DNA of 45,369 nt, from contig JAPJNA010000033.1 of assembly GCA_026461395.1 (NCBI GenBank), positions 1 through 45,369 on the forward strand, in the 5' to 3' direction. The translations under genes and the position numbers were made by a program. Position 1 is the stretch's first letter; each line of letters starts with the position of its first letter. Origin of the DNA: Chthoniobacterales bacterium. Lineage in GTDB: Bacteria > Verrucomicrobiota > Verrucomicrobiia > Chthoniobacterales > UBA6821. The notes under the pieces are model-generated. The model was given only the letters and a program-made list of their open reading frames with translations, ran no database searches and was not told the DNA's origin. Below are positions 1-45,369 of the stretch, one piece after another.

Positions 1-136
1 AAGAATGCGAGTGGCGTTGGAACCACAGACATCGTAAAATCTACCCCATCCTACTCAAACACCTCCGCCAGCACCCTCTCTCAACTACATAAGACCCTAG
101 TTTTTTATTTCACGGGACGGTCTTTGGGATTTATCT

Positions 137-141
137 GGAGG
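137..141 (+). promoter_or_regulatory. Shine-Dalgarno site of ppdK
   Basis: GGAGG lies 8 bases before the ATG at 150. It is the clearest ribosome binding site in the window and fixes the ppdK start. The rest of 1-149 shows nothing else I can name. Confidence 0.75.
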
Positions 142-149
142 CGATTCTG

Positions 150-2948
150 ATGAAAAAGCCTCCCTCCTCCAAAAATAAGGTTTCTCGCAACTTTCAGGAG
201 TTCCCAAGCAAAGGGAAATCCATCCGCAAAAAACCGGCCGTCACAAAAAAACGGCTAGTTTATTTTTTTGGACAGGGCGAAGCGGACGGGGATGGGGGCA
301 TGAAGGCGCTCCTAGGTGGCAAAGGAGCCAATCTGGCCGAGATGACACGGATCGGTCTTCCCGTGCCTCCTGGATTTACGATCACAACCGAAGTCTGCAC
401 TCATTATTACGCCAACGACCGTAGCTACCCTGAGGATCTTGACCGTCAGGTCGATGCAGGCATCCGAAAGATTGAAAAAATCATGGGGCTCCGGTTTGGT
501 GATGACACATCCTTTCCCTTGCTCGTCTCAGTGCGCTCGGGTGCCCGCGACTCGATGCCCGGCATGATGGACACGATTCTCAATCTGGGCCTCAACGATC
601 GGACCGTCACCGCTCTTGCGCGATCCACTGGGAATGAAAGCTTTGCCTGGGACTGTTACCGGCGCTTCATCCAGATGTACGGAGATGTTGTCATGGGTGT
701 GCAGAAACTCCCCGGTGATGACCATGAACCTTTCGAGCAGGTAATTCATGAACTGAAGATGAAACGCTATGGGACTGATATTCCGGATAATGAGCTAACC
801 GCTTCTGATAGCAGCGAACTGGTCAACCGATTCAAGCAGTTGGTCAAGCGGCGCTCGGGAAGGGAGTTTCCGGAGGATCCCTGGGTCCAACTCCGAGGAG
901 CGATCGGCGCGGTGTTCGGATCATGGATGAATGATCGTGCGGTGGTTTACCGGCGCAAATACCACATCCCCCACGAATGGGGGACGGCGGTTAGCGTCCA
1001 AGCCATGGTTTTCGGCAATACTGGTGAAAATTCTGGTTCCGGTGTCGCTTTCACTAGGAATCCCGCCTCGGGTGACAAGGAACTCTACGGCGAGTTCCTG
1101 ATCAATGCCCAGGGCGAGGACGTGGTGGCGGGTGTTCGCACTCCCGAGCCAGTCGGGCGTCTAAGAGATCATCTGCCCGCCGCCCATGCGGAATTACAAA
1201 GAATCCGGGAGCTCCTCGAGGGACATTTTCGCGATGTGCAGGATTTTGAATTTACGATTCAGGAGGGCAAGCTATTCATGCTCCAGACGCGTAGCGGGAA
1301 GCGTACCGCGATTGCTGCCCTCAAATTTTCCATGGATATGGTGAGTGAGGGACTAATCGACCGCAAGACAGCCATTCAGCGCAATCCGGCCGATCAGATC
1401 GAGCAGCTGCTGGCGCCAGTCTTCGATGCCGGAGCCGTAGCGAAAGCCCAAATCTTGGCAACCGGCCTGCCTGCGGGACCCGGCGCCGCCTCCGGAAAAA
1501 TTTATCTCAATGCCGAGCGCGCCGTCGAGGCCGCAGCCAAAGGTGAACCCGTGATACTGGTCCGCATGGAGACATCCCCTGAGGATCTCCGTGGGATGAT
1601 TGCCGCACAAGGAATCCTGACGGCCCGAGGCGGAGTCTCATCGCACGCCGCTTTGGTGGCCCGTCAGATGGGTAAGGTCTGTGTTTGCGGGGTTCCAAAC
1701 CTACATGTCGATTACCGGGACAAGGTGATCCGTGTCGGTGGAAAGTCCATGCATGAGGGGGATTTCCTATCCATCGATGGCACCGCCGGAACGGTCTATG
1801 CCGGCAAATTATCAACCATGTCGTCGGAGATCGTTGCAGGACTGATTCATGGCGATGCCGATGCTAGGAAGACTCGTAAGTTTCGTGACTTCAAGCGACT
1901 CATGGACTGGTGCTCGGAATTTACCAAGCTCGAGGTCAGGACAAATGCGGATACCCCGGAGCAGACTAGGCGCGCTCTTGCTTTCGGCGCAAAGGGAGTG
2001 GGCCTCTGCAGGACGGAGCATATGTTTTTTGAGGGTGATCGCATCAATGCCATGCGTGAGATGATCCTTGCAGACAACGAGCAGGATCGTCGCAGGGCAC
2101 TTGCCAAGCTGCTTCCCTACCAGCGCAAGGACTTCGCTGGAATCTTCCGCGAGCTGAAGGGATTGCCTGCCACGATCAGGCTTCTTGATCCCCCTCTGCA
2201 CGAATTTCTACCTAATGATGTCAGTGGGCAGGAGGAACTTTCCCGTAGAATCGGAGTAAGCGTCTCAGCTATTGCCCGGCGAGTTCGCGAGTTGCACGAG
2301 TTTAATCCAATGCTCGGTCACCGCGGTTGCCGGCTCGGGATTACTTATCCGGAGATTACCGAAATGCAGGCGCATGCTGTGTTTGAGTCGGCCTTGGAAG
2401 TGGCTCAAACTGGTTTGAAGGTGCGGCCTGAGATCATGGTGCCGCTGGTCGGTGACCGCCGTGAATTCGATCTCCAGGCTGAAATTATCCATTCGGTTGC
2501 CTCGGAAGTGCTGGGGAAGAAGAAGAGATCCATCTCCTACACTGTGGGAACAATGATTGAGGTGCCACGAGCCGCGCTCATGGCGGGCAGCATCGCCGGC
2601 ACGGCCCAATTCTTCAGCTTTGGCACTAATGATCTCACCCAGACCACCTTGGGTATCAGTAGGGATGACATGGGATCCTTTGCGACCGCTTATACAGAAA
2701 ACGAAATCTTTGCCCGCAACCCTTTTGCCACCCTCGATCAGGACGGGGTCGGTCTTCTGATGAAGATGGCTGTGAGCGCGGGACGCGAGAGTAATCCCGA
2801 TCTCAAGATCGGGATCTGTGGTGAACATGGGGGGGATCCTGCTTCTATAACCTTCTGTCATCGCTTGGGTATTAACTACGTCAGCTGCTCCCCCTATCGC
2901 GTACCGGTCGCGCGTCTCGCCGCTGCACAGGCGGCTTTGGCTGATTGA
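150..2948 (+). CDS. ppdK: Pyruvate, phosphate dikinase
   Basis: Interconverts pyruvate + ATP + Pi with phosphoenolpyruvate + AMP + PPi in the cytoplasm, linking glycolysis and gluconeogenesis. The 932-residue product has the family's three parts: an N-terminal ATP-grasp domain (GGKGANLAEM near residue 56), a central swivelling phosphohistidine domain with GGVSSHAALVAR and the catalytic His at about residue 499, and a C-terminal PEP/pyruvate TIM barrel with FFSFGTNDLTQ and GICGEHGG (catalytic Cys about 890). The length is slightly above the usual 870-890 because of a basic Lys/Ser-rich N-terminal extension of about 35 residues before YFFGQGEADGDGG. The start is fixed by a good GGAGG site. The gene appears to be transcribed alone and ends at a bidirectional terminator facing ilvC. 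Identification is secure; the role of the extension is unknown. Confidence 0.97.
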   Translation: MKKPPSSKNKVSRNFQEFPSKGKSIRKKPAVTKKRLVYFFGQGEADGDGGMKALLGGKGANLAEMTRIGLPVPPGFTITTEVCTHYYANDRSYPEDLDRQVDAGIRKIEKIMGLRFGDDTSFPLLVSVRSGARDSMPGMMDTILNLGLNDRTVTALARSTGNESFAWDCYRRFIQMYGDVVMGVQKLPGDDHEPFEQVIHELKMKRYGTDIPDNELTASDSSELVNRFKQLVKRRSGREFPEDPWVQLRGAIGAVFGSWMNDRAVVYRRKYHIPHEWGTAVSVQAMVFGNTGENSGSGVAFTRNPASGDKELYGEFLINAQGEDVVAGVRTPEPVGRLRDHLPAAHAELQRIRELLEGHFRDVQDFEFTIQEGKLFMLQTRSGKRTAIAALKFSMDMVSEGLIDRKTAIQRNPADQIEQLLAPVFDAGAVAKAQILATGLPAGPGAASGKIYLNAERAVEAAAKGEPVILVRMETSPEDLRGMIAAQGILTARGGVSSHAALVARQMGKVCVCGVPNLHVDYRDKVIRVGGKSMHEGDFLSIDGTAGTVYAGKLSTMSSEIVAGLIHGDADARKTRKFRDFKRLMDWCSEFTKLEVRTNADTPEQTRRALAFGAKGVGLCRTEHMFFEGDRINAMREMILADNEQDRRRALAKLLPYQRKDFAGIFRELKGLPATIRLLDPPLHEFLPNDVSGQEELSRRIGVSVSAIARRVRELHEFNPMLGHRGCRLGITYPEITEMQAHAVFESALEVAQTGLKVRPEIMVPLVGDRREFDLQAEIIHSVASEVLGKKKRSISYTVGTMIEVPRAALMAGSIAGTAQFFSFGTNDLTQTTLGISRDDMGSFATAYTENEIFARNPFATLDQDGVGLLMKMAVSAGRESNPDLKIGICGEHGGDPASITFCHRLGINYVSCSPYRVPVARLAAAQAALAD

Positions 2949-3002
2949 TAAGATTCTACCGGCATCCAGCCCTCGTTTGCCGGCCGGTTTTCGGAATAAA
3001 AA

Positions 3003-3042
3003 AAGGGCATCCGGAAGATTCCTTCCGGATGCCCTTATTTTT
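3003..3042. terminator. Bidirectional intrinsic terminator between ppdK and ilvC
   Basis: A perfect 15-bp stem (3003-3017 with 3022-3036) closes a 4-base loop. An A-rich run precedes it and ATTTTT follows it, so it can terminate the rightward ppdK transcript and the leftward ilvNC transcript. Confidence 0.9.
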
Positions 3043-3056
3043 GAAACGATTCTTAT

Positions 3057-4082
3057 TTAGTAGGCGGCCTGGGCTCCCTTGATGTTTTTCTTCTTGATCC
3101 AGGACATACGGGAACGGAGCTGATCGCCCACCTTCTCGATGGGGTGTTTCTCGCCGGCTTTGAGGAGCGCGTTATACTTCTTCTTGCCGCCTTTGGCTTC
3201 TGCAATCCAATCCTTGGCGAATTTGCCCGACTGAATGTCCTTGAGGGCGCTCTTCATGCGCTTCTTCACGGAGGCGTCGATGACCTTCGGGCCGACAACG
3301 ATGTCCCCGTACTTTGCGGTCTCGGAGATCGAGAAGCGCATGCCGCTGATGCCGGACTCATTGATCATGTCGACGATCAGCTTAAGCTCGTGCAGAACCT
3401 CGAAATAGGCCATCTCGGGCTGGTATCCAGCCTCGACCAGCGTCTCGAAACCGGCCTGAATAAGCGCTGCGGTACCACCACAGAGAACGGCCTGCTCGCC
3501 GAAGAGATCGGTCTCGGTCTCTTCTTGGAAGGAGGTCTCGAAGACGCCGCCGCGTGTGCCGCCGATGCCCTTGGCCCAGGTGAGGGCGGTCTTTTTGGCA
3601 TTGCCGCTCTTGTTCTGGTGGATGGCGATGAGGGTGGGGACACCCTTTCCTTCCTGGTACTGGCGGCGGACGGTGTGACCGGGGCCCTTGGGAGCGACCA
3701 TGATAATGTCAACATGCTTGGGCGGCTGGATCGTCTTGAAGTGGATCGCGAAGCCGTGGCTGAAGAGGAGTGTGTGACCCGAGTGGAGATTTGGGGCGAT
3801 GTCCTTCTCATAGACCTCAGGGATTGTGAGATCGGGAACAGCCACAAAGACCACGTCGGCCTTCTTGACTGCATCGGCCGTGTCAAAAACCTCGAAGCCG
3901 AGTTTCTTGGCGACAGCTCGGCTCTTGCTCTTGGGGTAGAGGCCGATGATGACCTTGACGCCGCTCTCCTTGAGGTTGAGGGCATGGGCGTGTCCCTGGG
4001 AACCGAAGCCGATCACGGCACAGGTTTTTCCCTTGAAGAACTTCAGGTCGGCATCTTTGCAGGTGTAGATTTTAGCGGGCAT
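3057..4082 (-). CDS. ilvC: Ketol-acid reductoisomerase
   Basis: Converts acetolactate or acetohydroxybutyrate to the dihydroxy acid with NAD(P)H and Mg2+, the second step of valine/isoleucine synthesis. The 341-residue protein is a short class I enzyme. It has a Rossmann motif ([13 protein letters not shown], about residues 25-37), the cofactor loop [13 protein letters not shown], the [10 protein letters not shown] active-site segment and the knotted C-terminal domain with [12 protein letters not shown] and [13 protein letters not shown], which carry the metal-binding acids. It lies 38 nt downstream of ilvN in the same orientation. No Shine-Dalgarno motif is visible before the ATG. A long open frame on the opposite strand is a codon-bias shadow. 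Confidence 0.97.
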
Positions 4083-4120
4083 GGGTTGGTGGTTTTTGGG
4101 TGATGGTGAATGGTGAGATA

Positions 4121-4597
4121 TTACTTGGAGCGGGCAAGGGCGATTTTGCCGGTGCGGGTCAGTTCTGTGATTCCAAACGGACCCATCAGAGCAAGGAACT
4201 TGTCAATCTTGCTCTCGGAGCCCGTGACCTCGATCGCAAGGCGTTTCGGCTGAACGTCGATGATCTTGGCGCGGAAGATATCGCAGATCTGCATGATCTC
4301 GCCTCGGGCCTTGGCATCGGCCTTCACGCGGATAAGCACGAGCTCGCGGTCGACATAGTCCGACTCGCCGAAGTCCTCGACGCTGATGACGTTTACGAGC
4401 TTGTCGAGTTGCTTGTTGACCTGATCCAGCACCTTGTCGTCCCCGCGGACCACGATGGTCATGCGGGATGTCTCGGGGTCAAGAGTCGGGCCGACGTTCA
4501 GGGTGTCGATATTGAAGCCGCGTCCGCTGAACATGCCGGCGATACGGGTGAGGACACCGAATTTGTTTTCGACGAGGATGGAGATGGTGTGGCGCAT
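4121..4597 (-). CDS. ilvN: Acetolactate synthase small (regulatory) subunit
   Basis: The regulatory subunit binds branched-chain amino acids and confers feedback inhibition on acetohydroxyacid synthase. The 158-residue protein begins [23 protein letters not shown], the typical first strand and helix of the ACT domain (about 1-75), followed by the ALS_ss C-terminal domain. The frame stays open upstream to 4807, but the ACT domain starts exactly at the ATG at 4597 and the extra part would overlap the divergent phosphatase gene, so 4597 is preferred. The usual partner ilvB is not adjacent; only ilvC follows. Regulation by a leader attenuator is not evident. Confidence 0.94.
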
Positions 4598-4687
4598 AGA
4601 AGCTTCGCCCCATAACGGAGCTGATCCTTTAGAATGCTGAAGCTCTTTTTTTTCGTCAAACGGAAAGAGACTGATTACCACTGCTGG

Positions 4688-5275
4688 ATGCAATTCCTTC
4701 AACTTCCCGATCGCGATTTCGACGCCTACATTTTCGACTGCGACGGCACTCTCGCCGACACAATGGGTCTCCACTACGACGCCTGGAAGATGGCCCTCGA
4801 GCCGCATGGGGCTGATCTACCCGAGGATCTCTACTATAGCTGGGGAGGGCGTCCCACCCGCGAGATCGTCGAGGCGCTTAACGAGATGCAGGGGCTGTTC
4901 ATGGACCCGGATCTTATGGTTCATCATAAGGAAGGGCTGTATCATCAACTTCTCCCCAGCGTTCAACCGATCGATGCCGTTGTTGCGATCGCACGCTCCT
5001 TTCACGGTAAGAAACCGCTTGCCGTGGCCTCCGGTGGCGGCCGCAAGTCGGTTCATGCCACCCTTGAGGGGCTCGGGTTGACTCATCTCTTTGAAGCAAT
5101 CGTCACGTCCGAGGATTACAAGAATGGCAAGCCCTCTCCCGATCCTTATCTGGAAGCGGCCCGCCGCCTCAGTGTCGATCCTTCGGAATGTCTCGTCTTC
5201 GAGGATACCGAAATCGGACGCCAGTCGGCGGAAGCCGCGGGCATGCAGTGCGTGCTGGTGGATTCCCGCAAATAG
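4688..5275 (+). CDS. HAD-superfamily phosphatase, beta-phosphoglucomutase-like
   Basis: A cytoplasmic HAD hydrolase of the subfamily with an alpha-helical cap between motif I and motif II. Visible motifs: I FDCDGTLADT (nucleophile and acid/base Asp), II VASGGG (Ser), III the Lys in KNGKPSPDPY, IV LVFEDTEIG. The GKPSPDPY segment and cap type resemble beta-phosphoglucomutase and sugar phosphatases, but the substrate cannot be read from sequence. Two starts are possible: ATG 4688 (195 residues, chosen because it begins just before the first strand) or ATG 4634 (213 residues). It diverges from ilvN with a very short gap, so the two promoters must overlap the gene ends. Function in vivo unknown. 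Confidence 0.87.
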   Translation: MQFLQLPDRDFDAYIFDCDGTLADTMGLHYDAWKMALEPHGADLPEDLYYSWGGRPTREIVEALNEMQGLFMDPDLMVHHKEGLYHQLLPSVQPIDAVVAIARSFHGKKPLAVASGGGRKSVHATLEGLGLTHLFEAIVTSEDYKNGKPSPDPYLEAARRLSVDPSECLVFEDTEIGRQSAEAAGMQCVLVDSRK

Positions 5276-5337
5276 AAGTCCGAAAATAGACCACGTAATA
5301 GGCCCCGTAAATATTTTCGTCTCTCAGGCGGTGGCGA

Positions 5338-5796
5338 CTACTGCGACCCGGCACCAGAGGCCTGTGCGGCCACTTTCTTAAGCAGTGGTTCGAACTCGGC
5401 ATTCCAGAGTCCGATCAAGGGGCGCTTGCTCTGAAAGCCCGCCACGCCAGCGTCACTCACGGTATAGACCTTGGGGCTGATTCTGTAATTGTTTGTTCCG
5501 GGAATCGGAGTGATTTTTACCTCCACCCTGATCATCTGAGGATCGCCATAGCTGCCCCAGAGAACATTGGCTAGTTGGTTGGAATTTTTGTCGAAGGAGA
5601 CGGAGCTGATGTCGTTACCAAAAGCCGGAGTGTAGCCGTAGTTCGGAAAGACAGACTGCGCAGCTGTAACGATTGCCGTGGGATTGGAGTTGGTGACGGT
5701 GACGGAGCCCATGCCGCCGGATTTCTCAACATGGGTGGTGAGGCACCCGGCGAGCACGAGTGTGGCAGCGGCAAACAGAGCGGAGAGATATTTCAC
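5338..5796 (-). CDS. Putative lipoprotein of unknown function
   Basis: From the GTG at 5796 the product is 152 residues. It starts VKYLSALFAAATLVLAGC, an ideal short lipoprotein signal with lipobox LAGC, followed by a small soluble domain (TNSNPTAIVTAAQSVFPNYGY, then beta-rich RVEVKITPIPGTNNYRISPKVYTV). It is probably anchored to the outer or inner membrane facing the periplasm. A longer frame from ATG 5865 (175 residues) reads through one arm of a palindromic repeat and gives an odd Phe/Pro-rich N-terminus, so it is less likely. Neither start has a ribosome binding site. I do not recognise the family. The 5' region appears to have been reshaped by the repeat. Confidence 0.72.
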   Translation of the reverse strand: MKYLSALFAAATLVLAGCLTTHVEKSGGMGSVTVTNSNPTAIVTAAQSVFPNYGYTPAFGNDISSVSFDKNSNQLANVLWGSYGDPQMIRVEVKITPIPGTNNYRISPKVYTVSDAGVAGFQSKRPLIGLWNAEFEPLLKKVAAQASGAGSQ

Positions 5797-5894
5797 AGGG
5801 ATAAAGGGGATGAACTCATAGAAAAAAATAAAAGGTGATCGAGAGGAATGAAAAACGAATTCCAATCAGGTTTTTTATTCCCCTTTATCCCTGT
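5795..5894. repeat. Palindromic intergenic repeat (copy A)
   Basis: A 15-base sequence at 5795-5809 is repeated as its exact reverse complement at 5880-5894, with about 70 AT-rich bases between. The arm vocabulary (ATCCC, TTTATCCC, CTGTGAA) recurs in the inverted repeat at 20040-20128, which suggests a dispersed REP-like family. The left arm covers the likely GTG start of the lipoprotein gene. Confidence 0.65.
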
Positions 5895-5909
5895 CAGTAA
5901 ACTCAGGAA

Positions 5910-7085
5910 TCAGTCTGTGATATGAACGGGTGATCCGCTTGCAGGTTGCGCGGCTCGGAGCTTTGCGATGACGCGGGGAATGATCTCCAGTGCTCGGTCG
6001 ATTTCGGTATCGGTGGTTGTGCGACCTAAGGAGAAGCGGAGGCTGGCGCGTGCCTCGTCGCGGCTGACGCCCATGGCGGTGAGGACGTGGGATGGATTAA
6101 TCGATCCGCTACTGCAGGCTGATCCCGCCGAGCAGCAGAGACCCTCTTTGTCAAAAAGAAGAAGCGCGGTTTCGGCTTCGATGCCGGCGAAGGTAAGATT
6201 GCTGGTGTTCGGGAGTCGTGGTTCGTCCGTTCCGTTGCGTCGTATCCCTGCGACTGTTGAGAGAAGAGTCTGCTCGAAATGATCCCGCAGTTTTCCGATC
6301 CGTTCCGCCGCCATCAGAAGGTGGGCCTGTGCCAACTCTGCAGCCTTCCCGAAGGCAATGATCGAAGCAACATTCTGAGTTCCTCCCCGCTTACTCTCCT
6401 CCTGACTGCCGCGAAACAAGGGGGTGTAGCGGGCGCGGCGGTTCACATAGAGAGCGCCAACACCTTTTGGCGCGTAGAGCTTGTGGGCAGAAAGGGAGGC
6501 ATACTGGACGCCAAGTTCTTCCAGATTGATCGGCACCTTACCCGCGGCCTGCACGGCATCGAGATGAAGGGGAACTTTCCGGCGCGTTGTGATGGAGACG
6601 ATCTCATCGATGGGGAAGAGGACGCCGGTTTCGTTGTTAGCCCAGAGCAGTGAGACGACAGCTGTGTCGGCCGTGATGGCTGATTCCAGTTTTTCAGGAT
6701 CAAGGATTCCATCCTTATCTACGGGTAGCCAGGTGATCTCGTAACCGCGTGTGGCTAGATATTCGCAGAGTTTGATGGTCGCGCTGTGCTCGACCGCCGA
6801 GGTGATGATGTGGCGCTTGTCGGGATCGATCGCGAGGGCCGAGAGGATGGCGGTGTTAGTCGCCTCTGTGCCGCAGCTGTTGAAGATGATCTCGGAGGGT
6901 TGTGCTCCGACAAGGGAGGCAACCTGCTCCCGGGCTTTGGTCAACGCTGCTGCTGAGCGGCGCCCCAATGAATACAAACTGGAGGGATTCCCAAATTCAT
7001 TTTCGAGCCATGGAAGCATAGCGGCAAGCACCTCGGCGTCGATCGGCGTGGTGGCGTTGTGGTCGAGATAGAGAAGTTCGGACAT
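5910..7085 (-). CDS. Cysteine desulfurase (NifS/IscS family)
   Basis: A PLP enzyme that removes sulfur from cysteine and hands it as persulfide to Fe-S scaffolds or tRNA thiolation. The 391-residue protein starts with LYLDHNATTP, has the PLP-stacking His near residue 100 (TSAVEHSAT), the Schiff-base Lys at about 202 (SLSAHKLYAPKGVG), and the mobile-loop catalytic Cys at about 324 within GSACSSG. The Cys-rich loop LCCSAGSACSSG is the class I (IscS/NifS) form, not the SufS form. An IscU-like scaffold and SufT lie 4-5 kb away on the same strand, so a shared Fe-S role is plausible but not shown. Confidence 0.95.
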   Translation of the reverse strand: MSELLYLDHNATTPIDAEVLAAMLPWLENEFGNPSSLYSLGRRSAAALTKAREQVASLVGAQPSEIIFNSCGTEATNTAILSALAIDPDKRHIITSAVEHSATIKLCEYLATRGYEITWLPVDKDGILDPEKLESAITADTAVVSLLWANNETGVLFPIDEIVSITTRRKVPLHLDAVQAAGKVPINLEELGVQYASLSAHKLYAPKGVGALYVNRRARYTPLFRGSQEESKRGGTQNVASIIAFGKAAELAQAHLLMAAERIGKLRDHFEQTLLSTVAGIRRNGTDEPRLPNTSNLTFAGIEAETALLLFDKEGLCCSAGSACSSGSINPSHVLTAMGVSRDEARASLRFSLGRTTTDTEIDRALEIIPRVIAKLRAAQPASGSPVHITD

Positions 7086-7176
7086 GGCTTGAGATAGTGA
7101 TACTAAAAACAGTGGTGTCCCTCTGGCAATGCGCCGTTGCGTTTATGACGCGGACTCCATCCACCGAACTTACTGC

Positions 7177-7695
7177 TTAATGGGAAGCAAGTTCCGGTTC
7201 GGGCTTTGGAGTCGGCTTGCCTGGCCCGCCAGAATCCCTAGTCGGGGCGTCCGGCTTCGGGAGGTTTCCGCCATCCTCGCCCGGGTCTTTCTCATGGGGA
7301 TCGGAGAGATGATCGATCGCGATGAAGAGGGTTTTGGAGTGGCGGGCGAAGAGAAGGTTGAAGAGAACAATCGGAGTCAGAACAGCCGCGAGCAGCCAGC
7401 CAATGGAAGGATGGATAACTAAATCTAGGGTAATATAAATAACGATACCCAGTACGCTGCCCGCTCCGTAATTGATAACCCAGGTCGAGGCAAGAAAGTA
7501 ACCGGGTTCACGCTCGTAGGGATAGCCGCAGCGGGGGCATCCATCCAGGGGTGAGAACCAGTCGCGTAGGGATCGGGTTTTGAGTAGCGCAGCGAAGACT
7601 GGCGACTTGCCGCAGACCGGACAGCGAAGGATCATCGCCCGCCCGAAATATCGGAGCGCTTTTCCAACAAAGCTCTCCGGTGCGCGGTTGGTCAC
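7177..7695 (-). CDS. DUF983 family membrane protein with zinc-ribbon-like CxxC pairs
   Basis: A 172-residue protein with two CxxC pairs (RCPVCGKSP at about 25 and GCPRCGYPY at about 53), likely binding one metal, then two transmembrane helices (about 67-90 and 95-115). Its C-terminal tail of about 45 residues is Pro/Asp/Lys-rich and probably disordered. This is the DUF983 architecture, whose function is not established. The start at 7695 is a GTG; an internal ATG (MILRCPVC) could also be used. The upstream secreted-protein gene ends 27 nt before it, so the two probably share a transcript. Confidence 0.82.
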   Translation of the reverse strand: MTNRAPESFVGKALRYFGRAMILRCPVCGKSPVFAALLKTRSLRDWFSPLDGCPRCGYPYEREPGYFLASTWVINYGAGSVLGIVIYITLDLVIHPSIGWLLAAVLTPIVLFNLLFARHSKTLFIAIDHLSDPHEKDPGEDGGNLPKPDAPTRDSGGPGKPTPKPEPELASH

Positions 7696-7722
7696 GATAA
7701 TGATTTCCCCGGATATTGGGGA

Positions 7723-8457
7723 TTACTGGACCCAGCGGCCGGTGCTGCTGCCAAGTGTTGGATGCCATCCCGGCACGTCACTGCCGGAATAATCTGTCGA
7801 CCCGATGGCACCTATCATGCGCTGACCGGTGGCCCTGCGCCAGAGGGCGCACATGCTCTCCCCGGTGTGGCATCCCCAGCTCTTGACAAAAGCACGGGGT
7901 GCAAAGTCCTCGCGATCGATTTGATTGAGCTCGGTCTCGTGTAGCCAGACCTTGGAGCCGGTGTCGATCTCGTTGCTGTAATCGAACATGAAGCAGCATT
8001 TGTTAGAGTGCCCGAAATACTCAAGATTCGCTATCTTGACCTGATCACGCGGTTTTCCAGCATTGAGGTAATTGATCAACTGCTTCTGATTGTTGAAAAA
8101 GATGAGATTTGCCGCGGTCTTCTTCTGGATCGAGTCGAGTTCGGTAAGGAGGTTGCGATTTTCTTGACGGGTGCCACGGCGGACATAGGAGGGCTTGTAG
8201 ACGAGCCAAGTAATCCGGGCCTCGGGACCGAATTGCTGGCGAAGCTCCTCAAGGCGGATACGCGAAGCATGAGCGAAATTAGCCCACCAGTGGTCATGAG
8301 GCACCTTCTTGAATTTTTCCCACTCGATTAGCGAGGGGCCTCCGGTAATGACGATATACTCTTTCTGGAAGTTCTCCTGGGCACGGAGAGTTTCTGTGAA
8401 AGCGAGCGTGCAAAGCGGGATCAGCGGCAGGCAAAATCTGAAGATCGCGAGGTTCAT
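7723..8457 (-). CDS. Secreted protein with a candidate His/Cys dyad, caspase-like (unassigned)
   Basis: The 244-residue product has a signal peptide ending near LRAQ (residues 1-27). The mature part reads like a small alpha/beta hydrolase fold. Two segments stand out: LEYFGHSNKCC, with His about 150 after a hydrophobic strand, and FVKSWGCHTGES, with Cys about 196 after another strand. This spacing and order resemble clan CD peptidases (caspase/CHAT), where His precedes Cys, but the match is by eye only. The start is ATG 8457, which is 8 nt after the ridA stop and directly before the signal peptide; the frame stays open to 8490 inside ridA. Exported to periplasm or outside; substrate unknown. 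Confidence 0.72.
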   Translation of the reverse strand: MNLAIFRFCLPLIPLCTLAFTETLRAQENFQKEYIVITGGPSLIEWEKFKKVPHDHWWANFAHASRIRLEELRQQFGPEARITWLVYKPSYVRRGTRQENRNLLTELDSIQKKTAANLIFFNNQKQLINYLNAGKPRDQVKIANLEYFGHSNKCCFMFDYSNEIDTGSKVWLHETELNQIDREDFAPRAFVKSWGCHTGESMCALWRRATGQRMIGAIGSTDYSGSDVPGWHPTLGSSTGRWVQ

Positions 8458-8465
8458 ATTATGAC

Positions 8466-8858
8466 TTATTTCTCTAGAGCAACTACGCATTCAATCTCCA
8501 CATCGAATCCTAGCAACTGAGTGCCGACCGTGGCTCGGGCAGGGGGATGATCGCCACCGAAGTACTCCGCATAGACGGCATTCATCTCCTTGAATGTCTC
8601 TGGAGTGAGATTGCTGAGATAGACGCGGCACGAGACGGTATTCGCAAGACTGGCTTCTGATCCCTCGACGACGCGTTTGATGTTCTCCAGAACAAGTCGA
8701 GTCTGCTCGGTGACGCTTCCCCTCTCGATCTTGCCTGTCACAGGATCCCATGGAGTCATGCCCGAAACAAAGAGAAGAGGTGAGGCGGTCTGGACAGATA
8801 GAGAATAGGGGCCAAGAGCGGGGGGGCATCCTGCAATAGTACGGTTCGTGGTCTTCAT
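8466..8858 (-). CDS. RidA/YjgF/UK114 family protein
   Basis: RidA proteins are cytoplasmic trimers that hydrolyse reactive enamine/imine intermediates from PLP enzymes such as threonine dehydratase. The 130-residue protein matches in length and has the family pattern: GPYSLSVQ near the start, LLFVSGMTPWDP, and the signature PPARATVGTQLLG with the carboxylate-binding Arg and then the C-terminal VEIECVVALEK strand. It precedes the secreted caspase-like gene by 8 nt. It is not the canonical YjgF (some loop residues differ), so exact substrate class is open. Confidence 0.92.
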   Translation of the reverse strand: MKTTNRTIAGCPPALGPYSLSVQTASPLLFVSGMTPWDPVTGKIERGSVTEQTRLVLENIKRVVEGSEASLANTVSCRVYLSNLTPETFKEMNAVYAEYFGGDHPPARATVGTQLLGFDVEIECVVALEK

Positions 8859-8961
8859 GGAGTGACAATCGGTTGGAGTATGAAAAAATGGATTTCTTAG
8901 AAAGAAGCACTCGAGAGGTATGAAATCAATAAATCTGCGGACTTCTCTCTATTGAAACCTT

Positions 8962-9924
8962 TTAACCGTTCACTTTTTTAACTCTTCTCAGCGTTGGTGA
9001 AGCTTTGCGGGGGCGCTTGGCAGGCGGGCGATCCTTGGAGTCGGCACCTTTCACGCGGGATCTCTCCGAACGATATGAAGCCGGCGACTTACCCGAGGTA
9101 GGCGATTGAATTGATTTGGATGCTTTGGAAGACAAGGGCATGGGCGTGAAGAGCGGACCCTTGATGGCACTAAGAGTCTTGGCCCTCGGTTTGCGAAGAA
9201 ACGCTGGCTTTTCTTTCTTCAGCTTCGGTGCTTTTAGTGCTTTTTGGAGAATCTCAAGATCCTCCTTACGCAGATCACGGTAACTGCCGGGCTTGATCCC
9301 TCGGAGTGTGAGAGGGCCAAGGCGCACTCTGGTAAGTCGTTTCACATTGAACCCGATCTGACCTAGCATGACGCGGATCTGGCGCTTGATTCCCTGATGC
9401 AGGATGATCTGGATCTTGTTCGGGGCAAGATTGCGCACGGACTCGATCCGGGCGACCGAACCCTCGATCCAGGTGCCGCGTCGGAGTGATGCTGCATCTT
9501 TGTCTGTGAAGGTCTTGTCGAGAATTACCTCGTATTCCTTGTCGACCCCCTTGGAGGGATGCATGAGGTCCTGTGCCAGGATCCCGTCATTGGTTAGCAG
9601 CAGAAGCCCTTCGCTATCCTTGTCGAGGCGTCCGACATGGAAAAGGTGTCCCGTGTCTGAGGGAAGTAGGTCGAAGATGGTGCGCTCTGCGTGCTTGTCG
9701 CTGCGGGTGCAGGTGTAGCCGGCAGGTTTGTTGAGTATAATCGTCCGAGGAGCGAAAGCATGAATGACGCGTCCGCTTAACCGGACATCATCCTCCGACA
9801 GGACCCGGGTCGCGAGATCGCGGCAGACGGAACCATTGATGGAAACGCTTCCCTTGAGGATCAGTTCCTCGCAGGAACGGCGGGAACCAAGCCCTGCCGC
9901 AGCTAAAAAACGATTCAGGCGCAG
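8962..9924 (-). CDS. Pseudouridine synthase, RsuA/RluB type, non-canonical start
   Basis: Converts a uridine in rRNA to pseudouridine. Read without interruption, the frame encodes an S4 RNA-binding domain (RLNRFLAAAGLGSRR) and then the catalytic domain with GRLDKDSEGLLLLTND (catalytic Asp codon 9622-9624) and KEYEV. A tail of about 100 Lys/Ser/Arg/Pro-rich residues follows. There is no in-frame ATG, GTG or TTG between the stop at 10087-10089 and the ATG at 9564, which lies after the catalytic Asp. A CTG at 9924, six bases after AAGAG-like sequence and at the S4 boundary, is my best start (320 residues). A CTG at 10014 overlapping the upstream TGA is an alternative. A frameshift or assembly error cannot be excluded. 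Confidence 0.8.
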   Translation of the reverse strand: MRLNRFLAAAGLGSRRSCEELILKGSVSINGSVCRDLATRVLSEDDVRLSGRVIHAFAPRTIILNKPAGYTCTRSDKHAERTIFDLLPSDTGHLFHVGRLDKDSEGLLLLTNDGILAQDLMHPSKGVDKEYEVILDKTFTDKDAASLRRGTWIEGSVARIESVRNLAPNKIQIILHQGIKRQIRVMLGQIGFNVKRLTRVRLGPLTLRGIKPGSYRDLRKEDLEILQKALKAPKLKKEKPAFLRKPRAKTLSAIKGPLFTPMPLSSKASKSIQSPTSGKSPASYRSERSRVKGADSKDRPPAKRPRKASPTLRRVKKVNG

Positions 9925-9948
9925 ACCCGTCTCTTTGGGTGTGCGCCT
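9917..9948 (-). promoter_or_regulatory. Stem-loop over the 5' edge of the pseudouridine synthase gene
   Basis: A 12-bp stem with one mismatch (9917-9928 with 9937-9948) closes an 8-base loop. On the minus strand it is followed after six bases by T6. It covers the candidate CTG start and its AAGAG, so it could hide the start or act as an attenuator after the small basic protein gene. The gap before the T run makes it a poor classical terminator. Confidence 0.45.
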
Positions 9949-10010
9949 GATGCTTGGGGATTCACCGGTTGTAACCGTTCTTCCCTTGGGCGAATGATCC
10001 GGTAAAGGGA

Positions 10011-10166
10011 TCAGGCTTCTGGCTTGGTTTTGGGCAGGCCGATGACGCGCTGTCCGGCTTTGAACTGACCACGCTTCTTGAGCAGTTCAACGCGCTCATA
10101 GCGCTTCAGCACGCTGCGTTTGGCAGCGATTGTGCTGCTTCCTTTAAGGCTGGGATGTTGGCTCAT
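10011..10166 (-). CDS. Small basic protein, Chlamydiae/Verrucomicrobia family
   Basis: A 51-residue, Lys/Arg-rich protein beginning MSQHPSLKGSSTIAAKRSVL, with core KRYERVELLKKRGQF and a conserved-looking end RVIGLPKTKPEA. From memory this matches a small basic protein family found in Verrucomicrobia and Chlamydiae, whose ribosome- or nucleic-acid-related role is only inferred from charge and conservation. The start is the ATG at 10166; there is no Shine-Dalgarno motif. It lies between sufT and the pseudouridine synthase gene on the same strand, and its TGA overlaps a CTG that could serve the next frame. It is the best taxonomic marker in the window. Confidence 0.85.
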   Translation of the reverse strand: MSQHPSLKGSSTIAAKRSVLKRYERVELLKKRGQFKAGQRVIGLPKTKPEA

Positions 10167-10245
10167 GGGGCGTGGAATATGGATAATTAAAGGGCAAAAG
10201 GCAAATGAAATGTGGCGGTGGCTTAATCGTTACTTGAAGGGTTCC

Positions 10246-10791
10246 TTAGACCAAGCCCAGCTTCATACGGCCTGCCTCACTGATCATGCTCTGGTTCCAA
10301 GCGGGATCCCAGACGAGTTCCACTTCGGCTTCATCAATTCCCTCCAGGGTCAGGATCTTGCCTCGGGCATCGGCGGCAATAGTGGGGCCCATGCCGCAAC
10401 CTGGGGCAGTCAGCGTCATTTTCACATGGGCCTTGGTGACTCCCTCTTCGGGATGCTGGAGCTGGCACTCGTAGATCAGACCAAGATCGACCACGTTGAC
10501 AGGAATCTCGGGATCAAAGACGGTCTTGAGCTGATTCCAGATGGCCTCTTCGAGAGGTCCCTCGACGGCTGTCTTGACAGGTTCTGTGGGGGTGGAAGCC
10601 TCAAGGCCCAGGGCGTCGGCATCTTTTTCATCGATACGGGCAAGTCCTCCGGGAGTCGCTACGGTGTAGGTGCCGCCCAAGGACTGGGTGACCATGACCT
10701 TGGTGCCGGCAGGAAGTTGGAGAGGATTGCCGCTAGGGATCTGGATCGCGTCGGTGTCGCGCTTGAGGACGATTTCTTGTTGAGAGTTCAT
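10246..10791 (-). CDS. sufT: Fe-S cluster assembly protein SufT
   Basis: Long-form SufT is a DUF59/MIP18-family maturation factor that helps deliver Fe-S clusters to target proteins. The 181-residue product has an N-terminal SufT-specific part (residues 1-75, with GTKVMVTQSLGGTYTV and GLARIDEKDADALG) and a C-terminal DUF59 domain with DPEIPVNVVDLGLIY and LTAPGCGMG (the conserved Cys), ending in the ELVWDPAWNQSMISEAGR signature. It follows the IscU-like gene by 9 nt in an apparent three-gene operon. No sufBCD genes are in the window. Confidence 0.93.
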   Translation of the reverse strand: MNSQQEIVLKRDTDAIQIPSGNPLQLPAGTKVMVTQSLGGTYTVATPGGLARIDEKDADALGLEASTPTEPVKTAVEGPLEEAIWNQLKTVFDPEIPVNVVDLGLIYECQLQHPEEGVTKAHVKMTLTAPGCGMGPTIAADARGKILTLEGIDEAEVELVWDPAWNQSMISEAGRMKLGLV

Positions 10792-10800
10792 TGAGGAAGA

Positions 10801-11304
10801 CTATGGCGTCGGGGCTTTTGGTAGAAGTGTGATTTTGACTTTTCCCGATTTGGGGGTGATTTGGTCGGCAAGAGTGGGGCCAGTTTGGCTTGTTTGACCC
10901 AAGGCCGGAATAGAAGCTTCTGCAATGGAAGAGGCCGGATCAAGGGCCGAACGAAGGGCATCTTCGACGAGTTGGGCGCAGTGGATCTTCATTGGGGGGA
11001 GGGGGCCGAGAGCTGATGAGAGTTCTTCACCACTCATGGAGAGTGCCTCGGAGGCAGTCTTGCCTCTGATCATTTCGGTAGCGACGCTCGCCACGGCGAT
11101 CGCTGTCTGGCAACCGAAGGTCTGGAAGGTGGCCCGGTCGATCACCTTGCGGCCGTCTTCCTCCTTGAACTTCACCCACATCCGAAGCATGTCGCCGCAA
11201 TCACTCCGGCCTACGGTGCCGACGGCATCTGCATTCTCCATCTCACCGAGGTTTTTCGGATTCTTGGAAGCCGCTTCTATGGATTGAGTCTGATCATCAC
11301 TCAT
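10801..11304 (-). CDS. IscU/NifU-N-like Fe-S scaffold protein
   Basis: IscU-type proteins assemble Fe-S clusters on three cysteines. The 167-residue protein has NPKNLGEMENADAVG near its start and all three expected cysteines: Cys36 in RSDCGD (with Asp38), Cys65 in FQTFGCQTAIA, and Cys109 in MKIHCAQL with the adjacent His108. Residues after about 120 form an extra Pro/Ser/Thr-rich tail ending KVKITLLPKAPTP that ordinary IscU lacks. The ATG overlaps the upstream stop as ATGA, so expression is coupled to the rhodanese-like gene. Likely partner: the cysteine desulfurase at 5910-7085. Confidence 0.9.
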   Translation of the reverse strand: MSDDQTQSIEAASKNPKNLGEMENADAVGTVGRSDCGDMLRMWVKFKEEDGRKVIDRATFQTFGCQTAIAVASVATEMIRGKTASEALSMSGEELSSALGPLPPMKIHCAQLVEDALRSALDPASSIAEASIPALGQTSQTGPTLADQITPKSGKVKITLLPKAPTP

Positions 11305-11852
11305 AATGCTTCGGTAGTGTAGCGTGGAAGAGAAGGATCGGCATGCTCGGAGTACGCATCGATGCCGCCCTTAAGTCCCTTGATCCCAGTGAATCCATGG
11401 CCAGCGAAGTAGGCGGCTGCATCCAGAACTCGTCCGCCGGTGTGATCGATCAAGATAATCTCTGCCTCTTTCGGCCAGTTCATGGATTCCTGCATAATTT
11501 CCTGAGTCATGAGGCGGCTTCCGGGGATCGCGACGGCCTCAAATTCCTCGCGTGTCCGGATGTCGAGGAGACGTATGGAGGGATCAGCAATCCGAGCAAA
11601 GAGGTCGGCAGGAGAAATCAGGAGCGCCTCGTCCTTTAGATGTCCTTCTTTGATTTCGCCCATGACGGCGACCGGATTCAGCCCGCCGTTGCGTGCACAG
11701 ATCTGAGTCAGAGTTTCGCTAGGAGAAAATCCGCAACTGCTGCAGCCACCGATATGGTGCAGTTGAAAAAGCGTACGGCGTGCCCCCGGGAAAATACCGA
11801 GAAGCTCCTCCATCGTCAGGTCGGGGTGTGCTTCGATGGTGGCGTTCTGCAT
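11301..11852 (-). CDS. CxxC-domain/rhodanese-like fusion lacking the rhodanese Cys
   Basis: The 183-residue protein has two parts. Residues 8-60 (LTMEELLGIFPGARRTLFQ, HHIGGCSSCGFSPSETL) resemble the small DUF1858-type domain with a redox or metal-binding CxxC. Residues 80-175 are a rhodanese domain (RLLDIRTREEFEAVAIPGSRL ending KGLKGGIDAYSEH). At the position of the catalytic loop it reads ILIDHTGGRV, where a Cys is expected three residues before the double Gly; an Asp is there instead. It is therefore unlikely to transfer sulfur through the rhodanese site and may be a binding or regulatory partner. First gene of the operon with the IscU-like protein and SufT. Confidence 0.82.
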   Translation of the reverse strand: MQNATIEAHPDLTMEELLGIFPGARRTLFQLHHIGGCSSCGFSPSETLTQICARNGGLNPVAVMGEIKEGHLKDEALLISPADLFARIADPSIRLLDIRTREEFEAVAIPGSRLMTQEIMQESMNWPKEAEIILIDHTGGRVLDAAAYFAGHGFTGIKGLKGGIDAYSEHADPSLPRYTTEAL

Positions 11853-12069
11853 AGAGAAAAGATAATCTAAAGATTTTTAATATGGAACTCAGGAACTTAA
11901 GAAAAAGGCGCCTAGGAAGCCGGCTTAGTCATTCGAGGCCGTTGCCGAGAAGTCCGATCCCGCATTGGCAGGAGAGGATGCCTTATTGGGGACGATCGGC
12001 AGACAAATGAAAGCCCCTTGATTTATCAGCTCGCGATGGGATGAGGGTCCGTTCTAGGGTTTTGGTCAC

Positions 12070-12738
12070 ATGAGTTTTCAGAAACCAAGGCCAGCCAGAG
12101 CGATGTATGAGGGTCGGTGGATTTTTTTGATCCTGATCCTTGCAAATGTGGCCTCCGAAACCAGACTGCTCCATTCTTTTCTCCCTCCGGTTATTACCGG
12201 TGGACTACTTCTTTTCTGTCTCTGGTTCTTCCGTGATCCGGAACGCAAACCGCCAAATGACACTTCCCTTGCTGTTTCTCCAGCCGACGGGACGGTGACT
12301 CATGTGGATGAGGTTGAAGAGGAGCAGTTCTTCAAGCGCCGGATGAAGCGCATCTCGATCTTTCTCTCCGTCTTCGATGCCCACGTGAACCGCAGTCCGA
12401 TCGCTGGTGAGGTACTCTTTACCGAGGGCCGCGGCGGTCTCTATCTTGATGCCCGTCATCCCGAGGCCTCGGCGCTCAACGAGAGTCTCTTCTGGGTTTT
12501 CGGATCGAAGGAGAACCTTGAGAGTGCCGTTGCCGTGAAGCAAATCACTGGAGCGATCGCCCGGCGGATCGTTCCCTGGGCACAGCTCGGCGAGAGCATG
12601 GAGCGCGGCGAACGGTTCGGTATGATCCGCTTCGGCTCACGCACTGACCTCTATCTTCCCCTTGATGCTGAGGTCCTCGTCTCGGTGGGAAATAAGGTAA
12701 AGGGTGGCGAGACAGCAGTCGCTCGACTGTCAGCCTGA
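12070..12738 (+). CDS. psd: Phosphatidylserine decarboxylase proenzyme
   Basis: Decarboxylates phosphatidylserine to phosphatidylethanolamine at the inner membrane. The 222-residue product is the short (archaeal/Bacteroidetes-like) form. It has an N-terminal hydrophobic hairpin (about 17-58), SPADGTVTHVDEV, the FDAHVNRSPIAG segment, and RFGSRTDLYLP, where self-cleavage between Gly189 and Ser190 would create the pyruvoyl group. It is followed 25 nt later by phosphatidylserine synthase, so the two steps of PE synthesis are adjacent. 11853-12069 upstream contains nothing I can identify. Confidence 0.95.
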   Translation: MSFQKPRPARAMYEGRWIFLILILANVASETRLLHSFLPPVITGGLLLFCLWFFRDPERKPPNDTSLAVSPADGTVTHVDEVEEEQFFKRRMKRISIFLSVFDAHVNRSPIAGEVLFTEGRGGLYLDARHPEASALNESLFWVFGSKENLESAVAVKQITGAIARRIVPWAQLGESMERGERFGMIRFGSRTDLYLPLDAEVLVSVGNKVKGGETAVARLSA

Positions 12739-12763
12739 GTATCGATTTTTTCCCCCATCAGGT

Positions 12764-13582
12764 ATGAACAAACACGAGCCCAAGATTTACCTTCTTCCAA
12801 ATTTGATGACGGCAGGTAATCTGTTCTGTGGTTTCGCCGCGGTGCTCAAGATTATCGAGGCCGCCCTCCTGAACAATGATGGTGATCCTGTTACCAACTG
12901 TTACCATCAGGCGCTTGCATTCATCTTGGGTGCCTGCGTCTTTGACCTGCTCGATGGACGTGTGGCACGCCTCGGCGGGCATGAGAGTCCCTTCGGAAGA
13001 GAATTCGATTCCTTGGCCGACGTGGTCTCCTTCGGACTGGCCCCGGCTCTACTGGTCTACCAGATCGTACTGAAGGACTTTCACAAGACTGGCTGGGTGA
13101 TCGCCTTCGTTTATCTACTTTGCGGTACGCTGCGGTTGGCGCGGTTCAACTGTATCGCTGCAGCTGTCAAGGATCCTAACGAGGTGAAGGATCATTCGAA
13201 TGAATTCATGGGCTTCCCCATTCCTGCTGCGGCTGGGCTGATCGCTTCACTCACGCTCCTCATGCTCTGGCTGCAGGAGGGTGAACGGACCATCGGCAAG
13301 TGGAAATTTGCACTGCCTGTTCTCCTACTCTTCCTCTCGTTCATGATGTTCAGCCATGTCCGTTATCCGAGCTTCAAGGGTCTGAACTGGAGGACGCAGC
13401 GCTCCCTCCCCCGGTTTCTTCTAATCATCGTCGTGCTCGCGTTTGCGGGGCTGAACTACGAGTGGATGCCTGCCGTGCTTTTTGTCGGATTCCTACTTTA
13501 CGGATTCATCCGCCCGCTTCTTTCACTTCATCTTCGTAAAGAAATCGAGGACGAAGAGCCGGAGAAATCTCATCCCCTATAA
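12764..13582 (+). CDS. pssA: CDP-diacylglycerol-serine O-phosphatidyltransferase
   Basis: Makes phosphatidylserine from CDP-diacylglycerol and serine, feeding the decarboxylase just upstream. The CDP-alcohol phosphatidyltransferase motif DLLDGRVAR, then GREFDSLADVVSFG, is intact (D..DG..AR...G...D...D) around residues 62-93. About eight hydrophobic helices span the 272-residue protein, with PNLMTAGNLFCGF at the start. The ATG at 12764 was chosen over an upstream in-frame ATG at 12704 inside psd, since the family starts close to the PNxxTxxN segment. The C-terminal tail is acidic/basic and short. Serine specificity is inferred from psd adjacency. Confidence 0.93.
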   Translation: MNKHEPKIYLLPNLMTAGNLFCGFAAVLKIIEAALLNNDGDPVTNCYHQALAFILGACVFDLLDGRVARLGGHESPFGREFDSLADVVSFGLAPALLVYQIVLKDFHKTGWVIAFVYLLCGTLRLARFNCIAAAVKDPNEVKDHSNEFMGFPIPAAAGLIASLTLLMLWLQEGERTIGKWKFALPVLLLFLSFMMFSHVRYPSFKGLNWRTQRSLPRFLLIIVVLAFAGLNYEWMPAVLFVGFLLYGFIRPLLSLHLRKEIEDEEPEKSHPL

Positions 13583-13599
13583 TAGGAGTGGAGGTTTTG

Positions 13600-14163
13600 T
13601 TAGAGCAGTAAGCTCCTGTTTTTCCAGAGATAGGCGAGACCGGAATAAATGGTCAGGACAATGGTGATCCCGATCAGCACCGGACCCACGTGCACCCAAA
13701 GAAACTTTAGCCAGAGGGACTCATCTCCGAAGATATCGCCTGCGGCTAGCAGGATCAGGAAAAAAAGGATCGTGATGAACTGCCAAGCTGTCTTGTGCTT
13801 GCCGAGGGAGTCTGCGGGTAAGATCTGCCCCTGTCCCGCGGCGAGTTGGCGGAGTCCGGTGATGAGGAATTCGCGCGTGATGATGACGATGACGGCCCAG
13901 GCCGGGAGGGCACCCAGCGGGATCAGACAGACCAGAGCCGAGGCGACCAAAACCTTGTCGGCAAGCGGATCAATGAGCTTTCCGAAATTCGTCATCTGGT
14001 TGAGCCTTCGGGCCAGATATCCATCCAGCCAGTCAGTCAAAGAAGCTATAATGAAGATAAGCAGGGCGACGACATCTCCCCAGTGGGTGGAGGTGGAGAG
14101 AAAGGCGACGAAAAAACCGGTCAGGATCAGACGGCCGACAGTCAGGCGGTTGGGAAGATTCAT
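13600..14163 (-). CDS. pgsA: CDP-diacylglycerol-glycerol-3-phosphate 3-phosphatidyltransferase
   Basis: Makes phosphatidylglycerol phosphate, the precursor of PG and cardiolipin, at the inner membrane. The 187-residue protein begins MNLPNRLTVGRL, has the CDP-alcohol transferase motif DWLDGYLAR then TNFGKLIDPLADK, and four to five hydrophobic helices; length and start match PgsA well. It is convergent with pssA (17 nt apart) and divergent from gnd, so phospholipid head-group genes for both PE and PG are clustered here. Confidence 0.94.
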   Translation of the reverse strand: MNLPNRLTVGRLILTGFFVAFLSTSTHWGDVVALLIFIIASLTDWLDGYLARRLNQMTNFGKLIDPLADKVLVASALVCLIPLGALPAWAVIVIITREFLITGLRQLAAGQGQILPADSLGKHKTAWQFITILFFLILLAAGDIFGDESLWLKFLWVHVGPVLIGITIVLTIYSGLAYLWKNRSLLL

Positions 14164-14267
14164 CGGCGTGTATGTTGGGGGAATGGAGGCTAGAACGCGA
14201 TTGCCATCCCACCTTCATGGGAGATAAGGTTTTCCACTATTTCAGACAACTTGAATTTATAAAATCT

Positions 14268-15740
14268 ATGAGCAACACCAACAGCACTACCCTGAGCGAT
14301 ATCGGCCTGATCGGCCTCGCCGTCATGGGTGAGAACCTCGTCCTCAACATGGAGAGCAAGGGCTTCTCCGTCAGTGTCTACAACCGCACCGCGGCCGTGA
14401 CTGAGAAGTTCGCCGAAGGCCGCGCCAAGGGTAAGAATATCATTCCTACCAAGACCCTTGAGGAATTCGTTAGCTCCCTTGCCCGTCCCCGCAAAGCGAT
14501 GATCATGGTGAAGGCCGGCGCCCCTGTGGATGCCGTGATCGACCAACTTGTTCCCCTGCTAGAACAGGGTGATATCATCATCGACGGCGGCAACAGCCTC
14601 TGGACAGATACGCAGCGCCGTGAGAAGGCTCTCAAGGAAAAAGGACTTCACTATGTAGGCGCTGGCGTCTCCGGCGGCGAGGAGGGCGCTCTCAACGGCC
14701 CTTCGATCATGCCAGGTGGTTCGGAAGAGTCATGGAAGTCCGTCGGTCCGATTTTCCGCAAGATCGCCGCGATTGTGGAGGGAGAGCCCTGCTGCCGTCA
14801 TATGGGGCCGGATGGTGCCGGTCACTACGTCAAGATGATCCACAATGGCATCGAGTACGGCGACATGCAGCTTATCTGCGAGGCCTACGCCATCCTCAAG
14901 ACTGCTATCAATCCGACAGCCGAGGAGTTTCACCAGATCTTCGCCGAGTGGAACAAAGGAGAGCTTAACAGCTATCTTATCGACATCACCGAGCAGATCT
15001 TCACTAAGAAGGACGAAGAAACCGGCAATCCCCTGGTGGATGTCATCCTAGACAAGGCCGGGCAGAAGGGAACGGGCAAGTGGACCGTCGGCAACGCTGT
15101 CGAACATGCCGTCGTCCTCTCGACCGTCAATGCCGCCGTGGAGGCCCGCATCCTCTCTTCCATGAAGGATAAGCGTGTTGCCGCCAGCAAGATCCTACCC
15201 ACAGTAGAGGTGAAGCCTTTCACGGGAGATCGCCAGCAGTTCATCAACGATGTCCGCGATGCCCTCTACGCGAGCAAGATCGTCAGCTATGCCCAGGGTC
15301 TCGACCTCCTCGCCACGGCTGGCAAGTTCTACAACTGGAATCTGAACTTCGGGGATATTGCCACTATCTGGCGCGGCGGTTGCATCATACGGGCGGCTTT
15401 CCTGAACCGTATCAAGGAGGCTTATGAGGCCAATCCCAACCTTGAGAACCTGATGCTGGCTCCTTTCTTCACCGAGGTGTTCGTTAAGTCGCAGGCCGGA
15501 TGGCGTCGTGCCATTTGTGCTGCCGTCGAGCGCGGTGTGGCCGTCCCTGCCTTTACCGCCAGCCTCGGATACTACGACAGCTATCGCAGCGCTCGCCTCC
15601 CGGCGAATCTCCTGCAGGCCCAACGCGACTTCTTTGGCGCTCACACCTATGAGAGGCTGGACAAGCCTGCCGGAGAGTTCTTCCATACGAATTGGACCGG
15701 TCAAGGGGGCACAACCGCCTCGACCACCTACACGGCCTAA
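14268..15740 (+). CDS. gnd: 6-phosphogluconate dehydrogenase, decarboxylating
   Basis: Oxidises 6-phosphogluconate to ribulose 5-phosphate and CO2 with NADP+ in the pentose phosphate pathway. The 490-residue protein has the NADP-binding GLAVMGENLVLNM and VYNRT (Arg for NADP phosphate), GGNSLWTDT, the substrate motif GVSGGEEGA, and the catalytic helix HYVKMIHNGIEYGDMQ. The C-terminal part includes QAQRDFFGAHTYER, the expected tail. The ATG at 14268 is preferred over 14172 because it lies just before the first strand. No ribosome binding site is visible. A terminator follows. Confidence 0.97.
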   Translation: MSNTNSTTLSDIGLIGLAVMGENLVLNMESKGFSVSVYNRTAAVTEKFAEGRAKGKNIIPTKTLEEFVSSLARPRKAMIMVKAGAPVDAVIDQLVPLLEQGDIIIDGGNSLWTDTQRREKALKEKGLHYVGAGVSGGEEGALNGPSIMPGGSEESWKSVGPIFRKIAAIVEGEPCCRHMGPDGAGHYVKMIHNGIEYGDMQLICEAYAILKTAINPTAEEFHQIFAEWNKGELNSYLIDITEQIFTKKDEETGNPLVDVILDKAGQKGTGKWTVGNAVEHAVVLSTVNAAVEARILSSMKDKRVAASKILPTVEVKPFTGDRQQFINDVRDALYASKIVSYAQGLDLLATAGKFYNWNLNFGDIATIWRGGCIIRAAFLNRIKEAYEANPNLENLMLAPFFTEVFVKSQAGWRRAICAAVERGVAVPAFTASLGYYDSYRSARLPANLLQAQRDFFGAHTYERLDKPAGEFFHTNWTGQGGTTASTTYTA

Positions 15741-15782
15741 AGGATACCTGAGAAGCGTTCGGCTTTATTTAAAGCTTTCCCA

Positions 15783-15824
15783 ATACCCGAACCTTTCGCT
15801 CGTGCGGTTGGTTCGGGTATTTTT
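15783..15824 (+). terminator. Intrinsic terminator downstream of gnd
   Basis: An 11-bp stem (15783-15793 with 15810-15820) with a 16-base loop is followed by TTTT. It lies 42 bases after the gnd stop. Confidence 0.82.
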
Positions 15825-15897
15825 CTTGATGGATCGACATCCTTGGGGGGATTTACCCCTTGCCCCGACCTGATCCTGCCCTAACCTTTAAGAGTTC

Positions 15898-16872
15898 ATG
15901 GTATTTTCCGCCCGCTCCCTGATCCTGATCTCGTTACTTCTGCCAGTTTTGGCCGAGGCCTCGATCTCTGATGTCGTCGACTCGGTGAAGGCCCGTTTTT
16001 CCGCCGACTCGGGGGCCATGTCGGGGGCAGATTTCGAGAGAATGGCCATGCAGATCAGAGAAAAAGCGATCCAGCAGACCCGCCCTCCCACGGTGACCAT
16101 TCCAACTGCCCCGGTTCTAGGATTTGGCAAGTATCCCTGGCATCGGAACATCATGACCACGATTTTCTGGATCGGGGAGCGCCCGACGGCCCGGAATCCC
16201 GTCCCGAATAACAGAAGCGCCTGGGATTCCAACTGGGCCAGGAATTATGGCGGCTACGATAATCCGGACACCCGGTACCGCGATCCCAAGACCTACGCCC
16301 CACGAGGGTTCACCCCCCGCCAGAATCCCTTCTATTGCGCGCTTCCTTACTGTGATGTCTCCCGGGGTAACACCAAGGCCGAGGTAAGGAAGGTTGTCCC
16401 TTGGTTCCGCGATTGCTTTGAGAGGGAGGGCAAGTCCGTCCTGAAGGGTCGTTGGCTCGCCATCCATCATGGGGGAAAGACCGTCTTTGCGCAGTGGGAG
16501 GACTGCGGTCCCTTCCGCACTGACCACTGGCAATATGTCTTTGGCAATGCGCTTCCCCGCCCCAACCTGAACCGCGGTGCAGGACTCGACATCTCCCCGG
16601 CAGCCCGCGACTACCTCGAGATGGGAAAAAACGACCTTTGCGACTGGAAATTTGTCGATGCTGCAAGCGTTCCTGACGGCCCTTGGAAATACTTCGGGGA
16701 CAACAACACTTTCATGCTCATCCGCAAAGGAGTGAATCTTTACCAGCATGACCGCAATAATGCCAAGCGCTCCCCGACCACCACGTACACCACCCGCCCG
16801 AGTGTCAGCTCCGTCCCGCTCTCCGGAACTTCTACGGGAGTTCGGGTCAGCCCTCCCTTTGCATCGCAGTAG
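15898..16872 (+). CDS. Secreted double-psi beta-barrel protein (RlpA/expansin-like fold)
   Basis: The 324-residue product begins with a hydrophobic signal (MVFSARSLILISLLLPVLAEAS). Residues 150-260 carry the pattern of a double-psi barrel: VFAQWEDCGPFRTDHWQYVF (the D.GP motif) followed by GAGLDISPAARDYLEM, where the DLS-like acid sits. Four or more cysteines (YCALPYC, RDCFE, EDCGP, LCDWKF) may pair after export. Family members bind or cleave cell-wall glycans; here the activity is not provable. The C-terminus is Ser/Thr-rich and likely unstructured. It lies convergent with ccsA and stands alone between gnd and the cytochrome maturation genes. Confidence 0.72.
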   Translation: MVFSARSLILISLLLPVLAEASISDVVDSVKARFSADSGAMSGADFERMAMQIREKAIQQTRPPTVTIPTAPVLGFGKYPWHRNIMTTIFWIGERPTARNPVPNNRSAWDSNWARNYGGYDNPDTRYRDPKTYAPRGFTPRQNPFYCALPYCDVSRGNTKAEVRKVVPWFRDCFEREGKSVLKGRWLAIHHGGKTVFAQWEDCGPFRTDHWQYVFGNALPRPNLNRGAGLDISPAARDYLEMGKNDLCDWKFVDAASVPDGPWKYFGDNNTFMLIRKGVNLYQHDRNNAKRSPTTTYTTRPSVSSVPLSGTSTGVRVSPPFASQ

Positions 16873-16873
16873 T

Positions 16874-18502
16874 TTAGGCCGATCCTAATCTTTGTTTTTT
16901 CAAGAAGGCGATCGCTACGAAGAGTAGTTCGCATCCGACGAATGTCGCGACCAAGGGAAACCCTCCCGTGCCGAATCCATAGCTGTGGAGGCCTGCGCCT
17001 AGTACGAAATTCACACCATACCAGGCCATCAAGACGCTCATGAAGGCGATGACCGAGCCGACCGCAAGACCGAAGCCCCCCCAGAGTCCACTGATCCTGC
17101 CATGGAGCAGAAACAGGTAGCCAAGCAGGGCTGTGAGGGCCCAGGTTTCCTTTGGATCCCAGTCCCAGAAACGCCCCCAGGAATAGTTGGCCCAGACGCC
17201 ACCCAGGATCGTACCCGTGGTCAGCAGGAGCACTCCGACCTGAAGGGTCTTATAGAGGTAGGTGTAGAGAATGGCTGTCGGCTTCCTGCCTGCGATGATC
17301 TGCGCCAGGGCGACATGGGCCACACCGAGTGAAAGGGCGAATGCGGCATAGCTCAGGGTGATGGAGAGAACGTGGGTGGAGAGCCAGAAATTATCCCTCA
17401 ACACCGGGGTGAGGGGATGAATCGAGTGGTCGAGGATTACCGGTTGGCTGTCCGCCAAGATCAGCGAGGCGACGGCCACGGGAACAGCTCCCAGCAAAAA
17501 TGACCCAGCCCGATAAATAGTCTCGAAGATTAGGGCGAAGAGGATTGTCCCGAAGGCGACCCAGATCACTGACTCATACATGTTGGTGACAGGAGGTCGT
17601 CCGGCAATCAGCACTCTGGAGAGCAATCCCGCCGCCTGAATTAGGAAGCCGCTTCCAGCGAGTACCCAGGCAAGTTGGTAGCCTCGGCGTTCCCAACTAT
17701 TTCGAGAGAGCAGCAAGACGATGCCGGCCGCCGCATAGAGGATCCAGGCCCAGCGGAAGGGATGGGCTTTCTGATAGACGACTTCCAGCGAGATCTTCCA
17801 ATCAGAAGGGAGCCCCCCGACCTGTTTTTGCAGACCCAGAAGCGATGTTGCTGCTTCATCGAAACGGCTTGGGTCCAGGTGAGTCCAGGCTGAGCGCATC
17901 GAGTGCACGGAATCGATAATATCTTTTCCTTCGGTGGGATCGAGTTGTGCCGTGGTCAGCCAATCACTGCCCGAGAGGGGGGCGATGATCTTGAAATCAT
18001 CACCCTTCAGCAGACTCTCGAAGAGGCCCATCCTCATGCCGACATCGGAAGCCTCCTTCTGAAGGCCGACGAGTTTGGCCCGCGGATCGCGGCGTCGGAT
18101 CTCGGCAGTAGCGGTGATCTCCTTAGACAGGGCATCGTTGGAAGTGAGTTCATTCCAGCTGTAGAGCTTCCGAGCAGGTTCAAGGCTGAGGTGCTTCCTC
18201 AGTGGGAGGTTCGAGACCAGGATCAGTTGCTTTGCTTTCCAGGAGTCATCAGGGCTCATCCAGAATCCTGTGATCACGGTCATGGCATCCTGCTTCTGTC
18301 CATCCATGTTGAGTGCTGTTTTCCCGGAGAGAGATCGGAGGGTCTCCTCGGTGAAGACAAGATAAGGTTTTTTTCTGCCTCCCTCCTGGATCACGAGGGA
18401 TTCAAGACTTTTAGGAGAGACCTGCGCCAGCGCTGCTGCGATGGGAATCAGGTTCAGTGAAAGCAGCGCTACAAGTAGCGGGATCTGGGATGAAGGTTTC
18501 AT
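16874..18502 (-). CDS. ccsA: Cytochrome c biogenesis protein CcsA/ResC
   Basis: Haem-handling subunit of the system II cytochrome c maturation machinery. The 542-residue protein has a signal-like helix (10-35), then an extracytoplasmic N-terminal domain of about 220 residues, then eight predicted membrane helices. The haem-binding tryptophan-rich motif WGRFWDWDPKETWAL is intact, as is PPVTNMYESVIW before it. Conserved histidines occur in the membrane part (STHVLSITLSY, LHGR). The start overlaps the resB stop as ATGA, so the two are translated together; a longer frame to 18577 lies inside resB and is rejected. The large N-terminal domain is an addition relative to minimal CcsA. Confidence 0.93.
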   Translation of the reverse strand: MKPSSQIPLLVALLSLNLIPIAAALAQVSPKSLESLVIQEGGRKKPYLVFTEETLRSLSGKTALNMDGQKQDAMTVITGFWMSPDDSWKAKQLILVSNLPLRKHLSLEPARKLYSWNELTSNDALSKEITATAEIRRRDPRAKLVGLQKEASDVGMRMGLFESLLKGDDFKIIAPLSGSDWLTTAQLDPTEGKDIIDSVHSMRSAWTHLDPSRFDEAATSLLGLQKQVGGLPSDWKISLEVVYQKAHPFRWAWILYAAAGIVLLLSRNSWERRGYQLAWVLAGSGFLIQAAGLLSRVLIAGRPPVTNMYESVIWVAFGTILFALIFETIYRAGSFLLGAVPVAVASLILADSQPVILDHSIHPLTPVLRDNFWLSTHVLSITLSYAAFALSLGVAHVALAQIIAGRKPTAILYTYLYKTLQVGVLLLTTGTILGGVWANYSWGRFWDWDPKETWALTALLGYLFLLHGRISGLWGGFGLAVGSVIAFMSVLMAWYGVNFVLGAGLHSYGFGTGGFPLVATFVGCELLFVAIAFLKKQRLGSA

Positions 18503-19992
18503 TCTCTCGGACGGATATAGAACATGGTGGCGATGCCGACGCAGATGGCAAGCGAACCGATCCATTTCGGCAGCCAACCGGGATCATAGAGCACCTGGAG
18601 CGTTGTTTCCTTGAGATCGCGGGGATTCCACTCTGCCTGCGAGAACTTGTAGTTGAATCCCGTCATGTTGGCCAGCAGGCCGCCGGGATAGGAGGCGGGG
18701 TGATTCATCCGAATGAGTCCCTCTTTCTCAGCGCCGGTCTTGGTATTCTTGAATCGGACAGTGGCTTGGAAGTCCGATGGTGTCTCAGTGCCTTCGTCGC
18801 GCGGAACCTCGAAATCAACAAGCGCAATCGAAAAAGGAATCGGTCTGAGCTCGAGACCATAGCCGATTCGGACCATCTCCTTGCCCAGTACCAGAGGCAC
18901 CACTCCTCCCGAGGCAACCCAGAGGGGAGTAGATTTTTCTCCCTCCGGGTTTGAGAGAAAGGCACGGAAGCCAGGAACCCCGTTCTCGGCACCCGACTCG
19001 TCCGGAGCAGGAGTTGTCACTACAGCACTGTTCTTGGCGATCTGGCTCACATGCAGGCGCCAGTCGGCCCATCCGAGAGGGAGAAGATCCTCTTCATGAA
19101 GATTCCCTGATGAGGTGACTGAGGCCCCGCGTCCGAGCCGGTACTCCAGAGACTTTCCGTCACTGGCGGGAATCAGATCGAGCCATGGCTTTTTATTATT
19201 CGGATCGTGCGTTGGGAGAGCTGCGGCATTGGAGGCCATGGTAAGAGCTGCCCGTCCGAAGAAATCATAGGTCCCGGGTGAGCCCTCACCGGTGCTAAGC
19301 CCAACATGGAGCGTCTGCTTCATCATGCCACTGGAGAAATCGAGCAGGACACCCGTTCCACCAGCCTTCCCGGAGGCAGGTGCCAGATGGGGCTGTGGGC
19401 TGAGATGTTCGGAGACTGCCTCGATGCCGATCCGGAGTGAGGTGCCTGGTACTGGGAGATACTTCGGTGAGGCAACCGAGGTATGCAGGAAGCGCGTTTC
19501 GAGCGGCATCAGGTAGAGATAGCTGTCTGAGGGACTCTCCACCTGGATGCAACTCCGGTCGGTAACGATCTTGCGCTGGGGCTGACCATCGGTGCGGAGG
19601 GTGACATTTCCCTCGAACCCGAGCCTCGAGCCAATGACTGCGCCAATCAGCAGGAGAATAATACCATAATGAGTGATGATGAAACCTGTGTGCTTCCTCT
19701 GCCAGGGCAAGCGTGTAAGCGTGACAGCGAAGAGATTGATGCAGAGCACGGCCAGCCAGGCAATGAACCATGGGGCCTTGTAAATCCAAGCCCGTGCAAC
19801 GCCCGAGTCGAAGTGGGCCTCCGTGAAAGTCGCCGTGGCGATGGCGATAGCGATCGTTCCGAGAAGCACTAGCGCCAGCTTCAGCGAGCCTAGTAGGTGA
19901 ATCACTCTCCAAAGAGGAGATCGTCTCTGGCGCTCCGCTATCATGGCCGCCCGTGAAAGGGGAGACTTGGTGGGGTTGCCGTCAGCAGACAT
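18499..19992 (-). CDS. resB: Cytochrome c biogenesis protein ResB
   Basis: ResB works with CcsA to export haem and attach it to apocytochromes. The 497-residue protein has a cytoplasmic N-terminus, helices near 35-55 (GSLKLALVLLGTIAIAIAT), 75-95 and 110-130 (HTGFIITHYGIILLLIGAVIG), a large periplasmic domain with GFEGNVTLRTDGQ, and a last helix (KWIGSLAICVGIATMFYI) ending at the RPRE tail. The middle holds FNYKFSQAEWNPRDL, resembling the ResB segment before the final helix. Start ATG 19992 (MSADGNPTK) was chosen; an upstream ATG at 20028 adds 12 residues. First gene of the resB-ccsA pair. Confidence 0.9.
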   Translation of the reverse strand: MSADGNPTKSPLSRAAMIAERQRRSPLWRVIHLLGSLKLALVLLGTIAIAIATATFTEAHFDSGVARAWIYKAPWFIAWLAVLCINLFAVTLTRLPWQRKHTGFIITHYGIILLLIGAVIGSRLGFEGNVTLRTDGQPQRKIVTDRSCIQVESPSDSYLYLMPLETRFLHTSVASPKYLPVPGTSLRIGIEAVSEHLSPQPHLAPASGKAGGTGVLLDFSSGMMKQTLHVGLSTGEGSPGTYDFFGRAALTMASNAAALPTHDPNNKKPWLDLIPASDGKSLEYRLGRGASVTSSGNLHEEDLLPLGWADWRLHVSQIAKNSAVVTTPAPDESGAENGVPGFRAFLSNPEGEKSTPLWVASGGVVPLVLGKEMVRIGYGLELRPIPFSIALVDFEVPRDEGTETPSDFQATVRFKNTKTGAEKEGLIRMNHPASYPGGLLANMTGFNYKFSQAEWNPRDLKETTLQVLYDPGWLPKWIGSLAICVGIATMFYIRPRE

Positions 19993-20039
19993 CCCGACGA
20001 GTCTAGTGAATCGGTGGAAGGTAAGCAAACAGAGGTTGA

Positions 20040-20128
20040 TTCACAGTGATGAAGGAGATGAATGGAATATTCGAAGAAATTGGAGTGGAATGTTTACCCA
20101 TCCCTTTTATCCCCTTCATCCTTGTGAA
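20040..20128. repeat. Palindromic intergenic repeat (copy B)
   Basis: Bases 20040-20057 and the reverse complement of 20111-20128 agree at 15 of 18 positions, enclosing about 50 AT-rich bases. The right arm uses the same words (TTTTATCCCC, TTCATCC, TTGTGAA) as the repeat at 5795-5894. It sits between the divergent resB and PAP2 genes. Confidence 0.6.
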
Positions 20129-20171
20129 AAATGTTCGGGTATCCCGTGGATGAACTGATCAAGAATAAGTA

Positions 20172-20867
20172 ATGGACCAGCAACTCCAGATCCTTATCAA
20201 CCGAGAATGGATTTCGCCATGGGGCGATCGGCTGTTTTCCTTTATTGCCGATTACGGTGCATGGGCTCCGTGGCTTCTCCTTCTTTTGGTGCTGGCGTTG
20301 GTCTTCGGCAACTTCCGTTTCCGTTCCGCAATTCTGGCTGCGGGTCTTGCTGTGGGACTAAGCGATGGGATTGGAGTGAATCTCCTGAAACACACGGTTG
20401 CTCGTCCCCGACCGAGCCAGGTGGAGCCTGGTGTACGCGTGGTCAAGTTGGGGAGTGTTCCCGCTAAATTACCAAAAATCTGTGGCCTGTTCGCTGATCC
20501 TGCGGTGAATTTTCCCCAGGGAAATACGCTACCGGAAATCCCGGGCATGATGATAGAGGACAGCTCCGTGAAGGGACGTTCTTTTCCATCCGGTCATGCG
20601 GCCAACAACATGGCGGTGGCCACTGTCCTGATACTCTTCTTCGGATGGCGTGGGGCCATTTATCTCCCTATCGCCCTGCTCATCGCCTACTCGCGTATCT
20701 ACACCGGCTCCCATTGGCCGCTGGATGTTCTGGGCGGGATGATTCTGGGTATCTTCGGAGGTTGGCTGGCCGCGAAGGGTCTTGATCTGGTCTGGAGGAG
20801 ATTCGCTAGGAAGATTGTACCGTGTCTTGCTGAGAAGTATCCCACCATGATTCCTCGAAAGTCATGA
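20172..20867 (+). CDS. PAP2-family membrane phosphatase
   Basis: An inner-membrane phosphatase of the type that acts on undecaprenyl pyrophosphate, phosphatidic acid or lipid A phosphates. The 231-residue protein carries the three PAP2 motifs in order: KHTVARPRP (about 75-83), SFPSGHA (about 137-143), and SRIYTGSHWPLDVLGG with catalytic His and Asp (about 176-191), between hydrophobic helices. Its stop overlaps the ATG of the next gene (ATGA), a glycosyltransferase-like membrane protein, which suggests a lipid-linked sugar or lipid A role. The exact substrate is not readable. Confidence 0.93.
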   Translation: MDQQLQILINREWISPWGDRLFSFIADYGAWAPWLLLLLVLALVFGNFRFRSAILAAGLAVGLSDGIGVNLLKHTVARPRPSQVEPGVRVVKLGSVPAKLPKICGLFADPAVNFPQGNTLPEIPGMMIEDSSVKGRSFPSGHAANNMAVATVLILFFGWRGAIYLPIALLIAYSRIYTGSHWPLDVLGGMILGIFGGWLAAKGLDLVWRRFARKIVPCLAEKYPTMIPRKS

Positions 20868-22270
20868 AGGGAAAGAATAGCAAGTTGATGAAGGTGAGTG
20901 TTACCCAGACCATGATGCTCTGGGCGGCCGTCCTTGCGCTGACCGTGCTGCGTCTTGTGGTGGCGACAAGCGGCTCTTTCACGGAGAGCGAAGCCTTTCT
21001 TTCAGTCTGCGCAACCCATCCGGCTGGCGGCTACATTGAGGGATCTGCGGGTGTCCCTCTGCTCATTGCTTTGTTCAAGCTGCTCGGTGGATCGGGGCTC
21101 TTTTATCTGAGATGTCTCGGGCCGCTGGCCGCCTTGATTCTCTCCTGGTGCATCTGGTGGATCGGCAGGCGGATTGCGCCCCATCGCCCGGCAGTAGCCC
21201 TCTGGTCGGTATTGGGTTTCAATCTCCTGCCGTCCGTGAATTTGGCCTCTCTGGTCATGGATGGAGCAGCGGTGACGGCGACGATGATCCTGCTCGCGAT
21301 TGTTGCCGGGTGGAGTGCTGCGGCTCAAACTTCCAAAAACTCCACGGGGCTGGCTCCCTGGGCTCTCTTCGGTGTTACCCTCGCTGCGGGCACTCAGTTC
21401 TGGCAGATGATTGGTCTACTGCTTCCAGTTGCGATCGTTTTTTTATCTGTGAATCTCGGAGTAATGGCCCTTCCGTGGCGTGGCATTACCCTATCTATGT
21501 TTCTGCTGATCCTCGGATGGATCCCATCCCTTGTATGGAATGCCAGTCATGACTGGATCCAGTTTAGCAGTGTGGCCCATGGATTTGATTTTATTCAGAT
21601 TGGAACATGGACTCTTTCGCTGGGCTTGATCGTGACCGCCAGTGCTGTGGCCATACCTTTGTTCGTGAGGTTGGCCTATGTCGGGAGGATCTGGAGAGTT
21701 GGAGTGATTCTGCTAGGCAGTGTCGCTTCAGTGGTTAGTGGTTTGATTCTGCTCGCCCCGCAATATCTTCCTCTAGGTCTCCCTCTGGAATTGCCTTCAC
21801 CGATTGGTGTTTCGGGCCTGAGTGAACTTTCGGTTGAGGTTCTATCCCTGCGAAAGGAGCGTTCCGACTCGAAGGGAGAATTCCCATTCCTCATTGCCTC
21901 CACTCCGGGATTGGCTGCGCTACTCGAAAGCAGGATTTCTGTGGAATACCCGGAGCGCCCTGGCTCACCGTCTCTGTTTGTTGTCGAGTCACCGAGTCTC
22001 AATAGCTCCTACGCCCTCTGGCCATCATATCCCGATGCCGTCGCCGCTGCCTTGAAGGATAATCTCTACACCGAGGAGAAATTGATCAGCCCCTTCCTAG
22101 GTCGCAATGCCCTCTACATCACTATGGAATCAAAAGAGGAACTGCCTCAGACGATCACCGGCGCCTTCAATGCTGTGGCTCTTCTTAAAGAAGTTCCCAT
22201 CTCGGTGAATGGAAAGCAGCGGATGATCCGAATCTATCAGTGTGAGGGTTACCGCACTCTCTCCCTCTAA
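20864..22270 (+). CDS. GT39/ArnT-like multi-spanning glycosyltransferase family protein
   Basis: The 468-residue membrane protein has about 10 hydrophobic helices in the first 310 residues and a soluble C-terminal part. The first extracytoplasmic loop reads SGSFTESEAFLSVCATHPAGGY, with acidic residues and a His-Pro where PMT/ArnT-type enzymes carry their catalytic acid motif. These enzymes move a sugar from a polyprenyl-phosphate carrier to a protein or lipid. The coupling (ATGA) to a PAP2 phosphatase fits such a pathway, since the phosphatase could recycle the carrier. Acceptor and donor are unknown, and the family call is by topology and one motif. Confidence 0.72.
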   Translation: MKGKNSKLMKVSVTQTMMLWAAVLALTVLRLVVATSGSFTESEAFLSVCATHPAGGYIEGSAGVPLLIALFKLLGGSGLFYLRCLGPLAALILSWCIWWIGRRIAPHRPAVALWSVLGFNLLPSVNLASLVMDGAAVTATMILLAIVAGWSAAAQTSKNSTGLAPWALFGVTLAAGTQFWQMIGLLLPVAIVFLSVNLGVMALPWRGITLSMFLLILGWIPSLVWNASHDWIQFSSVAHGFDFIQIGTWTLSLGLIVTASAVAIPLFVRLAYVGRIWRVGVILLGSVASVVSGLILLAPQYLPLGLPLELPSPIGVSGLSELSVEVLSLRKERSDSKGEFPFLIASTPGLAALLESRISVEYPERPGSPSLFVVESPSLNSSYALWPSYPDAVAAALKDNLYTEEKLISPFLGRNALYITMESKEELPQTITGAFNAVALLKEVPISVNGKQRMIRIYQCEGYRTLSL

Positions 22271-22330
22271 AAGAGGAGGCTTGGGATTTAGCGACTCGCG
22301 GTGTTACTACTCGCTAGCAGGCCAACACGG

Positions 22331-22798
22331 CTATACGCCGATATTCGGAGTCTCCAGCCTGCGCCTGATGGTAATGCGCTTGATCTTATCCTCGACCTTC
22401 TGACTCTCGGTCATCAGCTCCGCGTCGTCGCGGTAGGCATTGTGGACAAGGCGGCGGTCGTAGGAATTCAGGGGCTCGGTCTCGACAGGGCGTCCGTGGA
22501 TCTTGACGGCGTCGGCGAGTTGTTGGATCCGCTGGAGGAAAGCTGCATCGCGCATGGAGCGGTGATGCTCTACATCCACAATGACGCGTGGGGCCTCGTT
22601 GTTTTGGGAAAGGAGGATTCGGTTCACCAGGAACTGGAGGCTCTCAAGAGTCTCGTCCCGGCGCCCGATGAGGCGCTGTGGTTCGTTAGTCCGGATCTGG
22701 AGGATGAGGTGTCCTTCCCGAAGCTCTTCCTCGATTTCCACGAAGAAGCCGAGTTTCCCGAGAATAGTCTCCAAGACTTCTTTGGGCGTCTGGTTCAT
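22331..22798 (-). CDS. khpB: KH-R3H RNA-binding protein (Jag/KhpB)
   Basis: A cytoplasmic RNA-binding protein placed next to yidC in most bacteria. The 155-residue product has a KH-like domain (about 5-75) with the loop LIGRRDETLESLQFLVNR and an R3H domain (about 80-145) with LNSYDRRLVHNAYRDD, including the invariant Arg and His. It lacks the N-terminal Jag domain present in Firmicutes proteins, which is normal for short forms. It follows yidC by 30 nt. Confidence 0.92.
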   Translation of the reverse strand: MNQTPKEVLETILGKLGFFVEIEEELREGHLILQIRTNEPQRLIGRRDETLESLQFLVNRILLSQNNEAPRVIVDVEHHRSMRDAAFLQRIQQLADAVKIHGRPVETEPLNSYDRRLVHNAYRDDAELMTESQKVEDKIKRITIRRRLETPNIGV

Positions 22799-22828
22799 GG
22801 GAAGAGAGTATAAGCGAGTTGTGGAGGT

Positions 22829-24640
22829 TTAGCGTTTCTTACTGGTGAAGTTGGAACCACCTGAACCACTGGATCCCCCTTTTTTGGGTTTCGTGGAAAC
22901 CACCTTTTCCAGAGCTGGGAGCGGTTGATTCCTGGTCCAGTACAACTGGGCTATGGAGAAAATGTTCTGCGTTGTCCAGTAGAGAGCGAGGCCTGAGGCA
23001 TAATTGTAACAGAAGGTGAGAAAGATGATCGGCATGAAATACATAATCCGCTGTTGGGCGGCGTCGCCGCTCTTTGGAGAGATGGCCATCTGCCAGACCA
23101 TGGTGCCGGCCATAATGATTGGCAGGAGATTGATCGGGAATCCCATGATGTGGGTGAGTGTATCGGGCTGGGAGAGATCGTGGATCCAGAGGAAGTGGCT
23201 GTTGCGAAGCTCGATGGCGCTGCCGAGCATCGAGTAGAAGCCGAAGAAGATCGGGATCTGAACGAGCATCGGGAGACAGCCGCCAAAGGGATTAACTCCG
23301 TACTGCTTGTAGAGCTTCATCAGCTCTTCGTTCATCTTGGTCGGGTCGTCTTTATACTTCTCGCGCAGTTCGGTCATCTTCGGCGATAGGAGCTGCATCC
23401 GCTTCATGGAGGAGGTGGCCTTATTCTGCAGGGGCCAGAGGGCCGACTTGATGAGGATCGTCAGGATAATGATCGCGGCGGCGAAGCTGTGCGTGAACTT
23501 GTCGATCGAGTTCATGGACCAGAGCAGGAACTCGGAGACCAGATGGAAGATCCCGAAGTTCATGACCTTCTGCTGTTCGCCGCCGATCTTGCTCAGAGCG
23601 TAGAAATCCTTAGGTCCCGCATAGATGGAGTAATGACGAGTGACGGTCTCTCCGGGGGAGAGGGTGATGGGGCCCGTTCCTAGACCGCCGGTGATGCCGT
23701 AGATCGCCTGACCATTGGTCGCCTCTGTTGCGTTCTGGGCCTGAAAGCGTCGTGCCCAGACGCCACTGCCGGCCTGATCCTTCGGCGCGGAGACGATCGT
23801 GCAGAAGTACTGGCTGGTCACCGCAGCCCACTGGATGCCCGACTCCGGCTGAGTGTAGAGTGCGCGGGCCGGCCGAGTTTCGATCCCGACCAGCGGGATC
23901 TTCCCCGCCTCGAACCAGTTGACGTCGATGGAGGTCATCTTCCCATCGCGAAGCCAGTCGAAGCAGGTGTAGGTTGGGAGATCCTTGATATGGATCGGGG
24001 CCTCGCCTCCAGCTGCCACGAAGTAACCGGGCAGCGAGATCGGGATTGTTCCGTTATTCTTGAATGAGAGATCCAGTCCGATCTGGTACTCCTCCGGAGC
24101 GCCTACGGTCTGGGGGAGAGTGAAGGACTTCGTGACGGAGAGCCCTCCTGGCGCCGCCAGGGTAAATCGGGTGATCGCCCGCTTCTTGTCTGTCTCCATC
24201 GAGAATCCGCCTATCGGAGTGCCATTCGTGTCACAGAGGGCACCGATCGGGAGCCCTGAGTCCTTGTTCAGGAAGAGGCTGTGCTCATTTGCTCCAAGAT
24301 GCAGGAAGAGAGTGACGGCCTCGATGCCACCCATGTTGGCGGCGAAGAGATACTCAGCGCGGCTTGTGTCCAGGGTCTCGCGCTTAGCGGAGAACTCGGG
24401 AATCTGAGGGGTAGCCCCAGCGATGGCCGGGAGCAGAGCTGCGGTAGGTGTGACCGCTGGCGCGATGGGCTGGGCTACGGGTTGCGAAGCCTTGGAAGCT
24501 TCGGTCTTGAGCTTCGCCTCCCGTTGCAGGGCTGCCTGCTGCGCGATATAAGGGGCGTAAGTCTTGGAGTAATAAAACTGCCAGCCGACAAGTCCGGCGA
24601 CGGAGAGAGCGATGGCGATCCAGGTAGTGCGGTCGAACAT
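22829..24640 (-). CDS. yidC: Membrane protein insertase YidC
   Basis: Inserts proteins into the inner membrane, alone or with SecYEG. The 603-residue protein has the Gram-negative layout: an N-terminal helix (MFDRTTWIAIALSVAGLVGW), an Ala/Pro-rich linker, a large periplasmic beta domain (about 80-355), and the conserved five-helix core from about 375. The core has the substrate-groove Arg neighbourhood (FTHSFAAAIIILTILIKSALWP), MKRMQLLSPKM, GCLPMLVQIPIFFGFY and YFMPIIFLTFCYNYASGLALYW. The basic C-terminus (KPKKGG...SKKR) is typical for ribosome contact. Upstream gap to yidD holds a 7-base tandem repeat. Confidence 0.97.
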   Translation of the reverse strand: MFDRTTWIAIALSVAGLVGWQFYYSKTYAPYIAQQAALQREAKLKTEASKASQPVAQPIAPAVTPTAALLPAIAGATPQIPEFSAKRETLDTSRAEYLFAANMGGIEAVTLFLHLGANEHSLFLNKDSGLPIGALCDTNGTPIGGFSMETDKKRAITRFTLAAPGGLSVTKSFTLPQTVGAPEEYQIGLDLSFKNNGTIPISLPGYFVAAGGEAPIHIKDLPTYTCFDWLRDGKMTSIDVNWFEAGKIPLVGIETRPARALYTQPESGIQWAAVTSQYFCTIVSAPKDQAGSGVWARRFQAQNATEATNGQAIYGITGGLGTGPITLSPGETVTRHYSIYAGPKDFYALSKIGGEQQKVMNFGIFHLVSEFLLWSMNSIDKFTHSFAAAIIILTILIKSALWPLQNKATSSMKRMQLLSPKMTELREKYKDDPTKMNEELMKLYKQYGVNPFGGCLPMLVQIPIFFGFYSMLGSAIELRNSHFLWIHDLSQPDTLTHIMGFPINLLPIIMAGTMVWQMAISPKSGDAAQQRIMYFMPIIFLTFCYNYASGLALYWTTQNIFSIAQLYWTRNQPLPALEKVVSTKPKKGGSSGSGGSNFTSKKR

Positions 24641-24652
24641 AAGAAGAGATTT

Positions 24653-24952
24653 TTAGGGCTGAAGGCTGAAGACTGAAGACTGAAGTTTGTGAGCTGAAAG
24701 TTTTGGAGAGGAGATATTGGAAGATGGGACGGGATCGAAGCCGCCTTCTCCCCAAGGATGACATTTGGAGATGCGTCGCAGAGCAAGCAGTGAACCCTTG
24801 AGGGATCCGTAGGTCTTCAGTGACTCAAGGGCATAAGCCGAGCAGCTCGGGTGAAAACGGCATCCGCATCCGCTCCCACCGCACAGAGTACGAAGCAACG
24901 GAGAGATCAGCCACCTGTAGAGGTGAATAGGAATGCGAAGAATAAAGGACAT
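24653..24952 (-). CDS. yidD: Membrane protein insertion efficiency factor YidD
   Basis: A small membrane-associated protein that aids YidC-dependent insertion. The 99-residue protein has an amphipathic N-terminus ([20 protein letters not shown]), the cysteine pattern [21 protein letters not shown] and the [14 protein letters not shown] motif. The ATG at 24952 is 4 nt after the rnpA stop; a longer frame to 25048 lies within rnpA and is rejected. The last 15 or so residues ([15 protein letters not shown]) are encoded by a CTTCAGT/C heptad repeat and are not part of the family. Confidence 0.95.
24658..24699. repeat. Heptad tandem repeat (GCTGAAG/ACTGAAG)
   Basis: Four consecutive 7-base units (GCTGAAG twice, ACTGAAG twice), one degenerate unit and a final GCTGAAA span 24658-24699. 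The array lies across the 3' end of yidD and just upstream of yidC and encodes the aberrant YidD tail. Confidence 0.8.
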
Positions 24953-24956
24953 CAAG

Positions 24957-25328
24957 TCAGGCGTTCTGGTCGGGCAATGAGTCGCTGAAAATAGAGAGAC
25001 GCTTTCCAAGACGCAACCATTCCGAGCGAAGAGATTGCATCGTGGCATTTGACGCAGAGGGTTTGACCGTCACGACAATCCAGAGTCCTGCTCTCAAACC
25101 GGGGAGTTCCTGGCGGTAAACTTCACGCAAGCGGCGCTTCAGCTTGTTGCGGGTGACAGCCGGACCGACACGACGGGAGACGACGACAGCTCCTTGAGTT
25201 TCCGTGACTTGATCGCTCATCACTCCCATCCGGAGAAATGTTCCGTGAAGGGAAAGGCCCGCCGAGCGAACCTTCAGATGCTGATAGCCGGATCGCAGCC
25301 GCGACGAACGCGGCAGGCCAAGCTTCAC
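24957..25328 (-). CDS. rnpA: Ribonuclease P protein component
   Basis: Protein subunit of RNase P, which matures the 5' ends of tRNAs. From a GTG at 25328 the protein is 123 residues, the usual length, and starts [14 protein letters not shown] like other RnpA proteins. The central RNR signature [13 protein letters not shown] is intact, followed by DIVV-like [14 protein letters not shown]. The frame stays open to an ATG at 25418 that would overlap rpmH by 65 nt and give 153 residues; this is possible, as overlapping rpmH/rnpA genes are known in Thermus, but less likely. Confidence 0.94.
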
Positions 25329-25353
25329 CGGCTTGGTCTGCTTACCCAGACTC

Positions 25354-25527
25354 TTAGGCCTCGGTGTGGCGTGCGAAGTGGAGCTCAACTCCCTTCGGCA
25401 GGAGACGCTTGCGTCCATGCTGACGACGGCGGCTCAGAATAGCGCGACCATTCTTGGTCTTCATGCGTGCACGAAAGCCGAACTGCTGTTTGCGTGTGCG
25501 TTTGGAAGGTTGGTAGGTGCGCTTCAT
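25354..25527 (-). CDS. rpmH: Large ribosomal subunit protein bL34
   Basis: A 57-residue very basic protein: [18 protein letters not shown], then [16 protein letters not shown] and HGRKRL, which is the L34 signature from end to end. An additional 12 residues ([12 protein letters not shown] and after) extend past the usual 44-46-residue end. First gene of the rpmH-rnpA-yidD-yidC-khpB cluster. No Shine-Dalgarno motif precedes the ATG at 25527. No dnaA gene or DnaA-box cluster was seen nearby. Confidence 0.97.
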
Positions 25528-25711
25528 GTCTTAAAAGTCTTGGATTTCTTAAAGGAATCGGGTGGGAGAGAATGGAGGTTTCGCCCCTGAGTGTCAATGG
25601 ATGTTTTTGATTCCTTCATTTTTCTTGGAATTCGTATTGCCCGCCAGCGGGATTCATCCTACCTTCTCACCTCCATCTCTGAAAACATCGTGGTTTCTGG
25701 ATGAGACACTT

Positions 25712-25787
25712 GGGGTCATAGCTCAGTTGGTAGAGCGCCTCCATGGCATGGAGGAGGTCTGGGGTTCGACTCCCCATGGCTCCACCA
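25712..25787 (+). tRNA. tRNA-Ala (anticodon GGC)
   Basis: A 76-base cloverleaf with CCA encoded. Acceptor GGGGTCA pairs TGGCTCC with two G-U pairs, D stem GCTC/GAGC, anticodon stem CCTCC/GGAGG with loop ATGGCAT (anticodon GGC), T arm TGGGG-TTCGACT-CCCCA, discriminator A. Confidence 0.97.
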
Positions 25788-25825
25788 AGTGTTCCTTGGA
25801 TCTTTTGAAAGATCCTACTCCGGGA

Positions 25826-26752
25826 TCAAAACTTGAATACAATTCCGGCCAAGGCTCCGGCGAAGTTGAGATTGCAGTCAAGACTGCCCTTCACATAGTC
25901 GATGTACATGTATCGGTATCCAGCTTCGAAATCGATGTTGCGGGTTAATCGAGCGCCGATAGTGGCTTGGGTGTTCCATGCGATTTGTGAGCCTGCATCA
26001 AAACCACCTACGTCACCCAGTGCTTCAAGATAGAGGAAGCGTGTCAGGTTGACTCTCGCGCGGAGACCAACGATAGGATCGACCCATGAGGTGTCAGTGG
26101 AGGCAGCGGTCGGAAGCAAGGCAGTTGCCGCCGCATTTGCCCTCGGATTCTGGAATTTGGTGATTTGTGACGGAGTGGCGGCAACCTGAAGCCCCATGTA
26201 GTAATAGCGTGCCCCAGCATAGAGATCTGCGAAGTATTTGAGGTCATCAATCACCCGGTACGCGGCGACCAAGGAGTCGATGCTCTGGTTCAAAGTGGCT
26301 GTGGCTGATTGATAGAGTTGCCCGCTGGGATTTCCAGGCGCTGAAAACTTGGCATAAAATCCATCGCCGATAACGCCCCAACGCCCATGTCTCACCTCGG
26401 CTTTCAAAAATGTGGCCCAATTCAGTTTGCTCAGGACTTGAATCGGGCTCTGATTGACATTTACCGGAGGCAATCCCTTGGCTCCGATCTGGCCATAGAC
26501 ACCGGGAAGCCATCCATAGGGCTGGAGAATGAACGCCCATCCATCCGGATTCTTGCCTTGGATCGTCTCGTAGTGGTGCTCGGGATGAAGAACGGTCTGC
26601 TGGATCCATTCCTGAAACCCGGAGGATGAGTTGGTTGCCTCGGAGGTTGAGATTGCTTGCCCCGCAACGAGCGAGGAGCAGGTCACAAGAAGGAGTACCG
26701 AAACATGCGTGAGTAACGAGACTTTGGAAGCGAGATTGTTCGTAAAAGGCAT
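25826..26752 (-). CDS. Putative outer-membrane beta-barrel protein
   Basis: The 308-residue product has an N-terminal signal (VSLLTHVSVLLLVTCSSLVAGQA, cleaved around residue 32). The mature part consists of alternating amphipathic beta strands with aromatic ends, for example WAFILQPYGWLPGVYGQIG, LYAGARYYYMGLQV, GLRARVNLTRFLYLEALGDVGG, and IDFEAGYRYMYIDYV. It ends in VFKF, a terminal Phe as in outer-membrane barrels. This suggests an 8- to 12-strand porin-like or OmpW/adhesin-like barrel. No specific family recognised. It lies just upstream of a decayed gene fragment and after the tRNA-Ala gene. Confidence 0.75.
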   Translation of the reverse strand: MPFTNNLASKVSLLTHVSVLLLVTCSSLVAGQAISTSEATNSSSGFQEWIQQTVLHPEHHYETIQGKNPDGWAFILQPYGWLPGVYGQIGAKGLPPVNVNQSPIQVLSKLNWATFLKAEVRHGRWGVIGDGFYAKFSAPGNPSGQLYQSATATLNQSIDSLVAAYRVIDDLKYFADLYAGARYYYMGLQVAATPSQITKFQNPRANAAATALLPTAASTDTSWVDPIVGLRARVNLTRFLYLEALGDVGGFDAGSQIAWNTQATIGARLTRNIDFEAGYRYMYIDYVKGSLDCNLNFAGALAGIVFKF

Positions 26753-26814
26753 TGGGAGGGAAAGTGGCTTGAGTCGGATCGTTTTTCTGGATAATTCAGC
26801 AGAGATTCGGAGGG

Positions 26815-27004
26815 ATTTGTAGTCGTGTCAACGATCGCCCTTCTCTACGGAATTTCTCCCCAATGGTTTGCTCAAACATTCTTGAATATTAATGAATGCA
26901 CCGATCAGTACTGCGCCCGCTACATGACCGGTACCCGGGGCAAGGGGGAAACGGATACCGGCACCAACCACACGGGCTTTCGCTGCGTGATGTCACGCCG
27001 ATGA
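26815..27004 (+). pseudogene. Chimeric remnant: DUF4345 fragment fused to the tail of a formylglycine-generating-enzyme-like gene
   Basis: 26815-26897 repeats 27137-27219, an internal part of the intact DUF4345 gene, at 80 of 83 positions. At 26891-26897 (AATGAAT) it switches in frame to a sequence reading ECTDQYCARYMTGTRGKGE then DTGTNHTGFRCVMSRR and a TGA at 27002-27004. That ending has the RYM..GTRGKGE..TG.NH.GFRC pattern of the SUMF1/FGE-sulfatase domain C-terminus. The frame has no ATG and an upstream stop at 26792-26794, so it is not a working gene. The rest of 26753-27104 holds nothing else recognisable. Confidence 0.75.
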
Positions 27005-27104
27005 ATCGTACGGCTCAGCGTGATGAAATAAGGGGTTGTTGAAACTGTCTACTCAACTCAGATTCCCTAATCACTGACACCTCTTCTATTAAGAAAGATT
27101 CCTT

Positions 27105-27485
27105 ATGAAGGCTAAAAGATACTTTTTGATTTTTGCATTTGTGGTCGTGTCAATGATCGCCCTTCTCTACGGAATTTCTCCCCAATGGTTTGCTCAAACA
27201 TTCTTGGATATTAATGAATTGAGCATCAGTAGCTCGCACATACTCAGGGCGCTCATGTGCCTCTACCTTGCGGTCGGTGTTTTTTGGCTCTATTCGGCTT
27301 TCAGCGACCGGTATCGAAATACAGCGGTTCTCACCACAGTGATTTTTTCAGGGGGCCTTGTGATTGGACGGATCGGCAGTTTATTGATGGATGGCTGGCC
27401 CAAGCCGCTTCTTGTTCTTTATCTTTTCCTGGAGCTTGGACTGATTCCGGTGGCCTTGTGGATCTTCAAGCTTCCAGAGGAATGA
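27105..27485 (+). CDS. DUF4345 family membrane protein
   Basis: A 126-residue protein with four predicted membrane helices: residues 7-23, 45-62, 74-92 and 99-119. The pattern (hydrophobic helix, ISPQWFAQTFLDINE loop, then helix pairs with RIGSLLMDGWP) matches the DUF4345 family, whose function is not established. A degenerate copy of part of this gene lies about 320 bases upstream. Start ATG 27105 follows an AAGAAAG-rich leader. Confidence 0.85.
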   Translation: MKAKRYFLIFAFVVVSMIALLYGISPQWFAQTFLDINELSISSSHILRALMCLYLAVGVFWLYSAFSDRYRNTAVLTTVIFSGGLVIGRIGSLLMDGWPKPLLVLYLFLELGLIPVALWIFKLPEE

Positions 27486-27585
27486 GAACTTTCGAAACGC
27501 GGCGGCGGGCGGTTCTTTTAAAATTGGATTGCGTCGCTGCACACGCCTCAGGCGTGACTTTCTTAAAATCTTTATAACGCATTCC

Positions 27586-29262
27586 ATGGAACATTCGACA
27601 AGAACCAACGAACCAAAACGGCTAAGCAGAACCCTTCTGCTTTTAGGAACTTTCTGCCTCACGGCTTGCGCCAGTGATGCCGTCGTTAAGGAACGCCCGC
27701 CCCGGTATCAACCTGTGAGTTCCATGACTGCAACCGTAGCCACAGGTCAAAAGATCATCCGCGCTATGCGCCTTGCACGTGTCAGTCCTCTTGTAGCCCT
27801 TGGTGAGAATATCCAGGCCTCGCAGGAGGCGTTAACGCTGCTTAAGCAGAACCCTGGTGATGCTTCAGCGCTGCATGACTATAACTTCGCCGTGGCTCGG
27901 ATGGTGGGGATCATCCGTGCCAACAAGCTCGATCCCTGGACCCATCCTCTCAGCGTTCCATCTCCCTCAGGAGGGGTCTATCTGCTCGAGCATAAGCCCG
28001 ACCCTAGGCCGATGTGGAATCCTGCTCTCTATACCTTCACTCCCGCCGATGAGTTCATGATTGGAGGCAAGTATGTCGAGGAGCATGTCTCCCGTTCTGG
28101 AATCGGTGCTCCCGTGGTTGCCGTCGGCAAAGGAGATAACAAGGAGTGGCGCACCAACTACTTCACTAAGAAAGTCTATTACGGTGTAACGGCCGTGGCC
28201 CGCTTCCAGGGGAACCGCTGTATTATTGCCTTTGAGGATCCCTTGGCTCGGGAGACGACTTCTGTGAACGGGAGGAGTATTGATCTGGCGGCTGATTTCA
28301 CCGTGCCGCTGGCGGTGATGCTCACTAGCACGACGCACAGGGTGCCCAAGCTGGAACGAATGATTAACCCCGAGAAGTGGGCCGAGACGGCACAGCTGGC
28401 ACGACTCGAGCCCTACAACCCGAACAAGGCCGTGGTACTTGTCATCCACGGGCTGATGGATTCCCCTTCTACGTGGGCCCCGATGATCATCAACCTGCGA
28501 AGTGACCCCGAGATTCGGAAACATTATCAGTTTTGGTTCTATAGCTACCCATCGGGATATCCTTATCCCTATACCGCATCGATCCTGCGCGAAAATCTTA
28601 ACGGAGTTGAGAAGCGCTTTCCGCTCCATAAGCCGATGGTCGTGATCGGTCACAGCATGGGTGGATGTATCAGCAGACTCCTGATCACCGACACTGGTGA
28701 GACTCTCTGGGAACGACTCTTCAACCACACCCCGGACGAGACCCGTCTGCCTGCTTCTTCAAAGAAACTCTACACCGACGCCTTGATCTTCAAGCATCGC
28801 TCCGAAATCGGTAGGGTGATCTTCATCTCCTCACCGCTCAAGGGAAGCGAGATGGCCTCACTCTCCCTTGGAAGGATCGGATCCATGCTGATCAGGACCC
28901 CTAGGAAGCTGCTCCTTGCCGGTAATGACGCCTTCAAGGTGGTAACTTTCCAGGCCAATGATCTGAAGCTCAAGCGAGCCCCGAATAGCATCGATACCCT
29001 CTCGCCCAAGAACCGCTTCGTTCGCATGATCAACACCATCCCGATCGTGCAGGGCATCCCGTACCACACGATTCTAGGGGATCGGGGGCGTGGTGACTCG
29101 CCGAACTCATCCGACGGCGTCGTCCCCTACTGGAGCTCTCACATGGATGGGGCACAGTCTGAATACATCGTCCCGAGCGAGCACGGGGCCCACCAGAATC
29201 CGAGAGCCTTTGCCGAAGTGAAGAGGATCCTTAAGCTGAACGCGGCCAAGGAGGGAAACTGA
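27586..29262 (+). CDS. Alpha/beta hydrolase lipoprotein (lipase/esterase-like)
   Basis: A 558-residue predicted lipoprotein: signal helix with lipobox LTAC at residues 24-27 or so. The second half is an alpha/beta hydrolase: VLVIHGLMDSPSTW (oxyanion loop, about 283-296), VIGHSMGGCISRLL (nucleophile Ser about 357), and a likely catalytic Asp/His in SSDGVVPYWSSH and PSEHGAHQNP. The first 280 residues contain a beta-rich cap or N-terminal domain of unknown type, with YEE and KGDNKEW segments. Probably surface or periplasmic lipase or esterase; ATG 27586 is chosen because it precedes the signal directly. An in-frame ATG at 27529 would add a non-signal stretch. Confidence 0.85.
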   Translation: MEHSTRTNEPKRLSRTLLLLGTFCLTACASDAVVKERPPRYQPVSSMTATVATGQKIIRAMRLARVSPLVALGENIQASQEALTLLKQNPGDASALHDYNFAVARMVGIIRANKLDPWTHPLSVPSPSGGVYLLEHKPDPRPMWNPALYTFTPADEFMIGGKYVEEHVSRSGIGAPVVAVGKGDNKEWRTNYFTKKVYYGVTAVARFQGNRCIIAFEDPLARETTSVNGRSIDLAADFTVPLAVMLTSTTHRVPKLERMINPEKWAETAQLARLEPYNPNKAVVLVIHGLMDSPSTWAPMIINLRSDPEIRKHYQFWFYSYPSGYPYPYTASILRENLNGVEKRFPLHKPMVVIGHSMGGCISRLLITDTGETLWERLFNHTPDETRLPASSKKLYTDALIFKHRSEIGRVIFISSPLKGSEMASLSLGRIGSMLIRTPRKLLLAGNDAFKVVTFQANDLKLKRAPNSIDTLSPKNRFVRMINTIPIVQGIPYHTILGDRGRGDSPNSSDGVVPYWSSHMDGAQSEYIVPSEHGAHQNPRAFAEVKRILKLNAAKEGN

Positions 29263-29298
29263 CCAGAAAGCAGATCCCTGAATGAGAAACTCCTCTGC

Positions 29299-29646
29299 TT
29301 AATCAATTTCAGCGGGAACTAAATCCGGACTCCTGAGGGGTTTCTGATTGGGCGAGGGGAGAACCTCGTCGAGTTGGAAGATATCTTCCTCTTCGATCTC
29401 ATCGGTTTCCAAGGGAGCAAAGCGTTCGGCCTTGAACCCCCGCTCGATTCCCACCTTGTTGGTCGGATTCTTCAGTTCGGTAAGATAGACGGCGATCTCT
29501 CCATGGTTCGCATTGAAGTCGCAACCCGGAACTAAGTCGCGGATGTGGTAGGTATTCCCCTTCTTCGGCAGTTGGTTGTAGAGAAGCTGAATCCCCAGAG
29601 GGAAGGCATCGTCGATACACACTACAGCTTGGCCTGGAAGGAACAT
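29299..29646 (-). CDS. Small conserved-looking protein of unknown function
   Basis: From ATG 29646 the product is 115 residues: MFLPGQAVVCIDDAF, then a compact beta-rich region (GNTYHIRDLVPGCDF, EIAVYLTELKNP, RGFKAERFAPLETDEIEEED) and an acidic, probably disordered C-terminus. The N-terminal layout resembles small phage-type proteins with a VVCIDD...Y.IRD pattern, but I cannot name a family. A GTG at 29712 would add 22 residues. It lies 117 nt downstream of dinB on the same strand. Confidence 0.6.
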   Translation of the reverse strand: MFLPGQAVVCIDDAFPLGIQLLYNQLPKKGNTYHIRDLVPGCDFNANHGEIAVYLTELKNPTNKVGIERGFKAERFAPLETDEIEEEDIFQLDEVLPSPNQKPLRSPDLVPAEID

Positions 29647-29762
29647 CCCGTGATCGTTGCTCAAGAACCCCCGCGGGTCAATGGGAGTGGCTGTTCGTGT
29701 CCATTGGCTCACCGTGCCCTCTGTGGCTACATCTTTTCTTATGATTCCCTAAACATTCTGCA

Positions 29763-30821
29763 TCACTCGAAAAGCTCCTGTTGTAGTCTCTCGGTCTGCT
29801 CATTGTTCTCTTCTTCAAACCGCACACCTGTTCCCAGCAGCCGGACGGGGAGATCTTTTCGCCCAAAGGCCTCGGTGAGCAGGGTCTGGTAGATCTCGAT
29901 GGAAGGTTCGTTGCAGAGGCACTCCCTGGTAGTCCGTGTGAAGTCGGCGAACTTCATCTTCACGAAAGCTTTGCGGATTTTTCTCTCCGGGGCTTTTTGC
30001 CTCAACTCCTCAAGCAGTTCCGAGGAGAGCTCGGTGATGGCGGCCTGACACTCCCCTAAGGAAACGAGATTGTTACTGAAGGTGGTCTCATTGCTCAGGG
30101 ATTTGCTGATGCGGTGGGGCTGAACTTCCCGATCATCTTCTCCCCGGCAGAGGTGATAAAGCTCCTCACCCCATTTCCCAAACTGCAGAACCATTTCCGA
30201 TAAGGTCATTTTCTGAAGATCGGCGCAGGTCATGATGCCGCGCTCTGCAAACCGCTCCGCGCTCTTGGGACCGATGCCCCAGATCTTCCGCACGGGTAGT
30301 GCGGCCATGAATTCCGAAACCTGCTCCGGCAGGATGGCGAACTGGCCGTTAGGCTTACGCCAATCGCTGGCTATCTTAGCCAGCATCTTGTTCGGGGCGA
30401 TGCCCGCAGAGGCTGTCAGGAGCGTCTCCTCAAGGATCCGGGCGCGGATTTCCTTGGCAATGTCCCAGGCATAGCGCCCCTGCTCCGATAAGGCGGTCAC
30501 ATCCAGGTAGGCCTCGTCCAGAGAGAGGGGCTCCACCAGGGGGGTGTAGTCGCGGAAGATCTTCCGGATCTGCTGGGAGGCGGCGCGGTAGAGCTCAAAC
30601 CGGAGGGGAAGAAAGACCAGCTGGGGGCATCGTTCGCGCGCCATGAATCCCGGCATGGCCGAGCGGATCCCAAACTTGCGGGCCTCGTAGTTGCAGGTCG
30701 TTACCACCCCTCGGTGACTACCACCACCAACTGCGATGGGTTGACCGGCTAACTCAGGCCGCTCACGCATCTCCACGGCCGCATAGAAGCAATCCATGTC
30801 GATGTGGATGATTTTTTGCAT
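29763..30821 (-). CDS. dinB: DNA polymerase IV (Y-family)
   Basis: Error-prone translesion polymerase. The 352-residue protein has the Y-family motifs: HIDMDCFYAAVE with metal-binding Asp8, GGGSHRGVVTTCNYEARKFG, EPLSLDEAYLDVT with the catalytic Asp-Glu pair (about 103-104), the helix-hairpin-helix region (VRKIWGIGPKSAERF) and the little-finger domain ending VRLLGTGVRF. The last residues QQELFE resemble a beta-clamp-binding motif (QxxLF). No LexA-box-like sequence was recognised upstream. Length matches E. coli DinB. Confidence 0.96.
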   Translation of the reverse strand: MQKIIHIDMDCFYAAVEMRERPELAGQPIAVGGGSHRGVVTTCNYEARKFGIRSAMPGFMARERCPQLVFLPLRFELYRAASQQIRKIFRDYTPLVEPLSLDEAYLDVTALSEQGRYAWDIAKEIRARILEETLLTASAGIAPNKMLAKIASDWRKPNGQFAILPEQVSEFMAALPVRKIWGIGPKSAERFAERGIMTCADLQKMTLSEMVLQFGKWGEELYHLCRGEDDREVQPHRISKSLSNETTFSNNLVSLGECQAAITELSSELLEELRQKAPERKIRKAFVKMKFADFTRTTRECLCNEPSIEIYQTLLTEAFGRKDLPVRLLGTGVRFEEENNEQTERLQQELFE

Positions 30822-30932
30822 AGTGCCGGTGGGATCTGAGTCGCTGCTAAGTGCGAAAGATTACCACAATTACCGATAGGCTCATCTTTTTGCTTCAGGA
30901 AGCGTCTTCTCTCTGCAAATTATGCCGATCTT

Positions 30933-31667
30933 ATGATCATCCAGATTTACGAGATTCAGGAGCCGAAGGAAGCGGCTCTGATGGCTGAGTGTGGGGTGGA
31001 TCATATTGGGGGAGTAATTCTTTCCCCCAATGAGTGGATGATCCCTGTACTGAAGGACTCGGTGAGCGTGATCCGTGAGTTTGGCCGCAAGAGCAGTATC
31101 ATTCCTCTCTTTACCGATCCGGATGCCGTCCATCGAGTGATCGACTGGTACCAGCCCAGTATCGTTCATTTCTGCGATAGCCTGAACCGTGAAGCGTCGG
31201 TGGATGAGGTGGCTGTCTCTGCGGCAATCTTGTTGCAGCAGGGCGTGAAAGAGCGATTCCCCCATGTGGAGATCATGAGGACGATCCCCATTGCCGAGCC
31301 CAGATTCGGATCTCTTGTGCCGACATTGGAGCTGGGACGCCTGCTGGAAGGATCCAGCGACTGGTTTCTGACTGATACATTGCTAGTGGGTGGTGCCGCC
31401 CAACCCGTCTCAGGTCATGTCGGTATCACCGGCAAGCTCTGTGACTGGGAGATCGCTCGGGATCTGGTGAATCAAAGTCACATCCCTGTGATCCTCGCTG
31501 GGGGTCTCTCTCCCGAGAATGTGGCCGAGGGCCTGAGGTTCACGCAACCTGCCGGTGCCGACACCTGCACGGCCACCAACTTGCTCGACGATTCTGGGAT
31601 GCCGATTCGATTCCGTAAGGATCCGGAGAAGGTAAGGAGGTTTGTCGAATCCTGCCGGGCGCTCTAA
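30933..31667 (+). CDS. Phosphoribosylanthranilate isomerase (TrpF)-like protein
   Basis: The 244-residue protein has the TrpF half-barrel endings: HIPVILAGGLSPENV and QPAGADTCTATN near the C-terminus, and SDWFLTDTLLVGG with the expected Asp. However, strand 1 reads IIQIYEIQEPKEAALM where TrpF has KICG with its catalytic Cys, so the general base is missing, and the GGTG phosphate loop is altered to VGITG. No other trp gene is in the window. I infer a TrpF-fold paralogue with a different role. Confidence 0.75.
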   Translation: MIIQIYEIQEPKEAALMAECGVDHIGGVILSPNEWMIPVLKDSVSVIREFGRKSSIIPLFTDPDAVHRVIDWYQPSIVHFCDSLNREASVDEVAVSAAILLQQGVKERFPHVEIMRTIPIAEPRFGSLVPTLELGRLLEGSSDWFLTDTLLVGGAAQPVSGHVGITGKLCDWEIARDLVNQSHIPVILAGGLSPENVAEGLRFTQPAGADTCTATNLLDDSGMPIRFRKDPEKVRRFVESCRAL

Positions 31668-31730
31668 GGCATCATCTATTAAATCTGATGTTTTCTGGTG
31701 AAATCACCGTGGCTGTAGGAAAACGAAGGG

Positions 31731-31758
31731 ACTCCCGCAGAGGCGCAGAGGCGCGGAG
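31731..31758 (-). repeat. GCGCCTCTGCGC-type dispersed repeat, copy 1 (inverted)
   Basis: On the minus strand this reads as GC-rich CTCTGCGCC units. It faces copy 2 about 150 bases away in opposite orientation, so the pair brackets most of the 31668-32011 gap between the TrpF-like gene and the disordered-protein gene. No gene was found in that 344-base stretch. Confidence 0.6.
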
Positions 31759-31908
31759 TTTTTTTAGTCTGCCTGCAACTGATGCACAAAAACACAGACC
31801 CCTAAAAACAAGCAATCAGGCAAAAAGGATTTAAGACATAAGTGCCGCCTTGAATCATTATTGAGCATAGCATCAGTGCTCATTCCTCCGCGTGTATTTG
31901 TCTTTACC

Positions 31909-31942
31909 CTCTGCGTCTCATTGCCTCAGCGCCTCTGCGCGA
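31909..31942 (+). repeat. GCGCCTCTGCGC-type dispersed repeat, copy 2
   Basis: The last 20 bases (31923-31942) are identical to 33595-33614. The preceding CTCTGCGTCTCATT continues the same degenerate pattern. Confidence 0.7.
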
Positions 31943-32011
31943 TAATTCTCACTTTCTGCAAAGCTGCAGAATAAATAGAAGTCGTTCTAAGTTGCCGGTA
32001 GATTTCCTTTT

Positions 32012-32659
32012 CTATTTCCCTCCGCGGCGGCGATTCGGACGTGGATTAGATTGGGGATTAGGGCGGGGCCGCTTGGCTGGAGCCGCAGGGGATGCACTCT
32101 CGGACTTGGCTGAACTTGCTGAAGAGGCCGATTCCTCAGACTGATCGTGTCGGGGTTCGGTATCCGAGTCTTCCCGATCTTCTCGGTAAGATGGGGCAGA
32201 GGCTTGTGCAGTTCCATCATGCTCCTCAAAATCGCTCTGATGACGATCGTCTCGGTGACGATCCTCCGTAAGATCTGTCCGATCGTGATCCAGGTGGGGC
32301 TGATTGGTTTGACGGTTCTCCTGCTGGCGTCCCCGCTGCTGGCGGTCGTCACGCCGGCCTCCTCCGCCACTTCCTCCGCTACCACCACTCTGCTGCTGAT
32401 TGTGCTGACGCTGTCCCTGCTGTTGGGGCTGAGGGTTGCGCTCTTGCTGAGCACGCTTTTGCAGTGCTGAGGTAAGCTCCTTCAGCGAAGCGACAAGATG
32501 GACGCCAAGGTCACCCTCAGGTTCGTGGGCCTTCTCGATCGACTCAGCCACCCCCTCGACGGCGCCCGTGAGGCTCTCAAGGGACGATTGGATGGATTTG
32601 AGGCTGAGAGCAATGCTTTTGAGGAATTCTGTGTTGGGGTCTGTTTCTGAAGTGCTCAT
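32012..32659 (-). CDS. Low-complexity, probably disordered protein
   Basis: A 215-residue protein. Residues 1-70 form a likely coiled coil (SIALSLKSIQSSLESLTGAV and HLVASLKELTSALQKR). The rest is Gln/Gly/Arg/Asp/Ser-rich, with QQQGQRQHN, GGSGGSGGGG, RRDDRQQRGRQQ and a basic Pro/Arg end (RPNPQSNPRPNRRRGGK). It may bind nucleic acid or act as a scaffold; no family recognised. The ATG at 32659 shares one base with the DUF1365 stop (TGATG), so it is co-translated with the lipid-modification genes. The overlapping frame 31987-32454 is a shadow from repetitive codons. Confidence 0.6.
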   Translation of the reverse strand: MSTSETDPNTEFLKSIALSLKSIQSSLESLTGAVEGVAESIEKAHEPEGDLGVHLVASLKELTSALQKRAQQERNPQPQQQGQRQHNQQQSGGSGGSGGGGRRDDRQQRGRQQENRQTNQPHLDHDRTDLTEDRHRDDRHQSDFEEHDGTAQASAPSYREDREDSDTEPRHDQSEESASSASSAKSESASPAAPAKRPRPNPQSNPRPNRRRGGK

Positions 32660-33534
32660 CAAATTGATTGGTGATTTATTGAATCTTTGGAATCTTTGGA
32701 ATCTGTATCCGGATCAGAGTGGGCGCAGGAAGAGGGGTGGTTGGCGAGAGATTTATGGGGCCTGTGGACTCCGCGTTGCAGTTCAGGAAGGGCTTCCTTG
32801 TGGCGAGCCGTGTGGCCTTTCAACCATAGAAGAAGGGCCTGCCAGTGGATGCCAAAAATGACTTGAAGCGTCAGGAATGGGTATTTGAGCGAAAAAAGCA
32901 GGAGATTTCGATCGGTGAGGGGAACCCTGACCCCGGTGAGAACACTGATCAGCTCTCGTTCCTCACCTCGGTAGTCATCAATGAGGATCTGAAGGCGCTG
33001 TCTTGGGAGCTGAAAACGGAACTCAAACTCCAGATCGAGGTCTGAAAAAGGGGAGACATAGAAGTGCTTCACCACACGACTCAAGAAGGTCCCGTCTGGC
33101 TGGAGAGGTACCAGATATGGTTTCCATTCCCCGAAGGTATTCCCAACCTCGACCACCGAGGTTAGGGGGGCGCCTGATGTGTCGAAGCAGTAGTAGATCG
33201 AGACCGGATTAAAAATGTAACCGGCGATCCTGGGTAGTGTGAGGAGCTGGATCTTTCCGACGGGCGCTGAGATCCCCTGCGCGGTGAGGTAAGCGATGAT
33301 ATTTTCCCGTGCTGAGACTGGATGAGGCACGTGACTGATGTGATCGCTCTCTCGGAAGCTATAGAGGCCGGGCCGGTTGACCTTCAGCAGGAAGAGTGAG
33401 CGGTCAATAGTCTCCAGTTCGTCGAGGTCGATCAGCAGGTAGAAGACCCGGTAGAGGAACTCATGCTCTTTCGGTGCCAGTCGCCGGTGAAAAACCGTGC
33501 ACTCGTAGAGGCACGAGCGGAGGGGAAGTGTCAT
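32659..33534 (-). CDS. DUF1365 family protein
   Basis: The 291-residue protein starts RSCLYECTVFHRRLAP, has EHEFLYRVFYLLIDLDEL, ITLLTLPRIAGYIFNPVSIYYCFD-like core (here LLTLPRIAGYIFNPVSIYYC) and KHFYVSPF; all are DUF1365 hallmarks. DUF1365 proteins occur with flavin amine oxidases and fatty acid methyltransferases in lipid-modification operons, with no proven activity. The last residues DTDSKDSKDSINHQSI are encoded by a 9-base tandem repeat. It lies 63 nt downstream of the FAD oxidoreductase. Confidence 0.92.
   Translation of the reverse strand: MTLPLRSCLYECTVFHRRLAPKEHEFLYRVFYLLIDLDELETIDRSLFLLKVNRPGLYSFRESDHISHVPHPVSARENIIAYLTAQGISAPVGKIQLLTLPRIAGYIFNPVSIYYCFDTSGAPLTSVVEVGNTFGEWKPYLVPLQPDGTFLSRVVKHFYVSPFSDLDLEFEFRFQLPRQRLQILIDDYRGEERELISVLTGVRVPLTDRNLLLFSLKYPFLTLQVIFGIHWQALLLWLKGHTARHKEALPELQRGVHRPHKSLANHPSSCAHSDPDTDSKDSKDSINHQSI
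32681..32705. repeat. 9-base tandem repeat (GAATCTTTG)
   Basis: Two full copies (32681-32689, 32690-32698) and a partial third at the 3' end of the DUF1365 gene, encoding its DSKDSKDS tail. Confidence 0.7.
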
Positions 33535-33587
33535 CGGGGATAGGTTACCGGGAATGGGTAATCGGTTCCAGCATTCCTGAGGATCAT

Positions 33588-33614
33588 TCTCTGCGCCTCA
33601 GCGCCTCTGCGCGA
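33588..33614 (+). repeat. GCGCCTCTGCGC-type dispersed repeat, copy 3
   Basis: Shares 20 identical bases (33595-33614) with copy 2. It overlaps the 3' end of the FAD oxidoreductase gene and supplies its last residues (AQRR) and stop codon. Confidence 0.7.
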
Positions 33615-34908
33615 GCATGGTAGTGACGGCCTTTGCCGCGTCGAATCCCGCCATGCAGGCATCCTCATGGAATCCGTAGCGGAAGTAGCTTCCGCAGAAG
33701 AAGAGATGCCCCGCGTGATTGAGCTTCGGAAGTTCCCGCTGAGCGCGTATAGCCTCGAGCGTGAAGACGGGATGATCGTAGGTCGTCCGGTAAAGAATGC
33801 TTGAGGGCTCGATCCGGTCATCGCTGTTCAAGGAGACGAAGTAATCCCGCTTCTGGGAGACGCCCTGCAAGGCATTCATCCAATAATGGGTGGCTGCTTT
33901 CTGATGAGCATCTGCCCCCTGCTCGACGCGGAAATTCCACGAGGCCCAGGCCCTGCGGCATTTCGGCATCACCGATGCATCGGTGTGGAGGGAGGCTTCG
34001 TTTTGCTGGTAGTGGAAGGCCGAGAGGAGTCGTCGTTGATCCTCGGAGGGATGTGTGAGGAGTTGAAGGCTCTGATCGGCGTGAGAGGCCAGGATGACCG
34101 CATCGAAGCGCTCATAGATTCCCGAAGCCGTCGTGACCCAAGCACCTTCTTCCTTTTCCTCAACCGAAATAACGGGATCGCCGAGGCGAGGCTGGCCCAA
34201 AGTCTCCAGCATTTTTTCCACATAGGTTCTGGCGCCGCCATCCACCGTAAACCAAGGATGGTGGGTGGTGATTCCGAGGAATCCGTGGTTGTGGAAGAAG
34301 TGCAGTAGCGTCGATGCCGGGAAGTCGAGGATGCGGCCCGGTTCTGTGGACCAGACGGCCGAACTCATCGGTACCAGATAGAGATCGAGGAAATCTCGGC
34401 CGAAGCCGTGTCGCTTGCAGAATGTGGCCAGATCCTCAGTATCGAAATCCGCTTTCTCGTTCGAGGAGTCATTCTCGGCTTCATCGCGCAGCCACTTTCT
34501 GCCGACACGGAAGAAGCGCATGATCTCGGCGATCAGCATCAGAAAGCGGAGGTTGCCGAGATTGCGGCGTTGCGCGAAAAGTTTGTTCAGCCCCATCCCG
34601 TTGTACTCGAGGCTGCTCGCAACATGCTGAACACTGAAGGACATCTCGCTCGGCTTGATCGCAATGCCGAGTTCACCGAAGAGACGGCAGAGATGGGGAT
34701 AGGTGACCTTGTTAAAGACGATGAATCCCGTGTCGATAGGGATCGCGCACCCGTCCTCCTCCACGGTCACGGTATTCGTATGACCGCCGGGTCGTTTCTC
34801 CGACTCGAAGAGTGTCAGATCCGCGATGTCGCGCAGTCCCCATGCGCAGGAGAGGCCCGAGACCCCCGTACCAATGATGGCTACGCGCGGCCGATCTTTA
34901 TTTTCCAT
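33598..34908 (-). CDS. FAD-dependent amine oxidase-like oxidoreductase
   Basis: The 436-residue protein begins RVAIIGTGVSGLSCAWGL, the dinucleotide-binding fold, followed by LFESEKRPGGHTNTV (FAD pyrophosphate contact) and IPIDTGFIVFN. It belongs to the flavin-containing amine oxidase superfamily and to the subgroup seen beside DUF1365 and fatty acid desaturase or cyclopropane/furan fatty acid genes; near the C-terminus HLFFCGSYFRYGFHEDA is characteristic of that subgroup. The start is ATG 34908, overlapping the desaturase stop by 11 nt. Upstream in-frame 34971 lies inside the desaturase gene and is rejected. Its terminus is written by a dispersed repeat. Confidence 0.92.
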   Translation of the reverse strand: MENKDRPRVAIIGTGVSGLSCAWGLRDIADLTLFESEKRPGGHTNTVTVEEDGCAIPIDTGFIVFNKVTYPHLCRLFGELGIAIKPSEMSFSVQHVASSLEYNGMGLNKLFAQRRNLGNLRFLMLIAEIMRFFRVGRKWLRDEAENDSSNEKADFDTEDLATFCKRHGFGRDFLDLYLVPMSSAVWSTEPGRILDFPASTLLHFFHNHGFLGITTHHPWFTVDGGARTYVEKMLETLGQPRLGDPVISVEEKEEGAWVTTASGIYERFDAVILASHADQSLQLLTHPSEDQRRLLSAFHYQQNEASLHTDASVMPKCRRAWASWNFRVEQGADAHQKAATHYWMNALQGVSQKRDYFVSLNSDDRIEPSSILYRTTYDHPVFTLEAIRAQRELPKLNHAGHLFFCGSYFRYGFHEDACMAGFDAAKAVTTMLAQRR

Positions 34909-35845
34909 GAACCAGCATGTTCTCCTGCTTGTAGACACTTTCTGGAACACGCTTGAGATTACTGATGACACCCAGCGCTGCTAGCAGGCGCAAGGCATAG
35001 TAGGTGGGGTCGATCTCCCACCAGTAGAATCCCTGCTGTGCCGAGGACTGGTAGCGGTGATGGTTGTTATGCCAGCCCTCGCCAAGGGTGATGATGGCGA
35101 GCAGGAAGCTGTTGCGGCTGTCGTCGCCTGTATCATAGCGGGGAGTTCCCCAGACATGGGCCATGGAGTTGATGCAGCAAGTGCCATGGAAGAGTAAGAC
35201 GGTGCTGATGAAGCCGCCCCAGACAAGCATCTGAAGGCCTGAAGTGTGGAGTTCCGGGGCCAATGACTGAAGCACAACTCCCAGACCGTAGGTAAGGAGG
35301 GCAACCAGTAGGGGGCCGATCAAATCGAAGCGATTGAGAAAAACGAGTTCAGGAAATTTCGCCAGATCGGGGATCAGTCTGTAGTCGGTGGGAAAGTTCC
35401 TACTGCTGGTCATCCAGCCAATGTGTGCCCAGAGAAACCCCTTCTGACTTGGAGAATGGACATCGACCTCCTCGTCTGAGTGGGCATGGTGATGGCGGTG
35501 GACCGCAGCCCACCAGAGAGCTCCGCGTTGTACGCAGAGTAGTCCGAGTAGGGCAAAGAGAAACTGAACGGAACGGGAGGCCTTGTAGGATTTATGGCAG
35601 AAGTAGCGGTGATAGATGCCGGTGACGAAAAACATCCGCACGACATAGAGTGACACGCAGACGGCCAAGGCCACAGGGCTCCACCCGACCCAGAGGGCCC
35701 CGAGACATCCAAGATGAAGGATGATGAAGGGGAGGGCCCTACCCCATTCCATGCGCTCGGGCATGGCGCGCGTCGCCTCGATCCCCTTGGGAAAATAATC
35801 CGAGTCGATGAAGCGGATTAGTGGGCTTTGCATGCTCATGGGCAT
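34898..35845 (-). CDS. Membrane fatty acid (acyl-CoA delta-9-type) desaturase
   Basis: Introduces a cis double bond into a saturated acyl chain using a di-iron centre. The 315-residue protein has the three histidine boxes: HRYFCH (residues 79-84), HRHHH (116-120) and HNNHH (about 262-266, in EGWHNNHHRYQ), plus four hydrophobic helices. It heads an operon with the FAD oxidoreductase, DUF1365 and a disordered protein, so unsaturated chains may be the substrate of the next steps. An alternative ATG at 35839 would remove two residues. Electron donor unknown. Confidence 0.95.
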   Translation of the reverse strand: MPMSMQSPLIRFIDSDYFPKGIEATRAMPERMEWGRALPFIILHLGCLGALWVGWSPVALAVCVSLYVVRMFFVTGIYHRYFCHKSYKASRSVQFLFALLGLLCVQRGALWWAAVHRHHHAHSDEEVDVHSPSQKGFLWAHIGWMTSSRNFPTDYRLIPDLAKFPELVFLNRFDLIGPLLVALLTYGLGVVLQSLAPELHTSGLQMLVWGGFISTVLLFHGTCCINSMAHVWGTPRYDTGDDSRNSFLLAIITLGEGWHNNHHRYQSSAQQGFYWWEIDPTYYALRLLAALGVISNLKRVPESVYKQENMLVHGK

Positions 35846-35860
35846 GATTCTACACCGACA

Positions 35861-36808
35861 TCAGTCGAGCGAAATACCAAATTCTCCGATCAGGCGATGA
35901 AGATCGTCGGAGCCGAAGTACTCGATCTCAATGCGCCCCCTCTTGTCGGCGTGGTGGAGACTGACCCGGGTCGCGAAGCGGTGCTGAAGTTTGTTCTCCA
36001 GATGTTTGAGGGCGGGAGGCAAATCAAGTAGTGAGCGGCTTGTCTTTCCCTTCCCTTTTTTTACTTTGGTGCCGGCCAGATGTGATGCCACGAGTTGCTC
36101 GGCATCGCGTACGGATGCATTCGTCCTGATTAGTTTCTCGGCCAGCAGGCGCTGCTCTTCCGGATTTTTGAGACCAAGCAGGACTTTGGCATGACCCACA
36201 GTCAGTCGCCCCTGGGTCAGGTGTGCCTGAACTTCGGGATCGAGTTCCATGAGGCGCATGGCATTGGCAACGGCGGCCCGGCTCTTGCCAACTCGCTTGG
36301 CGATATCTTCCTGAGTCAGGCGGAATTCTTTGGAGAGGCGGCTGTAGGCGGCGGCTTCCTCGATGGGATTCAGGTCCGCCCGCTGGAGGTTCTCGATGAG
36401 GGCCAACTCCAAGACTTCCTGATCGGAGGCTTTGCGAACAATAACCGGGGCCTCGGTCAGGCCGACTTCGAGGGAGGCGCGCATACGGCGCTCACCAGCG
36501 ATGAGTTCGTATTTCCCACCCGCCAGTCGAACAATCAGGGGCTGGATAACACCACGTTCTCGAATGGAATCAATCAGGTCACGGAGCTGATCATCCCGGA
36601 ACTCTGTGCGGGGTTGGAGAGGGCTCGCAACGATCTGGTCGAGGCGGATCTGCTGGATGCGCTCACCATGTTCCTCGGAGGGAACCTGCGCCGCCACCCT
36701 CGTATTGATAAGGGCCCCAAGGCCTTTGCCTAAACCTTTGCCGAGACCCTTTCCTAGTCCTTTTGCGGCTGATCCTTTGGGTGCGTTTCCTGAATCTGAC
36801 GTGGCCAT
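35861..36808 (-). CDS. parB: Chromosome partitioning protein ParB
   Basis: Binds parS sites and spreads on DNA to segregate chromosome origins. The 315-residue product starts MATSDSGNAPKGSAAKGLGK, with four tandem GLGKGLG-type units ending GALI, the usual ParB N-terminus. It has the ParB/Srx CTPase core (LIAGERRMRAS, LIENLQRADLNPIEEAAAY), a helix-turn-helix (TQEDIAKRVGKSRAAVANAMRL) and a C-terminal dimerisation region. ParA is not adjacent: the next gene is divergent. The long upstream extension to 37000 lies over the next gene and is rejected. Confidence 0.95.
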   Translation of the reverse strand: MATSDSGNAPKGSAAKGLGKGLGKGLGKGLGALINTRVAAQVPSEEHGERIQQIRLDQIVASPLQPRTEFRDDQLRDLIDSIRERGVIQPLIVRLAGGKYELIAGERRMRASLEVGLTEAPVIVRKASDQEVLELALIENLQRADLNPIEEAAAYSRLSKEFRLTQEDIAKRVGKSRAAVANAMRLMELDPEVQAHLTQGRLTVGHAKVLLGLKNPEEQRLLAEKLIRTNASVRDAEQLVASHLAGTKVKKGKGKTSRSLLDLPPALKHLENKLQHRFATRVSLHHADKRGRIEIEYFGSDDLHRLIGEFGISLD

Positions 36809-36891
36809 GAAGTGGAGCGTAGAGCAGGCAGTTAGGGATCGGGAAGAAAAAGGTGTGGCGGGTTGGCTTACAGAACGTTCAGCATCCTGGA

Positions 36892-37584
36892 ATGTTCCCC
36901 AAACTGGATCTCCTGATTCCCATGCTTCCCGAGGAATCGTTCGACGGGCCGATGCAGATGGCGCTAGACGAGGTGCTTCTCCGGCAGGTGTCGGTACCAA
37001 CGCTTAGAATTTATAAGTGGAAGTCTCCGTGGGTGACTTTTGGCTATTTTCAGGAGTTGAAAGAAGTTCAGCGCAGCTTTCCCAGTCAATCTGTCGTGAG
37101 GCGCTGGACGGGCGGAGGGATGGTCTCCCATGGAGAGAAAGAGGATCTGACCTTTTCGTTAATGATTCCGTCCGGGGAAATGATAGCTTCAGAATCTCCA
37201 ACTTCTTTCTACAGTCAGTTGCACGGCAAATTGGCCGGTTGGATCCGGACGCAACTCCCAGTCTCAGTGAATCTCGCTGGTAGTGAAGATGTGAATCCTG
37301 GTCCCTCCTGTTTTCAGGCGCCGGCCAATGACGATCTCCTGATTCAGGGAAGGAAGGTGCTGGGAGGTGCACTCCGACGCAGTGGGGGAGCGCTGCTCTA
37401 CCAAGGCAGTCTCAAGATGTCAGATATTCCGGGATGGGATTATCTCCGAATCTCTCCGATGGCATGGGCGGGTGCGTTTAGTGATTCCCTTGTGCCAAAG
37501 CAACTGAATGCTCTGATCCTAGGGGAAGCCGAGGAGTTGATCAGGATGCGCTATGGAACTACTGAATGGAATCAACGCAAATAA
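36892..37584 (+). CDS. Lipoate-protein ligase A / octanoyltransferase family protein
   Basis: The 230-residue product has the LplA/LipM catalytic layout: QMALDEVLLRQ, RRWTGGGMVSHGEKEDLTFS (the RRxxGGG and H/D loop), and the lysine motif QGRKVLGGALRRSGGALL (catalytic Lys in GRK). These enzymes attach lipoate or octanoate to E2 and H proteins. Both ligase and transferase forms look alike by eye, so the activity is not settled. ATG 36892 begins just before the first strand; an ATG at 36853 would add 13 residues. It diverges from parB, with no promoter signal recognised between them. Confidence 0.85.
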   Translation: MFPKLDLLIPMLPEESFDGPMQMALDEVLLRQVSVPTLRIYKWKSPWVTFGYFQELKEVQRSFPSQSVVRRWTGGGMVSHGEKEDLTFSLMIPSGEMIASESPTSFYSQLHGKLAGWIRTQLPVSVNLAGSEDVNPGPSCFQAPANDDLLIQGRKVLGGALRRSGGALLYQGSLKMSDIPGWDYLRISPMAWAGAFSDSLVPKQLNALILGEAEELIRMRYGTTEWNQRK

Positions 37585-37712
37585 ATCAAAGGCACGTGAT
37601 GACAGGTAGAGCCTTAGATTTCTTGGGTACTGCGTGCCGATATGGTAGCACGAAAGGGGTTGTCTTTCTTGAAGTAATCAAGCTGAATTCACAACTCAGC
37701 CCTTTCAAACCA

Positions 37713-38717
37713 ATGACTCGAAACCTACTTCTTGCCTTTCTGCTAGCTGCGTCTGTTTTTCAGGCAAACGCCGCCACAGCACTCAATGCCTCAGGGGCCA
37801 CCTTCCCAGCCCCCATGTATCTTCGCTGGGCTTCTGATTTTCACAAGGCCACCCCTGATATCACCGTGAACTACCAAGGAGTCGGAAGCGGTGCGGGCAT
37901 CAAACAGTTCACGGACGGAATCACGGATTTCGGCGCCAGCGACGTTGCGATGTCCGACGCTGAGATCGCCAAGGTCAACGGCAATGTCCTGATGCTGCCT
38001 GCAACGGCAGGAACGATCGTGCTCGCCTACAATATCCCCGGAGTTCAGGGCGGCTTGAAGCTCTCCCGTACCGCTTATATCGGCATCCTTCTCGGCACCA
38101 TCAAGAGCTGGAATGATCCCGCCATCGTCAAGGAGAACGACGGCATCACGCTTCCTAATCTTCCGATCACGGTTGTCGCCCGTTCGGATGGCAGTGGAAC
38201 CACCGCCGTCTTCACCACTCACCTGGACGCGATCAGTCCCGAGTTCACCAGCACGGTTGGAAGCGGCAAGTCGGTGACCTGGCCCGTCGGTGTTGCCGGG
38301 AAGGGCAACGACGGTGTGACCGCTCTGATCAAGCAGACCCCCGGAGCCATTGGGTACGTGGAGTTCGGTTATGCCGAGAACAATAAACTGACCATGGCCT
38401 CTCTTCAGAACAAGGCAGGTAACTTCATCGCCCCAACCATTGAGAGTGGTGCAGCTACACTGGCTTCCGTGAAGCTTCCCGAGAACCTTCGTGCTTTCAT
38501 CACCGATCCCGAGGGAGCCAACGACTACCCGATCGCCACCTTAACCTGGCTCCTTGTAAGGAAGACCTATACCGATGCCAACAAGGCGGCAGCGGTCAAG
38601 GCCTTCGTAACCTACGGACTCACCACTGGTCAGTCTATCGCTCCCCAACTCGGATACATTACGCTTCCTGCAAACGTAGTGACCCAGATTCAGATCGCTC
38701 TGGCGACAGTCAAGTAA
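37713..38717 (+). CDS. pstS: Phosphate ABC transporter substrate-binding protein
   Basis: Periplasmic phosphate-binding protein of the high-affinity Pst system. The 334-residue protein has a signal peptide (LLLAFLLAASVFQANA, about 1-20) and then ALNASGATFPAPMYLRW, VNYQGVGSGAGIKQF, FGASDVAMSD (phosphate-contact loop) and ARSDGSGTTAVFT. These are the conserved ligand-binding segments of PstS. ATG 37713 chosen for the signal peptide; the upstream open frame lacks any signal. First gene of pstSCAB-phoU. No clear Pho box was recognised in 37585-37712. Confidence 0.97.
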   Translation: MTRNLLLAFLLAASVFQANAATALNASGATFPAPMYLRWASDFHKATPDITVNYQGVGSGAGIKQFTDGITDFGASDVAMSDAEIAKVNGNVLMLPATAGTIVLAYNIPGVQGGLKLSRTAYIGILLGTIKSWNDPAIVKENDGITLPNLPITVVARSDGSGTTAVFTTHLDAISPEFTSTVGSGKSVTWPVGVAGKGNDGVTALIKQTPGAIGYVEFGYAENNKLTMASLQNKAGNFIAPTIESGAATLASVKLPENLRAFITDPEGANDYPIATLTWLLVRKTYTDANKAAAVKAFVTYGLTTGQSIAPQLGYITLPANVVTQIQIALATVK

Positions 38718-38745
38718 GGCTCTACTACCAGCGGCCATCATCACT

Positions 38746-39708
38746 GTGGGCGGTAATATTTCAACGACTGGACCATCCCGTCCCATCACTCAGGAGTACC
38801 GTCCTCGTCCGGACTTCCTCCGGATGGCCTGCTTTCTGGCCTCGATCCTGATCATTACACTCCTCGCTTTCATTATCGGCGAGATCCTGGTCAATGCTTG
38901 GCCGGCCATGAGCAAGTTCGGCCTAGGATTCATCTCCGGTATCCAGTGGAGTCCGAACAGGGGGGTCTTCGGCGTTCTTCCAGTGCTCATCGGTACTGCA
39001 GCAAGCAGTTTCCTGGCTCTGCTTCTGGCTCTTCCCTTGGGCTTGGCAATCGCCATATTCCTCAGCGAGGATTTTTTTCCGATTCCTGTGCGACAAGTCA
39101 TTCGTTTCGTGGTGGAGACGCTGGCGGCCATTCCCAGTGTTGTCTATGGATTGTGGGGAATCTTCGTGGTGATTCCCCTTGTCCAGCAGTATGGGGCAGT
39201 GCTTGCCTCCAAGTTCGGATTCATTCCATTCCTGTCCGGTCCCGCTTACGGGAATAGCCTACTGACCGCCAGTCTTGTTCTGGCCCTGATGGTCCTTCCG
39301 ACCATCACCGCGATCTCACGTTCCTCCTTAGTGGCGGTTCCTTACTCACTGCGTGAAGGATCCTATGCCCTTGGCGCAACGCGTTGGGAGACCATCCTGA
39401 GAGTCATCATTCCGACGGCCGCTCCCGGCATCGTCGCTTCGGCCATCCTGGGTTTTGGGAGAGCCATGGGCGAGACCATGGCCGTTGCGATGCTCATCGG
39501 AAACAGCCAGCGCCTCTCCTGGTCGCTACTCTCACCCTCCAATACCCTCTCCGCCCTTCTTGCCAACCAGTTTGCGGAGGCCGATGGCATTCAGGTCAGC
39601 GCTCTCATGTATGCCGCCGGCGTGCTGGTCATGCTCACCCTAGGCGTGAATATTGCGGGCGAGGCGGTTCTCCGGCGTACAAAGAAAGCCACGGCGGGTC
39701 TTGGTTAA
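38746..39708 (+). CDS. pstC: Phosphate ABC transporter permease PstC
   Basis: Inner-membrane channel subunit of the Pst transporter. The 320-residue protein has six helices and the ABC permease EAA-like loop SLREGSYALGATRWETILRV, with AIPSVVYGLWG before it and ILGFGRAMGETMAVAMLIG after it, all PstC hallmarks. It starts at a GTG 28 bases after pstS, with no ribosome binding site; an in-frame ATG at 38824 would remove the cytoplasmic N-terminus. Confidence 0.95.
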   Translation: MGGNISTTGPSRPITQEYRPRPDFLRMACFLASILIITLLAFIIGEILVNAWPAMSKFGLGFISGIQWSPNRGVFGVLPVLIGTAASSFLALLLALPLGLAIAIFLSEDFFPIPVRQVIRFVVETLAAIPSVVYGLWGIFVVIPLVQQYGAVLASKFGFIPFLSGPAYGNSLLTASLVLALMVLPTITAISRSSLVAVPYSLREGSYALGATRWETILRVIIPTAAPGIVASAILGFGRAMGETMAVAMLIGNSQRLSWSLLSPSNTLSALLANQFAEADGIQVSALMYAAGVLVMLTLGVNIAGEAVLRRTKKATAGLG

Positions 39709-39722
39709 AATTAACCTGAGTC

Positions 39723-40613
39723 ATGACAAGCGCTGCCTCCAACTTACCAAGAAATTTCTTTTCCGATTCTGGAAAGAAGACCTCCGTGCTCCGATTGTTC
39801 CGCAATCACTTCCTGACAGGTCTTTGCATCGCACTCTCTTTGCTGACGCTGGTGCCGCTTTTTTCGATTGTTTTTCTGGTGATCCAGAACGGCCTTCCCC
39901 TGCTTTCAGAAAATCTCTTCACGCAACTACCTCCAGCTCCTGGCTTGGATGGGGGAGGTTTTGGCAATGCCATTATGGGGACTCTCGTCATGGTTGGAAT
40001 CTCCTTAGGTTTCTCGGTTCCGCTGGGAATTCTAGCCGCCATATTCGTAAATGAGTACGCATCCGGTTCATGGTTGGCTTCCATAGTGCGCTTCGTTGCC
40101 AAGCTGCTTACTGGTATCCCCTCCATCATCTGTGGTGTTTTTGCATTTGCGGCAGTGGTGATGACAACTCATAAATTCTCGGCACTCGCCGGTGGCATCG
40201 CCCTAGCCATCCTGATCCTGCCAACGATCCTGCTGACTGCCGAGCAGGCACTCCTGGGGGTTCCCTACGCCTTCCGCGAAGCCTCATTCGGCGTCGGTGC
40301 CACTCCATTCCAGACGATCTGGCGCATTGTCCTTCCAGAGGCGATGCCCGCTATCATGACCGGAGTCATGTTAGCCGTTGCGCGCGCCGCGGGCGAGACT
40401 GCTCCGGTGCTCTTCACGGCCCTTTTCAGCCAGAACTGGATCAAGGGTATCATGGAGCCGACGGCATCCCTCTCAGTGCTGATCTATAATTTCGCCTCCC
40501 TTCCTTACGCGTATCACATCAAGCTTGCGTGGTCCGCCTCGCTTATCCTTGTGACTCTCGTGACTCTCAGCAACATCCTTGCTCAGGTCATCTTTGCTCC
40601 CAAACATCATTAG
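39723..40613 (+). CDS. pstA: Phosphate ABC transporter permease PstA
   Basis: Second channel subunit; 296 residues with six hydrophobic helices. Conserved segments are GGFGNAIMGTLVMVG, LLTGIPSIICGVFAFA, the EAA loop AFREASFGVGATPFQTIWRI, and MLAVARAAGETAPVLFTALF. It starts 14 bases after pstC and precedes pstB. Confidence 0.95.
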   Translation: MTSAASNLPRNFFSDSGKKTSVLRLFRNHFLTGLCIALSLLTLVPLFSIVFLVIQNGLPLLSENLFTQLPPAPGLDGGGFGNAIMGTLVMVGISLGFSVPLGILAAIFVNEYASGSWLASIVRFVAKLLTGIPSIICGVFAFAAVVMTTHKFSALAGGIALAILILPTILLTAEQALLGVPYAFREASFGVGATPFQTIWRIVLPEAMPAIMTGVMLAVARAAGETAPVLFTALFSQNWIKGIMEPTASLSVLIYNFASLPYAYHIKLAWSASLILVTLVTLSNILAQVIFAPKHH

Positions 40614-40659
40614 TTCGAAATCTAGTTCGTAATCTTTTCAACCCGCACAAATCGGAACC

Positions 40660-41496
40660 ATGCCCAACGAGGAACACGCTGCCACACCACCGGAGGATTT
40701 CGAACGGCCCTTAGAACTTACCGATGATTTTACTCCCGGTGAAAGTAACTTTATCAAGGTTGATAACTTCAAGTTCTTCTATGGGAAGAAAGAGGCTCTC
40801 CACGGGATTAACTTGAAGATTCCGTCTCGCAAGGTGACCTCCTTCATTGGCCCTTCGGGCTGCGGAAAATCGACCTTGCTTCGCAATTTTAACCGGATGA
40901 ACGAACTAATCCCTGGAGTTCATCACGAGGGGGATATCACGATCCATGGCATGAGCATCTACGATCCCTCGGTCGAGATCATCGCGCTACGCCGCCGCAT
41001 TGGAATGGTCTTCCAGAAATCGAATCCGTTTCCTATGTCGATCTACGAGAACATTGTCTATCCCTTGCGTATCGCTGGCCAGAACACTAGATCTGTCCTC
41101 GATGAGACGGTGGAGCGTTGCCTCCGTTCAGCGGCCCTCTGGGATGAGGCTAAGGACCGCCTCAACGACAGTGCCTTAGGACTCTCAGGCGGACAGATGC
41201 AGCGCCTCTGTATCGCCCGTGCTGTGGCCAGCCGTCCAGAGATCCTTCTCATGGATGAGCCATGCTCGGCTCTGGATCCAATTGCTACCGCTAAGGTCGA
41301 GGAACTCATCATCGAGCTCAAGAAGGACTTTACGATCGTGATTGTCACCCACAACATGCAGCAGGCCAGTCGTGTCTCGGAGCTCACGGCCTTCTTCTAC
41401 CTGGGCAACCTGATTGAGTTCGACAACACCCGCAAGATCTTTACTAATCCCTCGATGAAGCAGACCGAAGAATACATCACCGGTCGGTTCGGTTGA
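40660..41496 (+). CDS. pstB: Phosphate ABC transporter ATP-binding protein
   Basis: Energises PstCA by ATP hydrolysis. The 278-residue protein has Walker [10 protein letters not shown] at residues 64-72, a Q-loop ([16 protein letters not shown]), signature [16 protein letters not shown] and Walker [14 protein letters not shown], followed by the switch His in [12 protein letters not shown]. These and the ITGRFG end are PstB-specific. An unstructured N-terminal extension of about 25 residues precedes the ABC core. Confidence 0.97.
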
Positions 41497-41514
41497 TCTC
41501 AGTCCTCCCTCTTT

Positions 41515-42201
41515 ATGTACAAAGAACCTGCCAAGCCCCATACACTCTCGAATTTCACGACGTCCCTCGATCAGCTCCGCAGCAGTGTCCTCAGGATGTC
41601 TAGCCTCGCCCATCTGAACCTCAAGAATTCCATCAAGGGATTAATGGAGCGTGACGACGACTGGTGCAACAATTGCATCGCCGATGACGAGGAGATCGAT
41701 CTTCTGGAGATGCAGATTGACCACGAGGGAATCGAGGTGATGAGCCGCTTCCATCCCTTTGCCTCCGATCTGCGTGAGGTGATCTCGTCGATCAAGATCG
41801 GGGCTAATATCGAACGCGTTGCCGATCAGGCGGTGAATATCGCCCGCCGCGCCCGAAAACTGAACGAACAACCCGAGTTGGCGGAACTTCACCTGCTGGA
41901 TAATCCGATTCGCCTCTCCCTGGAGATGTTTGCTGATGCCGTCCGCGCCTTCGCCGAGCGGAATGCAGAGCTCGCGGTGGAACTTAAGTCCCGTGACAAA
42001 GAACTCGATCTCCTCAATAAGGACCTCACCGATGCCCTGATCAACAGGATGCAGGATGACTCGCCTAATCTCCCGAGTTACCTCAATCTGATCTTCATCA
42101 GCCGCTGTCTGGAGCGTATCGGCGACCATGCCTGCAATATCGCCGAGGATGTCGTCTTTGCAGTGAATGCTGAGGATATCCGGCATCCCGGGAAGGTGTA
42201 G
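41515..42201 (+). CDS. phoU: Phosphate-specific transport system accessory protein PhoU
   Basis: Negative regulator that links Pst activity to the PhoR/PhoB response. The 228-residue protein consists of two three-helix repeats, each ending in the metal-binding motif: ERVADQAVNIAR (residues 100-111) and ERIGDHACNIAEDV (200-213). It follows pstB by 18 nt, completing pstSCAB-phoU. No phoR/phoB genes are in the window. A 6-bp hairpin (42238-42243 with 42248-42253) lies 37 bases after its stop, and its U tract is weak, so termination there is uncertain. Confidence 0.96.
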   Translation: MYKEPAKPHTLSNFTTSLDQLRSSVLRMSSLAHLNLKNSIKGLMERDDDWCNNCIADDEEIDLLEMQIDHEGIEVMSRFHPFASDLREVISSIKIGANIERVADQAVNIARRARKLNEQPELAELHLLDNPIRLSLEMFADAVRAFAERNAELAVELKSRDKELDLLNKDLTDALINRMQDDSPNLPSYLNLIFISRCLERIGDHACNIAEDVVFAVNAEDIRHPGKV

Positions 42202-42309
42202 TCCTCCTGAGCACCTTCTGCGATACTCGGTCGCTAGCATCCCATGAGGGATGGCAGATTTTCTCCTTGAACGGGTGTGTGTGACCCTTAGCCTTCAAGA
42301 CTACCGTTC

Positions 42310-44682
42310 ATGCGTCGTTTTCTTCTGTTTTTCGTTGTTTTTCTTTCCGCAAGCGGCTTGCTGCGGGCTCAGTTCGGTAATTTTGGCGACAAGCCGGTGG
42401 AAATCACCGCGGACGGGGATACGCGTTTCGAAAATGGCACTGCCATCGCGGATAACAATGTCAAAATCAATTATAACGGTATTGCTATTTATGCTGATCA
42501 TGCCGAATACAACCCTGACACCCGCGATGTCCTGTTGGTGGGCAATGTCCGCATCTACACTGGAAGCGACCTCTTTAATGGGCAACGCGTCTTTTACAAT
42601 CTGGAAACCAAGCAGACACGGGCGTTGGAATTCGATGGAAGCCATTATCCGATGAAGTTCAGCTCCCTTTCAGCTCGTGGATTTGGCACCCGCCAGTTCA
42701 CGCTCAGTGACTCTTCCATCACCACATCGGACTCCTCGATGCCCGACTGGCACGTGCAGGCCAAGACGATCCGTCTCTATCCGAACGATCGTGTGGTGAT
42801 GCTAAATTCCACCGTTTATGTGGGCAAGATCCCCGTATTCTGGCTTCCCTACACCTATTCCAGCCTCTCGCACCAGGGATTCCAGTTCTCTCCCGGATAT
42901 GATTCGAACTGGGGTGCTTTCCTCCTCAGCTCCTACTCGGTTCCGCTCGGTACGGGTGATAATTTCCTCGCAACCTTTCGCTCGGATTACAGGACCGAGC
43001 ATGGGTATGCGGTTGGCTTTAATGCGAATCTCAAATTCGGCAAGAACGATCGTAACGTTGGCCAATTCATTTCGTACTACGCCAATGACACTGATCCCGG
43101 AGACTTTTTCAATGGGATTCCCGCTCCAACCCCCGGATCATCTCGCTACCGCGTCGGTTATAAGCAGCATCTTTATTTCACGGATGATGTCTATGCGACC
43201 TTCGATATCACGAAGTTAAGCGATGCCAATTTCATGGAGAATTACTACCCCGTGGAAAACCGATACAATCCGCAGCCTGACAACAATATCACCCTCACCA
43301 AGTTGGATGATATCTACGCGATGTCTTTGGTAACCCGCTGGCAGATGAATGGCTTTCAGGAGACCACGCAGCGCAAGCCCGAGGCGGCCATTGACTTCAA
43401 GCAAGAGCCGCTCTTCGGTCTGCCTATCTTCTACGATGGGACAACAGCGCTCGGTCAGCTGAACCGTAATTTCTCTGATAATGCTCCGCAAGGTTTCACT
43501 AATGTTCCAAGCAATATTAATTATGGTAGCGCCCGATTCGACACCTTCCATCAGCTCAGTGCAGCGCAGACCCTCTTTGGCTGGCTCTCCACTATCCCCA
43601 CAGTCGGCATCCGGGGAACCTATTACTCCCAGGGTAGTTACTATACAAATGCCTCAGGGCAGAACGTCCCTTATCCGTACACCCCCACTACAACTAACTC
43701 CCTAGTTACAACCGGAAGCCAGGTCAGGGCGATCGTCAATGCCAGCCTGGAAAACTCCTTCAAAATCTCTCAGAGCTTCGAGGGTGTTCAGTCAGGTTGG
43801 CTAGCATTAGATGGACTTAGGCATATCTTCCAGCCCTACAGCATGCTTTCCGGAGTCTATGCGGGGGGGCCGAATGTGAATCAGATTCCGCAGTTCGACC
43901 GACTACTGCCCAATAATCCAAATTCCACCACGAAATCGGGATACCAGCCGAGTTCCACGCAGCTTCAGCCGTTGGATTTTCCCGAGTTCGCAGCTATAGA
44001 CGCAATCGATAGTTGGGCGATCTGGCGTCTTGGTGTGAGGAACCGCCTCCAGACCCGTCGTGATGGAGATACTGTTGACTGGTTCTATCTGGACAGCTTT
44101 GCGGATGTGAACGGCCTCAATCCCTACATGAACGGCCCCCTTTCCAATTTCAATAATAGATTTACCTTTGCCCCCGTGAGTTGGTTCAACTTCAAGGTGG
44201 GATCTCAGGTGCCGCTTGTCTCTGAAGGTTTCACTGAACTCAACACGGATCTCATGTTCATGCCGGTACGTAATTTTAGCTTTGGATTCGGCACTCGCTA
44301 CATCAATAACTACCAAGGTCTGAACACCTCGGGAGATCTGAATCAGAACTACAATCAGAACGGGAACCAGTATCCTTTCAGTGCGTTCTGGCGTGTGAAC
44401 GACCACTGGTCAATGAGCGCCCAGGAGCTTTACAACGTGCAGCCGGGCCAACCTAGTGCGCTCATCTACGAGCGGTACATGATCCATCGCGATCTCTCGA
44501 GCTGGATCGTTTCACTGGGCGTCGAGGTTCGCAATAACCAAGCCCAGGGCACTTCCAGTCAGCAGACTCAGTACGGAGCCCTTCTCAGTCTGACTCTTAA
44601 GGATCTTCCCCAGGTCACGCTTCCCTTTGCTTTCAGTCCCGCCTCTCAGGCTGGATCGAGTCCTATTTCGGCATCGCGCTGA
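42310..44682 (+). CDS. LPS-assembly protein LptD-like outer membrane protein
   Basis: The 790-residue product has a signal peptide (MRRFLLFFVVFLSASGLLRAQ), an N-terminal OstA/LptA-like jellyroll (about 28-130, with EITADGDTRFENGTAIADNNV and VLLVGNVRIYTGSDLFNGQR) and a long C-terminal beta-barrel rich in aromatic, alternating strands. This is the LptD domain layout: the periplasmic domain takes up LPS and the barrel inserts it at the cell surface. LptD is usually 750-850 residues. The canonical cysteine pairs of proteobacterial LptD are not seen, which is common outside that phylum. It lies 108 bases downstream of phoU. Confidence 0.87.
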   Translation: MRRFLLFFVVFLSASGLLRAQFGNFGDKPVEITADGDTRFENGTAIADNNVKINYNGIAIYADHAEYNPDTRDVLLVGNVRIYTGSDLFNGQRVFYNLETKQTRALEFDGSHYPMKFSSLSARGFGTRQFTLSDSSITTSDSSMPDWHVQAKTIRLYPNDRVVMLNSTVYVGKIPVFWLPYTYSSLSHQGFQFSPGYDSNWGAFLLSSYSVPLGTGDNFLATFRSDYRTEHGYAVGFNANLKFGKNDRNVGQFISYYANDTDPGDFFNGIPAPTPGSSRYRVGYKQHLYFTDDVYATFDITKLSDANFMENYYPVENRYNPQPDNNITLTKLDDIYAMSLVTRWQMNGFQETTQRKPEAAIDFKQEPLFGLPIFYDGTTALGQLNRNFSDNAPQGFTNVPSNINYGSARFDTFHQLSAAQTLFGWLSTIPTVGIRGTYYSQGSYYTNASGQNVPYPYTPTTTNSLVTTGSQVRAIVNASLENSFKISQSFEGVQSGWLALDGLRHIFQPYSMLSGVYAGGPNVNQIPQFDRLLPNNPNSTTKSGYQPSSTQLQPLDFPEFAAIDAIDSWAIWRLGVRNRLQTRRDGDTVDWFYLDSFADVNGLNPYMNGPLSNFNNRFTFAPVSWFNFKVGSQVPLVSEGFTELNTDLMFMPVRNFSFGFGTRYINNYQGLNTSGDLNQNYNQNGNQYPFSAFWRVNDHWSMSAQELYNVQPGQPSALIYERYMIHRDLSSWIVSLGVEVRNNQAQGTSSQQTQYGALLSLTLKDLPQVTLPFAFSPASQAGSSPISASR

Positions 44683-44724
44683 TGGGATATCCATTCAGCT
44701 TTTCAAAGGGTAGTTTGGGTAGTG

Positions 44725-45369
44725 CTAATGGGAACTTTGCTCCAGGACCTTGAAGGCATCGCCGGCGTCTCCCGGTATGAGGAAACGGTTGGATGATTCG
44801 GCGGTCTTTTTTGGAGAGATCCACCGATGCAAGAATTCTCGTTGTGTGGAGAAAGACTGTTCCTTCCATCCGAGGGAGTGGCCCCACCTGATAAGATCGC
44901 TGAAATTCACATCTGCGGTGAGGTCCTGTTTCCCAAAACGGGCGTAAACTTCTCGGCCAGTGTAGAGTTGATGTTTCCAGTATGCGCGCAGGGAGCCCCC
45001 CAGACGTCTTTGGCCTACTGCATAGAGGGCCGTTGACAGGTCTCCGTAGTCAATTGTGAGCAGGAACCCTTCTTTCCAGCATGGACTCCAGGTCTCGAGA
45101 TGAGCGCGGTAGGAGTCATGTCGTTCCACTCTCTGCCCATCCATTAACCCGGCTAAATCCGTGAACCATTCATCGTTAGTCACTGGGGGGCTTGTCGTCT
45201 CCGAAAGAGAGCCGTCCGGATGAATGATAACGCCAAGTTCCAGCCACTCATCTCCCGACTTTTGAAATACCCTGCAGGGAAAGGCATCGACCAGTTCGTT
45301 ACTGAAGATCAGGGCTCGGCCATGACTTCTCTCAAGTCCCTCCTTCAGCGAATCGACCCAGCGGACACC
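44725..45369 (-). CDS. MidA/NDUFAF7-like SAM-dependent methyltransferase, 5' part missing at window edge
   Basis: The minus-strand frame is open from the right edge to a stop at 44725; only the C-terminal 214 residues are present. The edge part includes ALIFSNELVDAFPCRVF, the family's NELxDAxP motif. Later come FLLTIDYGDLS, GSLRAYWKHQLYTGRE and KQDLTADVNFSDLIRWG, all typical of the DUF185 methyltransferases, which methylate an Arg in complex I subunits in mitochondria. It is a fragment because of the window limit, not decay. Convergent with the LptD-like gene. Confidence 0.85.
   Translation of the reverse strand, partial: GVRWVDSLKEGLERSHGRALIFSNELVDAFPCRVFQKSGDEWLELGVIIHPDGSLSETTSPPVTNDEWFTDLAGLMDGQRVERHDSYRAHLETWSPCWKEGFLLTIDYGDLSTALYAVGQRRLGGSLRAYWKHQLYTGREVYARFGKQDLTADVNFSDLIRWGHSLGWKEQSFSTQREFLHRWISPKKTAESSNRFLIPGDAGDAFKVLEQSSH

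Follow-up and report, generated by a model that had tools for sequence, protein, structure and literature searches.

A pseudouridine synthase gene of a Chthoniobacterales bacterium was found to lack canonical start codons upstream of its active site. The observation is real and, on comparison with relatives, most plausibly reflects a conserved non-AUG start covered by a hairpin. The gene lies on the minus strand of the window (the whole 45,369-nucleotide stretch of contig JAPJNA010000033.1 that was analyzed), in the order NifU-like protein, SufT, TIGR04137 small basic protein, synthase and Rid-family protein (Table 1). Its open frame spans 10086 to 8962 and is closed on the 5' side by a TGA at 10089-10087. 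As claimed in the first-pass annotation, no ATG, GTG or TTG occurs in this frame between that TGA and the ATG at 9564, and the S4 and catalytic domains are matched in one frame, without a frameshift or an internal stop. The claim that the gene would be truncated to 200 residues was also borne out, as the ORF from the 9564 ATG has this length and loses the catalytic Asp of HVGRLDKDSEG (9624-9622). Gene finders probably cut the active site off the synthase in lineages with a CTG.

Table 1. Features of the synthase locus (positions in the window)
Feature	Position	Strand	Basis or remark
RluF/RluB-type pseudouridine synthase, from proposed CTG start	8962..9924	-	PF01479 and PF00849; TIGR00093 and RluF/RluB/RsuA profiles; PDB 3dh3, E 4e-36
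First in-frame canonical start, ATG	9562..9564	-	Lies beyond catalytic Asp; would mislead gene callers
Proposed CTG start codon	9922..9924	-	ATG or TTG in five congeners
AAAGAG in hairpin loop, weak Shine-Dalgarno-like	9931..9936	-	Strong AAGGAG/AAGGA only in L011/L012
Conserved RNA hairpin including start codon; 3' arm = codons 0 to 2	9916..9949	-	Fold, covariation, covariance model
Alternative CTG start overlapping upstream TGA (CTGA)	10012..10014	-	ATG in L014; TGA = 10013-10011
TIGR04137 small basic protein gene, 5' of synthase, probably cotranscribed	10011..10166	-	Profile E 1.9e-26

In the synthase an S4 domain precedes PseudoU_synth_2, whose RLD contains the catalytic Asp, as is characteristic of the RsuA/RluB/RluF family, and the protein shares GRLDKDSEG and this two-domain architecture with the 23S rRNA pseudouridine synthases RluF and RluB; RluF is its best solved relative (3dh3). 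It differs from these enzymes in its CTG start and start hairpin and in scoring below the NCBIfam equivalog cutoffs, both for RluF (152.5 versus 318) and for RluB (118 versus 290), and because of these scores the target uridine was left without an assignment. A search for the 23S rRNA of this genome did not find it. The body of the gene is under strong purifying selection (pN/pS of 0.06 to 0.09), and the synthase is, as judged from its sequence, an ordinary, functional member of the RluF/RluB group. A second, partial synthase match, to the C-terminal half at 56% identity, was detected at G005:C94:6792-7238 (L035), in the genome whose main synthase copy has CTC at the position discussed below.

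Synthase orthologues were read in 14 congeners and in 11 relatives from the order. Directly before the R(L/I)NR(F/Y)LA motif, 10 of the 11 order relatives have ATG and the other has GTG. Among the congeners, the equivalent of codon 9924 (codon 0) is CTG in seven (L001 and L004 to L009), TTG in two (L010 and L011), ATG in three (L012, L015 and L016), CTC in L013 and ATC in L014, and in L010, L011, L012, L015 and L016 it is the sole canonical in-frame start upstream. According to the first-pass annotation, a canonical ATG at this position in related species would count against a non-AUG start. Such codons were found, but they do not refute it; rather, because relatives carry ATG or TTG at the homologous position, CTG 9924 emerges as the most likely start of the synthase, and the non-AUG option raised earlier gains support from the comparison. 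Three further species (L004, L005 and L007; other MAGs, with genomes 86 to 93% identical) likewise have no canonical start. Since L006, L008 and L009 have an additional upstream ATG at codon -14 or -6, CTG use in the strict sense can be claimed for four species. In L013 and L014 an ATG is located farther upstream, at -10 and -42, respectively, and the start has therefore left codon 0 there.

The pattern of constraint changes sharply at the proposed start. Values of pN/pS were 0.49 for codons -30 to -10, 0.41 for codons -9 to -1, 0.00 for codons 0 to 8 and 0.09 for codons 9 to 100, and the coding score per codon was -0.14 upstream of 9924 and +0.09 downstream. The pattern of substitutions at codon positions 1 and 2 versus position 3 also differed between the two sides (Fisher P of ∼1e-5 in two pairs, an approximate value, as sites were taken as independent), and codon 9924 aligns with position 1 of the RsuA profile. 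A near-cognate ATC at codon -9 was rejected as a conserved start; it is ACC in L004 and L005. The CTG species were unresolved in a protein tree, which did not contradict a single origin of the CTG. Overall, these comparisons point to a conserved protein without a usable canonical start in four species, with a CTG homologous to the ATG or TTG start of relatives.

The window derives from a MAG contig, and a sequencing or assembly error, or a pseudogene, could in principle produce a missing start. This explanation is given next to no weight: the state is common to the genomes of four species, which excludes the assembly error that had been listed as an option, and the intact, strongly constrained body argues against decay of the gene.

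The rarity of such a gene was examined in a start-codon survey of 343 kb, or ∼17% of the genome, containing 226 scored genes (L104 to L123 of G000 plus the window). No other scored gene had substantial coding signal lying ahead of its first canonical start (12.0 nats for the synthase, versus 2.5 for the next gene), and the synthase also had the longest distance from stop to first start, at 174 codons (median, 7; next longest, 101). ATG, GTG and TTG make up 5% of codons, and the chance of finding none in 120 body codons is ∼0.2%. The lack of these codons in the body nevertheless looks incidental, because a GTG is present at codon +46 in most close relatives; the informative absence is that at and before codon 9924. 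In the same 343-kb sample, start regions were lower in GC and less structured than gene interiors, and Shine-Dalgarno pairing was weaker at ATG starts than in gene interiors; the 16S 3' end of a congener was normal (CCTCC). At 9924 this pairing is weak (-2.9 kcal/mol), and the genome hardly uses a Shine-Dalgarno sequence. Such pairing, which was weaker at sampled starts than in in-gene controls, was discarded as uninformative support for 9924.

Two CTG codons had been proposed as starts, one at 9924 after AAGAG and one at 10014 overlapping the upstream TGA, and both were present as described (AAAGAG precedes the former). Initiation at 10014 by termination-reinitiation would add a 30-residue N-terminal extension, and passing ribosomes would open the hairpin. 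In L014 an ATG occupies the equivalent place (ATGATCCC), and in lineages with CTGATCC or ATGATCC the distance to the RLNRF motif is 66, 84, 90, 99 or 126, always a multiple of 3. The gap from the small basic protein stop is likewise the same modulo 3 where codon 0 is CTG, TTG or CTC (86, 80, 80 and 62). In the window's group, moreover, frame 0 upstream has a lower pN/pS (0.54) than either of the other frames (0.93 and 1.63), which is a point against 9924. The lower value in frame 0 and the constancy of the gap therefore leave room for an upstream start; the overlap with the preceding stop, the ATG of L014, a frame kept despite changes in length and the low frame 0 value account for the small share of probability that we leave to 10014. 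This start is nonetheless improbable: constraint upstream of 9924 is weak (pN/pS of 0.5) and the coding score there is negative, no coding signal was detected upstream in L006 to L010 (ratio of 0.92), and L006, L008, L010, L015 and L016 have no CTG at this place. In L012 the CTG motif lies 24 nucleotides from any overlap, and a proper ATG is present at codon 0. The small basic protein stop also carries a perfect 6-bp inverted repeat, TGATCC-N7-GGATCA (9995-10013). L007, L012, L013 and L014 share this repeat, and L009 and L011 have a version with one G-U pair.

CTG 9924, the preferred start, lies within a stable hairpin in which the leader is paired with codons 0 to 2 (CAGGCGCA-C-ACCC / GGGT-C-TGCGCCTG). 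A 12-bp stem-loop at 9917-9948 covering 9924 had been noted in the first pass; the stem-loop stands, but its extent is 9949-9916, with 8 plus 4 bp around a 1-by-1 mismatch that involves the C of CTG 9924 and an outer U-A pair added in the window. Its minimum free energy is -25.2 kcal/mol (50 nucleotides; z of -6.3), and the start region had a lower minimum free energy than any of the 136 starts sampled. In 7/7 distinct sequences the 1-by-1 mismatch (CC, TC, CT, CA or TT) contained the first base of the start codon, and since that base is unpaired, a change in it costs no stem pair. In the alignment, 94% of cells were paired, versus 88% in shuffles (0/500), and covariation was 0.20, versus 0.09 in shuffles (reached by 3/500) and far above all slid registers. 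Three pairs were changed on both sides. In L011 both arms of the stem were rewritten together (C-G to G-C and G-C to U-A), and in L012, which was left out of the covariance model, the inner part is a different, longer helix with AAGGA again at the loop.

A covariance-model search of the genus genomes detected the hairpin in 12 of the 14 gene-carrying congeners, at the synthase start only; second matches were the opposite strand of the same palindrome. The carriers are exactly the congeners with ATG, TTG or CTG at codon 0, and the model did not detect the hairpin in L013 (CTC) or L014 (ATC). It was not found in the sister genus with this model, two weak matches in order relatives (G051 and G057) were near chance, and Rfam gave no credible match. 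Codons +1 to +5 form the only run in the gene of at least three identical codons (11 species). Within it, AATCGTTTT (9907-9915, codons +3 to +5) showed no synonymous change in 13 of 14 congeners, irrespective of whether the hairpin was kept, rewritten or lost. Covariation, restriction to this locus and synonymous invariance therefore indicate that RNA structure at the start is under selection. As far as sequence comparison can tell, the hairpin is a genus-specific, selectively maintained RNA element including the start codon, and the earlier option of start-region folding is supported together with that of a non-AUG start.

A different function for the same structure was considered, in which the hairpin and the following T4 to T6 act as a transcription terminator or attenuator, or as an mRNA 3'-end stabilizer, of the small basic protein gene; the synthase level would then be set by read-through, and overlap with the synthase start would be positional. 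The hairpin does lie just 3' of that gene, a GC hairpin followed by TTTCTC occurs in the gap after the small basic protein in L024, L026, L028 and L030, and the invariant AATCGTTTT is situated past the stem. In L014, where the start hairpin has been lost, the small basic protein stop is followed directly by a perfect 9-bp hairpin (TTACTACTC/GAGTAGTAA). Against this, the hairpin is missing exactly where codon 0 is no longer NTG, and a terminator scan returned a 5-bp substem only, with nothing above chance. The T6 reported to follow the stem is present (9910-9905), but it begins 4 to 5 nucleotides past it, whereas in an intrinsic terminator the U tract directly follows the GC-rich stem; the tract is merely T4 in L007, L010, L012, L015 and L016. 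The T tract is also partly dictated by conserved Arg-Phe codons. The case for an intrinsic terminator is weak, and we regard the terminator or attenuator explanation in its broader form as unlikely, if deserving of some weight.

The reading that we favor as a whole, with moderate confidence, is that of a drifted CTG start inside a maintained hairpin that keeps translation of the synthase low; codon homology, the step in constraint and hairpin conservation come from the comparisons above, and we infer the control. The start codon would have drifted from ATG or TTG to CTG (9924) in one set of freshwater Spartobacteria. The synthase would be translated from the mRNA of the small basic protein gene just upstream, cotranscription being probable, and the hairpin may hide the start codon and compete with 30S binding. 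The weak CTG would lower initiation further, and synthase translation would be low relative to that of the small basic protein. Synthase levels in the cell are probably low and controlled.

We hold it to be very unlikely that the hairpin has a dedicated regulatory function, being bound for example by the synthase in feedback on its own CTG start or responding to another signal. The loop GAGACGGGTC resembles, over a short stretch, the rRNA substrate of RluB and RluF, GAGACAGTTC, in CTG species only. Mimicry of rRNA was rejected: the likeness is not conserved among the other hairpin carriers, and 1 to 10% of shuffles reach it. RluB and RluF are able to bind isolated rRNA stem-loops (PMC3919597). 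If true, this explanation would amount to feedback control of an rRNA modification enzyme.

Some parallels exist with known systems. In Escherichia coli, infC has an AUU start, a non-AUG start that serves as a control point. The synthase resembles infC as a translation-related gene with a weak start codon, and the likeness is in these two respects, IF3 discrimination and feedback being features of infC. As in mRNA hairpins that sequester start codons, the start codon contributes bases to a stable stem, but here the element is confined to one genus and one gene and lies outside Rfam. CTG is a very rare bacterial start codon, and natural cases are rarely documented. Switches to CUG were found for 2 of 61,358 AUG, 1 of 5,080 GUG and 1 of 2,468 UUG starts (Belinky et al. 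2017, PMC5622118). The present case is like those in that AUG or UUG was replaced by CUG at a homologous start but unlike them in that the CTG is kept by up to seven species, with a conserved hairpin; because replacement by CUG is so rare elsewhere, its retention across several species is unusual.

The small basic protein gene and the synthase gene are adjacent in 14 of 14 congeners and also in the relatives L021, L023, L025, L027, L028, L029 and L031, which suggests a possible functional link between the two around the ribosome. CTG starts are not sought by automatic annotation, and in these lineages the annotated synthase probably lacks its active site, which is a warning for users of such annotation. 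Comparison pins the candidate CTG start to a single codon, at which ATG, TTG and CTG interchange within a conserved hairpin, and the locus would thus provide a compact test case for the joint evolution of start-codon strength and leader structure.
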